DNA of 64,000 nt, taken from the NCBI GenBank assembly GCA_019155205.2, contig JAHNZQ020000005.1:100388-164387 (forward strand). The letters are read 5' to 3'. The DNA is from Gracilaria vermiculophylla (Eukaryota; Rhodophyta; Florideophyceae; Gracilariales; Gracilariaceae). Numbering within the stretch: the stretch's first letter is position 1; each line of letters starts with the position of its first letter. The notes below the pieces were generated by a model. It did not search any database. It had not been told where the DNA came from and was given only the letters and a program-made list of their open reading frames with translations. The position numbers were made by a program, and so were the translations under genes. Positions 1 through 64,000 of the stretch are shown here, piece after piece.

Positions 1-1
1 A

Positions 2-811
2 ACATTTTTAGGTTTATTTATCTATTACTATAAAACTAGTGGTAAATTTCGGCAATCAATCATTGCTGCCTTTGCGGCTGCAACTTTCTTTTTCTCAGGC
101 CTGACAACAGCTCGTGCAGCAGGTGAAGCTGATGCTTTTACACCACAACCACAACATCAGAGTCGTCCTAGTCATCGTTCAGGTTTCTTTAGTGGTATTC
201 CAAAATACCCGAAAACAGAATCAATTGAAGAAACACAAATACACCTTTCTAATATTGACGAACAGATCAATAAATTAGAAGAAGTAACAGATTCTGATTC
301 AGAAATAGAAGAAAACCAATGTCAAATTAAACCACCGGGCAAATTTGAAGTTGATTTTGATTTTGAGTTAGATAAAAATGGGAATCCTACACTTATCATT
401 CCAATGAAAGATGGTAGTATTCGACGTATAGAATTTGATCAAACTCGTGATAAATGGTATCATGAAGATCTGTTTCCAAATATATCAGCGCCAGATGGTT
501 TTGATAATCAAGCTGTGCGAGACCTAAAACACTCGGATAGATTAGCCTATTTAAGAGAAAATATTCCCGATAAAAATGTTATTGAACTACAAAATGAAAT
601 AGGGAAAAGTTTGAGCCATCCTAAGATTATTTCAGTACCAGGATTTTTAGGAAAATATAAAATCGAAGGAACGGTTGATATAAATATGCAATCTGGATTA
701 GTCAGTTTTACAAACGGTGTTACAAATAAACATAGAACAATTGTGAAAATGTCGCCCGAGAGAATTCAAAAATTAGCAAAGGACGGCTTTCACATATTTC
801 CTGAGAAATAA
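2..811 (+). CDS. Toxin-like protein with N-terminal membrane segment, 5' end outside window
   Basis: The frame is open from base 2 to a stop at 811, so the 5' end lies before the window; 269 codons are visible. The visible part begins with a hydrophobic segment (about residues 20-38) ending in an Ala-rich stretch, like a signal or anchor. A low-complexity linker rich in Pro, Ser and Glu follows. The last 70 or so residues form a compact basic domain. Its position, just before a gene related to the colicin-type immunity gene at 21142-21528, suggests a C-terminal toxin domain. That domain is not obviously the colicin-D type seen at 20777-21142; it may share a small RNase fold, but I cannot name the family. 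The partner gene starts 15 bases downstream. Codon use is AT-rich like the surroundings. The toxin role is inferred mainly from context. Confidence 0.5.
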   Translation, partial: TFLGLFIYYYKTSGKFRQSIIAAFAAATFFFSGLTTARAAGEADAFTPQPQHQSRPSHRSGFFSGIPKYPKTESIEETQIHLSNIDEQINKLEEVTDSDSEIEENQCQIKPPGKFEVDFDFELDKNGNPTLIIPMKDGSIRRIEFDQTRDKWYHEDLFPNISAPDGFDNQAVRDLKHSDRLAYLRENIPDKNVIELQNEIGKSLSHPKIISVPGFLGKYKIEGTVDINMQSGLVSFTNGVTNKHRTIVKMSPERIQKLAKDGFHIFPEK

Positions 812-826
812 TAACTAAAGTTTAAA

Positions 827-1303
827 ATGGTTAATAAATTCAATGTTTCACGGTATCGTGAATTGTTAAAAAAAAAAGATATTTTAGAAGAACAAAACAA
901 GTTCTTATTCGATGACCCTGATTATCTTGAATTACTTTCTTATCAAGCAACTGTATATCGTCAAATTTATTTTAGTCGAAAAAGTGATTATTGTTCTTTA
1001 ATCAAAAAATATTTAAATACAACAATCCCTCCTCATAAATTGAGAGCTAGATTCTTGGAAATGGTCAAACAAGATGACGAAAAAGCTGAAAAAATTCTTC
1101 AAGATTTTAACCAATTATCTAGTTTTTCAATTGATGTTAACTTAGATGGGTTTTCGTCTTTATTTGGACGAATTTCTAACAACTGTCTTCAAGCATTTGA
1201 ATTTGGTCCCAAGAATGATGGTTATGGAATTCCTGAAGATGAATTTAGAAATTCCATTGAAGAAATTTATTTTCAACTCGAAAACTATTTGAATGAAGAG
1301 TGA
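827..1303 (+). CDS. Probable colicin-type immunity protein
   Basis: This 158-residue soluble, helix-rich acidic protein lies 15 bases after the toxin-like gene. Its C-terminal two thirds line up by eye with the protein at 21142-21528. Both have an Arg-Lys pair followed by Tyr, a Phe-x-x-Met motif, a Leu-x-Gly-Phe-Ser motif, a Cys followed by Phe-Glu, and a final Arg-Asn then an amphipathic helix. The other copy sits directly after a colicin-D-like domain, so both are best read as members of the bacterial self-protective colicin-like immunity family. Its role would be to bind and neutralise the upstream protein. It has an N-terminal extension of about 35 residues that the other copy lacks. Family assignment is by motif only. 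Confidence 0.5.
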   Translation: MVNKFNVSRYRELLKKKDILEEQNKFLFDDPDYLELLSYQATVYRQIYFSRKSDYCSLIKKYLNTTIPPHKLRARFLEMVKQDDEKAEKILQDFNQLSSFSIDVNLDGFSSLFGRISNNCLQAFEFGPKNDGYGIPEDEFRNSIEEIYFQLENYLNEE

Positions 1304-1371
1304 GAATTATCTCATTCTTCTTAATTCTTTTATCTTCCCTCTTCATCAGCATTTTAAGCCCATAATTTTCT

Positions 1372-1455
1372 TAAAGGTATAATCACCCTGCTAAGAGTCT
1401 TCCCCCACTTTATCGGGCCTAAAATCGACCGCTGAGAGGGTATTTCAATCTGAAG
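1372..1455 (+). repeat. Dispersed repeat family C, copy 1
   Basis: The sequence resembles 20294-20375: both start with AAAGGTATAATCAC, pass a GGCCTA core and end with CTGAGAGG, a TATTT and TCTGA. A weaker tandem copy follows to about 1540. A third partial match lies near 31366. Function unknown. Confidence 0.55.
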
Positions 1456-1611
1456 GTAGTATCACCCTATTCAACCTATCAAGTGGCCTTAAATCGACTA
1501 ATCTAGACCTATCAGAAAAGCTCTCAATCTCAGATTAGAGTTCTAGTTGTTTGACGGTTTAAATTGTTGATAAAGTTTTGTACGTCTTATGGTTTGATAT
1601 TTGATTTGATA

Positions 1612-1695
1612 TCTTTTAAGTTGAAATAAGCTATTTGAATCTGTACTCTCATAATATTTCTTCTAGCGTAGCAAGCTGTCAAGCAAGGAAATCCT
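1612..1695 (+). repeat. Dispersed repeat family A, copy 1
   Basis: It contains the core TTCTTCTAGCGTAGCAAGCT followed by GTCAAGCAA, preceded by TTGAAATAAGCT. Longer copies lie at 4396-4520 and 18970-19070, an inverted copy at 7352-7405, and a partial copy at 47393-47450. Confidence 0.7.
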
Positions 1696-2435
1696 AATTT
1701 AATAATTTCAATTCTCTCTTCTTCTGAAATCTTGTTCAGCCGAAGAACTTAGAAAAAATTATCCATCCGACAGGAGATTGGTCAAATTTGGCTGATAAGA
1801 CCTCTGCTTCACAAATCCAAAGAAATTAAAATTTACTATTGACACTTTGAAAGTGTCTTAAAATCGATTTTAAAGCTATCTGAGACAATTTTTGATTCCA
1901 TTTTTTTTCGCTCAATAGTTTTCATCGCTTGAGTCTAAAGTAAATTTCGTAAAGGGTTTGTGGAGTATTTTATGGATCAAAGCTCTATTACTATAGTATT
2001 ATAACATTATTTAATATATCTCCTTATTTGTAGCTATAGCAGCTGTACTTCCTGGAACAAATGGTTTCTCAATAAACACTTCAAGAAATAACCAAAGAAT
2101 GAGCAATTTGGAATAAAGCCGACTCAAGATGTGAATTCAACTCTTAGTCCAGGAAGTGGCTCAAAGACATGGAAGACGAATTGCACCTAAAGCTGTCACC
2201 AAAGATGGCTTGGATTACCAAAATTTTTCTAAAAAGAAAGAAAAAAATCAATAGGTATTACAGGTTATATGGAAAAAGAAAAAATCGAAAGGGGACTCTT
2301 TCTATCAATATAGACATCCCAAATTTGGTTTCATTAGTTTATAAAACTATAATTAGTAATTATATAGACGGGTTAAATAAACTATAATCTATTATAATAC
2401 TTGATTAAATTCATTAAATAATAATATTATAGCTT

Positions 2436-2843
2436 ATGTCACATTTTACACACATGAAAACTCGTTTTCAAAACTTATTCTATTTAGAAAAAGCATTAAA
2501 TAGATTAAATATCGTACATAATCAACATCAAAAAAATACTACTGATTCCAATTTCAACCCAGTAACTGCAAATTTAACAATTCCACAATCAAATGGCTAT
2601 GATATTGAATTTGCATGGAATGGCAAAGAATACGAACTAGTTGTTGACATGAGTTTCTGGGAACAACCTTATCCAATTGAAAGTTTTATTGATAAAGTAG
2701 CCCAAGAGTACGCTGGTGAAGTTATTATTGGTGAAAGTAAAAAAACTGGGTTCCAACCAATTAAATATCAACAAAATGCTGATGGGTCAAATACACTAAT
2801 ATTAGAACGGTGGAACAATGAAAAAATACTTGAAAACGTTTAA
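2436..2843 (+). CDS. ycf35: Ycf35 family protein (DUF1257)
   Basis: This 135-residue protein begins with the Met-Ser-His-Phe start typical of Ycf35 and has the expected length for the family. It is soluble, with a Phe-x-Trp motif mid-protein and a Glu-Arg-Trp near the end. Ycf35 is conserved in cyanobacteria and red-lineage plastids; its biochemical role is not established. The gene is isolated here, with no operon partner, and stands between stretches of decayed accessory DNA. It looks intact, so the accessory insertions flank a conserved gene rather than disrupt it. Confidence 0.85.
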   Translation: MSHFTHMKTRFQNLFYLEKALNRLNIVHNQHQKNTTDSNFNPVTANLTIPQSNGYDIEFAWNGKEYELVVDMSFWEQPYPIESFIDKVAQEYAGEVIIGESKKTGFQPIKYQQNADGSNTLILERWNNEKILENV

Positions 2844-3585
2844 GACTTATTAGTTATAAATATTTTAACTTTTTTGGTTTCAATAAAAACTGTCTCAGTC
2901 TAAATTAAACAGTCATTAATCCAAGAAATGTGAAATGATAAAACTTCCTATCAAACTAAAATAAAATCATTTCAATTTTTTATCAAAATTTAAAACTCTA
3001 ATTCTATTAAAATCTTTAATAGGTTTAACAATCATTATTTGCTTAATATATTTGTACATTTGTTTTATTTGAAGACACTCTTCAGAATCAAAATCAATCT
3101 ATTTCATAATCACAACAAATTATCTTTATTTGTAGCGGAGCCTTAAATAAAAAGGACAATCCCAGGAAAATTTCAAAAAGTATGCTTGAAGGACTGAACC
3201 TATCAATTCCCAAAATCAACAATTCATTTTGCTAGGTATTATAGGATATATTGTTGAAAAGGGTGAGTGATTCGAAAAGAGCTTGTCTCTCTATTTATAT
3301 AATAAGGGTAATTAAAGTTTATTAAGGGTATTTATGCTTGGGTATCTTATATTAAGATATGTAGAATATAGTAACGAATGAGGCACCTTCACTGTCGATT
3401 TAGGGTAAGATCTATAAAACTTCAAAATTATATCTTAAAAGCATTTCTGAATATTTTAATTAAGAATAATATTTGTTTGAACTAGTAATAATAACCTATT
3501 AATCGATTAAAAAAGAGTCTATAACCACGGACTCTTTTTTAATCGATTAATAGGCAACAAGATTAGCTAACTCCGGGTCAATTCA
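2844..3585. other. Spacer with coding remains and a long hairpin
   Basis: No intact gene is seen. A short frame near 3233-3298 resembles 2249-2310, with an internal stop. A perfect 25-bp hairpin sits at 3495-3554. The rest is AT-rich DNA without recognisable features. Confidence 0.45.
3495..3554. repeat. Perfect 25-bp inverted repeat
   Basis: Arms 3495-3519 and 3530-3554 are exact reverse complements around a 10-base loop. Each arm holds AATCGATT and a run of A or T. It does not directly follow an intact gene, so it may be a terminator of a lost gene or an end of an inserted element. Confidence 0.85.
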
Positions 3586-3649
3586 ATGCCAATACCTTTC
3601 TTTCTAAGTCTTCTAAGGATAGGTCGGGCTAGTGACTTAGAAATTTTAC

Positions 3650-4185
3650 CTTCTCAAATAGCTTTAATTAAACTTTGCATCATAATAAAAAAACTTGAAT
3701 ACTTTTTAATTGCTAAAAGTATAAAAACTATACAAAGTACAAAATTACGCCGTCTGTATTCTGTTTTTAGGTTTAAATATTTCGTTAATACTTTATAGGC
3801 TAATTCTTGTTTTTCTTGATCCGATATATTGAAGAGGTAATTAAAACCTTCCTCACATTGGTTAAAGAGTGTGCTTTTACCAGCCACGGGAAATTTTTAT
3901 CTAGGTATCTCTGCGGCAAAGCGTCACGTAGATATCTACTAACTGCGCTTACTGGTATTTTGCTAATGACTCTAAAAGTACCATATATTAAACCAGCAGT
4001 TAATCCGTGGTCCGCTAAAAATATCAGTAGAGCTTGGGCGAAAACTCTGTCAAGTACAACAAATACAAGTTCACCTAGCGCTCCCCCCCGAGGGTATCTT
4101 TCTTTAGACTCAGGTAAATTTTTGCAAAATTCTGGATGAGTCTTAAGATATTTTTTCGATAAAACTTGTAAGATTAAATAAGATT
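3650..4185 (-). pseudogene. Frameshifted hypothetical ORF
   Basis: On the minus strand one frame is open from about 4185 down to about 3807. A second, overlapping frame (3654-3887) continues in a different register to a proper stop. Together they look like one gene of about 170 codons broken by a frameshift near 3880. The second part has a Cys-Glu-Glu-Gly motif, a Tyr-Leu-Asn-Leu segment and a hydrophobic C-terminal half. I do not recognise the family with certainty. The plus-strand frames here appear to be shadows. It probably belongs with the other decayed foreign ORFs in the window. Confidence 0.4.
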
Positions 4186-4395
4186 AAAGATGGTGCCATA
4201 GAAAAAAGTATTATTCGGACATCATTACGGCAGAAAAAGATTTTTATATAAATTAGGCTGATGAGTTGTTCTTTTATTTTTATATTGTTTTTTTTACTCC
4301 GTTGATTGACATATCCATTTTGAATCTTTATCTTGCTAGCTTCCTTCAAATAGTAATAGTAATAGTAAGCTAGCCAATGCTTTTATATCTTATGT

Positions 4396-4520
4396 TATCT
4401 CCTTTGGATTGAAATAAGCTGTTCGGAATAAATTCCTAATTCCTAATTCCTAATTCCTCACTCGGTCACTCCTTGATAATATTTCTTCTAGCGTAGCAAG
4501 CTGTCAAGCAATGAAATCTT
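4396..4520 (+). repeat. Dispersed repeat family A, copy 2
   Basis: It shares TTGAAATAAGCTGTTCGGAA, then TAAATTCCT, then CACTCCTTGATAATA and the TTCTTCTAGCGTAGCAAGCT core with 18970-19070. A short tandem array of TCCTAATTCC units (4434-4458) lies inside. It ends near the 3' end of psaE. Confidence 0.75.
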
Positions 4521-4594
4521 TCTAACCTTAGCAAGTCGTAAGATCCTCTTGATTAAAAGGAAATCCAGTTTAAAATTAATTATTTACTTTTTGG

Positions 4595-4789
4595 TCAAGG
4601 CTTACTTATTTCAACTAATTCATCAAGTGCAAAATTATTAGTGTTAGTTCCACTATAATTTACTTTTTCAAATCTTACTACAGCTGGATAACGAATACCA
4701 CTTTGATCCACAGTTGCAACCTTTCCAATTTCATTAAACCAGTATGACTCTTTTCTTAAAATACGAACTTCTGAACCACGATCTACCAT
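4595..4789 (-). CDS. psaE: Photosystem I subunit IV (PsaE)
   Basis: The 64-residue protein has the PsaE signature: an Arg-Gly-Ser-x-Val-Arg-Ile-Leu-Arg start, then Glu-Ser-Tyr-Trp, a Val-Arg-Phe-Glu-Lys-Val-Asn-Tyr core and an Asn-Asn-Phe-Ala end. PsaE is a stromal subunit of photosystem I that helps ferredoxin dock and supports cyclic electron flow. Length and both ends fit the family. It is divergent from ftsH across about 150 bp that should hold both promoters. A copy of repeat A lies just beyond its stop. Confidence 0.95.
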
Positions 4790-4940
4790 AATTAAAATTT
4801 TTTATAAAAGTATATTACTAATTTAATTGATTTCCTATAAATTTTAACAATAAAATTTTGAAAAGAGTTGGTTTTAAAATTTTATGTCTGTTATCATTTA
4901 GATAAGAATAAATTCATATAGACATTAATTAATAAATAAC

Positions 4941-6815
4941 ATGGATCGTAATACAATACAGAAAATTCTTATTGGCTTATTTCTTATAGCTTGCGTTTTT
5001 ATTGGTCTTAAAACATTTAACATAGATGGATTTAATGAAACTCAAGCGAAAACTGAAGTAAGTTCAAATTTAAGCAGTTCAAGAATGACATATGGTCGTT
5101 TTTTAGAGTATTTAGAAATGGGGTGGGTAAAACAAGTTGATCTATATGATAATAGTCGAAACGCTATAGTCCAAGCATCAAGCCCAGAACTAGGAAATCG
5201 ACCTCAATCAATTCGAGTTGAAATTCCTGTAGGTGCGTCACAACTTATCCAAAAATTAAAAGAATACAATATTAATTTTGACGCTCATCCAGCTCCACAA
5301 AAAAGTATTTTTTTAACAATTGCAAGTAACTTGCTTTTACCATTAATCTTTGTTGGTAGTTTAATTTTCTTCTTCCAAAACTCAGATAATTTTGGTGGTA
5401 ATTCTGGTTCATCACCAATGAATTTAGGAAAATCACCAGCTCGATTTGATCAAAATCCCGATACTGGAATTTCATTTGATGACATTGCAGGTATTGATGA
5501 AGCTAAAGCAGAATTTGAAGAAATTGTTTCATTTTTAAAAGAACCTGAACGGTATACACTTGTAGGAGCAAAAATTCCAAAAGGAGTTCTATTAGTAGGC
5601 CCTCCTGGTACTGGTAAAACCTTGTTAGCAAAAGCTATTGCAAATGAAGCAAATGTTCCATTTTATAGCGTTGCAGGTTCCGAATTTGTAGAGATGTTTA
5701 TAGGTATTGGTGCTGCTCGAATCCGTGATTTATTTAAAAAAGCTTCAGAAAATACTCCTTGTATTGTTTTTATTGATGAAATTGATGCAGTTGGTCGTGA
5801 ACGTGGTGCCGGCATTGGTGGAGGAAATGATGAACGTGAACAAACTTTAAATCAACTATTAACTGAGATGGATGGATTTAAAGAGAATAAAGGTGTGATT
5901 GTAGTTGGTGCCACAAACCGTGTTGATATTTTAGATGCAGCTTTATTACGTCCAGGTCGTTTTGATCGTCAAATTACTGTCGGATTACCTGATCGGTTAG
6001 GCAGAATTGGAATATTAAAAGTACATGCTAAAAATAAACCATTTGATGAAGATGTTTCATTGGTTCAATTAGCTAACCGAACTCCAGGGTTTTCTGGAGC
6101 TGATTTAGCAAATTTACTCAATGAATCTGCGATTTTAGCTACACGGTATAAAAAATCGACGATTACAAAAAATGAAGTCAATGAAGCAGCTGATCGAATC
6201 ATTGGTGGTATTGCTGGAAGCAGTATGGAAGATAGTAAAAATAAAAAATTAATTGCTTATCACGAGGTTGGTCATGCAATTGTTGGATCAGCACTTGAAA
6301 ATCATGATGAGGTTGAAAAAATAACTTTAATTCCACGTGGTGGTGCAAAAGGTCTTACATGGTTTGCCCCAGAAGAAGATCAAACATTAGTTTCTCGATC
6401 TCAATTATTAGCACGTATTATTACAACATTAGGTGGGCGTGTGACTGAACAAGTTGTTTTTGGTGACCCAGAAATAACAACTGGTGCTAGTAATGATTTA
6501 CAACAAGTGACTAGTATTGCAAGACAAATGGTTACACGATACGGAATGTCAAATATTGGACCCATTGCTTTAGAAGATGATAATAATCAACAAATGTTTT
6601 TAGGTGGTGAATTTAACGAAGCAATTGCTGATAGGATTGATACAGAAGTTTGTAAAATTGTAAATCATTGTGAACAAATCGCAACTGAAATTATTTTAGA
6701 TAATCGAGTAGTTATAGATTTAGCTGTTGAAAAATTATTAGATTCTGAAACAATTGATGGAGATGAATTTAGAAAATTAGTTCGTCAATACACGGTATTA
6801 CCATCGAGTAAGTAA
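4941..6815 (+). CDS. ftsH: ATP-dependent zinc metalloprotease FtsH
   Basis: The 624-residue protein has two N-terminal transmembrane segments (about 8-24 and 123-145) flanking a lumenal domain. The AAA+ module follows, with Walker A GPPGTGKT near residue 220, Walker B Phe-Ile-Asp-Glu-Ile-Asp-Ala, and an arginine-finger second region of homology. The zinc-binding HEVGH motif is near residue 440. FtsH removes damaged thylakoid proteins, notably photosystem II D1. Its length matches plastid FtsH (formerly ycf25). It is transcribed alone, divergent from psaE, and is followed by a strong hairpin at 6838-6890. Confidence 0.97.
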
Positions 6816-6837
6816 TAAATTTTAGATATTTCTCTAC

Positions 6838-6890
6838 TTTTTTTGAAACCTATTTCAGTATTTTTTATACCAAACTAGGTTTCAAAAAAA
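6838..6890 (+). terminator. Hairpin terminator after ftsH
   Basis: Arms 6838-6851 and 6877-6890 pair over 14 bp (core GAAACCT/AGGTTTC with flanking T and A runs). It lies 22 bp after the ftsH stop. Confidence 0.7.
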
Positions 6891-7233
6891 TTAAAAATTA
6901 GTAGTCTTTTTTTTCTTTCCTATTTCTCTATAGAATATTAATATTCATTAAAGTACAATCAATATTAATATATGGATTACCTCTCGATCAACAACCTTTT
7001 TTCTGGATAAAAGTCAAAAATATTATCCGACAAAATCAATCTCCTGGAATTTTTATTAGGAAAGGCTGATCTAACGAAGTAACTCTTAGGAGTCAAGTTG
7101 ATTCTCTAGCAACAAAAAATAATTCAATCAGAGTACAATCAAAATATAGTCAAGGAAACAAATCTAAATGTCTCCTCAGAGGCCAAAATAAGACCCGGTA
7201 CGCCACGTTTAAGTACTCAGCAGTAAATATATC

Positions 7234-7287
7234 CTCTGCTTGGCAAATCCCGAAATTGGTTTCAATTTCGGGATTTGCCAAGCAGAG
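7234..7287. repeat. Perfect 24-bp inverted repeat
   Basis: Arms 7234-7257 and 7264-7287 are exact reverse complements with a 6-base loop. The arm contains CTTGGCAAATCCCGAAATT, unusually GC-rich for this spacer. There is no T-run and no intact gene upstream, so an element end or recombination site is as likely as a terminator. Confidence 0.85.
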
Positions 7288-7351
7288 CAAGATTTCAGAA
7301 GAAGAGAAGATTGAAATTATTAAATTCAACTTCAAGCGGAAGGGAAAATAT

Positions 7352-7405
7352 CTTTGCTTGATAGCTTGCTACGCTAGAAGAAGTATTATTAAGGAGTGAC
7401 CGTTT
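7352..7405 (-). repeat. Dispersed repeat family A, inverted copy
   Basis: The reverse complement reads CACTCCTTAATAATA, then the TTCTTCTAGCGTAGCAAGCT core and ATCAAGCAA. It is closest to the 19021-19060 copy. Confidence 0.75.
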
Positions 7406-7662
7406 ATCAACAATTGAAACCTTCAAACAACTAAAAAAATCTTTTATCTCAATCCACTCGTAAGACTTACAAACTTTTACATCTTCGATTAGTATTAAGG
7501 TCAAATTACTTTCAAAAAATGTTGGTTTTGCTTGACAATTTTTCTTCCAATTTTCTCTGACATATCTTCTAAACTTATTAATTGTTCTTGTTTTATTAAG
7601 ATTTCTGATCCTGCTGGCTGCTTTATATATATGTGAGTGATAAATTACTAACCTATCAAAGC

Positions 7663-8280
7663 TTATGATACCCACTCAATAAGTTTGTCTTTGATGCTTT
7701 TGACGACAGATTTTTTGTCAAACTTAATATATTTCGACACTTCTTGGTCAGTCTAACCTGTTCCAGTGTTAAAAGTTTGGGTCATGTTAAGAATTACTGG
7801 AATTACAAAAAGTTTTTGAGGTAAAGAATTTACGTATCAATTCCACATGACTTCAACGCCTTTGATTGGAAGTGCGAACAGATCACCGGTAGTAACAAGA
7901 CCTTTTCCAATGGTATTATAACCAACGAGGGCGCCACATCCGTAAAAAAACATAGCCCCAGTCGTTGAAATTGCGACTGAAAGGAAAGGTTGAGCTTGCA
8001 AAATTTGGAAACCGTTGACGCCAGCTAGCTTTGCAATTCCGAGAGTTTGTGCGAGTAATCCAGGTGGCTTGAACAACAAGATTTTTGTTTTTGAAGAATT
8101 GCTGGGCCTGCAGCATTGCTGATTCTTTAGTAATTTCTAATTCAGCTGCAACAGTATTACCAATTATATCTAAATTAGATACAAGCTGGCAAAAACCATC
8201 AAAATCAAGGATGAGAGTTTGGGTTTCTGGAAGAGAACGAAATCTTCCACAAACTTTTGTAATTTGATCACAAAATTGAT
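7663..8280 (-). pseudogene. Broken paralogue of ORF277
   Basis: Minus-strand frames across this stretch match the ORF277 protein (17927-18760) from about its residue 50 to its end. Shared landmarks are a Lys-Val-Cys-Gly segment, a Gln-Ala-Gln-x-Phe-Phe motif, Phe-Phe-Tyr-Gly-Cys-Gly followed by a Gly-x-Asn-(Ser/Thr)-Ile-Gly motif, a Trp-Asn, and a Lys-Trp/Glu-Trp C-terminus. The copy is split over at least two frames near 8060, has an internal TAG near 7760 and lacks its N-terminus. It is a decayed duplicate. The frame at 7837-8079 alone is only a fragment. Confidence 0.6.
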
Positions 8281-8736
8281 AAGTTGAATATAATGTATTT
8301 TATTTAACTTTTTGATCTATATATTCGTTTGTAGAAAAGTAAGGATACCAAACCATGACAAACCTTAAAAGGGTTAATAAATAATTATTTAAATTATGAC
8401 TAAAACCTAATTAAAAGCAAGTTTTTCGTTCAAAAAAATTTTATTGGTTATATTTTTAGTTTCAAATGTAAGGGATTAATAGGTTATACTTCTTAAAAAC
8501 TTATAATCTAACCATCTAATTGAAGAGTAAAAAAGTATTGAAGATCTTTCTAAAATATCTCGAGTCAAAAATGTTTTTTTTAAACTTATTTGACTCATAC
8601 TTTGAATCAATTCAAATTTCACTTCCACGTGAGTTATATTTTTAAATTCGTTAACTCACCATTTTCCGTTTCTAATGATCGAAAACCTTCCATTGAAGAT
8701 TCAAAATCTGTAGACCCAATTTCTGATGCTCTGCAA
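8281..8736. other. AT-rich spacer without recognised features
   Basis: This stretch separates the ORF277 pseudogene from the atpA terminator. No intact reading frame, tRNA or strong hairpin was seen. Confidence 0.5.
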
Positions 8737-8780
8737 TTTTTTATCTTGTTACTAAACTAGTTTAGTAACAAGATAAAAAA
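8737..8780 (-). terminator. Palindromic terminator of the atp operon
   Basis: A perfect palindrome of two 20-base arms (8737-8756 and 8761-8780) around CTAG directly abuts the atpA stop. The T-run on the minus strand fits an intrinsic terminator or 3'-end stabiliser for the atpI-H-G-F-D-A transcript. Confidence 0.75.
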
Positions 8781-10337
<1,557 letters not shown>

Positions 10338-10344
10338 TTAGAAA

Positions 10345-10908
10345 TTAAATTTCTAAAACAGTATCTAAATGTTTCGCTAGTTTTTGTAGTTGATTTTTAA
10401 CAGTAAAATCAATTACTTTTGATTCAGTTTGGATTAAAAACCCACCAATTAAACTTGAATCAACTGTAATAACTAATCTAATTTCTCTTGCATTTGTTAA
10501 TTCTTTTAATTTTTGAATTAAAGTATTTCTTTGTAAATTTGCAAGAGGAAAAGCCGTTGAAACTTCAATCATTTTAATTGAAGCTGTCTGATAAACTAAT
10601 TCTAAGTAATTAGTAATCACTGAGTTTAATAAATTAATTCGATCTCGTTTTACGAGAACCATTAAAAATTTAAAAGTGTCGGTATTCACCTGCGATTTTA
10701 ATGTTTTTGTTAAAATTTCACATTTATCATCTTTACTTACAACTGGATTATTTAAATATTCCGTAAGTTCAGCGGTTTCATCTAGAAAAATTTCTAAATT
10801 TTGAAAATCTGCTGTGATTTGATGCATGATATTTTTTTCAACAGAAAAATCAAATAAAGCACGTGCATATGGGGCTGCGATTCTTGACGCTAATGGATTT
10901 CCACTCAT
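10345..10908 (-). CDS. atpD: ATP synthase CF1 subunit delta
   Basis: The 187-residue protein fits the OSCP/delta family. It has an N-terminal helical domain with Ala-x-Pro-Tyr-Ala-Arg-Ala-Leu and a C-terminal Gly-Gly-Phe-Leu-Ile motif ahead of the last helix. Delta joins the peripheral stalk to the alpha/beta head. Its start codon overlaps the end of atpF by four bases (ATGA type), suggesting coupled translation. Delta is nuclear in green plants but plastid-encoded in red-lineage plastids. Confidence 0.95.
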
Positions 10909-11444
10909 AATAAATCTCCTTCTAATTTATTAATAGTATCATTAATCAATGCAGTTGCACGTTCTTTGGGTCCAAATGCTTCTTGCGCACGAATTACAGT
11001 TCGTTTTAATACAAGTGATATAATTTGTTGTTTAATTTCTAAAAAGATTTGTCGTTCCTTTGATCGAAAGGATGCTAAGGCACGGTCAAACCGAGTTTTT
11101 AAATCTTTTTTTGCTTCAAAAGCATCAGACTTTAACAAGATTTTTTTTGTTGCTATTGTTTCATTTTTAATTTCCCCAATAACAAGATTTGCTTGATCTA
11201 ATTGCTTTTGTGCTTCACTTAAACGTTTTTGTGCCTCATTTAGACGATCTTCAGCATCTTGAACACCTTTTACAATAGTTGTTTTTCGCTCTTCTAATAC
11301 AGATCCTAAAAAATCTTTTCCAACATAAATTAGAATTGCAAGTAAGGCTAAAATATTTAATAAACCTGTTTCGAGAATGTCTAAATTTAAACTAATACCT
11401 TCTTCTTCGGCAAGTAATGTAAAAATTTGATTAAAATTTTCCAT
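10905..11444 (-). CDS. atpF: ATP synthase CF0 subunit b (subunit I)
   Basis: The 179-residue protein has one N-terminal transmembrane segment (about 27-45) followed by a long charged coiled coil, the b-subunit layout. It forms the peripheral stalk with AtpG (b'). No intron interrupts it, unlike in land plants. It overlaps atpD by four bases at its 3' end and follows atpG by about 60 bp. Confidence 0.95.
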
Positions 11445-11506
11445 GTTTTCGAGTTTTTATATAAGCTGTTCTCTTATAAAAAGGAAAATTACATTAAACA
11501 AAAAAT

Positions 11507-11977
11507 TTAAATTGATAATCTAGTTTCAATATCAGCACATAAAGATTGAACAATCTCATCTAAACTGTTTAGTGCAATATTTTTTTTTGCAAGTAGATCT
11601 TTTTGAATAGTATCTAATAAATTATCAATATATTTTTGAGAAATGTTTAATTCAATTTCTAAGATTTCTTTATGAATTTTTTGTGAATTTATAATTTCTA
11701 ATTGGGCTTCTTTACGGACGCTCGTTAATTCCTGTTCGTATTGTGTAGTTAGCTTATTGGCTTCGGCTAATATTTCTGAAGCTTTACCAAGATTTGTTAA
11801 GATATATTCTTTCCGCTCTTCAATTATTGTTAATAATGGTGTATATAGAATAATATTTAATATGACCACTAAGAATAAAAATTGAATAGCAACCAAAGGT
11901 AAAGTTGCATTAATATCAAATAATCCACCAGGACCACTAACTTCTGAACTTGAAATTAGTATTGAAAGATTAATCAT
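11507..11977 (-). CDS. atpG: ATP synthase CF0 subunit b' (subunit II)
   Basis: The 156-residue protein has one transmembrane segment (about residues 28-48) followed by a charged helical stalk, like AtpF but shorter. The phrase Phe-Asp-x-Asn-Ala-Thr-Leu-Pro before the membrane segment is typical of b'. It pairs with AtpF in the peripheral stalk. It sits between atpH and atpF; two hairpins lie between it and atpH. Confidence 0.93.
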
Positions 11978-12054
11978 ACAAAATCTATATGTTGTACTAT
12001 AGAATTAAAATTTTTTAATAAAAAAGATCATTAATCTTGTTAATGAAATTCGGT

Positions 12055-12085
12055 CTAACTCTAACTCGTTACAAGTTAGAGTTAG
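12055..12085. repeat. Inverted repeat between atpH and atpG, related to repeat B
   Basis: Arms CTAACTCTAACT (12055-12066) and AGTTAGAGTTAG (12074-12085) pair around an 8-base loop. The arm motif also occurs in repeat B copies (GTTAGAGTTAGAG). A second hairpin (about 12146-12184, arms with AGTAGAAG and CTTCTACT) lies nearer atpH. Either could terminate or stabilise atpH mRNA. Confidence 0.6.
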
Positions 12086-12191
12086 AATAGGTAGTTTTAA
12101 CAAATATTTTTTCAATTAAAACTTTAAAGATTAAAACCTAAAATAAAAGTAGAAGCTAGAGTTTTCTCTAAAACTTCTACTTTTCTAAATT

Positions 12192-12500
<309 letters not shown>

Positions 12501-12508
12501 TCAACTAC

Positions 12509-13237
12509 TTATTCAAGAGCTTCGGCTATGTAAGCAGCTGCTAAGGTTGAAAAAATTAATGCTTGTACTGAACCAGCAAAAATACCTAATAGCATAATCG
12601 GTAATGGAATAACTAAAGGAACTAATGATGTCAATACTGTAATTGTTAGCTCATCAGCTAAGACATTCCCAAATAATCGGAAGCTTAATGATAATGGTTT
12701 CGTAAAATCTTCTAAAATATTAATCGGTAGAAGAAGTGGAATTGGCTCAATATATCTTTTAAAGTATCCTAAACCTTTTTTACTTAACCCTGCATAGAAG
12801 TAAGCCAAAGATGTTAATAAAGCTAATGCAACCGTAGTATTAATATCATTTGTAGGAGCAGCAAGTTCTCCCCCAGGTAATTCAATTAATTTCCATGGTA
12901 CAATTGCACCAGCCCAATTACAACCAAAAATAAATAAGAATAAGGTTCCAATAAAAGGAATCCATTCTTTATAAAAAGTTGGGCCTAATTGATCTCTAGC
13001 AATGTCAGTTACAAAGTCAACTGCTGATTCCATAAAGTTTTGCCAACCATGTGGAATTCTATCAGCTTTTGAAGTCCCTAGGATTGAAAATACTAATAAA
13101 ATTAAAAATACAAACCAAATAACAATTAAAACTTGTCCATGTACTAGAAAACCAGCAATATTCCAGTAAAAATGTTTTCCAACTTCCGCCTCCGCTAATA
13201 ATGTAAACGTATTTGAATAAAAAATTTCTGGGTACAT
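12509..13237 (-). CDS. atpI: ATP synthase CF0 subunit a
   Basis: The 242-residue multi-pass membrane protein has the a-subunit signature near the end of the fifth helix (Leu-Ser-Phe-Arg-Leu-Phe-Gly-Asn), including the essential Arg facing the c-ring. It forms the proton half-channels. It is the first gene of the minus-strand atp cluster. Confidence 0.97.
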
Positions 13238-13362
13238 AAAATTTAACTAATTTAGTAAATTACCCAATATTAAAAAATATACAGGAACAATTAAAATTAT
13301 AAAGGATCCTCTATTATTTTAGGTGTATTTTTATAAAAAAACTCTATTATTGTAAATACCGA

Positions 13363-14118
13363 CTATTGGATCCACTGATACCCTTTATTTTCTAATTCTT
13401 TCGCTAACTCAGAGGAGCCAGTTTTTATAATTTTTCCCTCTTGCATGACATGAACATATGTTGGGCTAATATAGTCTAATAATCTTTGATAGTGTGTGAT
13501 CAAAATAATCGATTTATCTGGACTCATAAAATTATTAATTCCATTTGAAATGGTTTTTAAGGCATCAATATCTAATCCTGAATCCGTTTCATCTAAAATT
13601 GATAGATCGGAATCTAATAAAATCATCTGTAAAATTTCATTTCGTTTTTTTTCACCGCCGGAAAATCCTTCATTAACATTACGGCTTAAAAATAAAGGAG
13701 ACATCTCAACAAGTTTTAATTTTTCGTTAATTATTGTTAAAAATTCAATAGGATCAACCTCAGGCTTATTATAAAATCTTTGTTTTGAATTATAAGCAAG
13801 CCTTAAAAAATCTTCATTACTGACACCAGGGATTTCAATTGGATATTGAAAAGCTAAAAAAATACCTAAATGTGATCGTTCTTCAGGATCCAGATCTAAA
13901 ATACTAGAACCTTTGAAAAGAATATCTCCATCTAAAACAGAATAGGCTGGGTGACCAGCCAAAACTTTAGAGAAAGTGCTTTTACCAGACCCATTTGGTC
14001 CCATAATTGCATGAATTTCGCCTTTCTTTATGATCAAATTTAATTGGTCTAAAATTTGATTCTCATTAATTGATACTTGTAAATTTTTTATTTCTAAAAG
14101 AGGAGAACTTAAGGTCAT
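13363..14118 (-). CDS. sufC: Fe-S cluster assembly ATPase SufC
   Basis: The 251-residue ABC ATPase has Walker A GPNGSGKS near residue 41, the signature Ser-Gly-Gly-Glu-Lys-Lys-Arg, and a Walker B followed by Asp-Glu-Thr-Asp-Ser-Gly-Leu-Asp, typical of SufC. SufC powers the SufBCD scaffold that builds iron-sulfur clusters in the stroma. Its ATG overlaps the sufB stop by one base (TAATG on the minus strand), which points to coupled translation. Known earlier as ycf16. Confidence 0.97.
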
Positions 14119-15578
14119 TATCCAACACTTCCTTCTAATTTTAAAGTTAATAATTTATCTGCTTCTGCGGCAAATTCTAAAGGTAATTTTGTAAAAATTT
14201 CTCTGCAAAATCCACTAATCATTAATTCAACAGCTTTTTCAAGGCAAATACCACGTTGTAAGAAATAAAAAATTTGTTCCTCTCCAATTTTGGAAGTAGA
14301 AGCTTCATGTTCAATTTTTGTAGTTGAATTTTGAACGGAAATAACGGGAAAAGTATTTGCGTTTGATAAATTACCAATTAAAAGTGAGTCACATTGTGAA
14401 TAGTTTCTTGCCCCTAAAGCTTTATTTATTACGGTAACAAGTCCACGGTAACTATTTTTAGATTTCCCAGCTGAAATTCCTTTTGAAATAATCCGACTCC
14501 GGGTATTTTTTCCTATATGAATCATTTTTGTTCCAGTGTCAGCTTGTTGATAATTATTTGTCAATGCTACCGAATAAAATTCGCCTCTTGAATTATCTCC
14601 AACTAATAAGCAACTTGGATATTTCCAAGTAATAGATGAACCAGTTTCGACTTGGGTCCATGATATATTTGAGTTTAATCCTGCGCATAAACCACGTTTT
14701 GTTACAAAATTATAAACACCGCCTTTCCCAAATTCATTTCCTGAATACCAATTTTGAACTGTTGAATATTTAATACTAGCATTTTCTAATGCAATTAATT
14801 CTACCACAGCTGCATGTAATTGGTTTGTATCATATTGAGGAGCCGTACAACCTTCCAGATAGTTTACTTTACTATTTTTTTCCGCAATAATTAATGTTCT
14901 TTCAAATTGCCCTGATTTTTCATCATTAATTCGAAAATAAGTTGATAAATCCAATGGACAAATGGTATCTTGAGGAATATAACAAAAGGAACCGTCGGTA
15001 AAAACAGCTGAATTGAGTGCAGAGAAATAATTATCTCCTATTGGTACAACAGAACCAAGATATTTTTCAATTAATTCAGAATAGTCATCAACAGCTTCAG
15101 AAATGGAACAAAAAATGACTCCGTATTTATTTAGCTCTTCTTTAAAAGTTGTTCCAATTGAAACACTATCAAATACAACATCAATTGCAACATTTGCTAA
15201 TCGTTTTTGTTCTGTTAAAGAAATTCCTAATTTTTCGAAGGTTTGAAGTAATTCGGGATCTACTTCACTTAAATCTTTTAATTTTTTCTGAGATTTTGGA
15301 GCTGAATAATAAATGATATCTTGATAATCAATTTGTGGAAATTTTAAATATGCCCATTCAGGCTCAGACATTTGATTCCATTTTTTATAAGCTTTCAGCC
15401 GAAAGTCTAATAAAAATTTGGTTTCCTTCTTCTTTTTTGATATTAATTTTATTGTTTTTTCATTTAATCCTTTTTCGATAATATCTTTCTCAATCCTTGT
15501 TGAAAAACCATATTGATAAGTTTGATTGACTAATTTTGTAATATTTGTATTTAATGTTTTCTTTGATTTGTTAACCAT
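14118..15578 (-). CDS. sufB: Fe-S cluster assembly scaffold SufB
   Basis: The 486-residue protein matches SufB in length and in its beta-helix core (for example Glu-Gly-Cys-Thr-Ala-Pro and the Tyr-Arg-Gly-Leu segment). The C-terminal region contains a Lys-Ile-Glu-His-Glu-Ala-Ser-Thr motif. It works with SufC as the assembly scaffold for clusters needed by photosystem I and ferredoxin. It is the first gene of a two-gene operon; its stop overlaps the sufC start by one base. Known earlier as ycf24. Confidence 0.97.
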
Positions 15579-15775
15579 AGTAAGAAATGGACTGTTAAAA
15601 AATTAAGTTCTATAAATGAATGGTTTGAAAAATTTACTTTATTACTGTTTTCTAATTAGTATTATAAAAGAATTTTGAATTGAATTCAAAGAATATAAAA
15701 GAATTTTAGTTTTTATTTATAAAAGTTATGTTTTTTATAAATAATATAAACTTTTAGGATCTAACAGAAGCATGG

Positions 15776-15781
15776 TATAAT
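15776..15781 (+). promoter_or_regulatory. Possible -10 box upstream of rbcL
   Basis: A perfect TATAAT lies about 100 bp before the rbcL start. A good -35 box is not obvious; TTTAGG 17 bp upstream is weak. It fits a plastid sigma-type promoter. Confidence 0.35.
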
Positions 15782-15836
15782 AAGTAGTAAGGTTATTCTA
15801 ATCAATTTAACCGATAGAACTAATTTTTTAAATTAG

Positions 15837-17354
<1,518 letters not shown>

Positions 17355-17391
17355 TAAGTTACTTTTAAAAAATTAAAGGAGTATTTGAATA

Positions 17392-17811
17392 GTGAGACTT
17401 ACACAAGGTTGCTTCTCGTTCTTACCAGATTTAACTGATCAACAAATTGAAAAACAAATCGCTTATGCCATCAATCAAGGTTGGGCAATGAACGTTGAAT
17501 GGACAGATGATCCACATCCTCGTAACAGCTACTGGGAATTATGGGGTTTACCATTATTTGACGTTAAAGATCCTGGATCTGTAATGTTCGAATTACGCGA
17601 AGCTCGTAAATCATGCGCAGCTGGATATATCCGTATTAATGCATTTAATGCTGCATACGGTACTGAAAGTTGTGTTATGTCTTTCATCGTAAACCGTCCG
17701 ACTAACGAACCTGGTTTCTACTTAGAACGTCAAGAGTGCGAAGGTCGTCGTATTGCTTACACTATTAAGAGTTATAGTGTTCAAGCTAATCCAGAAGGTG
17801 GTCGTTACTAA
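17392..17811 (+). CDS. rbcS: Rubisco small subunit, GTG start
   Basis: The 139-residue protein matches red-type RbcS along its whole length (start Arg-Leu-Thr-Gln-Gly-Cys-Phe-Ser-Phe-Leu-Pro-Asp-Leu, C-terminal Asn-Pro-Glu-Gly-Gly-Arg-Tyr). The initiation codon is GTG; an AAAGGAG ribosome site lies about 8 bases before it and no in-frame ATG gives the family N-terminus. It sits 37 bp after rbcL and is followed by a hairpin terminator. Plastid location is typical of red-lineage plastids. Confidence 0.98.
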   Translation: MRLTQGCFSFLPDLTDQQIEKQIAYAINQGWAMNVEWTDDPHPRNSYWELWGLPLFDVKDPGSVMFELREARKSCAAGYIRINAFNAAYGTESCVMSFIVNRPTNEPGFYLERQECEGRRIAYTIKSYSVQANPEGGRY

Positions 17812-17855
17812 TTCTTTTTCTAATCTTTATTCTTGAAAAAAAATTAGTGATTCTT

Positions 17856-17891
17856 AAAACCATTAGCTACTTTACTGCAGCTAATGGTTTT
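17856..17891 (+). terminator. Terminator of rbcLS
   Basis: Arms 17856-17868 and 17879-17891 form a 13-bp hairpin (AAAACCATTAGCT) with a 10-base loop and a T-run after it, 45 bp beyond rbcS. Confidence 0.8.
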
Positions 17892-17926
17892 TTTCTAATT
17901 AGAAATACAATAGAAAGGAAACAATT

Positions 17927-18760
17927 ATGGAATTTCAAAAAAAAAATACACCAGAATTAAAAAAAGAATTAGTATTTTATCTTGAGAAGGAGAATAAATC
18001 AATACTGACTGCTAGGAGTGTTGCCTTATCATTTGATACAGGTCAGCATTGTTTTCCAGCCGAAAGTTTTGATATGGCACTTTGCAGCAAAATTAATGAT
18101 GTTTGCGGTGTAGTAAAAATGATTCCTGAGACTAATAAATTAGTTATGGAATATCCTAGTTTTTGCAAACTTGTAACAAACTCCGAGTTTATTGTGACAT
18201 CAGTAGCTGATAGTATGGGAATAGAGAAATCTGTTGCCGTTCAGCAGGCGCAGGAATTTTTCGCGTCAAATAAATTAGTAGTCTCGCCAGTTGGATTTCA
18301 AGGTAAAATTTATAAAATGGGATCTGCCATTCAGTCTTACCTCCCAGCAGGATATGTTAGTACTTTCATAATGAATGCGAGATTAATTGGGGGTGAGGGT
18401 TTGGGTCTTATGGCTAATAATGCAGGTATGTATTTGGCACTTCCAACAGTTGGAAGTCTATTTTTTTATGGTTGTGGGGTTATTGCTGGGAGCAACAGTA
18501 TAGGTCAATCTTGTAACACAGTTGGCTACGTTTTGTCACGTCCAATGGCGTTGACAGAACACTTATGGAATAACGGTCCCGCTGTTTTGATTCATAAGAC
18601 GATCGGAATTCCAATCGTTTTGAATCAAACTAAAGCCTTAGTTCACGGGTCAGGTTACAGCTACGATGAAATCAAAAAATTTATCGGAATTAATCACAAA
18701 TCTTTATTAAAAAAGGGTAAAAACTGGTTGATCGGTAAGTTAGGGGGTCAAGTAAATTAA
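17927..18760 (+). CDS. Hypothetical protein ORF277
   Basis: The 277-residue protein has a good ribosome site (AAAGGAA) before its ATG. The N-terminal half is soluble and mixed. The C-terminal half holds a hydrophobic Gly-rich region (about 150-195) with a Phe-Phe-Tyr-Gly-Cys-Gly motif and could associate with membrane. A decayed relative lies at 7663-8280 on the other strand, so it belongs to a repeated, mobile family. Codons ending in G (GCG, GGG, TTG) are more common than in the conserved genes nearby, which suggests a foreign origin. I do not recognise a function. Confidence 0.6.
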   Translation: MEFQKKNTPELKKELVFYLEKENKSILTARSVALSFDTGQHCFPAESFDMALCSKINDVCGVVKMIPETNKLVMEYPSFCKLVTNSEFIVTSVADSMGIEKSVAVQQAQEFFASNKLVVSPVGFQGKIYKMGSAIQSYLPAGYVSTFIMNARLIGGEGLGLMANNAGMYLALPTVGSLFFYGCGVIAGSNSIGQSCNTVGYVLSRPMALTEHLWNNGPAVLIHKTIGIPIVLNQTKALVHGSGYSYDEIKKFIGINHKSLLKKGKNWLIGKLGGQVN

Positions 18761-19262
18761 TATTAGGATGGGAATGGGTTTATTAGAGTGGGTTTAAACT
18801 ATAGTTTGAGATGCTTTACTCAACCTCTGAAAAAACGATTAGTTTCCTTTTCAAAATGGGGTTTTTGAAAAAGAGGCTGAAATATTAAGTTGCGATCTAG
18901 CGATGCTTTTTATTATTTTAAAGTTTTATATAATTTATTGGGTCCTATACTTTCGTATTTGATATTATATCCTTTGAATTGAAATAAGCTGTTCGGAATA
19001 AATTCCTCACTCGCTTACTCCTTGATAATACTTCTTCTAGCGTAGCAAGCTATCAAGCAATGAAATCTTGCCTGGGCTTCGCCAAATCTTCGGAAGTGAT
19101 GAAATTTGTCCGATTAAGCCATTTATACTCATTCAACGTTAGATTATACTGATGACTATCTAAAAGTGGTGTTAAGGTATCTTTAGAAGCCTCTGAGACA
19201 GCTTTTAATTGAATATTTTTTGTCTCAGAATTCAATCTATGGTTTCACTCTTATTTTGTGTC
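18761..19262. other. Spacer with repeat A
   Basis: A repeat A copy at 18970-19070 is the main feature. A 60-codon minus-strand frame (19053-19235) ends inside repeat A and is not supported as a gene. Confidence 0.5.
18970..19070 (+). repeat. Dispersed repeat family A, copy 3
   Basis: It shares TTGAAATAAGCTGTTCGGAA, a CACTCG-type block, CTCCTTGATAATA and the TTCTTCTAGCGTAGCAAGCT core, ending ATCAAGCAATGAAATC, with 4396-4520. Confidence 0.75.
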
Positions 19263-19676
19263 TTAAATATCCTGCTGAATAGTTTTCGACGATTCTAGAG
19301 GCTGTGAAGGCTCGCTGAGAGTATATTTTGGATTCTCTCCGAAACGAAGTGCCGTCATTAGTTTAGATTCTAATTGAATTACTTTTTGTTGAAGTCCTTG
19401 TACTTGATTTTGAAGAGTTTGAATCTTTGCATCCAAACCAGGACTCGAACTTCGGTAAGTAGAGTTTATAGTCTCAGTGTATCCAAATAAAAATTCAAGC
19501 AGAGCACCTTTTTTATTTTGTCGGATAATATCTTTTACTTTTTTCCAGAAAAAAGGTTGAAGATTAGTTTTTAAAATTTGATAATCTTCTCCATTTTCGA
19601 AAATTTCTAGTGCATAGAGAAAATAGCCACGGAAAGAACGTATTTTTCGTTGTTTAGAATCCAATTCTTGAATCAA
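19263..19676 (-). CDS. Hypothetical coiled-coil protein
   Basis: The 137-residue protein is soluble and basic in its first half, with a coiled coil at about residues 82-110 (Leu-x-x-Gln-Val-x-x-Leu-Gln-Gln-Lys heptads). A segment near residues 40-55 (Gln-Pro-Phe-Phe-Trp, Ile-Ile-Arg-Gln-Asn) recurs as a remnant at about 6986-7060. That shows it belongs to a family with more than one copy in this genome. No promoter or operon partner is evident. Function is unknown; DNA-associated roles are possible but unsupported. Confidence 0.4.
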   Translation of the reverse strand: MIQELDSKQRKIRSFRGYFLYALEIFENGEDYQILKTNLQPFFWKKVKDIIRQNKKGALLEFLFGYTETINSTYRSSSPGLDAKIQTLQNQVQGLQQKVIQLESKLMTALRFGENPKYTLSEPSQPLESSKTIQQDI

Positions 19677-19989
19677 GTTGATAAGTTGAGAAATAAAATT
19701 TATATCAATCGATTTTTGTGAAAAGAGAAATAGATAATATTTGGTATCAACTTGAAAATAAGAAAAGAAAATTTTTTGTTCTTTGAACTGAAAGAATCTG
19801 GAATTTGTTGTGGTTGAAAAAAGAAGATCTTTTGTATATTATTTTGTCTTTCTATTTTATATTTTTATAAGCGTAACTCATAATAAATAATTTATATCAA
19901 TTTGTAAAGTTTTAATAAGTATTTTTTAATCTAATTTCAATTAATAGACAGTTTTAGTACGTTTAGCTTAGAGAAAAACTTTCCTTTGA

Positions 19990-20211
19990 AAAATTTGTTG
20001 GAGTTACTTCGGTACTTGTAGCTTTTATGAAACGAATATTAGTGATATTGATTTTACAGGAGCAATCATTGACAACCTAGTTTTAAAAGAAACAACTTTT
20101 TCAAATTTAAAAGTTTCTGAAACTTTCCCAGTTAAATTCTCAAAGTCAGGAAAATTAACTGAAGTTATAGACTCTTGGAGTTTGGAAAATGGAATAAATT
20201 CTATTAGGTAA
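19990..20211 (+). pseudogene. Possible pentapeptide-repeat protein remnant
   Basis: A 73-codon open stretch without a start codon follows a TGA and ends at TAA. It contains spaced Asp-Phe-Thr-Gly-Ala and similar five-residue units, then a Glu-Thr-Phe-Pro-Val-Lys-Phe segment. This looks like the 3' end of a pentapeptide-repeat gene that lost its 5' part. The match is by eye only. Confidence 0.3.
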
Positions 20212-20293
20212 CTTAGGAATTATACAGACCTATCGATTCTCGATTTATAAATTCTTAAGGAATCGGTAGGCCTATTTTTGACTTGATTTTAGC

Positions 20294-20375
20294 AAAAGGT
20301 ATAATCACACTACTCAAGCTCCCAATACTTTTTCACAGGCCTATAAATGCCCTCTGAGAGGATATTTGATTCTGA
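20294..20375 (+). repeat. Dispersed repeat family C, copy 2
   Basis: It is similar to 1372-1455: AAAGGTATAATCAC, a GGCCTA core and CTCTGAGAGGATATTT. Both copies lie in the spacers that hold toxin/immunity modules. Confidence 0.55.
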
Positions 20376-20680
20376 GATCCCCTTCCGATGTTAATGTTTT
20401 TTGAAAAAAATCTAAATCTATTATTTTCCTATTTAAAGCCGCCAATTAAGGCTATAATCAGGAAAGCCGAACAATAAAATTTAATATTTTAATTAATTTT
20501 AGACCCCAAAGGTTTCACCCCGTTAAAATTATTCTTAAATAGATCCGTAATATTAATATTTTCATAGAAATAAATAAATCTAGCTTTAGTAATATTAATA
20601 GGTTTGAGCTGATCAAGATACTTAAACCTCCAATCGAAATGGTCCAAGATTATCAATTTAGATTAAAAACAAGATGTAAT

Positions 20681-20820
20681 AAGAAAGAACTAAGGTTCCG
20701 TATTATGACATTAATGGTGCTTGGCCATCAACGGTTTTTGCTACTCCTGGAACTAAAGACTCATCGCCAATAATTATTGCATTTAATGAATCAACTGGAG
20801 ATAAACAAAGCAAGATATAA
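20681..20820 (+). pseudogene. Out-of-frame upstream part of the colicin-D-like gene
   Basis: One frame is open from about 20684 to a TAA near 20820 and encodes a coherent segment (Asn-Gly-Ala-Trp-Pro, then Thr-Pro-Gly-Thr). It runs directly into the toxin domain but one register off. It looks like the end of a longer leader or linker once joined to that domain and separated by a small indel near 20806-20816. No start codon for this part is visible. Confidence 0.4.
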
Positions 20821-21142
20821 TCGCCGTATTCCAGAATTCGGTTGTATCATGGAAGATTTACAAGTTCGAAAAAAATTTAAGCATTCAGGGGATTTTGGAG
20901 TTATAGGTAATCCTAATCGAAAAAATTTCGAATTATTTAAAGATAAAATGTTAGAACATATGAGAGACCCCTCAACAGAAATCAAACATGGTACATATAA
21001 AAAAAATATTGAAGTAATGCATTACTTCAACGAGGATACAGGTTTAAATGTAATGATACGTCAAGATGACAATACTTTTTTAAGTGGATGGAAATTAAAT
21101 AAGGAGCAAAAACAAAATGTAAAAAATAGAGGAGCTTTCTAA
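20777..21142 (+). CDS. Colicin-D-like C-terminal nuclease domain
   Basis: The 121-residue basic frame resembles the colicin D catalytic domain, an anticodon-loop tRNase in bacteria. Visible landmarks are a Lys-x-Lys-His pair (Lys33, Lys35, His36) then Gly-Asp-Phe-Gly, a Gly-Thr-Tyr near residue 72, Thr-Gly-Leu-Asn-Val near 88, and Ser-Gly-Trp-Lys near 103. In colicin D the active site is known to involve a Lys/His cluster and a Ser-x-Trp, so these residues appear kept. It lacks any translocation or receptor domain. Its stop overlaps the immunity ATG (TAATG). An upstream part is out of frame (20681-20820), so the full-length ancestor is broken; the shorter frame may still be translated. Activity is not shown. 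Confidence 0.6.
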   Translation: MHLMNQLEINKARYNRRIPEFGCIMEDLQVRKKFKHSGDFGVIGNPNRKNFELFKDKMLEHMRDPSTEIKHGTYKKNIEVMHYFNEDTGLNVMIRQDDNTFLSGWKLNKEQKQNVKNRGAF

Positions 21143-21528
21143 TGAATCACTTTGAAAATCATTCTGCTTTATTGTTGGAAAATTTTAGTTACTGGGAGAA
21201 TAGAAAACTTTATTTGGAGTTAATGGAAAGATTTATTAATGAGAGAATTGATGGGACGCAATTTGATAGCGAATTTTGCCAAATGTGGAGAGTAGATCGT
21301 GATAAAAATTATAGTTCAAAAGAATTGCTTAATACGATAGATCATTTAGATTTAACTAAATTAGAAGGTTTTTCAGCTCTAATATCAGACTTATTCACTG
21401 ACTGCGATGTCTTTGAACCCGACTCAGCTTTAAGAGAGGATTATGAAATATCCGAAAAAGAATTAAGGAACCGCGTAAAAAAAACTCTTTTAGAAATAAA
21501 AAATCGTTACCCTTTCAATGAAAATTAA
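21142..21528 (+). CDS. Colicin-type immunity protein
   Basis: The 128-residue acidic, helical protein fits the bacterial self-protective colicin-like immunity family. It has an N-terminal helix with Tyr-x-x-Leu-Met-Glu-Arg-Phe, a Phe-x-x-x-Phe-Cys-x-Met-Trp, Leu-Glu-Gly-Phe-Ser-Ala-Leu, and a C-terminal Glu-x-Glu-Leu-Arg-Asn helix. Its ATG overlaps the toxin stop by one base, giving coupled expression. It is related to the protein at 827-1303. The reading frame is intact and is followed by a strong terminator. The expected role is to bind and block the upstream nuclease. Confidence 0.6.
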   Translation: MNHFENHSALLLENFSYWENRKLYLELMERFINERIDGTQFDSEFCQMWRVDRDKNYSSKELLNTIDHLDLTKLEGFSALISDLFTDCDVFEPDSALREDYEISEKELRNRVKKTLLEIKNRYPFNEN

Positions 21529-21533
21529 CTAAC

Positions 21534-21584
21534 AAAATTCCAATTAGAACTATCAAATCTTTTCAAAGTTCTAATTGGAATTTT
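21534..21584 (+). terminator. Terminator of toxin/immunity pair
   Basis: Arms 21534-21551 and 21567-21584 form a perfect 18-bp hairpin (AAAATTCCAATTAGAACT) with a 15-base loop and T-run, six bases after the immunity stop. Confidence 0.85.
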
Positions 21585-21599
21585 TTATTGTTTTCCTCA

Positions 21600-21850
21600 A
21601 AAACAGTTAATGAAGGTCATCCACGATTACGAGTTGGATTTTGGCAATCTAGATGGACCTTGATGGTTTACCCTATAATGTAAAAAATAATGGTGGTACA
21701 AGGACTGAAAAGAACGACTATACTGCATTGGCGATGATGCAATCAATACAAGATATGCTTCATCGCCCAAATGCAATATGGTTTGATCAAGACGACCTAA
21801 CTTATCAATTTAAACAATGGTCTGTGTCAAGAGAGAAAAACGAAGACTAA
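21600..21850 (+). pseudogene. Frameshifted unknown ORF after the toxin/immunity pair
   Basis: Two overlapping plus-strand frames join near 21655: the first has Gly-Phe-Trp-Gln-Ser-Arg-Trp, the second (21653-21850) has Gly-Leu-Pro-Tyr-Asn and a C-terminal Ile-Trp-Phe-Asp. They look like one C-terminal domain broken by a frameshift. Its place just after a toxin/immunity terminator, with no start of its own, resembles an orphan toxin tip, but I do not recognise the family. Its stop overlaps the psaB stop by two bases in convergent orientation. Confidence 0.35.
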
Positions 21851-24048
21851 CCGAATTTACCTGATGTTGAAGCAATCACAAAAGCTGCATATGTTAAAAT
21901 ATAACCAACAGCAAAATGAACTAAGCCAACTAATCGAGCCTGTACAATTGAAAGTGCTACTGGCTTATCTCTCCAACGAATTAAATTCGCTAAAGGTGTA
22001 CGCTCATGAGCCCAAACTAATGTTTCAATTAATTCTTGCCAGTAACCACGCCATGAAATTAAGAACATGAAACCTGTTGCCCATATTAAATGTCCAAATA
22101 AGAACATCCATGCCCATACAGATAAATTATTCATACCAAATGGATTATAACCATTAATTAATGGAGATGAATTTAACCATAGATAATCTCGCAACCAACC
22201 CATAATATAATTTGATGATTCATCAAATTGACCTGGGTTACCACCCCAAATTGTCATATGTTTCCAATGCCAGTAGAATGTTACCCAACCAATTGTATTT
22301 AGCATCCAGAACATAGCTAAATAAAAGGCATCCCAAGCTGAGATATCACAAGTACCACCACGGCCTGGACCATCACATGGGAAACTATAACCGAAATCTT
22401 TTTTATCCGGCATTAATTTTGATCCACGAGCATCTAAAGCACCTTTGACAAGAATTAATGTAGTAGTATGTAACCCTAAAGCAATTGCGTGATGAACTAA
22501 GAAATCACCAGGCCCAATCTTTAAGAATAAATCATTTTTACTATTATTAATTGCTTCTAACCAACCTGGTAACCAGATTTGATTCCCAGCTACAGTTGCT
22601 GGACTTGTTGATGATGACAATAAAGTATTAAATTGATAAACTGCTTTCCCTGAAGCTGCTTGAATGTACTCAGCAAACAAAGGTTCAAATAAAATTTGTT
22701 TTTCTGGTTGACCAAAGGCAACTACAGTATCATTATGAATATATAATCCTAATGTATGGAAGCCTAAGAATAAGCAAGCCCAACTTAAATGAGATATAAT
22801 AGCTTCCTTATGTTCTAACATTCTTGCTAAAACATTATTTTTGTTTAATTCGGGGTCGTAATCACGGACAAAGAAAATTGCCCCATGTGCAAAAGCTCCA
22901 ACCATTAAGAATCCAGCAATATATTGATGATGAGTGTATAAAGCTGCTTCAGTTGTAAAATCTTTTGATAAAAATGCATATGGAGTAATTGCATACATGT
23001 GTTGTGCTGTTAAAGATGTAGCAACACCTAAACATGCTAATGCTAATCCTAATTGCATGTGTAACGAATTTGTAATTGTTTCAAATAATCCAACATGACC
23101 TGCACCCAAACGACCTCCTGGAGGACGATGAGCATCTAAGATTTCTTTCATGCTATGACCAATACCAAAATTTGTTCGGTACATATGACCAGCTACAATA
23201 AAAACAACTGCAATAGCTAACTGATGATGAGCAATATCACTTAACCATAATGATTGAGTTTGAGGGTGGAAACCACCTAAAAATGTTAAAATTGCTGTAC
23301 CTGCACCTTCTGATGTCCCATAAAGATGCTCTGGACTATCTGGATTTTCAGCATAAGCTGTCCAATTTCCACTATAGAATGGAGCTAAACCAGCTGGATG
23401 TGGGGGAGTTGTTAAGAAATTATCCCAACCAATATGAACTCCACGTGATGCAGGAATTGCTACGTGAACAATATGTCCAGTCCAAGCTAATGAACTTACA
23501 CCTAATAAACCAGATAAATGGTGATTTAAGCGAGATTCATTATTTTTAAACCATGATAAACTTGGTCTAAATTTTGGTTGTAAGTGTAACCAACCAGCAA
23601 ATAATAAAGCTGATGATAAGATTAATAAACCAATAGCTCCGGCATATAATTCTTGGTTTGTTCTAAAACCAATAGTATACCACCACTGATAAACACCTGA
23701 AAATGCAATATTAACTGGATATGTATTACCTTTACTAAATGCTTTAATTGCTGATTCACCAAAATGTGGATCCCAGATCGAATGCGCGATTGGTTTTACT
23801 TTTAATGGGTTAGTTACCCATTTTTCAAAATTTCCTTGCCAAGCAACATGAAATAAATTTCCTGCTGTCCATAAGAAAATAACGGCTAAATGACCAAAAT
23901 GTGAAGCAAAAATTTTTTGATATAAATTTTCTTCAGTCATACCGTCATGTGCTTCTAAATCATGAGCAGTCGCGATACCATACCAAATTCTTCGCGTTGC
24001 TGGATCTTGTGCAAGGGCTTGGCTAAACTTTGGAAATTTAGTTGCCAT
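21847..24048 (-). CDS. psaB: Photosystem I P700 apoprotein A2
   Basis: The 733-residue, 11-helix protein is PsaB. It contains the Fx iron-sulfur loop [12 protein letters not shown] and the Phe-x-x-x-Phe-Ala-x-Ser/Thr-type C-terminal end. It forms the P700 reaction-centre heterodimer with PsaA. The start at 24048 gives the family N-terminus (Ala-Thr-Lys-Phe-Pro-Lys-Phe-Ser). It lies 135 bp after psaA in the usual psaA-psaB order and is intron-free. Confidence 0.98.
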
Positions 24049-24183
24049 AATTGTTAGATGCCTTTTTATATAAATTTTAGTTATGAATAAAAATGAATTC
24101 TTTTCTTATCCCTTCTTATCCCTGCTAGTAAACTCTAACGACTTTATCGAACAAACAAGAAATAAGAAGAAATAACGAATTAG

Positions 24184-27100
24184 TTAACTAATTGAAACAG
24201 CACGTGCTAAGAAGAACGCCCATGTAGTTCCAATACCCCCTAATAAATAGTGAGCTAAACCAACAGCACGACCTTGAGTAATACTTAAAGCACGTGGTTG
24301 AATCGCTGGAGCAAAGTTTAATTTATTATGTGCCCAAACAATTGATTCAATTAATTCTTGCCAGTAGCCACGACCACTGAATAAGAACATTAAACTGAAT
24401 GCCCAAATAAAGTGAGCTCCTAAGAAAATTAAACCATACGCTGATGATGCTGATCCGTATGATTGAATTACTTGTGAAGCTTGTGACCATAAGAAATCAC
24501 GTAACCAACCATTAATTGTAATAGCACTTTTTGCAAAGTTTCCACCGGTAATATGCGAAATAGCACCATCAGGTGTAATCGTACCCCAAACATCTGATTG
24601 CATTTTCCAACTAAAGTGGAAAATCACTACAGAAATTGAATTATAGTTAAACTAGAGGTCTTGTTACCTTGACCCCCGTCGACAGATCCGGACGTGAGAC
24701 TTTCACCTCATCCGGCTCCTGCCCAAGTTGTATATTAGTTTTCTTGCTTTGAGACCCATCGATTCTAGATTTCTCGATGTGGCAGTGTTTATGCAGAAGC
24801 TGAAGATTTTTATATTCGTCTTTCCCCCCTAACGAGCGGGGAATTATATGATCAACTTCAACAAAAGAATTTTCTGTAACTAAGGTTTTACACCATCTAC
24901 AGTATCCATTTTGCCGTTTGATTAATTTACGTTGTCTGATAGACCAGTTTCCTTTGGTAAGAGTTCGTTTAGCCCAATATACATTGTCACCATCATATGG
25001 TGATTTATCCGCTTTGATTTTTACCCACTTTTTACTTTTTACCCAAACTATATGTGGTAACCAAATTTCTTGTATTTTCCCATATTTGCCAAGTTGTTTT
25101 CCGGTTAAGACCCAATTATCTTGATGCCGTCTTCCGTCATAAAAATAGGTTTTTCCACTAGGGAAGTACCGTTGTTTTACCTTTATTCTTCCATTACGGG
25201 TATCTCTACGAAATACCCAAGCTCTAAGCTTTTGGTGAATGAGATGTGTTAATTTATGAAATACTTTTTTACAGTCTGAGAATCTGAAGTAATTTGCCCA
25301 CCCAATTATGACTGGACGAAGTGTTAAAATTAGGTTATAAGTCGAAGCGCTACGATTATTTTGTAGTATATTCCGAACTTTGAATAACAGAGTAGCTTGA
25401 GATTTTCTACTCGGGTAAATTTTTACTCTCGGTCTACCACGTGTGATGGTGATTATCGAAAATCCTAAAAAGTCAAATCCTTCGTTAGAATCCACAATGG
25501 ATGTTTTAGCCTCACTGATTTCTAAGTGGGGTCCGTCTAGAAGCCATTTAGCTATTTCTTTCTTTGCTTCTTGGATTATGGATTTTTCTTTATGAATTAC
25601 TACGAAATCATCTGCGTAACGTATCAATGCTAACGATTTACGTGTTGCATCCTTGGTATACGTGTTTGTTTTCCCAAAAGAAGGTTTAGTACAGATCCAA
25701 TCCTTTAAGTGGTTTTCCATCCCATGAAGGGCAATATTGCTTAATAGTGGAGAAATTATCCCTCCTTGCGGTGTACCTTGAATACTCTTTGAAATGCGAT
25801 CCATTTTGCTGGCTTGGAATTCATCAAAGATGTCTGCTTGAAGCCATGCTTTTACCTGATTTTCGATTTCTGGAATGGTTTCCAGTTTCGTGAGAAGGTA
25901 ATTGTGATCGATTTTATCGAAAGATTTGCTTATGTCAGCATCCAAAATGTATTTATGAAAACCTTTATCTCCAGATGTATTTCGCAAATTTAGGAAAATA
26001 GACTCTATTGCATCGTGACAGCTACGCCCTGGCCGAAATCCATAAGAATTTGGTTCGAAACGTGCTTCCCATTCTGGTTCAAGTGCTAGTAAGCATAACG
26101 CTTGTTTTGCTCTATCTTCTATGATGGGGATACCTAATGGTCGTTTATCTTTCTTTCCAGGTTTCTCAATGTAGACACGTTTAATCGGAGATGCTTTTCC
26201 ATCTAGCCTTAATTTTTGTACTAATTTACCTTTTTGATTATCTGTTACGAATATCTTTTTGTCTATTCCTGGTGTTCTTTTGCCTTTATTCAATGTTGTA
26301 ACTCGTCTTACAGCCATCAGCTTTGCATCCAAACTACGCAAGAGTCGCTTTTGCAAACATTTAACCTTAGGGCTATTATTGTCTCTTGAAGCTTTATAAA
26401 TTCTAGTTTGATATCGTTTAACTCTAAACTCGACCTGTGTCCAGTTTATAGTCTTCCACGCAATAATGCTCATATGGTATCAAAATTTATAATAATATAA
26501 CTAACTTGGACCCCAAAGGCGTCAGCGTATCCCGATCTTTTGTTAATTAATACGGGCATGCTTCTCCAATGAGTCCCTCACGGTAAAGTTGATATGAGCT
26601 GGTTGCCCGCCTCAGAGAGGCATCACTTACCGCTTTCCACCGTTCCATATTTAAATATTCACTTCTCTTTTAGGATTGTACATTACACGGCCCCATTTTG
26701 CGATTTAACGCTGCTTTCTGTCGATTTAAAGTGGACGAACTTTAACCGTTTAAAGGCACTTATACGAGTTTACGTTGCGACTATAGGCATACATAGTCAA
26801 CAAGTGATACCTAGCCTTAGGAGGAAACCTCCTGCCTATTTTGATATACCATGCTTAAATACTACCCAATTGGGCTAACAATTTATCCATGAGAGAATAC
26901 CAGACTCCTTTGCTAAACCCTAGAATAATACCACATTATTTTTCGGTAAGGAAGTCTGGGCGAAGATACAGATATCTCGGGGGAATTTAACCCCATTTAA
27001 ATATAGTTATACTTTCTTTTATTGTAGATTTATTTGATTTGGTTACTTTCTGCTAGTTGGTATCCTTTTTTTTTTACGAACTAAATCGGGTCTTTACAGG

Positions 27101-29375
27101 AAAATCTTAGGTTGCCTGTTTGGCATAGGTGAACAAAATACTTGCACCCTAATGAGATATAAGTTACTAATGGTGTCACCTTCTTAAGAACTGGTATATT
27201 TCCACAAATATGATTGCTTACGTCAGCCGTAGTTCCAACCATGGATACTGTAAAGCATACCATGTCATTAGATTGGTATCAAACAACACAATCTTTGACT
27301 CCTTTAGCCGTCATTATACCACTAGCACCTGATTTTACATGTTCCGCCGTTTTTGCAGCTGCATCGGCGCTCCCATGTATTGTTTCATTAAATTTCGATA
27401 AACCATCACCGATAGAACCAACTGCTTTTCCTATTGATTTTAGTCCAAACGTATTTTTACTCCTTAATTTATAACAAAACAAATGAGCAGAATTTCACCA
27501 AATCTTCTTAATATGATCGAAAGTACGATAATCTTATATATTTGCTAGAGCAAATTTTACATTATCAACGGGTCGCACCATCCAGAAAAGTCCTAAAAAT
27601 ACATGGTCCCAACTTGAACTTTGACATGTACCCCCACGACCTGGACCATCACATGGGAAACGGAAGCCTAAATTTGCTTTATCTGGAATTAATTTTGAAC
27701 TCCGTGCGTATAAAACACCTTTCAATAAAATTAATACAGTTACATGAATTGTGAATGCATGGATATGGTGAACCATGAAATCTGCAGTACCTAACTGAAT
27801 AGGCATCATAGCAATTTTTCCACCAACTTCGACAACTTCACCACCAAATGCATAACTTGTTGTTGCTAAAGCGTTTGGAGCAGTTGTACCTGGTGCTAAT
27901 AAATGAATATTTTGAATCCATTGTGCAAAGATTGGTTGCAATTGGATCGCTTTATCCGAGAACATATCTTGTGGACGACCTAAAGCTCTCATTGTATCAT
28001 TATGGATATAGAATCCAAATGCATGACACCCTAAGAAGATACAAACCCAGTTTAAATGTGATATAATTGAATCACGGTGTCGTAAGACACGATCTAATAA
28101 GTTATTATAATTGTTAGCTGGTGTGTAATCACGAACCATAAATATAGCCCCATGTGCAGCTCCACCAACAACACAAAATCCTCCAATCCACATATGATGA
28201 GTGAATAAAGAAAGCTGCGTTGCATAATCAGTTGCAATGTAAGGATATGGTGGCATCGCGTACATATGATGTGCAACAATAATGCTTAATGAACCCATCA
28301 TAGCTAAATTAATTGCTAATTGTGCATGCCATGATGTAGTTAAAATTTCATATAATCCTTTATGACCTTCGCCAGTAAACGGACCTTTATGAGCTTCTAA
28401 AATTTCTTTCATACTATGACCAATACCCCAATTTGTCCGATACATATGACCAGCAAAAATGAATAAAACAGCCAAAGCTAGGTGATGGTGAGCAATATCA
28501 CTTAACCATAAACCACCTGTAACCGGATTTAAACCACCTTTAAAGGTTAAAAAATCAGAGTATTCACCCCATTGACCACTGAAAAACGGTGCTAACCCTT
28601 TTGCAAAACTTGGGTATAATTGACTCATTAATTCACGATTAATTAAAAATTCGTGAGGTAATGGAATTTCTTGAGGAGATACCCCTGCATCTAATAATTT
28701 ATTAATCGGTAAGGCAATATGAATTTGGTGTCCTGACCAAGACAAACAACCTAATCCTAATAAACCTGCTAAATGATGATTCATCATTGACTCAGCATTT
28801 TGGAACCACTCTAATTTTGGTGCTGCCTTATGATAGTGGAACCAACCAGCAAATACCATAATTGCTGACATTGCTAAACCACCAATTGCAGTCCAGTATA
28901 ATTCAACTTCACTTGTAATTCCTTCTGCACGCCACATTTGGAACCAACCAGAAGTTGTTTGAATACCTTGGAAGTTACCACCAACATCACCATTTAAAAT
29001 TTCTTGACCAACAATTGGCCAAACAACTTGTGAACTTTGTTTAATATTAACTGGATCTGTTAACCAAGCTGAATAATTAGAAAAATATGCACCATGGAAA
29101 TGCATGCCACTAATCCATAAGAAGATTATTGCTAATTGTCCAAAGTGTGCACTGAAAATTTTACGAGAAACTTCTTCTAAAGAACTAGTCTGACTATCAA
29201 AGTCATGAGCATCTGCATGTAGGTTCCAAATCCAAGTCGTTGTTTTTGGACCTTTTGCTAAAGTTCTAGAAAAATGACCTGGTTGTGCCCATTTTGCGAA
29301 ACTAGTTTCGACTGCGTCCTTTTCAACAAAAATTTGCACATTTTTTGCGCGACGGTCGGTTGAGCTTATTGCCAT
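24184..29375 (-). CDS. psaA: Photosystem I P700 apoprotein A1, split by a group II intron
   Basis: Exon 1 is 27579-29375 (599 codons) and exon 2 is 24184-24645 (153 codons and stop), together 752 residues, the normal PsaA length. The junction falls between the Met of Leu-Phe-Trp-Met and the next Tyr-Asn-Ser. It is in phase 0, just after the Fx-binding Cys loop. The intron begins GTGCG and ends AC. PsaA binds P700, A0, A1 and shares Fx with PsaB. Without splicing, the frame would end 14 codons into the intron. AGGAG precedes the start. Confidence 0.96.
24647..26473 (-). CDS. Intron-encoded reverse transcriptase/maturase with HNH endonuclease
   Basis: The 608-residue protein has a full reverse transcriptase domain, with Pro-Gln-Gly-Gly and Tyr-Ala-Asp-Asp (near residue 286). 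The thumb/maturase region follows. A C-terminal zinc HNH endonuclease has Cys-x-x-Cys, Asp-His-Ile-Ile-Pro and His-x-x-Cys-His (about 515-575). It should aid splicing of its own intron and support retrohoming into intronless psaA. The frame runs through domains V and VI, and its TAA is at the second to fourth nucleotides from the intron end. The last 25 or so residues are therefore encoded by ribozyme RNA. No frameshift is seen. Confidence 0.94.
27081..27482 (-). pseudogene. Broken ORF inserted in the psaA intron
   Basis: A 133-codon frame has a single in-frame TGA at about 27279-27281. The first half is Ala/Gly/Lys-rich and helical (Gly-Lys-Ala-Val-Gly, Ala-Ala-Ala-Lys-Thr-Ala-Glu). The second is hydrophobic with several Cys, possibly membrane-associated. 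It lies in the 5' part of the intron, where structural domains I-III are expected, so it is an insertion into the ribozyme. Family unknown; its style is like the other decayed foreign ORFs. Reading through TGA cannot be excluded. Confidence 0.4.
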
Positions 29376-29820
29376 TAATTTTCTCCTTGTTGGGAGACGA
29401 AAATTTATGAAACTCTCATAAAGAGATAAAGAATAGATAAGAATTAACTTTCTGTTAATTATGAGTTTTCAAGTAAACATTATACATTTTTTTACTCGAT
29501 TTTAATTAAACTTTAAAAAATTTAATAATTTTTATTGAAAATTCTATACGTTGAAAGATTTAGTTTAACTCGTAAGGGAGTAACTCTTTAGAGGTAGAGT
29601 CAGAGCTGGAGATTGGTTCAATTGGAAATTACTTGCAAACTTAAAAACCTTCCAACAAATTTTTTTTATTCTCAATTAGGAATTAGTAATTTTTTTTAAT
29701 TTTTAGTTCAAGCATAAATAAATAAATTTTTTCTTAAAAACTAGACTACTATGTAAATAGTAGTAATTTTACTTTTCTGAAATTTTTTACCAAATTAATA
29801 ATTTTAAATTTTACTTAACC
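29376..29820. other. Divergent spacer psaA/psaF with a repeat B fragment
   Basis: Divergent promoters for psaA and psaF must lie here. A repeat B fragment at about 29568-29605 reads AACTCGTAAGGGAGTAACTC and then GAGGTAGAGTCAGAG. No gene is seen. Confidence 0.45.
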
Positions 29821-30378
29821 ATGAAACGTTTTAATTTAATAACTTTACTTTTGATAGCATTTTTAGCTTTTACACCAAACCAAGCATCTGCTGATATTGG
29901 TGGATTAACAAAATGTAGCGAATCTCCAGCTTTTACTAAACGAGCAAATACAAGTGTAAAAAAACTGGAACAAAGATTAAGCAAATATCAAGCTGAATCA
30001 CCACCAGCACTAGCTTTAGAGCAACAAATCGAGCGAACAAAAGCAAGATTTGATAAATATGGCCGCTCAGAATTATTATGTGGAACAGATGGATTACCAC
30101 ATTTAGTGGCTGATGGGCGCTGGAGCCACTCAGCTGAGTTTATTCTTCCAGGATTCGGTTTTGTTTATATTTCAGGCTGGATTGGATGGGTCGGACGAAA
30201 ATATCTTCGTGCAGTGAGTACTATGAAAAATCCTGCTGAAAGTGAGATTATTATTAATGTCCCCTTAGCTTTAAAAATCATGACAACGGGGTTCACTTGG
30301 CCTATTTCAGCTTGGCAAGAATTAATCAGTGGTGATTTAATTGCTGCAAAAGATGAAATAACAGTATCACCTCGTTAA
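29821..30378 (+). CDS. psaF: Photosystem I subunit III (PsaF)
   Basis: The 185-residue protein has an N-terminal thylakoid signal (about 1-24) ending Ala-Ser-Ala before mature Asp-Ile-Gly-Gly-Leu-Thr-Lys-Cys, the typical PsaF start. A Lys-rich lumenal helix follows, which docks cytochrome c6, and a C-terminal transmembrane region with Gly-Trp-Ile-Gly-Trp-Val-Gly-Arg. It is cotranscribed with psaJ, about 95 bp downstream. Confidence 0.97.
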   Translation: MKRFNLITLLLIAFLAFTPNQASADIGGLTKCSESPAFTKRANTSVKKLEQRLSKYQAESPPALALEQQIERTKARFDKYGRSELLCGTDGLPHLVADGRWSHSAEFILPGFGFVYISGWIGWVGRKYLRAVSTMKNPAESEIIINVPLALKIMTTGFTWPISAWQELISGDLIAAKDEITVSPR

Positions 30379-30473
30379 GATTTGTCGAAGGACTTTCGTT
30401 ATTTCTTTCTATTTCTCGACGCTTAAAAATTTTAATTTCTTAATTATTCATTTATCAATCAAATAGAATCTTC

Positions 30474-30599
30474 ATGGAAAATCTTCAAAAATATTTATCA
30501 ACAGCGCCAGTTTTATTAACATTATGGTTAAGTTTTACTGCTGGTTTTATAATTGAAATTAATCGTTTCTTTCCTGATATGTTAGGATTATATTTCTAA
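30474..30599 (+). CDS. psaJ: Photosystem I subunit IX (PsaJ)
   Basis: The 41-residue single-helix protein (starting [13 protein letters not shown] and ending Phe-Phe-Pro-Asp) matches PsaJ fully. It stabilises PsaF at the photosystem I edge. It follows psaF, as in most plastids. Confidence 0.96.
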
Positions 30600-31631
30600 A
30601 TTTTATTCCCTAAAAATAAAAATTATCCTAAAAAACTTAAAAAATTAGATTTTGATCTATTATAAATTAGTTTGTCTAGTTTGACCAACTATAGTTAGAG
30701 TCAGAGGATCCCCGATCCCAAGTCTGGGTATTGCTTGCAGTATATTAATCCCTAAAGTTTTCAGGGAATACTTCAATTCTTCGAAGAATTGACGGTAAGA
30801 TAAGCGAACCATTTTAAGTTAAAATTTAATACATTCATATTCATTAAAGTCCACTCAATATAAACTATAATGAATATGAATTATTCTTAAGAGCTTGAGT
30901 AACTTATGGTATCTATAAAATTTTCATTTATTAGTAAAAACCAATGCCTTTTTACAAAAAGTTAGAAACCTAATATTCAGATGTGAAAAAAAATTCACTC
31001 TCGTATAGTAAGGGTATTCTAATCTAAATAGTAGTATAAAAGTTATAGAGGGATATATACTATATCTATTTAAAAAATGAAATTGAAATTAATAGTGAAA
31101 ATGGTAAAATGCTTGAGGGCGATTTATTGGAAAAATTTTGATAGTCTTTTGAAGTGTGCGAAAAAATTTCAGTTTTAAAAAAGTTAGAAAAAGAAATGTC
31201 TATTGAAATTGATGCTAAAAAATAATCCTTATTCCTCTAAGCGAAGAAGAAATAACCAAGTCGTAACGAAGTAACTCGATAGAGTTAGAGTCAGAATATC
31301 ATAATTTTTTATTAGTAATACTAAGTTTCTTGAGCTCGGTTTGTTTCAAAAAAATTGATTCAAAACCCTCTGAGATGGTCCTAAAATTTGCTGGAAGGGA
31401 AATAAATTTGGTTTAGTCACTAAGGGGGGTTTGTTGGTTGGTACCTTTTGTCAATTTGAAAGCTTCTTAAAGGCAATTCGAGAAAAAACAAGCCCACAAG
31501 TACGAAAGAATAATTTGAATCCTTTATTGAGCTCTAAAGTGAAGACTTGATTCAATATAAAAGTCTGCTAAGAGATAAAGGAGATAGTTTTTAAAGATTA
31601 TTAATTCTCTAAAAACTATCCAGATTAGAAA
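30600..31631. other. Large spacer psaJ/psbI with repeats and a coding remnant
   Basis: It holds a 20-base perfect palindrome (30773-30792), a broken coding stretch on the plus strand (31076-31225, two stops, Glu/Lys-rich, unrecognised), a repeat B copy (31245-31300) and a weak repeat C match near 31366. Nothing else was recognised. Confidence 0.45.
31245..31300 (+). repeat. Dispersed repeat family B
   Basis: It reads AAGCGAAGAAGAAATAACCA, AGTCGTAACGAAGTAACTCG, then AGAGTTAGAGTCAGA. Near-identical copies lie at 38474-38532 and 61110-61175, and a related one at 61300-61372. Confidence 0.75.
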
Positions 31632-31748
31632 TTATTCGAAATCTTTACGATTTGGGTTTCTTGATGGATCACTCGAAAGAAGTCCAAAAATAAATAAAGA
31701 AACAAAAAAGATAATTGTTGTATAAACTAAAATTTTTAAAGTTAACAT
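31632..31748 (-). CDS. psbI: Photosystem II protein I
   Basis: The 38-residue protein is PsbI from end to end: one helix beginning [10 protein letters not shown] and the tail Asp-Pro-Ser-Arg-Asn-Pro-Asn-Arg-Lys. It sits next to D1 and CP43 in the reaction centre. It is too short for ordinary ORF calling. Confidence 0.96.
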
Positions 31749-31851
31749 TTAATTTTTCTTAAAAATTATTTTTAATAATATTAATTATACTAAAATAAAA
31801 TGATTCTGAATTATTTAATTCTGTAAAAATTATATTTAACGTTGAAGGTTC

Positions 31852-32163
31852 TTAGTTTAAAAGAAAAGGATAAATTTTTAAAACTGTTATTTCAATTTTT
31901 TTTGACCTTTGAAGGATAGAATTGGTAGGTTGCTTATCTTTTAAAGATAAATATCCTTCAATTAAAATATAATCATTAACCTTATAATAAGTTGCTACGT
32001 CACGTGCTAAATTTCCCCAAAATATTAAATCAACAATACAATTCTTACGGACTTGGGGAAATTGAACTCTAAAGCGGGTAATTAATATATTAGTTTTAAT
32101 AATTTTTTGGTTTGGAGGTTCCAAAATTTTTACTATCCCGCTTATCGAATTGGTATCACTCAT
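31852..32163 (-). CDS. ycf41: Ycf41, single-strand-binding-like protein
   Basis: The 103-residue protein has an OB-fold pattern (Gly-Ile-Val-Lys-Ile, a Trp-Gly-Asn-Leu-Ala strand, Ile-Glu-Gly-Tyr-Leu) like single-stranded DNA-binding proteins. The position beside ycf39 and the length fit Ycf41 of red-lineage plastids. The likely role is binding plastid single-stranded DNA, which is inferred. The gene lies 11 bp after ycf39. Confidence 0.8.
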   Translation of the reverse strand: MSDTNSISGIVKILEPPNQKIIKTNILITRFRVQFPQVRKNCIVDLIFWGNLARDVATYYKVNDYILIEGYLSLKDKQPTNSILQRSKKIEITVLKIYPFLLN

Positions 32164-32174
32164 TGCTAGAATTA

Positions 32175-33134
32175 TTAAATAATTAAATTTTTCTGTTTTT
32201 GAACATCTTCAAAATTAATATCACGTAATCGTTTTAATAAACGAATAAAATATTCTAAGAAATAATCATCTAATTGAATTAATTCAGATGGATCAATTTT
32301 GAATATTTTATAAAGGTCAAAGGTTGATTTCTCAGATTTAGTTTCAGTATTTAAAATCTCTGCAAAAGCTAGTCGATCACTTATGTTTTGACCCCATTCA
32401 AAAAATCCAAAGAAACGACTAACTAATTTTAAAAGAAATAGTGGAACTTTTTGGACTTTTGCTTGCTGTCCTGCTAATTGCTCACAAAGAGTAATAATTT
32501 CTGAAGAACCCCAACCTTTGGAACCATTTAAGAAAAATGTTTGATTTGTCGTTTGAGGAATCTGCAGAGCACGTAAACAAAATTTTGCTATATCTTGAGT
32601 ATCCATATATGAAATAGAAGTATTTTCATTGGTCACCCAAATGGGTAAATTTTCTAAAATCGGTATGGCATATTGTTCAATTAAACCTTGATAAAATCCA
32701 GTTAATCGAAAAATGGTGTATGGAATACCAGATTCTTGTAATTTAATTTCAATCCCATTTTTAACTTTCATTAATGGAATTCTTTCAAATTGCTCTACAT
32801 TTTGCGCTGAAAAAAAAATGAATCTTTGAATATTAGCTACTTTCGAAGCTTCAATTAAAGATAGTTTTCCTTCCCAATCTACTTTTTTTAAAGATTCTAA
32901 TTCACTTGCTCGACTCGTAGAAGCATCAATAACTGCGGTAATACCTTTTAAACAAGGAGGGATTGTTTCTGGCCTTGTTAAATCACCATATACCAATTCA
33001 GCTCCCCATTCTTTTAAAAAACTAGCTTTTCGAAAATTACGAACTAAACAACGTACTTGGTAACCTTTTGTTAGGGCTTGTAAAACAACTTGTCGGCCTA
33101 AGGTTCCAGTTCCTCCAATAATTAGTAAACTCAT
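32175..33134 (-). CDS. ycf39: Ycf39, NmrA-like atypical short-chain dehydrogenase
   Basis: The 319-residue protein starts Met-Ser-Leu-Leu-Ile-Ile-Gly-Gly-Thr-Gly-Thr-Leu-Gly, the dinucleotide-binding Gly motif of the NmrA family. The start at 33134 is chosen because a longer in-frame upstream Met (33215) precedes the conserved N-terminus and would overlap cbbX. Ycf39 homologues help deliver chlorophyll during photosystem II assembly. It lies 37 bp after cbbX and just before ycf41. Confidence 0.93.
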   Translation of the reverse strand: MSLLIIGGTGTLGRQVVLQALTKGYQVRCLVRNFRKASFLKEWGAELVYGDLTRPETIPPCLKGITAVIDASTSRASELESLKKVDWEGKLSLIEASKVANIQRFIFFSAQNVEQFERIPLMKVKNGIEIKLQESGIPYTIFRLTGFYQGLIEQYAIPILENLPIWVTNENTSISYMDTQDIAKFCLRALQIPQTTNQTFFLNGSKGWGSSEIITLCEQLAGQQAKVQKVPLFLLKLVSRFFGFFEWGQNISDRLAFAEILNTETKSEKSTFDLYKIFKIDPSELIQLDDYFLEYFIRLLKRLRDINFEDVQKQKNLII

Positions 33135-33171
33135 AGAGTAATATTTGTTTCTTAAGAAATTAGAAATTTTT

Positions 33172-34041
33172 TTAATCGTTAAAGACTGTACTTTGTAAAA
33201 TATCATTGGCTTCAATATTAACTAATTCTTTTTTTGTTAATACTTGCCCACGACTATCAAAAATTCGATTTGCTTGACGCATCCGCGCTCTATCTAAAGC
33301 ATTTTTGACACTCCGAGCATTTGCAAATAAGGGTTTATCTTTTCTTTTTTGAATATAACTTGTTAAAGCAATTTCAGCATCTGGGGTTAATTGATATTGT
33401 TGATCTTGTAACATTAACTTTGAAATTTTTACAAGCTCATCGACACTATAATCCGGAAAATCTATATGATTAGCAATCCGTGAAGATAATCCTGGATTTG
33501 ATTCGTAAAATTTATCCATTGGTTCTTTATAACCCGCTAAAATAACAACTAAATCATCACGTTGATTTTCCATAACTTGTAATAAAATTTCAATTGCTTC
33601 TGACCCATAATCCCGATCATTATCAGGTTTGTATAAATAATATGCTTCATCGATGAATAAAACACCGCCCATTGCTTTTTTTAAAACTTCTTTCGTTTTT
33701 GGAGCAGTGTGACCAATATATTGGCCAACTAAATCATCCCGAGTTACAGTTAAAAGGTGACCTTTTTTAATATAACCTAATTTATATAAAATATCAGACA
33801 TTTTTAAACCAACTGTTGTTTTTCCAGTCCCTGGACTTCCTGTAAATGACATATGTAAGCCTGGATGAGCTGAAGAAATGCCTAGATTTCTTCGTAACTT
33901 ATCAATTAATAATAAGGCTGCGATTTCACGAATTCTTGCTTTTACGGGAGCTAATCCAACTAACTCTTCATCTAATAAATTTAATATTTTTGCGATTTCT
34001 GTTTTTGCGTATTCTTCCTGTAAATTAATTGGAGAGTTCAT
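33172..34041 (-). CDS. cbbX: Red-type Rubisco activase CbbX
   Basis: The 289-residue AAA+ protein has Walker A Gly-Ser-Pro-Gly-Thr-Gly-Lys-Thr, Walker B Leu-Phe-Ile-Asp-Glu-Ala-Tyr-Tyr-Leu and the Gly-Tyr pore loop typical of CbbX. It removes inhibitory sugar phosphates from red-type Rubisco by pulling on the RbcL C-terminus. It is consistent with the red-type rbcLS at 15882-17811. It heads a minus-strand group with ycf39 and ycf41. Confidence 0.96.
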
Positions 34042-34094
34042 AGTAGTAATATATTAATTTATGGTAATCTTTAGTAATGAATACTAATTATTTG

Positions 34095-34133
34095 ATGTAT
34101 TAAATCAGTTAGAATTTAACTGATTTAATACAT
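34095..34133. terminator. Hairpin after psaL
   Basis: Arms 34095-34111 and 34117-34133 are perfect 17-bp reverse complements (ATGTATTAAATCAGTTA) with a five-base loop. It lies 17 bp beyond the psaL stop on the minus strand and upstream of cbbX. Confidence 0.75.
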
Positions 34134-34149
34134 TTACTATACTATACAT

Positions 34150-34605
34150 TTAACCTGTTGTAAAGGTTGGAATACTTGATAAACAAATAAATGCAAAACC
34201 AGCACTTCCACATGCTCCAACAAAGAAGCCACCTTTAAATTGATCCCAAGCTTTTTTAGTTTGTAAATCATTTTGATTAGATGATTGAGTTTTTTCTTGG
34301 CCAAAGGCTGCTACACCATAGATTGTTAGCCCTAAAGTTAAAATAACAATTAAACCAATTGTAGAAAGGAAACCCGATAATAAAGCAACCTCTGAATTCC
34401 GTAATGGTCCTAAGGTAACAAAAGGTCCCATTAAAAAATACCCATGTGCTAAACCAATTTCTAGACCACGTAGTAGGGGAGTTAAACCAAACCGATATGC
34501 TGGTAAATTTTGTAGAATTGCTCTTGTTACTGCAGATGAAGTTATTGGCGTTGCTAAATGACCTACAAATGGGTCATCATTATACGGTTTAATAAAGTTA
34601 GCCAT
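34150..34605 (-). CDS. psaL: Photosystem I subunit XI (PsaL)
   Basis: The 151-residue protein has the PsaL N-terminal [10 protein letters not shown], the [12 protein letters not shown] motif, and two further membrane helices. PsaL contributes to photosystem I oligomer contacts and binds PsaI. It is plastid-encoded as in other red-lineage plastids. Confidence 0.97.
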
Positions 34606-34787
34606 AAAATTAATTTGAAAATTAGTTAAATTAATAATAAAATTTTTTGATTAAACAAATGTAAGGTTATTAAAATTTGTTGAAAATTTTAACCAACCAA
34701 AATTTTTATATAGATTACTATATAATATATATTAATATACAGAAAAATTTTTATAAACTTCATTTTTGATAAAATAAGAAAGATTTT

Positions 34788-34883
34788 ATGACAGTTGCTA
34801 TCGACTACTTTTTATTATTAGGATTCTGCTTTGCACTTGCTTCTGGCTTATTCATAGGATTAAAATCAATTAAATTAATTTAA
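34788..34883 (+). CDS. petL: Cytochrome b6f subunit PetL
   Basis: The 31-residue single-helix peptide ends Phe-Ile-Gly-Leu-Lys-Ser-Ile-Lys-Leu-Ile, the characteristic PetL tail, and has the exact family length. It stabilises the cytochrome b6f complex. It lies 20 bp upstream of ycf4 and is probably cotranscribed with it. PetM is the main alternative, but the C-terminus favours PetL. Confidence 0.8.
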   Translation: MTVAIDYFLLLGFCFALASGLFIGLKSIKLI

Positions 34884-34903
34884 TTTTTATTCGACTGAAT
34901 CAA

Positions 34904-35458
34904 ATGCAAACCAAGAACTATGAAATTCGACAAGATAAAATTGTTGGCTCAAGACGGTTTAGTAATTATTTCTGGTCATTCTTTTTATTTGTTGGAGGCC
35001 TAGGATTTTTATTGGCTGGGATTTCAAGTTATTTTAAAATTAGCTTGTTACCATTTACAAATACTATAGAACTAGTTTTTATACCACAAGGTTTAGTAAT
35101 GATGTTTTACGGAACATTAAGCTTAGCAATTAGTATTTATACAATTCTTACGGTACTTTTAGATATCGGAAGTGGGTATAATGAATACAATAAAATTGAA
35201 AATCTTGTCAAAATAGTTAGAAAAGGATTTCCAGGGAAAAATCGTGAAATTCTTTTAACATATCCATTATCAAATGTTCGAGCAATTGGGATAAAAATTA
35301 CAGAAGGATTAAATCCAACTCGAAGTCTTTACTTATGTTTAAAAGATGAACGAAATATTCCGCTAACACAAGTTCAAGAACCAACTGCTATTTCAAATTT
35401 AGAGGAGGAAGCAGCTAATTTAGCAAAATTTCTAGACTTAAAATTAGAAAATTTATAA
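34904..35458 (+). CDS. ycf4: Photosystem I assembly protein Ycf4
   Basis: The 184-residue protein has two N-terminal transmembrane helices (about 22-45 and 63-88) and a soluble C-terminal domain. The family phrases Gly-Ser-Arg-Arg-Phe-Ser-Asn-Tyr-Phe-Trp and Pro-Gln-Gly-Leu-Val-Met-x-Phe-Tyr-Gly are present. Ycf4 scaffolds photosystem I assembly. It is followed by trnG. Confidence 0.97.
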   Translation: MQTKNYEIRQDKIVGSRRFSNYFWSFFLFVGGLGFLLAGISSYFKISLLPFTNTIELVFIPQGLVMMFYGTLSLAISIYTILTVLLDIGSGYNEYNKIENLVKIVRKGFPGKNREILLTYPLSNVRAIGIKITEGLNPTRSLYLCLKDERNIPLTQVQEPTAISNLEEEAANLAKFLDLKLENL

Positions 35459-35502
35459 GATTTTATTGCTTTTCAATCCGCATAACTCTATACTAGAGTT
35501 AT

Positions 35503-35573
35503 GCGGGCATAGTTTAGTGGTAAAACCTTAGCCTTCCAAGCTAATGATGGGGGTTCGATTCCCCCTGCCCGCT
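35503..35573 (+). tRNA. trnG-UCC: tRNA-Gly(UCC)
   Basis: A 71-nt cloverleaf: acceptor GCGGGCA/TGCCCGC, D arm with AGTTTAGTGGTAAAAC, anticodon stem TTAGC/GCTAA around loop CTTCCAA, and T loop GGTTCGATTCC. CCA is not encoded. It lies between ycf4 and psbE. Confidence 0.96.
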
Positions 35574-35654
35574 TTCAAACCAAAATCAAACTTTCTTAGA
35601 TATTTAATATTAGACTGAGCAACAATCTTTTTTTTTATAGGAGAATAAATAAAT

Positions 35655-35909
35655 ATGTCTGGTGGATCTACGGGTGAACGTCCGTTTTCGGATATTATTA
35701 CTAGTGTACGGTATTGGATTATTCATAGTATTACAATCCCATCTCTTTTCGTTTCAGGATGGTTATTTGTTAGTACTGGATTAGCATATGATGTATTTGG
35801 AACTCCACGTCCAAATGAATATTTTACACAAGATCGTCAACAAATTCCATTAGTCAACGATCGATTCAGTGCAAAACAAGAATTAGAAGATTTAACTAAA
35901 GGTTTATAA
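35655..35909 (+). CDS. psbE: Cytochrome b559 alpha subunit
   Basis: The 84-residue protein has the haem-ligand His in [11 protein letters not shown] and the lumenal tail of PsbE. AGGAGA lies nine bases before the start. It pairs with PsbF to bind haem in photosystem II. First gene of psbEFLJ. Confidence 0.98.
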
Positions 35910-35922
35910 TTGAGGAAAAAAA

Positions 35923-36054
35923 ATGGCAAAAAATATTAATCAACCTGTAGCTTATCCAATTTTTACATTTCGTTGGTTAGCAATTCATGGTTTAGCAGTA
36001 CCAACAGTATTCTTTTTAGGCGGTATTACTGCAATGCAATTCATTCAACGATAA
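35923..36054 (+). CDS. psbF: Cytochrome b559 beta subunit
   Basis: The 43-residue protein has the haem-ligand His in Arg-Trp-Leu-Ala-Ile-His-Gly-Leu-Ala and ends Phe-Ile-Gln-Arg. It is 13 bp after psbE in the conserved order. Confidence 0.98.
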
Positions 36055-36088
36055 ATTAACATATTAATATAGACACGAGGTAATTTTT

Positions 36089-36205
36089 ATGACAGGTCCA
36101 AATCCAAATAAACAAGCAGTAGAATTAAATCGAACTTCTCTTTTTTGGGGACTTCTATTAATTTTTGTTTTAGCAGTTCTATTCTCAAGTTATTTCTTCA
36201 ACTAA
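36089..36205 (+). CDS. psbL: Photosystem II protein L
   Basis: The 38-residue protein has the PsbL Asn-Lys-Gln-x-Val-Glu-Leu-Asn-Arg-Thr-Ser-Leu motif and ends Ser-Ser-Tyr-Phe-Phe-Asn. It supports the Q-A site and dimer contacts. Third gene of psbEFLJ. Confidence 0.97.
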
Positions 36206-36232
36206 TATTCAATAATAATAGGAGCTTTCTTT

Positions 36233-36352
36233 ATGGCAAATACTGGTAGAATTCCCTTATGGCTTGTAGGTTTAGTGGGTGGCTTAGCTGCACTAACTAT
36301 GCTTTCTTTATTTTTCTATGGAGCATATTCAGGCTTAGGTTCATCATTATAG
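36233..36352 (+). CDS. psbJ: Photosystem II protein J
   Basis: The 39-residue protein starts [10 protein letters not shown] and ends Tyr-Ser-Gly-Leu-Gly-Ser-Ser-Leu, matching PsbJ. AGGAG precedes the start. Last gene of psbEFLJ. Confidence 0.97.
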
Positions 36353-36372
36353 TCTAATATACTCTAGAGTTA

Positions 36373-36414
36373 AATTTAATATCCATTAAAAAAAAATTTA
36401 GTGGATATTAAATT
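36373..36414. terminator. Shared terminator psbJ / ycf90-like gene
   Basis: Arms 36373-36385 and 36402-36414 form a 13-bp hairpin between the convergent psbJ and the ycf90-like gene. T-rich flanks on both strands allow bidirectional use. Confidence 0.65.
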
Positions 36415-36427
36415 AGAAAGATTAAAT

Positions 36428-37654
36428 TTATCGTCTAAATTGTTTGGTTAATTTTTTCAAAAGTTTTTTAATTAATTTTATACCACTACTAACAAACGGA
36501 TAGCCACCTTTTGAACCACGCCCAAACCAACCAAACCAAAGTTTTGGAAGGAAAGGATTTCCATTCTTTTCATCTGGGTTTTGCCAAGCAGTTTGGCCAC
36601 CACTATAAAGACTGTTTTTAGGACGTGGACCAATATGAAGCTCTGTATTTTCAACAAAAAAGGGGAAATAGAAATACTGACCCCAAATAGCATGAAATAA
36701 CCCAAAAATTATAAGTCCTATATGACTTAATACAACACAAGCGATCACTCCATTTAAAATATTAATTTGTAAAAGGACATTGGAATCCACATAATTAGTA
36801 TACGATTCTGTTTGCGGAATTAATACAAATGTTTGAAAATAGTAGACTCGATAGATAAAATAGATAAAAATTTGTTCAACCATTCCTATAATAAGTAAAA
36901 AAGTCCAATGCCAGCGAACTAAATATGGGCAATATCGTTTCCCAATTCGAGTTATAACTGCATAAGCAGCCACTCCAGAAAGTTGATTCCAGAATTTGCT
37001 ACAAATATCGCAAATTTTCGGAATAATTTTATTGTAAATTTTATAATAAAGAGGTGAAATATTTGATTTGGCAGGCTCTTGTAAATTAGATACAGCCATT
37101 GAAACTGGATCAATATAAGATCTAAGCCCAGTTTCTGGATCCATATCAACGATTCCTTTTGTAAATGCATAATATATAATCTGGCCTGGATTATACCAAT
37201 GAGAATTTTCTCCTAATTTTAAATCGGTTAAAGCCATTTGACGGTTGAGAGAACGCATTTGAACTGCATCCATACCTAATGAATGCAAAAATGGAAGTTT
37301 TAATAAAACACTCCGATACATTGAAATAAGATCAATTAAATGTCGATACCATAAATACCCAGCGAAAAGTCCAATACAGGTAATGTAAAATGAAGTTTTT
37401 AAATTATATCGTATCGCAAGAATTACAAAACGAATAAAAAGAATGAAAAACAGAACATTTTCAATATCAGATAAAGTTAGGCCATTTTGAACTTTTTCCC
37501 ATAAACCTTGAATAATTAGATTAAACGTTTCGATAGATACATCCATTGATGATTCCAAATTTTGATTTGTAGGATTCTCCATACCAAACCAATTCAAGAC
37601 TGTTTTTTGATCGATATTGATTAAAAGAAATACGATTTTAAAAAGATATAACAT
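36428..37654 (-). CDS. ycf90: Conserved diatom plastid membrane protein, probably Ycf90
   Basis: The 408-residue protein has about five hydrophobic segments (about 68-85, 88-105, 248-270, 308-330 and a weak N-terminal one). Its basic Lys/Arg-rich C-terminus ends Lys-Gln-Phe-Arg-Arg. Trp-Gly-Gln-Tyr-Phe-Tyr-Phe-Pro-Phe-Phe-Val-Glu-Asn and Pro-Lys-Leu-Trp-Phe-Gly-Trp-Phe-Gly-Arg-Gly are striking. Size and architecture fit the diatom-specific ycf90 as I remember it; ycf89 is the alternative. Function is unknown. It is convergent with psbEFLJ. Confidence 0.6.
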   Translation of the reverse strand: MLYLFKIVFLLINIDQKTVLNWFGMENPTNQNLESSMDVSIETFNLIIQGLWEKVQNGLTLSDIENVLFFILFIRFVILAIRYNLKTSFYITCIGLFAGYLWYRHLIDLISMYRSVLLKLPFLHSLGMDAVQMRSLNRQMALTDLKLGENSHWYNPGQIIYYAFTKGIVDMDPETGLRSYIDPVSMAVSNLQEPAKSNISPLYYKIYNKIIPKICDICSKFWNQLSGVAAYAVITRIGKRYCPYLVRWHWTFLLIIGMVEQIFIYFIYRVYYFQTFVLIPQTESYTNYVDSNVLLQINILNGVIACVVLSHIGLIIFGLFHAIWGQYFYFPFFVENTELHIGPRPKNSLYSGGQTAWQNPDEKNGNPFLPKLWFGWFGRGSKGGYPFVSSGIKLIKKLLKKLTKQFRR

Positions 37655-38018
37655 AGATTAATTATATAATATAATATAAACTTATTAGGTGAAAACTCTA
37701 ATAATTCACTATTAATTTCAAAATTAATAGAAGAATTGCACGATTTAAAGATATTAAATTTTCTTTGAAAAATCAAGCTGTTAGTAAGAAAATTTTCGAA
37801 TAAAATAAGAATTTTTTTTTAAAAGCTACTCTTTAAAGGATTGATTTAATTTACATTTCAAGGAATAGATTTGGTAATAAAAACTTATAATCTAATATAA
37901 GTCACAAAAAGCTGTTGTTTAGGGAAAATTGATCATTACTTGAGGTTCTAATGAATTACCCTATCAATTCCTAATTCCTAAGATCCAAATATTTATATCT
38001 TGCGATCTAAAATTTTAT
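37655..38018. other. Spacer between the ycf90-like gene and trnE
   Basis: AT-rich spacer. It holds the promoter side of the ycf90-like gene and a TTCCTAATTCCTAAG fragment near 37969 like that in repeat A copy 2. No gene is seen. Confidence 0.4.
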
Positions 38019-38091
38019 TACCCCCAAGGGAATTCGAATCCCTGTCTGCTCCGTGAAAGGGAGCTGTCCTAGGCCTCTAGACGATGGGGGC
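38019..38091 (-). tRNA. trnE-UUC: tRNA-Glu(UUC)
   Basis: A 73-nt cloverleaf with acceptor GCCCCCA/TGGGGGT, anticodon stem GCTCC/GGAGC-type with loop holding TTC, and T loop ATTCGAAT. In plastids this tRNA also feeds tetrapyrrole synthesis. Confidence 0.95.
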
Positions 38092-38120
38092 TACAAAAGA
38101 AAGTTATAGAATGGTTTGAA

Positions 38121-38191
38121 GCGGGCAACGCGATTCGAACGCGCGACATCAACCTTGGCAAGGTTGCGCTCTACCACTGAGCTATGCCCGC
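38121..38191 (-). tRNA. trnG-GCC: tRNA-Gly(GCC)
   Basis: A 71-nt cloverleaf with acceptor GCGGGCA, D arm TAGCTCAGTGGTAGAGC, anticodon stem CAACC/GGTTG around TTGCCAA, and T loop GTTCGAATC. It is 29 bp upstream of trnE on the same strand. Confidence 0.96.
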
Positions 38192-38580
38192 TAACAAATT
38201 TTCTATAAAGATAGATGCATCTTTCCTTATAATATAATCTACAAAAATTAGTTAATTCTGTCAATAGTTTAATTTTTTTTTGATCCCTAACTTAAGAAGT
38301 TTTTTCTACTAGTAATACTTAAGGAATCGAAGTAAAAAATAAAGCAATTCCTATTTCAACTAAAGAATTGTATACCATTAGTGGTAATCTTTATTTTTTT
38401 TAAACCATTTTTTTATTCTTTTTTTCAATTTTCTAATCTTATTAATGAATTAATTGACAGAATAATAATTTACTAAGCGAAGAAGAAATAAACCAAGTTG
38501 TAACGGAGTAACTCGTTAGAGTTAGAGTTAGACTAAAAGAAATTTTAGAAATTATAGTCAAAACTATAATTTCTAAATTC
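38192..38580. other. Spacer trnG/psbZ with repeat B
   Basis: It contains the repeat B copy at 38474-38532. The stretch just before psbZ's stop (about 38538-38577) can pair as AAATTTTAGAAATTATAG with CTATAATTTCTAAATT, a likely psbZ terminator on the minus strand. Confidence 0.5.
38474..38532 (+). repeat. Dispersed repeat family B
   Basis: It reads AAGCGAAGAAGAAATAAACC, AAGTTGTAACGGAGTAACTC and GTTAGAGTTAGAGTTAGAC. Compare 31245-31300 and 61110-61175. Confidence 0.75.
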
Positions 38581-38766
38581 TTAAATTGATGATGCGATTC
38601 CATCAGCCGCAGCAATTACAAGAACAAGAGTTACCCAAGCTTGAAAACCCTTTGTAAAGGTTTCTTTTGAATTTTCCCATTCGCCTGGTGTAGCTAAAGC
38701 TACGGGAACTGTTACAACTAAACCTAATGAAATTAAAACGAATAAAGCTGTTAAAGCAGTTATCAT
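38581..38766 (-). CDS. psbZ: Photosystem II protein Z
   Basis: The 61-residue two-helix protein starts at Met-Ile-Thr-Ala-Leu-Thr-Ala-Leu (38766). That start is preferred over an in-frame ATG at 38802, since the family begins there. The loop [10 protein letters not shown] is diagnostic. It stabilises the outer antenna of photosystem II (formerly ycf9). Confidence 0.96.
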
Positions 38767-38819
38767 AAGTATTTTTAGAAAATTTTTATATTGATGATCC
38801 AAGTTAAAGAAATAGAGTA

Positions 38820-38924
38820 CTAAAGATTACCCTTCTTTAAAGCTAATAAAATAATTACTGTGGGACCTGCTAACATAATAATACCTGTCGCTATTAATTG
38901 TCCTAAAACTTGCCAATTAATCAT
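38820..38924 (-). CDS. psb30: Photosystem II protein Psb30 (Ycf12)
   Basis: The 34-residue peptide starts Met-Ile-Asn-Trp-Gln-Val and ends Leu-Leu-Ala-Leu-Lys-Lys-Gly-Asn-Leu, matching Ycf12/Psb30. It is a single helix in the photosystem II core. It lies 53 bp upstream of psbZ on the same strand, a common pairing. Confidence 0.96.
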
Positions 38925-39216
38925 TTTTTAAATCCTTATTTATCAATTTTTAATAAAATTTTAAGTAATAAAATAACCGATAATGTTAATTTTCATTTTA
39001 CTTTAAAATTAATAAAGTAAAAAATATTATTTTTATTAATGTGTTACTTATTATTCTATTATATTAATTCGATATAAAATTATTTAATCATAAATTAATT
39101 TGAATAAAGAAATCTCTTATTCTTTTTTACTATTTTTTATTTTCTTTTGAACCCTAAAAAATTTACTAAAAAAAATAATTTACTATTTTTCTATATTCGT
39201 GTTAATATCTTATTAA

Positions 39217-39288
39217 GGGTTGCTAACTCAATGGTAGAGTACTCGGCTTTTAATCGAATAGTTCTGGGTTCGAGTCCCAGGCAACCCA
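39217..39288 (+). tRNA. trnK-UUU: tRNA-Lys(UUU)
   Basis: A 72-nt cloverleaf with acceptor GGGTTGC/GCAACCC, anticodon loop CTTTTAA, and T arm CTGGGTTCGAGTCCCAG. It has no intron or matK. It marks the edge of the recombinase/plasmid-type island. Confidence 0.94.
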
Positions 39289-39347
39289 ATTTTTTTAGAT
39301 AAAATTTTTCTGATGCTATTTTTTATTGAAGAATATTAGTTAATTGA

Positions 39348-39641
39348 ATGATACAAAGATTAGATATAAATTCAAGAAATTACCAAAGTCGAATTTTTAT
39401 CAATTCTATATCTCATATCTCTATCCCTCGAAAAGAGCTTCAAAAACAAGGACTAGGAGCTGCACAAAAAGAAGGCAAATATCAAGGGTGGAAAACTCTG
39501 ATTAATCAAACTTTGATTCCCAAAGTTAAATATTTGAAAGAGACTAAAAATTTGTCTATTATTCAAATAGCCAAAATAATGGGTAGACCGAGATCTACCA
39601 TTTATAAAATTCTGAAAGAGGAATTAGAAATTAGGAATTAG
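39348..39641 (+). pseudogene. Serine recombinase C-terminal fragment, copy 1
   Basis: The 97-codon frame matches the tail of small serine recombinases (resolvase/invertase type). It has a linker with Gly-x-x-Ala-Ala-Gln-Lys-x-Gly-Lys-Tyr, a Lys-Thr-Leu-Ile strand, and a helix-turn-helix with Leu-Ser-Ile-Ile-Gln-Ile-Ala-Lys then Arg-Ser-Thr-Ile-Tyr-Lys-Ile-Leu-Lys. The catalytic N-terminal domain with its Ser is missing, so recombination is not expected. It may still bind DNA. Confidence 0.6.
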
Positions 39642-39865
39642 GAATTGAAGCTGCTAAGAAAAAGGGTAAATATTTTGGTCAAAAAACTGTGATTGATAAA
39701 AAATTAATCTGACAAGTTCAAGATTTAAAAGAAAATAAAAATCTTACCATTACTGAAATCGCAAAAGGTACTACAATTTATAAAGTTTTAAAAAATGAAT
39801 TAAATTATGTCCCATACAATCGATTAATTAAAGCAACCAAAGGAAAAACAAATGAAACAAAATAA
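39638..39865 (+). pseudogene. Serine recombinase C-terminal fragment, copy 2
   Basis: Directly after copy 1, in another register, the same tail recurs: Ala-Ala-Lys-Lys-Lys-Gly-Lys-Tyr, Lys-Thr-Val-Ile-Asp, Thr-Ile-Tyr-Lys-Val-Leu-Lys-Asn-Glu-Leu. It has an internal TGA near 39708 and lacks about five residues in the turn of the helix-turn-helix. Its TAA lies inside the next ORF (ATG at 39852), a 14-base overlap that suggests an ancestral operon. Confidence 0.55.
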
Positions 39866-40939
39866 ATTAAGTTTCGAATCAGAAAATTTCCAAGTGGATT
39901 ATCTCACATTCAATATTCAAGTCGATTTAGTTAATAGAATTGTAAAATATTTATTTCAACATTTTGACTTCAATTCAATTATTTCAAACTGCTCTAAAAA
40001 CAAAAAACACCTTTTTTTTAGTGATAAAAACAGACATCAAGTTGAATTCGCAGTTTATCTGCGTGCTCCAGAACTAAATAGTTTCTGGGATGGCACTCAA
40101 ATTAGGTTCTCTGGAAAAAACGCAATAAGATTTTATCAACTTATTCAACAACAAAAGATTAATTGGCATTTTTTCAATATGCTATTCCAAAACAAAAAAA
40201 GATATAGTCTAACTAGTTGTCATCAGAAAATACTTCAAAATTGATGCACAAAATATATACAGTCCAATCGAAATAAAAAAGGATTTATTTGAAAAGTAGG
40301 CTCTAGAAAGAATTCTAACTTTCAATTATTATCGCGTTTATGAAAATAATTAGGAAATTAGATTTGAGTTAGAGATGAAAAGCAGCAGAGTTCAACCAGA
40401 ATAGTCTTTCAGTATCCGATACAAAAAAAGTTTTTGGCTTATTCCAATTTTTGTCTTTTATTCGGACGATACCTTCTCAGACATTTGAGACAATAATGAT
40501 ACAGCATCAAACATATTACGGTATTACCTTTCCGTTGAAAGATTTTGCCAAATTCTTAGGAGAAGAAGAAAAATATAAAAGTTATGGTGACCGATATAGA
40601 CGGAAAAAGTATATTCAATTATTTACTAATCTTCAACATATTAAACCTTTGATAACTGCATTTTCTGATCAAAAATTTCAAAGTTCAGTCGCTTTACCAA
40701 CTCTATCGATAGACAAAATTAATTTCGATTGGGTTGTCCAACTTTCAATTGCTAAAGAACTTTATTTATACGATTATCCTTTTATACTTACTAACTCTTT
40801 GATAATTTATAAGAATACGTACGAATTGCAGATTAGATATAAGATTCTTCAAAACTTTAGCGTTAATGATTTAAAAAAAACATTTGATGTTCAGATACTT
40901 CTTAACAGCTTCAATGCTTCTCAAAAGAGAAATCATTAG
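39852..40939 (+). pseudogene. Plasmid-type ORF, possibly replication-related, copy 1 (broken)
   Basis: Frame 39852-40244 (130 codons) begins like ORFs known from diatom plasmids and plastid inserts (Glu-Asn-Phe-Gln-Val-Asp-Tyr-Leu, then Phe-Ser-Gly-Lys-Asn-Ala). It continues after stops and shifts through about 40245-40450, where a Phe-Glu-Leu-Glu-Met-Lys motif is visible, into frame 40451-40939 (162 codons). The same order of motifs recurs at 44815-46040, so these pieces are one gene. A role in plasmid replication is a guess from its setting. Confidence 0.5.
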
Positions 40940-41454
40940 ACAATTAAATCAATTACCAATTCAGAACCAATACTAGTTGCATCTTAAAAATGGAAAAACT
41001 AGAATAGTAGATAAATTAACTCCTCTTATAATTGGAAAGACCAAAATTATGCATTTTTATCAAAAACTTTAGAACCGTTAAATCATCTAAATTAATAAAG
41101 GTTAGATAGTGGTTAGACTATACCATTATAAACTTAGTGAATATTGAAAATATTAGCATAGCTATATAGATTGGAACTCTTTTATAATCTCGAGAAATTA
41201 TCAAATCAGAGTCAAAAAAAAGATCCCCGATTTCTCAAAATGAGACTTTTTTATAATTGTACTTGTAAAATAACTATTAAATATTTAGTAAGAATATGCT
41301 TTTTAAAAAACGGAAAGGTAATCAAAATAAGATAAAACCAAAGAATTCAACTAGATAAAAAACTATTCCCTTAATAGATATTAATTTTATGGAACCTTGG
41401 ATATTGAAAGAAATATAATCAACGATTAAGTTTTCCGATTCAAAACTTAATTTA
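40940..41454. other. Spacer without recognised genes
   Basis: AT-rich DNA between the plasmid-type ORF and the serine recombinase remnant. No intact frame, tRNA or strong hairpin was recognised. Confidence 0.45.
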
Positions 41455-41670
41455 TTGTGATTCATTTTTCTCCTCCTTCCCTGCCATATCGGTTGAATAA
41501 GATAAATCGAATGATATCAATATTACTTGACTTCTTTGACAGCTTGGCCTGGCATTTTAAGAATTCAAGAGTATTCCGTCCCCAACGGTCGATTTTAGTC
41601 ACAAGTAACAAATCATTTTCTTTTAATTGATGATCGATAAGATGGTAAAAAATAGGACGGTCTTCAAAAG
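41455..41670 (-). pseudogene. Serine recombinase catalytic-domain fragment
   Basis: On the minus strand the frame gives a resolvase core: Asp-x-Leu-Leu-Val-Thr-Lys-Ile-Asp-Arg-Trp-Gly-Arg-Asn then Leu-Glu-Phe-Leu. After a frameshift near 41520 it gives Tyr-Ser-Thr-Asp-Met-Ala. These are characteristic of the small serine recombinase catalytic domain. The N-terminal nucleophile Ser region is not recognisable. The fragment is in opposite orientation to the two C-terminal pieces at 39348-39865. Confidence 0.65.
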
Positions 41671-41769
41671 ATTCAAGAAATTAGGTTTGAAACAACGCAA
41701 AAGAAGATCTCTAAGAGGTTTTTTTGATATCTATTAAAAATTCTCTAATCTCTAACACATAGATTAATG

Positions 41770-41800
41770 GTAAAACTCCTTACTTAGTAAGGAGTTTTAC
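41770..41800 (-). terminator. Terminator of psbDC
   Basis: Arms 41770-41783 and 41787-41800 are a perfect 14-bp hairpin (GTAAAACTCCTTAC) with loop TTA, 60 bp beyond the psbC stop. Confidence 0.8.
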
Positions 41801-41859
41801 CTATTCTTGCATCATAAACCAATCCAAAGATCAATATTACAATAGTACTTACTATTATA

Positions 41860-43275
41860 TTAATCAATAGGACGCATTGATAATACAGGCTCGTTTGCAC
41901 GGTTAATACCTTTTTCGAAACCAGCAGCTGCCGCTCGAGCACGACCTGAATGCCACCAGTGACCAACTAAGAAGAAGAAACCTAAGAAGAAGTGTGAACA
42001 ACACAACCATGACCGAGGAGATACATAGTTAACTGAGTTAATTTCTGTTGCTACACCACCTACAGAGTTAAGTGAACCTAAAGGAGCATGTGTCATATAC
42101 TCTGCTGCACGACGCTCTTGCCAAGGCTGAATATCATTTTTAATTTTATTGATATCTAAACCGTTTGGCCCCCGTAATGGTTCAACCCATGGAGCACGTA
42201 AATCCCAGAAACGCATTGTTTCACCACCAAAAATGATTTCACCACTTGGTGAACGCATTAAGTATTTTCCTAAACCAGTTGGGCCTTGCGCTGAAGAAAC
42301 ATTTGCACCTAAACGTTGATCTCGAACTAAGAATGTAAATGCTTGAGCTTGTGAAGCTTCAGGACCTGTAGGACCATATAACTCACTTGGATAAGCTGTG
42401 TTGTTGTACCAAGAATATAATGAAGCTGTAAGACCCATCATTGAGATCGCAGCTAAACTATATGATAAATAAGCTTCACCTGACCAAACAAAAGCACGAC
42501 GTGCCCAAGCAAATGGTTTAGTGAAAATATGCCAGATACCACCGGTAATACATAAAACACCTACCCATACATGACCCCCAATAACATCTTCCATATTGTT
42601 TACTGATACAACCCAACCATCTCCACCAAATGGAGAACGGAAAACATAACCAAAAATTACAATAGGGTTTAAGGTTGGGGTTGTAATTAAACGAACATCA
42701 CCACCACCTGGTGCCCAAGTATCATAAACTCCACCAATATACATTGCTTTAGCAACTAATAATAAAGAACCACAACCTAAAAGGCATAAGTGAATCCCTA
42801 AAATTGTTGTCATTTTATTTTTATCACGCCAATCATACCCAAAGAATGGGAATGATTCTTCTAATGTATCAGGTCCTAATAATGCATGGTAAATACCACC
42901 AAAACCTAAAACAGCTGATGAAATTAAGTGAATTACACCAACAGCAAAATAAGGAACAGTCGTTGTAATTTCGCCACCTGGTCCAATACCATACCCTAAT
43001 GTTGCTAAATGCTGCATACAAATGAAACCTTGCTCGTAAAGTGGTTTCTCTGGAACAAAATGAGATACTTCGAATAAAATCATTGCACCAGCCCAAAATA
43101 CCATTAAGCCAGCGTGTGCTACGTGAGCACCTAATAATTTGCCTGAAACATTAATTAAACGAGCATTTCCACTCCACCAAGCAAAACCTGTAGACTCGAT
43201 ATCGCGACCTGCTATACTACTATTAAAGGGCGTTTCCACGTGGTAATACCTCCTCAGGGAATACAAAGTTTTCAT
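41860..43275 (-). CDS. psbC: Photosystem II CP43 protein
   Basis: The 471-residue, six-helix chlorophyll protein starts Met-Lys-Thr-Leu-Tyr-Ser-Leu-Arg-Arg. Start 43275 gives the family N-terminus and a 53-base overlap with psbD; a longer in-frame Met at 43305 lies in psbD coding sequence only. The large lumenal loop with Gly-Gly-Glu-Thr-Met-Arg-Phe-Trp supplies ligands near the manganese cluster. Translation is probably coupled to psbD. Confidence 0.97.
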
Positions 43276-44278
43276 GTGGTTGATCTTGAGCAGCCATCCA
43301 AGCACGAATACCTTCGTTTAATAAAATATTTTTTGTATAGAATGTTTCAAATTCTGGATCTTCTGCAGCACGCAATTCTTGTGATACAAAATCATATGCA
43401 CGTAAGTTTAATGCTAAACCAACGATACCAATAGCACTGGTCCATAATCCTGTTACTGGAACAAATAACATAAAGAAATGTAACCAACGTTTATTAGAAA
43501 AAGCTACACCGAAGATTTGAGACCAGAAACGGTTAGCTGTAACCATTGAATATGTTTCTTCTGATTGTGTTGGTGTAAACGCACGGAATGTGTTTGCAGC
43601 ATCACCATCTTCAAATAATGTATTTTCTACAGTTGCACCATGAATCGCACAAAGTAATGCACCACCTAAAATACCAGCAACACCCATCATATGGAATGGG
43701 TTTAATGTCCAGTTGTGGAAACCTTGCAAGAATAATAAGAAACGAAAAATTGCAGCAACACCAAAACTAGGCGCAAAGAACCAACTTGCTTGACCTAATG
43801 GGTATAATAAAAATACTGAAACAAATACGGCAATTGGACCTGAGAATGCAATAGCATTATAAGGACGAATCCCTACTAGACGTGCAATTTCAAATTGACG
43901 TAAGCAGAATCCAATTAAACCAAATGATCCATGTAAAGCAATAAATGTCCAAAGACCACCAATTTGGCACCAACGTGTAAAATCACCTTGTGCTTCAGGA
44001 CCCCATAGAAGTAATAATGAGTGTCCCATACTGTTTGCTGGACTTGAAACAGCGGCTGTTAAAAAGTTACATCCTTCAAGATATGAACTTGCTAAACCAT
44101 GAGTATACCATGATGTAACAAAAGTTGTACCTGTCAACCAACCACCTGTTGCTAAGTAAGCTGTTGGGAATAATAATAAACCTGACCAACCAACGAAAAC
44201 AAATCGATCTTTTTTTAACCAATCGTCAATAAGATCAAAAATGCCACGTTCTTGGTTTTGTCCAATAGCAATGGTCAT
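43223..44278 (-). CDS. psbD: Photosystem II D2 protein
   Basis: The 351-residue protein is PsbD: five helices, the Tyr-D region, and the C-terminal [10 protein letters not shown]. It binds P680 pigments and Q-A with D1. Its 3' end overlaps psbC by 53 bases, as in most plastids. Confidence 0.98.
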
Positions 44279-44814
44279 ATTTTAATAATCCTTTAATAAA
44301 ATTATTTACAGAGTAAACAATAATTAAAATTTTTTACTCTAGTCTTATCAGCTTGTAATTATAATTATACATTAATATGCCTAAAAATAGTTGAAACTTA
44401 TAATTTTTTAAAAAATTAGTTTCAAGAAATTACCAATAGATCACAAAAGTAGAAGAAAAGAAGCTTCAGATTCGTTTATTTGAATAAGAAAAGGTCTATT
44501 TTTTGGTAATTTTTTGAATGCTTCTATTAATTTGGATTTTATACTTTTCCTCGCTTACTTAGTTCTATCAAAAAGCCAAGTCTTTCTCAAAATACAACTA
44601 TAGTTAGAAGATAAGGTAGTAATTCCAAACTTATTTTTCCTAATAAAAATAGTAATACCGCAATATAGGTCTTCTGTGAGACTAATGGAGGACTTCCAAT
44701 CTAGGGTTTTAAATTTACACAAATTTGTTAACCAAATTAGACAATTACAAAAAGGAGAATCAAGATGAATCTCATTTATTTCCAATATTTTGGATCATTA
44801 GAATCTCTATCACT
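44279..44814. other. Spacer upstream of psbD
   Basis: It should hold the psbD promoter (minus strand). A 76-codon minus-strand frame (44555-44785) has no family features and is not called. No RNA gene was seen. Confidence 0.4.
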
Positions 44815-46040
44815 TAGAATTGATTAGATCTAAAACCAGATCAAATCTATAAAGCAGCATCTTATTTTAAAATTTTAGGATTTAATTCCTATTAAAAAAG
44901 ATAGGGAGAACTCCAGAAGTAGAAAAGAACTTAGGTTTGATATTTCAAAAAGGGACTCATATCAAATTTTCAGGAGCAAGTGCCGATAGAATTTTTGACT
45001 TAATTAAACAAGAGCTTCTTCAACATAAGGATACTCTCCGTTGTATCGATATATGCTATCATCGTGCGCCTAAATCAACAGCTAGAATTAGCAATTCCAG
45101 ATTTATTAATGATTTCCTTCAGCAATTTCAGGACTGACATCCTAACCAAAAAGGTTTGCTTGTTAAATTTGGGAACAGAAAAAGCGATAGGGATTCTCGT
45201 CTTTCTAATAAAACCAATATACTAAGATTTGAGTTTGAATTCAAGGACAAAAAAAATCGATGATTACCACATTTTATTACAGCAATCTCAGTCCGAAGAG
45301 TTGGAAAGAATCTTATCTCATCAGTTTGTTAAATACTTATTTCAAATACTCAGCACTGCTAAGCAATCCGATTATATTGACTGTTTATTCCACCGACTAC
45401 GTCCTTATTAATTTAGAGCTAGCTTAGCTTTGCAAAAATTATCTATACTCATTCCATTAGCCAGTTTCATTTTCAACAAACTCAACAGAAGAAAAATTTT
45501 ATTACTTTAATGCAGTTAATAATCTTTGTTCAAAACTTAGATTATAAAGAAGTAACTTTACCACCTAAGTTTCAACAATTTCCGTTTCCAGTAAGAGACT
45601 TCTTAAATTAGACCCATCCTGGTAGAAGCATTTTTCATTCCCAAGTAATAAAAGCCAAAAAATTCTTTCAAGCTTTAAGAAAAAATATTATGATTGAGGC
45701 ATTGACAGATGAACATTAGAAAATGTTGGTTACCAGATCCAAGGCAAAAGAAGCAAATAATAGTTGGGTAGTCCAAGTTTGGATTGCTGAGGCTCTATTC
45801 GATTCCCTATGCCTATTTTTATACCAAGATATTTTTAGGATAAAAGTTTTTATTGGTAACACAACTCGCAAAGAATTCAATATTTCTCAATTCTTGGAAG
45901 ACTACGACTCTAACCTCAATGATAGACGGAAAAAGCAAGTAAAAGACCTTTTTATTCATTATTTAAGAGTATTCCATCAACAAGGAAAAAATCAATCACA
46001 AGCATTGCTTGTGATTGAATCCTCAGATCAATCCGGATAG
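44815..46040 (+). pseudogene. Plasmid-type ORF, possibly replication-related, copy 2 (broken)
   Basis: Several short plus-strand frames follow the same motif order as 39852-40939: a Phe-x-Phe-Asn-Ser segment near 44880, Lys-Phe-Ser-Gly-Ala near 44970, Leu-Arg-Phe-Glu-Phe-Glu-Phe-Lys near 45235, a Phe-Pro-Val-Arg-Asp-Phe near 45590 and Trp-Val-Val-Gln-Val-Trp near 45770. Stops and shifts separate them. The longest piece (45723-46040, 105 codons) is its 3' end. It is more decayed than copy 1. Confidence 0.5.
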
Positions 46041-46150
46041 TAGATGCTACAATTAATCAGTTAACATCTCAACGATTATCCGAAGCATTTTTTGTTTTTG
46101 AAATAGTAATATTTTAAAATCAAGAAATCGATCGAAAAAGTAGATAAGCA

Positions 46151-46318
46151 TTTAACAACCTATTAGATTGATACAGGCTCCCATTAAAACTTCTCCAAAT
46201 TGGTACTTAACCGCTTTACCACACACTAATTCAGCTGCTGTAACTACAGCATGTCCTTTTCGAATAGCTTCACAGACAACCGGATCTATTACTCTTTCTA
46301 TTTCAGGCGATTTTTCTT
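46151..46318 (-). pseudogene. C-terminal fragment of an unknown ORF
   Basis: A minus-strand open stretch of about 55 codons without a start ends at TAA. It has Ile-Asp-Pro-Val-Val-Cys-Glu-Ala, Val-Thr-Ala-Ala-Glu-Leu and a hydrophobic Cys-containing end (Met-Gly-Ala-Cys-Ile-Asn-Leu-Ile-Gly-Cys). Base composition is richer in GC than the surroundings. It looks like a gene tail brought in with the plasmid-type ORF; its family is unknown. Confidence 0.35.
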
Positions 46319-46475
46319 AGGACCAGTGTTTTTAAACTATAAAATTTGATATTTGACAAATTATAATGCCACAAATTTTTAAATTAAGCAAGAAAATATC
46401 TTATTTTTTTAATAATTTCCTTAGCTAATAAGAGTTATAATGTAGGATACTTATTTAACGTCATCTAATAGCTAT

Positions 46476-46547
46476 AGCTGGTGAAGGGACTTGAACCCCC
46501 AACCTACGGATTACAAATCCGTTGCTCTACCATTGAGCTACACCAGC
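46476..46547 (-). tRNA. trnT-UGU: tRNA-Thr(UGU)
   Basis: A 72-nt cloverleaf: acceptor GCTGGTG/CACCAGC, D arm TAGCTCAATGGTAGAGC, anticodon stem ACGGA/TCCGT around TTTGTAA, T loop GTTCAAGTC. Confidence 0.96.
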
Positions 46548-46698
46548 CATCCTATATCTACCCAAATTGTACTAGAAAGTTATTAAATTAGCAAATAAAA
46601 AGTTTCGATAAAAAATCTTAATTTTAATCGATTTAAAAAAAAGAGTTAATTTTCATTAAGATCTTGTAAATTTAAGATTTACAAGACCTTAACCAAAA

Positions 46699-46812
46699 TT
46701 AAATTTCGAATTGATTCCCACGACGATACTGTAAAAATGCTGCAACAAAAAGACCAATTGCGCTTACAGTTATAAGGCCTAAAACTATACCAGATAATAA
46801 AGGTTCTACCAT
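46699..46812 (-). CDS. petG: Cytochrome b6f subunit PetG
   Basis: The 37-residue single-helix peptide starts [12 protein letters not shown] and ends Gln-Tyr-Arg-Arg-Gly-Asn-Gln, matching PetG. It is essential for b6f stability. It lies between psbK and trnT on the same strand. Confidence 0.97.
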
Positions 46813-46900
46813 TTATTGTTATTTTTTAATTTTAATATAAACATGAATACTATTCTATCAATAATTATACAGTAAACAAGTTTCAATTATAAATTCCAAA

Positions 46901-47035
46901 TTATCTAAATCCAATAGCAGCTTGCCATACAAAAGCTAATAATAAGAAGAAAACCGGAATAATTGGTAATACATCTACAATTGGACTAAAAACAACATAT
47001 GCTTCTGGTAAACGAGATAATAATAAAGTTTCCAT
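46901..47035 (-). CDS. psbK: Photosystem II protein K
   Basis: The 44-residue protein has a short leader before Arg-Leu-Pro-Glu-Ala-Tyr, then [10 protein letters not shown] and the end Trp-Gln-Ala-Ala-Ile-Gly-Phe-Arg, diagnostic of PsbK. It is divergent from psaI. Confidence 0.97.
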
Positions 47036-47139
47036 AAGTAAAATATATATATATATAAAGTTTCTAAGATTAATAATATTAGATTTAATAATATTAATTT
47101 TACTATAAAACTCTCTAAATTTTTAATTTATATTAATGT

Positions 47140-47167
47140 TTGATTTTGATCTTTTTTCGTATACAAT
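47140..47167 (+). promoter_or_regulatory. Sigma70-like promoter for psaI
   Basis: TTGATT (47140-47145) and TACAAT (47162-47167) are 16 bp apart, about 65 bp upstream of psaI. It fits the bacterial-type plastid polymerase consensus. Confidence 0.45.
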
Positions 47168-47232
47168 TAATATTAATATTATCAGTTTCTAGAATTGGTA
47201 TTACTAATTTAAAAAAAATTTAAAATAAAACT

Positions 47233-47343
47233 ATGGCAGCTGCATTTTTACCTGCGATTTTAGTTCCTATTGTTGGTTTAGTTTTCCCAGCGCTAAGTAT
47301 GGCATTATTTTTCATCTATGTTTCAATTGATGATATTAGCTAA
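47233..47343 (+). CDS. psaI: Photosystem I subunit VIII (PsaI)
   Basis: The 36-residue single-helix protein (Met-Ala-Ala-Ala-Phe-Leu-Pro-Ala-Ile-Leu-Val-Pro and Val-Phe-Pro-Ala-Leu-Ser-Met-Ala) matches PsaI. It helps hold PsaL in photosystem I. A perfect palindrome follows. Confidence 0.95.
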   Translation: MAAAFLPAILVPIVGLVFPALSMALFFIYVSIDDIS

Positions 47344-47359
47344 TTATCCCTGTTTTAAT

Positions 47360-47383
47360 GGGTAATATTAGCTAATATTACCC
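47360..47383 (+). terminator. Palindrome after psaI
   Basis: GGGTAATATT, AGCT, AATATTACCC is a perfect 24-base palindrome 17 bp after the psaI stop. It also pairs partly with the gene's last codons. Confidence 0.5.
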
Positions 47384-47734
47384 ATACCGCAGATAACCTG
47401 TTCGAAATAAATTCCTAATTCCTCACTCGCTCACTCTTTCCATTTTTCAAATTCTGGACTACTTTGGTAATCCCTTGGTAATTAAAGATTCCATTAAAAT
47501 ATTTATTATTATCTTTATGATTCTTCCAATTGGTTAGGGCCTTGCTAGCTTTTGCACGCCTCATATTTTTAAAGATAAAGGTAAACCGCTCGTTGTTGAT
47601 ATCTTCTTTGCTTTTCTTGAAGGAGGACTTTAAGCATGGTACTGAAAGAAAAATTTGATATCTCCCTTACTATTGGTAATGCAAAACAGATTTGTCTGGA
47701 AACCTTCTAAGAGGTTATTAGCTAATTTAGTATA
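47384..47734. other. Spacer psaI/rps2 with a partial repeat A
   Basis: 47393-47450 carries the 5' half of repeat A (CTGTTCGAAATAAATTCCTA, then CACTCGCTCACTC). Beyond it a minus-strand stretch encodes an unrecognised basic segment without a start codon. Confidence 0.45.
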
Positions 47735-48424
47735 TTAACTTGAAGATGCTTTCCCATTAATAATACTATCTGTTAATGATTTTAAGATTAATTTAATTGA
47801 TCGTACCGCATCATCATTTCCTGGAATTGGAATATCTACTAAATCTGGATCACAATTTGTATCTAAAATTGAAACAATTGGAATACCTAATTTTTGACAT
47901 TCTCTAATTGCTGTCATTTCACGTTTTTGATCAATTATAATAGCAACATCAGGTAAATTTTGCATTGTTTTTATGCCATCTAAATGTCGACGTAGTTTTT
48001 TTAATTCTTTTCGACGCAAGGCAGCTTCTTTTTTTGGTAATAAATCAAATGTATGATCTGCTTCTTGTTTCTCAAGATCTTTTAAGTACTTGATTCTTTC
48101 TTTTAAGGTTGTCCAATTTGTTAACATTCCCCCTAACCAACGATGATTTACGTAATATGAATCAGATCGTTTTGCTTCTTGAGCAATTAAAGTAGTCGCT
48201 TGTCTCTTGGTACCAACAAATAAAAAAGATTTTTTTTCTCGAGCAGCGAGTTCTAAATAATTGTTTGCTTCTTTTAATAAAGTTGCTGATTGTACTAAAT
48301 CTAAAATATGAATGTTATTTACTTCACTGTAAATGTAAGGAAACATTTTTGGATTCCATCTATAGGCTTTATGACCAAAATGGACTCCCGCTTCTAATAA
48401 TTGTGATAAACTTATATCAGACAT
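47735..48424 (-). CDS. rps2: Ribosomal protein uS2
   Basis: The 229-residue protein has the S2 signature [10 protein letters not shown] and Arg-Trp-Leu-Gly-Gly-Met-Leu-Thr-Asn. The C-terminal Ile-Pro-x-Pro-Gly-Asn-Asp-Asp-Ala-x-Arg-Ser is conserved. It ends the rpoB-rpoC1-rpoC2-rps2 cluster. Confidence 0.97.
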
Positions 48425-48504
48425 AAAATTTTAAATTACTTAATTAAATATATAGATTTCTAGCTTAAATTTTAGCAGAGATTAGAAAACTTGTCTAGCT
48501 TTTA

Positions 48505-51500
48505 TTAAATAGTACCAATGCTACTTATTTGTGATTTCAATCTAGAATCGAGTTTTATTCTTCGTTTAAAAGCATTTTGATAATTCTGTGACCCTGTCCC
48601 AGCGGGAATTAAATGACCTATAATAATATTTTCTTTTAATCCACGCAGCCAATCAATTCTACCTTCAATTGCTGCTTTTGTAAGAACACGAGTGGTTTCT
48701 TGAAAACTTGCTGCTGAAATAAAGCTTGGATTATTTAAGGCAGCTTTAGTAATTCCAAGCAATAATGGTACATAGCAAGCGGATTGTTTTCCTTGTTCTT
48801 CGACAATTTGATTAATATACTGGATATGGTACAAATCAATAACTTCGCGCCTTAAAAGAGGAGTATTTCCTTCATAGGTTATCAATACTTTTGTTGTCAT
48901 TTGCTTAATAATGACTTCTAAATGTTTATCATTAATTGTAACACCTTGAGATTGGTATACTGATTGAACTGAATTTAAAATAAATGATTGGACTTTCTTA
49001 AAACTTTTATAACTCCCTTCATAATTTTGAATTAATCGATTATATTGAATGGTTTCTTTTCGATCACATATAAAATATTTTATTAAACCATAATAATTAA
49101 AATATACTTTTAATAATTTATGAGGGTTAATTTTATCATTTTCTTTGATAGTCATTCCTAATTTTCGAAATTCAAAATTGGGATCTAAACTAGATTTTTG
49201 AACTAATAAACCTTTTTTTTGACTCGTTGGTATTCTTTTACCAATTAAGTTCTTTTTGCGGGCTTCTAAAATTTCTTCAATTCTTGGTAAACCTTGAACG
49301 ATATCACCAGTAATTTCCTTTTCAAGCTTTAATAACCCAAGTGTTTCTCCATTTTCAATAAACTCACTATTTTTACAAAAGACACTATTTACATCTTGTT
49401 CAAAATAATCTTCAGTTATTGAATATACACCTACTGATTTAGTTGATTTAATAAATCCGTGTTTAATAAATTTAACTCCCGTTAATTGATATTCTGAATC
49501 TACCCGATGGGTATATTGATTTTTAATAAGTTCTGAACTTTTCAGAAATAAAGTTCGCTCGCTTTTCCCAAAGTCAGTGCTAAGAAAGGCTTTAAGGTCA
49601 TCAGCACGAGCTTTCTTACCTTTAATTTGAGTGGAAAGACGCTTAAATGATTCTGAAGGTTGAGGTCTTGGTAGAAAAATTTGTCTTCCTTTTAAATCTT
49701 TTTTTGAGCTCTTGATTGAAAAATATTTTTTAAATTGTGGTATCAGAGAACTATATAATTTTCCGTTTCGTTTTAAAAATAATTTTGAAAATTCTGATTT
49801 TATTCTAATATGATTGTTTGGGACTTTCTTCCTATCAATTGATTTTTTGAGAGAAATTTTCATCATATCGTAATAATTTAATGCAATCTTCCGGTTTGTT
49901 TGAACTCTTGCAGAAATACGGTTCGGAGGTATTAGTTTATATTGAAGATTGGACTTATTAATTAAGTTTTGATTTTTACAATTTGGAAACAAGTATGGTC
50001 TTCCTTTTTGTAAAGTAAGTAAATTCTTATTTTCGATAATAATTTTTCCAGTTTCATTGACGTTTGTACTATTAATAATGAAATCATTTAATTTTTTGTT
50101 TAAAAATTGTTCTTTTTTAACCGTAAAACAATCTTGATTGGAAATTAAAAGAATTTGTTTTGTATTCTTATTTTTTACTTTAAATTTAACAATTTCTAAA
50201 GAATTTATTGTTGTTGCCTCTAAATAGCCTAAGATACTATAGCAATCAATAAATTGGTTTGGTTGAATTAAAAAGCATGATTCAATATTTTTATATCGTA
50301 AATTTGGAAAAATGTAATTATTTAAATTTATTTTTTCACTAATCCTTAGAGTAATTACTTTCAATTTCTTATTTTTAAATAATTCAATAGTTCCATCTTG
50401 ACTTAAAAATTTAGTGGCTTTAAAATTTATCATATTTGAAACTAAATTTAAATTTTTAGTTCCTTTAATACTTTGATTTGATTTATAAGCATAATTAATT
50501 TTTGATTTTAATTGAATGTTTGAATCTTTATTAATTCTATTATCTAGAGACGATTGTGCAGAATTCGAATGTGGAAGTTCATAAATTTCTACTGGACGTA
50601 CTAATAATTGCTCTGTCTTTTTTCCAAGAATATCTTCGCAAAAAGATAACTTCTGAATTGGAATATTAGAAAGAATCATTTCACCTGGATAGTATAATTT
50701 TTTTGAAGTACTTTTAAAATTTTTTCCTTCATATACTAAACCTGATTTAATTGAAATAGTTTGAACAAGATTATTTTTTTGGCGAATATTAATAATTCCA
50801 GAAGTTTTAGAAAAAAGGTCTGGGACTAATTCAAACCCTTCTGAAATAAAATCACCATCTTCGACAAGTAAAGCATTTGGGTTAGAATTTACTTTATGAG
50901 TTTCTTCACCGAGCCAAATTATTGTTCTATGAGAAATTAAAGCCTTATCGAGGATAGGCGAATTCCATTCATTATCTCGAGTGAAGTACGAAATATTTTT
51001 ATTTATTTGGTTACACTTTCTTATAGTTCGATGATCATAATATAAAATTCCTGGTGTTAAAGTCCGGAATTTATTCGAAATCAGGGTACCAATTTGATGA
51101 GTTCGTGTCAACTGAAGGAAAAATTTTCCATTTTTTGTATGGATTTTTAAAAGATACTTAAAATTTTGAATATTCAATAAATAATTTTTTTGCTTAATAC
51201 TCTTTGTTAATTTTTGGAGAGAAGCCTCAACAAATGAATATTTATCAGTTCTAATTCGAATTAATCTTTGATATAAATTTTGTTTCTGATTAATAAAATC
51301 AATGGAGCCTGGATAGTGATTTACTAATTTGGTTCTAAAAATATAACTTTTACGATTTAGCTTATAGTCCGCATAAAAATTTACAAATGAATTGATTGGA
51401 CTATTATACAGTTGCCCCGATAAAATCCATATTAATTTATTATTATTTATTAAATTAACTTTTTTCTTCAATTTCGGTATAAAAATTTCACCACAATTAT

Positions 51501-52830
51501 CACTTAAAATTGGTTTTATTTCAGTTTTAATCTGTTTATTTGTGTTAATTAATTCTCCAATCACCGTATCTTTTGAAACGTATTGATTATTTTTTGGAAA
51601 TAAAATTGTATTTCTTAAGATTTCAATTTGGACTAAATCTTGAGTCTTGGTTTCTGGGATAAGAATAACAGAACCTGAGTTTTTTGTAATTAAAACATCT
51701 TCACCTCGATTCGTTCTTAAGATAACAGTTTTTAAAATTTTATAAAATCTTAGGATTCCGTTAACTGGACTAATAATTTGTTGTCGAGCTTCAGAAGTAA
51801 AAATACCACCAGTATGAAAAGTTCTCATAGTTAATTGGGTACCTGGTTCCCCAATTGATTGACCTGCTAAAATACCAATCGCTTCACCAATGTCAACTAA
51901 ATTTTCGTTTGCTAAATCCCACCCATAACATTTCTGACAAATTGATCGGTATAAAGTACAAGTTAAAGGGGAGCGAATATAAAATTCCTTAATCGATTGT
52001 TCTTTAAATTTTTGAATCAAATTTGGAGTTACTTGAAGATTCGCTTGAGCTATTAATTTATTTGTGACTGAATCATAAACAGGCTTACTTAAAATCCGAC
52101 CTAATAGTTTCTGATAAGTTAAACTATTTGAATTTGATTCAGATTGTTCTAATGGAAGTACAAATGAATGAGTTGTTAAACAATCTTTTTCTCGAATTAA
52201 TATATCTTGTCCAACATCAATAAGTCGTCTTGTTAAATACCCGGAGTTAGCAGTTTTTAAAGCTGTATCAACAATCCCTTTTCGAGCCCCGTAGCCAGAC
52301 ATTAAATAATCCGTAATGGTTAGCCCCTCACGGAAATTTTTTTTAATTGGTAAATTCATGATTTCACCACTTGGATCCGACATTAAACCACGCATACCGA
52401 CTAATTGACGAACCTGCGATAAGTTTCCTCGGGCGCCAGAGAAAGCCATAATATAAACAGAGTTTAAGGGGTCATAATTTTTAAAATAATAAATAACCTG
52501 CTCTTTTAAAGATTCACTTGTTAAACTCCAAGTATCAATAATTTTTTGAAATCTTTCAACTTCAGTAATTTTTCCTTTTAAATAAATTTTTTCGGCATTT
52601 AGAATTTCTTGATTTGCTTTTTCAAGCATTAAATTTTTAACAAATGGAATTTTTAAATCTTCAATACTGATTGAAATTCCAGCTTGACTAGCATATTTAA
52701 ATCCTAAATATTTTAATTCATCTGCAAGTGCGCACGCTTGCATAGAGTCATAATTTGTAAAGCTCCATGCAAGTAATTGACGTAATTGTTTTTTCCCAAT
52801 TAAAGTATTTTGATAAGTATAATTTTTCAT
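48505..52830 (-). CDS. rpoC2: RNA polymerase subunit beta''
   Basis: The 1,441-residue protein is the C-terminal half of bacterial beta-prime. It has the Gly-Ala-Arg-Gly-Asn and Met-Arg-Thr-Phe-His-Thr-Gly-Gly motifs in the N-terminal third and an Ala-Ala-Ser-Phe-Gln-Glu-Thr-Thr-x-Val-Leu segment near the C-terminus. The central region (about 400-1,050) is a Lys/Asn-rich, poorly conserved insertion. It lies 25 bp after rpoC1. Confidence 0.97.
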   Translation of the reverse strand: MKNYTYQNTLIGKKQLRQLLAWSFTNYDSMQACALADELKYLGFKYASQAGISISIEDLKIPFVKNLMLEKANQEILNAEKIYLKGKITEVERFQKIIDTWSLTSESLKEQVIYYFKNYDPLNSVYIMAFSGARGNLSQVRQLVGMRGLMSDPSGEIMNLPIKKNFREGLTITDYLMSGYGARKGIVDTALKTANSGYLTRRLIDVGQDILIREKDCLTTHSFVLPLEQSESNSNSLTYQKLLGRILSKPVYDSVTNKLIAQANLQVTPNLIQKFKEQSIKEFYIRSPLTCTLYRSICQKCYGWDLANENLVDIGEAIGILAGQSIGEPGTQLTMRTFHTGGIFTSEARQQIISPVNGILRFYKILKTVILRTNRGEDVLITKNSGSVILIPETKTQDLVQIEILRNTILFPKNNQYVSKDTVIGELINTNKQIKTEIKPILSDNCGEIFIPKLKKKVNLINNNKLIWILSGQLYNSPINSFVNFYADYKLNRKSYIFRTKLVNHYPGSIDFINQKQNLYQRLIRIRTDKYSFVEASLQKLTKSIKQKNYLLNIQNFKYLLKIHTKNGKFFLQLTRTHQIGTLISNKFRTLTPGILYYDHRTIRKCNQINKNISYFTRDNEWNSPILDKALISHRTIIWLGEETHKVNSNPNALLVEDGDFISEGFELVPDLFSKTSGIINIRQKNNLVQTISIKSGLVYEGKNFKSTSKKLYYPGEMILSNIPIQKLSFCEDILGKKTEQLLVRPVEIYELPHSNSAQSSLDNRINKDSNIQLKSKINYAYKSNQSIKGTKNLNLVSNMINFKATKFLSQDGTIELFKNKKLKVITLRISEKINLNNYIFPNLRYKNIESCFLIQPNQFIDCYSILGYLEATTINSLEIVKFKVKNKNTKQILLISNQDCFTVKKEQFLNKKLNDFIINSTNVNETGKIIIENKNLLTLQKGRPYLFPNCKNQNLINKSNLQYKLIPPNRISARVQTNRKIALNYYDMMKISLKKSIDRKKVPNNHIRIKSEFSKLFLKRNGKLYSSLIPQFKKYFSIKSSKKDLKGRQIFLPRPQPSESFKRLSTQIKGKKARADDLKAFLSTDFGKSERTLFLKSSELIKNQYTHRVDSEYQLTGVKFIKHGFIKSTKSVGVYSITEDYFEQDVNSVFCKNSEFIENGETLGLLKLEKEITGDIVQGLPRIEEILEARKKNLIGKRIPTSQKKGLLVQKSSLDPNFEFRKLGMTIKENDKINPHKLLKVYFNYYGLIKYFICDRKETIQYNRLIQNYEGSYKSFKKVQSFILNSVQSVYQSQGVTINDKHLEVIIKQMTTKVLITYEGNTPLLRREVIDLYHIQYINQIVEEQGKQSACYVPLLLGITKAALNNPSFISAASFQETTRVLTKAAIEGRIDWLRGLKENIIIGHLIPAGTGSQNYQNAFKRRIKLDSRLKSQISSIGTI

Positions 52831-52855
52831 AAAATCTATTTCCTATTTTTTAGGA

Positions 52856-54943
52856 TCAAAAATTTAGAGTTTTTTGAATTATATAATTTAAAATAGCTCG
52901 ACCTGTTGTTGTTCTAAAATATTGAACAATAACCTCTTCATCTTTAGTTTTTCGAATTTGACGATCCTTGTAATATTCAATTGATGTACTATCATCTAAT
53001 TTTACTACTTTAATTAACTCCGATATTGATGATTTTTCTTCTGGCATTCGAACCCAAATTTCACTATGAATTTCAATTTTTTTTTGGTTGTAAGCTAAAA
53101 TAACATCATCTAAATTTGCAAAATAATGATTTGATCCAAGTAAACCATTAATATTATTAACTGTTAAATAATAACACCCTAATACCATATCTTGACTTGG
53201 CATAATAATTGGTTCTCCATTTGCTGGAGATAAAAAATTATAAGGTGCTAGCATTAACATGTAACATTCTGCCTGTGCTTCGAGTGATAAGGGAATATGA
53301 ACTGCCATTTGATCTCCATCAAAATCTGCATTAAATGCAGAACAAACTAAAGGATGTAATTTTATAGCTCTCCCTTGAACTAAAATCGGTTCAAAAGCTT
53401 GAACTCCTAAGCGATGTAATGTTGGAGCTCGATTTAAAAAAATAGGATGGCTTTTTAAAACTTTTTCTAAAACTGGATCAATAATCGATTCATTTTGTTG
53501 AATTAAATTTTTAGCAATTTTCATATTACTTGCTAACCCTTGATTAATCAATTCTCGAATAATAAATGGTTGAAAAAGTTCAATTGCCATTTCGTATGGT
53601 AATCCACATTGATTTAGTTTTAAGCTTGGTCCAACAACAATTACTGATCGACCTGAATAATCGACACGTTTTCCTAGTAAATTTTGTCGAAACCGCCCAT
53701 GCTTTCCTTTAATAATATCGGATAAGGATTTCAAAGGACGGTTATTCGCACTTAAAGCAATTTTACCTCGTTTTCCATTGTCAATTAAGGTATCTACAGC
53801 TTCTTGGAGTAAGCGTTTTTCATTTCGAATAATTAATTGTGGAGCATCAATCTCTAAAAGTCGGAGTAATCTGTTATTTCTTGTAATTATTCGTCTATAT
53901 AATTCATTTAGATCAGAAGTGGCAAATCTTCCCCCTTCTAGTTGAATCATTGGTCTTAAAGCTGGTGGAATTACTGGTAAAATAGTTAAAATCATCCAGG
54001 CTGGACTAGACCCAGTTCCAACTAAATTTTCTAAAATACGTATCCTTTTAATAGATTGTTCACGAATTTTATAAATTCTTTGCTGTTCCCATTTTCGAAA
54101 CCATCTAGATTCATTATAAAGTGGAATTTCTTTATTTAAAACTTTTGTGCAAACTAAAATAAAACACCGCATTCTAAAAATTTCAGAGTTTAAATTTAGT
54201 TTTTCTAACTCTCGTTTAATTAATGGAGCACCAATCAAAAAATTAGGTGTTGCACGTAACAAATATTTTGGAGTATTATATCTACGATTTTGTGGTTTTG
54301 GATATGGTTTTAGAGGGTACCCACTATGGCCTATCTCACGACTTCTTCGATATTGTTGTAAATCCCAATGCAACCCATAAAAGGAAATTTCATCTTCGGC
54401 AATAAAATATGCTAAGGAAGCTAATTTAATTCTTTTGATTCGTTCATCCCATAAATCAACAATTATTGAAGTTGTTAGTTTTTGCTTGTTACATTTTTTA
54501 CATTTGTCAGAATATGCTGTGTATGTAGTATCTACTTTTTTTTCAGATTCCTCAACTTCCAATAATAAAGCCATAAAATTAGGACGACTATTAATATACC
54601 AAACATGGGTTACTGGGTAGATTAAATTAATATATCCCATACGATGTCGTCTTACACGAGATTCTGTAAGCTCAACTCCACATCTCTCACAAATTAGTCC
54701 TTCATACCTTACTCTTTTATACTTCCCACACGCACATTCTAAACTTTTGCTAGGACCAAAAATACGTTCACAAAACAAACCGTCCATTTCGGGTTTAAAA
54801 GTCCGATAATTTATAGTTTCCGATTTTTGAACTTCACCTACAAATTGACCATTTGGTAATTTTCGATTTGCCCATTGGAGGATTCGAAAAGGCGATGCCA
54901 ATTTAATTTTTATATAATCAAATTCTTTTGTAAATTTTACCAT
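52856..54943 (-). CDS. rpoC1: RNA polymerase subunit beta'
   Basis: The 695-residue protein has the N-terminal zinc finger (Cys-Ala-Cys-Gly-Lys-Tyr, then Cys-Glu-Arg-Cys-Gly-Val) and the catalytic [12 protein letters not shown] with the three magnesium-binding Asp residues. It forms the plastid-encoded polymerase with RpoA, RpoB and RpoC2. It is only five bases after rpoB. Confidence 0.98.
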
Positions 54944-54948
54944 TAGTA

Positions 54949-57900
54949 TTAAAATGAAATATCGTTTATATTTGAAGTAGGTGAAAAAGTTTTAGATAAA
55001 GGATTGTACTTTTCAATTAAATTAACCTCAACTTCATAGTTTTGATCTGAACTAAATTTTTCTATCTTATATGTACTCATATCTAATCCAATTGAACGTA
55101 ATTCATGCAATAAAACTTTAAATGATTCGGGAATTCCAAATTTTGGTATTTGTTGTCCTTTTACAATTGCATTTAATGTTTCATTTCTACCTTGCATATC
55201 ATCTGATTTTATAGTCAGTAATTCTTTGAGAGTAAAGGCTGCACCAAATCCTTCTAATGCCCACACTTCCATTTCTCCAAACCGTTGACCACCGTGTTGA
55301 GCTTTTCCTCGCAATGGTTGCTGAGTTATTAAAGAATAAGGTCCGGTTGCTCGCGCATGCATTTTATCATCAACTAAATGAATAAGTTTTAACATGTAAG
55401 CATTCCCAACAGTGATGGGATTTTCAAATTCAATTCCTGTTCTTCCATCAATTAAAACTGTTTTACCAGGTGCATAAGGGTTAAACAACCAACTTTCATT
55501 TTTTATTTTTGAAGCTTGACGCAATTTTTTATTAATTAAAATTCTTGAGATTTCTAATCCATACATTTCATCAAATGGTAGAATTTTAAAGCGTGCATTT
55601 AATTTATCTCCCGCAAATCCTAATAAACATTCGTACAATTGACCTACGTTCATTCGTGAAGGAACCCCTAAAGGATTTAAAATAATATCAATCGGTGTTC
55701 CGTCTGGTAAAAACGGCATATCTTGACGTGGTAAAATTCTTGAGATTATACCTTTATTTCCATGCCTTCCAGCAATTTTATCACCTACTTGGATTTTACG
55801 AATTTGAGCTATGAAAACATAAATTTTTTCAAATTTATAAGTTAATTTAGTCCGACGATTAAATGTTACTGTTTCAATTACTCGACCATAGTCACCATCA
55901 GACATTCGATATGAGTTATCCTTGACTCCTTTTGCTTTTGCACCAAAAATAGCACGTAAAAGTTTAGATTCAGGTAATTGTTCAGATGTATTATTGGAGA
56001 TAACTTTACCAACTAAAATGTCACCAGGTTTAACAAATGTTCCAACCCTAACAATTCCATCATCATTTAGATGACTAATTTCTGATGGGTTTAAATTTGG
56101 AATGTTTTTTGTTGTTTGTTCCGACATTTCTAAGTTTTGATCAATCTCAATCTTATATCTTTCAATATGAATTGAAGTAAAAATATCATCGTAGACTAAT
56201 CTTTCACTAATTAAAATGGCATCTTCAAAATTATAACCTTGCCATGGCATATAACCAACTAATACATTTTGTCCTAAAGATAATTCACTACTTATTATTG
56301 CAGGCCCATCAGTTAAAATTTGTCCAGATTTTACTCTTTCGCCTTTCCAAACAATAGGTCGATGATTAATACAAGTTTGCTGGTTTGATCTTAGATATTT
56401 TTGTAATTTATAAGTTAATTTTCTTCCACCTTTCTCTTTGATAACAATTTTATTAGCTGTTACTGAATCAACAACACCATCGGATTGAGAATTTAATGTC
56501 ATTCCTGAATCAATTGCAATTTGATTTTCTAAACCAGTCCCAACAATTGGTTTTTGTGGAAGAAGTAATGGAACAGACTGACGTTGCATGTTTGAGCCCA
56601 TAAGAGCCCTATTTGCATCATCATGTTCAAAAAATGGAATTAGAGAAGCCGCAACAGAAACAACTTGAATGGGAGAAATTGCAATAAAATCAACTTCAGA
56701 AGGTGTGACATTAATAAAATCTTGTTTGTAACGAACTGGGATTACATTTTTTATTAAATAATTTTCTTTATTGGTTGCAATATCTGCTGGTGCAATTTTA
56801 TAAAAATCTTCAATATTTGCTGTTAAATAAATTGGATTTCCAGTTTTTATAACTTTACCATTTAGAACCCTCCAGAATGGAGTTTCTAAAAAACCTGATT
56901 TGTTAACTCTTGCGCATGTAGTTAAAGAAGCAATTAAACCTACATTTTGTCCTTCTGGAGTTTCAATCGGACAAATTCTTCCATAATGACTTGGATGAAT
57001 ATCACGTACAGCAAAACTTATTCGATCACGGTCAAATCCACCAGGTCCCAATCCACTAACTCGACGTCGATGAGTTAATGAAGATAAAGGATTTGTTTGA
57101 TCCAAATACTGTGAAAGTTGACTTGACCCAAAAAATTCTCTTACTGTTGCATTTACAATATTAAAACTTAATAATTGACCAGATTCAATTTTATTAGTTT
57201 GATTGCGTAATTTTCTAACCAATCGTTGAAAGCCAATTCTGAATAAATTTTGTAACAATTCACCTACTGAACGAACTCGTCTATTTTTTAAATGGTCAAT
57301 ATCATCTTGTATGGTTTTCGAAATTGTTAAGCTAATTAATTTATCGACCACTGCAAAAATATCTTCATATGTTATAGTTTGAAGCCGGTCGCTAATTTTT
57401 AAACTTAACCGTGTATTCAGTTTTAATCTACCAACTCGTCCTAAACGATAATAAGTTGGATCAAAAATTTTAGAAAATTCTGAAATGGTTTTAAAATAAC
57501 TTGAATTTAGATTAAATCTTGATAATGGTTGATTTAACTGCTTTGAATTTATTAATAAAGGTTTATTAAAATAAAAAAAATCTGAATGTTGTAAATTTTG
57601 AAAAATTTCTAAATCTGTTAAACCCATTTCTTTCAACAAATAAAGAATAGGTTTTTGATTAATTTTATCTAATTGAATAATAATTTCATCTTCTTGGTTT
57701 TTTAATGGATACTTATAAGCATTAATTTTTGTATTTTTTTGAAAGCCAAACCGAATCCATGACCCATACTCTGGTATTAAAGTTGCAGTATATAGGTCTT
57801 TTTGATCATATTTTTTATTATAATTAGTTTGAATTTCATGATCTTTTCGATAAAGAAGGTATTGGGTTTTAGTTTTTAAATATTTATGACGCGTAGGTAG

Positions 57901-59163
57901 AACTGGGAATATATCATCTTTTTTACCATAAATATATTTTAACTGATCTTTTAAACTGGTTGAAAAATAAATAGTAGGACGGATAGTTTGAAGTTTTAGG
58001 AATTGTCTTATCTTATTAAGTTTAGGAATTGTAGTTCTAATTTGTTTTTTTAAAAATAAAAAATCACTCATTTCAATCAGCCAATCCTGAGATTGTCGAG
58101 TAATTAAAAAAAGTTGAGAATTTAATTCAAGATGAACCATTTTTTGAAAATTAGAGAGTAATTTTTCATAATTTTGATAGATTTTGAAAGTCTGTTTTTC
58201 TGATAAAGTATTTCTATCAAATGAAAATGGAATTTCAATAAATTTACTAGAATTTTTGATTTGGTTAGGATGAAGTCGTAAGTTACTTTGATAATTTGAT
58301 TGAAAAATTTCGTATTTAATTACCATTTTTAACCAAAAATTAAAATAGTGGATCAAAGAAGTCAGTTTTTCTTTTTTCAAATGGGTTTGAAAATAAACGG
58401 AATTAGTTTTTAATTTTAACCATTTTAAAAAAAATTGAATTAATTGAGGTTTTGATTTTGTTTGGAGCTGACTAGAGATGATACGATATAATTTAAAGCA
58501 TTGTAAAAAATAAAAAGAAGAATGGTTTTCTGTCGTTTTTAGGTATTCAATTGAATAATAATAAATTGTATTGTTTTTCCAATGTGGTAGAACTAGTCTT
58601 TCCTCTAGACTTGGATAAGAAATTATTATTGGTCGAGCCAAAAACAAATCAAATTCAGAAATAAAAGCTGTCCCAGATGGAATAAACGATCTTAATTTAT
58701 CAATATCTGTGGATAACTTTCGTTTAAATTGAGTTGGTTTTTTTTGATTTTTATTTTTTTCAAAATAAACACCAGGACTTCGGATAATTTGACTCACGAT
58801 AACACGCTCACACCCATTTATTATAAATGTGGCATCTGTAGTCATAAGGGGTAACGTGATGATTGGAAACTGATTCTTATAGCTAACATTATTTTCTATT
58901 TTATTTCGAACTTCGATTGGAATAACAAGTTGAGCTCTATAATTTCCACTATATTTTTTAGCAACTAATAAACTATAAGAAGGTTTTATTAAGCTATATT
59001 CTTCTCCAAAGATAATATATTCAGTGCTTTGACTAAAATCTTGGATTCTAGAAAAGAGAGCTAATTCTTCAGTTAAACCTTGAGTAATAAACCAACAAAA
59101 GCTTATTCGTTGCATTGCTAAGAAGTCAGGGAGAGAATTGATATAATTCATATTATTTTTCAT
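54949..59163 (-). CDS. rpoB: RNA polymerase subunit beta
   Basis: The 1,404-residue protein has the beta-subunit landmarks [24 protein letters not shown] and Gly-Asp-Lys-x-Ala-Gly-Arg-His-Gly-Asn-Lys-Gly. The region at about 190-520 is Lys/Asn/Gln-rich and poorly conserved, which explains the length. It is the first gene of the rpo cluster. Two nearby Met codons (1 and 5) are possible starts. Confidence 0.97.
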
Positions 59164-59296
59164 AATTTTTGCTCGTAGAGGTACGAATTAATTATGCTTA
59201 GATTTAGTTATGACTGATTTAAAACTTTGCTTAAATGATGTTAAGAAAATCTTAAATTTTCTTAACATTTGAATAGTTTTAGCGAGTTAATTTGGA

Positions 59297-59340
59297 AAAA
59301 AATGGTTGAATCCTTTCTTATCATTATTGAACCATTTTTT
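59297..59340 (-). terminator. Terminator of rps20
   Basis: Arms 59297-59311 and 59326-59340 pair with one mismatch (AAAAAATGGTTGAAT) and abut the rps20 stop. T-run on the minus strand. Confidence 0.65.
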
Positions 59341-59622
59341 TTAAACTGTTTTTAAATATGAAGCTAATTTTGCTTTTTTTCTTGCAGCAGCATTTTTATG
59401 AAAAATATTTTTTTTTGTACCTTTGTCAATTAAGCTGTATACTGAACTTAAAATCTTCTGTAACTCTTCTTTATCTTTTGGATCTTTAGAAGTTTTATAA
59501 GTTTCTAAATTTTTAAAAAAAACTTTGATTAAAGTTCTAACTGAACTTTTATAAAAACGATTTCTTAACCGATTTCGTTGATTAATTTCGATACGTTTTT
59601 CTGCAGATTTACTATTTGCCAT
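59341..59622 (-). CDS. rps20: Ribosomal protein bS20
   Basis: The 93-residue, Lys-rich helical protein starts Met-Ala-Asn-Ser-Lys-Ser-Ala-Glu-Lys-Arg and has the typical Gly-Thr-Lys-Lys-Asn-x-x-His-Lys-Asn-Ala-Ala-Ala-Arg-Lys-Lys end. It binds 16S rRNA. Transcribed singly, divergent from rpl33. Confidence 0.96.
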   Translation of the reverse strand: MANSKSAEKRIEINQRNRLRNRFYKSSVRTLIKVFFKNLETYKTSKDPKDKEELQKILSSVYSLIDKGTKKNIFHKNAAARKKAKLASYLKTV

Positions 59623-59811
59623 AGAATTATTCTTAGTTAAATATTTAAATAAGTATTTTACGAATGTAAAGTTTAAATTACTATAGTCTATTTGATAAAA
59701 AATTAAAAGTTTTTAAAGTAAAAAATTTTCTTAGAATAATGATAGTTAACCCTTGATAAGATAAAAATTTTTAGGCAATATAATAGTTAAAATTATTCCT
59801 ATAAAATTTTT

Positions 59812-60006
59812 ATGGCAAAAAATAAAGGTACGCGCATCTTAATAACATTGGAATGTACAGAGTGTCGCTCAAATTTAAATAAACGTTCACCAGGTGTTTC
59901 TCGATATTTAACACAAAAAAACCGTCGTAATAATCCAGAACGTTTAGAATTAAAGAAATATTGCCCTCATTGTAATAAATCAACTATACATAAAGAAATT
60001 AAATAA
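59812..60006 (+). CDS. rpl33: Ribosomal protein bL33
   Basis: The 64-residue protein has the zinc-ribbon Cys pairs (Glu-Cys-Thr-Glu-Cys and Tyr-Cys-Pro-His-Cys-Asn-Lys) and the [10 protein letters not shown] core. It sits three bases before rps18 in the usual pair. Confidence 0.97.
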
Positions 60007-60009
60007 ATT

Positions 60010-60228
60010 ATGATCTCAAAAAAACAAACTACATCGCCGATTAGTTTCAACCAAAAAATTGACTATAAAGATATTGATTTATTGACATTATTTGTTACAG
60101 ATCAAGGAAAAATTCTTCCTCGACGTGCAACAGGTGTGACTATTCAACAGCAAAGAAAATTAGCTAAAGCTATCAAACGAGCAAGAGTGTTATCATTATT
60201 TCCTTTTGTTGCATCGAACTCTAATTAA
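60010..60228 (+). CDS. rps18: Ribosomal protein bS18
   Basis: The 72-residue protein has the S18 core [18 protein letters not shown] and [12 protein letters not shown]. It binds the small-subunit platform. Cotranscribed with rpl33. Confidence 0.97.
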
Positions 60229-60598
60229 TAAATTTCTGCTGGAATTTTTAAAAGAAATATTGAAAATACTCTTTTGTTCTACACTCCTTGGTCTTAGATT
60301 AAACCTAACTGATATTATCTGGAAATTATAAGAATTTTAGAGTAGAATACTAATAATTTTTTAGAGCGAAAACCAATTAAAGTGAATCCTCAAATCAATT
60401 TCCTTATTACTTTTGTTTTTTTAAGTGGTAAAATTAGAGGAATTCCAATTGACTAAAAGAAATACGATTCAAACTATTCGATTTGAATCGTATTCCTATC
60501 CAAACGCTTTATGAATCTATAAAAAACGAATTAAACTAAAAGATTGAATTGCATTTAAGATGATTTACTAATTTCTAAAAACTTAGAAGGGAAATTTT
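60229..60598. other. Spacer rps18/ycf3 with a hairpin
   Basis: A 13-bp hairpin (60461-60473 / 60482-60494, AATACGATTCAAA) is the main feature. A short frame after it resembles a recombinase tail very weakly. No gene is called. Confidence 0.45.
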
Positions 60599-61105
60599 AT
60601 GGGAAATTTTATCGATAAAACGTTTACAGTAATTGCGGATATCCTTTTAAAAGTATTACCAGCCAGTAAACAAGAAAAAGAAGCATTTTCATATTATCGA
60701 GCGGGGATGAGTGCTCAGTCAAAAGGTCGTTATGCTGAAGCCTTACAAAACTATTATGAAGCTCTTCAAGTTGAAGAAGATCCATACGATCGAAGTTATA
60801 CTTTATACAATATTGGTTTAATTTATGGAAACACAGGGAAATATACTCAAGCTTTAGAATTCTATCATCAAGCACTTTCACTAAATTCAAACCTACCACA
60901 AGCTTTGAATAATATAGCAGTAATTTATCATTCTCAAGCACTCCGTGCTCAAAATTTGGAGGAAGACGAATATATTGAATTGTCAAAAGAGTTATTTGAT
61001 AAAGCAGCAGAGTATTGGATTCAAGCTTTAAAGTTAGCTCCAGACAATTATCCTGGGGCACGGAATTGGTTAAAAGTAACTGGTCGATTAAATGATAATA
61101 GTTAA
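60599..61105 (+). CDS. ycf3: Photosystem I assembly protein Ycf3
   Basis: The 168-residue protein has three tetratricopeptide repeats (about 34-67, 71-104 and 118-151), for example Ala-Leu-Gln-Asn-Tyr-Tyr-Glu-Ala-Leu and Tyr-Asn-Ile-Gly-Leu-Ile-Tyr-Gly-Asn. It is a peripheral thylakoid chaperone for photosystem I assembly. It is intron-free. AGGG-rich ribosome site precedes the ATG. Confidence 0.97.
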
Positions 61106-61109
61106 TTTC

Positions 61110-61175
61110 TAAGCAAAGAAGAAATAACCAAGGCGTAGTTGAGTAACTCGTAACGGAGTAACTGGTTAGAGTTAA
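61110..61175 (+). repeat. Dispersed repeat family B
   Basis: It reads AAGCAAAGAAGAAATAACCA, then GAGTAACTCGTAACGGAGTA, then GTTAGAGTTAAAGGTAGAAGT. Related to 31245-31300 and 38474-38532. Confidence 0.75.
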
Positions 61176-61299
61176 AGGTAGAAGTAGACGAATTTAATCT
61201 GAGTTCAAAATATAATCAAAAGAATCAGATTAGAGTCAAAAATTCAATTAGTTTTGTTGTACAATGATAACTAATCAGAAAAAAATTTATTACTGCCTA

Positions 61300-61372
61300 G
61301 CTTGCTAGCGAAGTAACTCGTAACGGAGTAACTCGTTAGAGGTAGAGGTAGAGGTAGAGTCAGACTATAATT
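61300..61372 (+). repeat. Dispersed repeat family B, second adjacent copy
   Basis: GCTAGCGAAGTAACTCGTAA, CGGAGTAACTCGTTAGAG and then GGTAGA units ending in GAGTCAGACTATA. It lies 60 bp before atpB. Confidence 0.7.
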
Positions 61373-61424
61373 GTCAGAAAGGCCACGAAAGTATATTTAT
61401 TCTCAATTATTTTAAATATGTTAA

Positions 61425-62858
<1,434 letters not shown>

Positions 62859-62870
62859 GGAGTCTAACAT

Positions 62871-63272
62871 ATGGTTATGAACATTCGCGTTCTCACGCCT
62901 GACCGAGTAATTTGTTCAACAACAGCTGATGAAGTTGTCTTACCCGGTTTAACTGGTCAAGTAGGTGTATTAGATGGTCATGCAGCATTAATTACAGCTT
63001 TAGATACGGGTTTATTACGTATCAAATTAAATGAAAAATGGACCCCAATTATTTTATGTGGTGGTTTAGCTGAAATTGATCGAGATAGAGTAACAGTTTT
63101 AGTAAATGATGTCGAAGAACTAAGTACCATTGAATTAAGTGAAGCGACAAAAAATTTAGAAGAAGCAACCTTAGCTGTTGAGAATGCAGAAACAAGTAAA
63201 TCTCGTTTAGATGCTTCTGTAGAATTAAAAAAAGCAACAGCAAGATTAGAAGCTATTAATTATTTATCATAA
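62871..63272 (+). CDS. atpE: ATP synthase CF1 subunit epsilon
   Basis: The 133-residue protein has an N-terminal beta sandwich (Val-Leu-Pro-Gly-Leu-Thr-Gly-Gln-Val-Gly-Val-Leu-Asp-Gly-His-Ala-Ala-Leu) and a C-terminal helical hairpin. It is part of the rotor and regulates ATPase activity. AAGGAG lies before the start; the gene is 12 bp after atpB. An alternative Met is two codons in. Confidence 0.97.
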   Translation: MVMNIRVLTPDRVICSTTADEVVLPGLTGQVGVLDGHAALITALDTGLLRIKLNEKWTPIILCGGLAEIDRDRVTVLVNDVEELSTIELSEATKNLEEATLAVENAETSKSRLDASVELKKATARLEAINYLS

Positions 63273-63292
63273 CTGACTAATAAAATGCTTTC

Positions 63293-63344
63293 CTTTTCAA
63301 AATTCCAAATTTTTTATCAATAAAAAATTTGGAATTTTGAAAAG
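63293..63344 (+). terminator. Terminator of atpBE
   Basis: A perfect 24-bp hairpin, arms 63293-63316 and 63321-63344, with loop TCAA, 20 bp after atpE. Confidence 0.85.
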
Positions 63345-63383
63345 ATTTAACTTAACAGAATAGTACGAATATAACTTTATTAA

Positions 63384-64000
63384 ATGGCGACTAATTCTAA
63401 TTTTAATTTTTCAAACAATACAACCGTAACCTTAGAATTACCTTTTTCAGAACATATTGAAGAATTACGTCAACGAATTTTTCTTTTGTTTTGGATAATT
63501 TTATTGGTAACCTCTGTAGCATTTATTGAAGTCAAAAGTCTAGTTAAAATTTTAGAACTTCCAATTAATAATGTAAAATTTTTTCAAGTAGCACCAGGTG
63601 AATATTTTATTTCAACTATTAAAATATCATTTTATACAGGGCTTTTATTTTCTAGTCCTTTTGGAATTGGGCAGTTAATATTGTTTTTATTACCAGGATT
63701 AACGAAAAAAGAAACAAAAATTATCTTACCCTTATTATTAGGTTCATTGCTCTTATTTGGATTAGGGTTAGCTTTTTCTTACTATACGTTAATACCAGCG
63801 GCTTTAAATTTTTTTTTAAATTATAGTGAAGAGGTCCTTGAACCTTTTTGGTCGTTTGATCAATATTTTGAATTTATTTTGGTCTTATTCTACAGTACCG
63901 GATTAGCCTTCCAAATCCCAATTCTTCAAATATTAATTGGATTATTAAATATTGTATCTGCCAAACAAATGTTAGGTGCATGGAGATATATAATACTCGT
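63384..64000 (+). CDS. tatC: Sec-independent translocase TatC, 3' end outside window
   Basis: The 205 visible codons start Met-Ala-Thr-Asn-Ser and include the TatC hallmark Pro-Phe-Ser-Glu-His-Ile-Glu-Glu-Leu-Arg-Gln-Arg. Hydrophobic segments follow, with Phe-Tyr-Thr-Gly-Leu and Tyr-Thr-Leu-Ile-Pro-Ala-Ala-Leu. TatC is the signal-binding subunit of the twin-arginine translocase exporting folded proteins to the lumen (formerly ycf43). The frame is open at the window end. Confidence 0.96.
   Translation, partial: MATNSNFNFSNNTTVTLELPFSEHIEELRQRIFLLFWIILLVTSVAFIEVKSLVKILELPINNVKFFQVAPGEYFISTIKISFYTGLLFSSPFGIGQLILFLLPGLTKKETKIILPLLLGSLLLFGLGLAFSYYTLIPAALNFFLNYSEEVLEPFWSFDQYFEFILVLFYSTGLAFQIPILQILIGLLNIVSAKQMLGAWRYIIL

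Follow-up and report, generated by a model that had tools for sequence, protein, structure and literature searches.

A colicin D-type tRNase gene and its immunity gene in plastid DNA, probably part of a plasmid-derived toxin repertoire

Introduction

Colicin D is a plasmid-borne antibacterial toxin of Escherichia coli which cleaves tRNA-Arg between positions 38 and 39, and its gene stands directly before that of the immunity protein ImmD. The residues K608, K610, S677 and W679 are taken here to be active-site positions of this enzyme. Its catalytic residue is His611, and some toxins of the Colicin_D family cut the acceptor stem and not the anticodon loop (PMC9990079, partial text). A wider group are the polymorphic toxin systems of bacteria, which are built from shared N-terminal parts, exchanged C-terminal toxin domains and immunity genes. 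Transfers of such toxin and immunity domains to eukaryotes have been discussed, although the words “plastid” and “organelle” were not found in the portion of that text searched (PMC3482391).

In addition, diatom plastids possess plasmids (pCf1/pCf2 and pHSC1-3) and insertions with serC, an open reading frame (ORF) of roughly 480-515 aa and copies integrated in the plastid genome; serC together with ORFs of this size is characteristic of pennate diatom plasmids and of the insertions derived from them in plastid genomes (PMC2873285 and PMC8070900, partial texts), and serC plasmids are known from pennate diatoms only (PMC8070900, partial text). The other plasmid ORFs, such as orf350 and orf138, are called hypothetical, and no toxin or immunity function is proposed for them in the available parts of these two papers. 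The words “toxin” and “colicin” are absent from the text searched in several plastid or plasmid papers, and no description of toxins in plastid DNA was found in the open-licence literature at the level of titles and beginnings of abstracts.

This paper describes a gene pair in plastid DNA which shares with colicin D and ImmD the nuclease family, its active-site positions, the immunity family and the order of a toxin gene directly before an immunity gene. Unlike colicin D, the toxin is plastid-encoded and has no receptor-binding or translocation domain, and most of its relatives have a short leader instead. The proteins are also short (about 190-480 aa) and plastid-located in comparison with bacterial polymorphic toxins (PMC3482391, partial text). 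The families themselves are long known; what appears to be new is their occurrence in plastid DNA together with a repertoire of toxins that share linkers.

The Plastid Contig

The window, that is, the whole stretch of 64,000 bases analysed here, covers positions 100388-164387 of the 202,106-base plastid contig C19. The plastid location proposed in the sequence-only reading was borne out, with rbcL and rbcS about 3 kb away on one side of the pair and psaB (0.3 kb away) and psaA on the other. The names rbcL, rbcS, psaB and psaA were assigned by eye from the translations, as was that of the reverse transcriptase (RT) of a group II intron in psaA, which was assigned by Pfam as well. Small gene fragments without family flank the pair on both sides.

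In the stretch 24184-26473, psaA is interrupted by an RT/maturase ORF of 608 aa with an HNH domain (Pfam), and a psaA intron of Haslea silbo likewise encodes an RT, named orf608 (PMC8070900, partial text). Because a psaA RT of this length is common to both and serC plasmids are known from pennate diatoms only, it is a fair guess that C19 is pennate diatom plastid DNA. The assembly is mixed: rbcL is found on C19 (100% identity), C2 (95%), C17 (83%, with one stop) and C20 (82%), so more than one plastid lineage is present in the assembly or in the organism itself. Homologues of the immunity gene were found on C19 and C2 only among the contigs of the assembly.

The Toxin Gene

The features of the locus are as follows, with the evidence in brackets.

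20278..20305, plus strand: match to a promoter of sigma-70 type (11 of 12), some 470 bp ahead of the pair (promoter scan)
20704..20817, plus strand: open stretch in another frame which ends within the toxin start and occupies the place of the leader of the relatives (three-frame translation)
20777..21142, plus strand: colicin D-type tRNase domain gene, leader-less (PF11429, colicin D structures, active-site residues, relatives)
21142..21528, plus strand: ImmD-type immunity gene (PF09204; 151 relatives; low-confidence model)
21534..21584, plus strand: hairpin of 18 bp behind the immunity gene; it may serve the pair as a 3' end or terminator (fold energy)
21653..21850, plus strand: ORF of 65 aa that separates the pair from psaB and has no assigned family (ORF list, Pfam)

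The toxin ORF encodes 121 aa if translation starts at TTG 20777 and 118 aa if it starts at ATG 20786, and the protein has a pI of 9.5. Its residues 30-114 match Pfam PF11429 (Colicin_D) with an E-value of 5.8e-14 and 52.6 bits against a curated cut-off of 25, and a single-sequence search of the PDB matched residues 29-110 to the colicin D tRNase domain (E about 1e-14). All five active-site positions of colicin D (K608, K610, H611, S677 and W679) are present. The colicin D tRNase domain claimed in the sequence-only reading is therefore confirmed, and the profile relation whose absence would have spoken against that claim was found in PF11429 and the PDB and, for ImmD, by a profile. The nuclease is the sole Pfam match in the 121-aa protein, and neither the receptor-binding nor the translocation domain of a complete colicin was matched.

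The window toxin is without a leader. Similarity to the family begins at NKARYNRR, which is preceded in the three-frame translation by the tail of the open stretch listed above; a search with 38 residues of this stretch gave its own place as the sole match across the unmasked part of contig C19 and the pieces of C2 searched.

The Immunity Gene and the Layout of the Pair

The immunity protein has 128 aa and a pI of 4.75, and it matches PF09204 (Colicin_immun) with an E-value of 4.3e-15 and 56.5 bits against a curated cut-off of 22. A single-sequence search for ImmD in the PDB was not significant (E 0.33), whereas a profile of 19 sequences gave an E-value of 0.004; ImmD chains were also the best matches of the predicted structure, which is a low-confidence model. 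NCBIfam gave no match of the pair above its cut-offs, and PADLOC gave none at an E-value of 0.1. The stop codon TAA of the toxin gene (21140-21142) and the ATG of the immunity gene (21142-21144) have one base in common, so the one-base overlap with an acidic partner gene was described correctly from the sequence.

A strong terminator had also been claimed. A stable AT-rich hairpin (-20.1 kcal/mol, z -6.9) does lie directly behind the immunity gene, but it is not among the results of a consensus terminator scan, which requires GC pairs; the hairpin is a possible terminator. Six sigma-70-like matches were found against 7.8 expected, so their number is not above chance.

Relatives and the Leader

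Protein searches of metagenome collections gave 33 toxin relatives (from 35 candidates) of 61-100% identity, none longer than 200 aa, and 151 immunity relatives (from 163 candidates; 120 listed). These relatives, known without genomic context, would be of plastid origin. The active-site positions are conserved where they are covered: K608 in 30/30, K610 in 28/30, H611 in 30/30, S677 in 25/26 and W679 in 23/23. For eight of the 33 toxin clusters, the longest contig is equal in size to that of one of the 120 listed immunity clusters, which points to shared contigs in these cases.

Of the 33 toxin relatives, 23 show a leader among their first 60 residues, defined by hydrophobicity only as a 12-residue mean of at least 1.6 (the lowest counted being 1.69); in most of them it stands before an APLPGADG-like stretch. 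It is signal-peptide-like, as a net positive charge precedes the hydrophobic stretch in 16 of the 23. The ten relatives without a leader are P0010 (189 aa), which has a different N-terminus, and nine proteins of 67-146 aa, which may be cut off by contig ends. P0017 is identical to the window toxin over 74 residues and bears a leader, its own frame ending early. The window copy is thus a leader-less form of nearly the same gene, and its leader was most likely lost through recombination.

Over residues 95-176, relative P0001 is 43% identical to the colicin D which E. coli carries on a plasmid. In a plasmid collection it matched 50 records, all below 60% identity, with bacterial colicin D-type genes among the matches listed, and the immunity protein had a single weak match there (E 0.009). 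In 84,980 prokaryote species genomes, scans confirmed no relative of the toxin and gave one distant match (28%) of the immunity protein, and scans of viral contigs with the toxin alignment, the immunity alignment and the serC protein confirmed no relative; these scans rest on short peptide patterns, by which absence is not proven.

The Sister Locus on a Second Plastid Contig

C2 shares with the window the order rbcL-rbcS-toxin-immunity, but the genes between rbcS and the toxin, as well as those behind the immunity gene, differ. On C2 the immunity frame is intact; the toxin is a stump of 44 C-terminal residues, its frame being interrupted by stops upstream of them. Sister strains with premature stops in the immunity gene and an undamaged toxin had been named as evidence against the proposal; the opposite was seen in this one sister locus, where the immunity gene consequently outlived the toxin.

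Between C19 and C2, point estimates by a simple counting method were dS 0.57, dN 0.25 and dN/dS 0.44 for the immunity gene, dS 0.56, dN 0.015 and dN/dS 0.03 for rbcS, and dS 1.22 and dN 0.36 for the 44 toxin codons. The similar dS of the immunity gene and rbcS fits joint descent, and the dN of the immunity gene, being below its dS, fits loose constraint.

Mobile DNA and Other Toxin-Immunity Loci

Serine recombinases of the serC type occur at eight places on C19 and at two on C2, four of these ten being near full length, and the plasmid-type ORF of roughly 500 aa occurs at twelve places, all on C19, where counts are lower bounds (22.8 kb of the contig lie outside the searched part). Several of the serC and plasmid-ORF fragments contain stops. 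Neither is adjacent to the window pair, while serC adjoins the immunity gene of C2 (L003). The following were found in the window by homology search.

39426..39838, plus strand: remnants of serC-type serine recombinase at two places (TGA and TAG within one of them)
39852..40948, plus strand: plasmid-type ORF of roughly 500 aa, preserved as remnants at two places (stops in one of them)
41525..41674, minus strand: serC fragment

At least nine ORFs of the immunity family were detected on C19 by a family HMM. A toxin-like ORF followed by an immunity-family ORF is seen at C19 296-2247, 4600-5632, 14979-16200 and 86269-87751 and at positions 1-1303 of the window, and immunity-family ORFs without a toxin-like ORF in front also occur. 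The second pair of the window consists of two genes.

1..811, plus strand: toxin gene of the second pair, cut by the edge of the window, with a signal-peptide-like leader, an acidic linker and a 135-aa C-terminal domain (404-811) (predicted colicin D tRNase fold)
827..1303, plus strand: its partner immunity gene, which encodes 158 aa and belongs to one family with 21142-21528 (HMM, profile comparison)

The second toxin has no sequence match to colicin D, but its predicted fold is best matched by colicin D. The immunity ORF, without a Pfam match of its own, was assigned by the family HMM (E 5.7e-10) and by profile comparison (E 8e-8), and this pair has 29 metagenome relatives. Furthermore, N-terminal linkers match ahead of three unrelated C-termini on C19 and ahead of colicin D in P0010, the matches being weaker with filters on. 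C19 thus holds what defines polymorphic toxins, namely, shared N-terminal parts, different C-termini and immunity genes; the C-termini, most of them without a family match, are presumed to be toxic. In the other Colicin_D protein of C19 (86269-87261) not all catalytic positions are kept.

What the Pair May Be

The pair probably derives from a colicin D-type toxin cassette, of which it keeps the nuclease end and the immunity gene, and this cassette would belong to a polymorphic toxin repertoire in plasmid-derived diatom plastid DNA. The window copy is probably a remnant without a leader, in which both the nuclease and the immunity gene are intact and which is most likely kept mainly for immunity. 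The activity, the tRNA target, the export and the role of the pair are predictions from sequence comparison. A full-length toxin would have about 190 aa, made up of a signal-peptide-like leader, a short linker and the tRNase domain of colicin D, and its contig would also carry an ImmD-type gene. Cleavage by the nuclease would fall in the anticodon loop of plastid tRNA-Arg, genes for which (ACG, CCG and TCT) are present on C19, and plastid translation would stop unless the immunity protein covered the active site. When toxin-bearing and toxin-free genomes meet, or when a plasmid is lost, plastids or plasmids bearing the immunity gene would be protected and the others inhibited. The leader would serve to move the toxin across a membrane, which points to a conflict between compartments. 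A leader-less toxin would act only inside its own plastid, beside its immunity gene, and the window toxin, having no leader, gives no sign of export. A Sec-type leader inside the plastid would lead to the thylakoid lumen; this is an odd place for a tRNase and counts against the explanation. The dN/dS of the immunity gene, which is far from that of rbcS, the different neighbours of the genes on C2, the incomplete catalytic residues in the other Colicin_D protein of C19 and the acceptor-stem cleavage by some members of the family speak against it as well.

That the pair is instead a fossil of inserted plasmid DNA, silent, decaying and now without function, appears rather unlikely. The missing leader, the fragments on both sides, the many serC and plasmid-ORF fragments, several with stops, and the toxin stump of C2 speak for decay, but both frames of the window pair are intact, the five catalytic positions are kept, the immunity frame has stayed open in two plastids and has a dN smaller than its dS, and the hairpin is present.

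Less probable still is an addiction module, in which a stable toxin and a shorter-lived immunity protein in the same plastid would punish the loss of a plasmid or of a plastid stretch, the leader-less form being the working one. Type II toxin-antitoxin modules usually have the antitoxin first in the operon and a DNA-binding domain in it, whereas here the toxin comes first and Pfam matched no DNA-binding domain in the immunity protein. The two overlapping genes with a hairpin behind them, the recurrence of leader-less proteins such as P0013 (127 aa, contig of 94.5 kb), and the plasmid-type serC and ORFs on C19 are consistent with addiction; the leader of most relatives, however, would be needless for an internal toxin, and immunity-family ORFs without a toxin are not predicted by it. 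Since the leader present in 23 of the 33 relatives is missing and gene fragments flank the pair, there is a likelier reading than that of a working single-locus addiction module.

Secretion against bacteria or other algae, with leader-bearing toxins leaving the plastid or being freed on lysis, is quite improbable: the signal-peptide-like leaders and the antibacterial nature of colicin D, the closest solved relative, agree with it, but relatives of about 190 aa are too short for receptor-binding and translocation domains, several membranes surround the diatom plastid, and a plastid-located immunity gene means that the threat is to plastids. An assembly chimera or bacterial contamination within the contig, which the mixed assembly with its four rbcL places might suggest, is hardly credible in view of the plastid genes within about 3 kb on both sides, the GC content of the pair (30%, against 31% for the window), the same gene order on C2, metagenome proteins 99-100% identical over the shared part (P0017 for the toxin, P0035 for the immunity protein, from samples possibly not independent of this one) and the near absence of matches in the prokaryote scans.

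As one of several such pairs on the contig, it suggests that bacteriocin-like conflicts may be waged or survived by chloroplast DNA. It is even possible, though tentatively so, that diatom plastids hold a bacteriocin-like arsenal of exported, exchangeable tRNase toxins and an immunity bank on plasmids, which would decide plastid survival in cells shared by plastids of different lineages (e.g., after mating) and select for immunity kept after toxin loss. With a set of nuclease toxin and immunity genes in a plastid genome, organelle DNA would take part in a conflict of the kind known between bacteria, whereas plastid genomes are otherwise seen as reduced and devoted to housekeeping. It would also suggest a function for unexplained ORFs of diatom plastid plasmids and insertions, orf350/orf138 of pHSC3 (MW651863) as such a toxin-immunity pair being a lead, and would offer a testable cause of plastid competition and loss in mixed cells.

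Further ORFs on the Plastid Contigs

Between rbcS and the pair lies an ORF of 277 aa (17927-18760) without a Pfam match, a relative of which is found in two frames on the minus strand at C19:108065-108659 (window about 7678-8272; 32-42% identity, E 6e-30). A second immunity-like family of 84-125 aa, alike by eye and without a Pfam match above the cut-off, stands behind or near other toxin-like ORFs (L021:3099-3476, L012:3765-4115 and L018:6650-6904). At L024:9027-9425 and 9407-9883 (minus strand) there is an overlapping two-gene pair, without a family match above the cut-off, which is toxin-immunity-like by layout only. A repeated ORF family, one member of which was scanned and had no Pfam match above the cut-off, reaches up to 342 aa and occurs on both plastid contigs, often in pieces (window 19263-19676, L020:8008-9036, L012:5665-6672 and L010:2523-3038).
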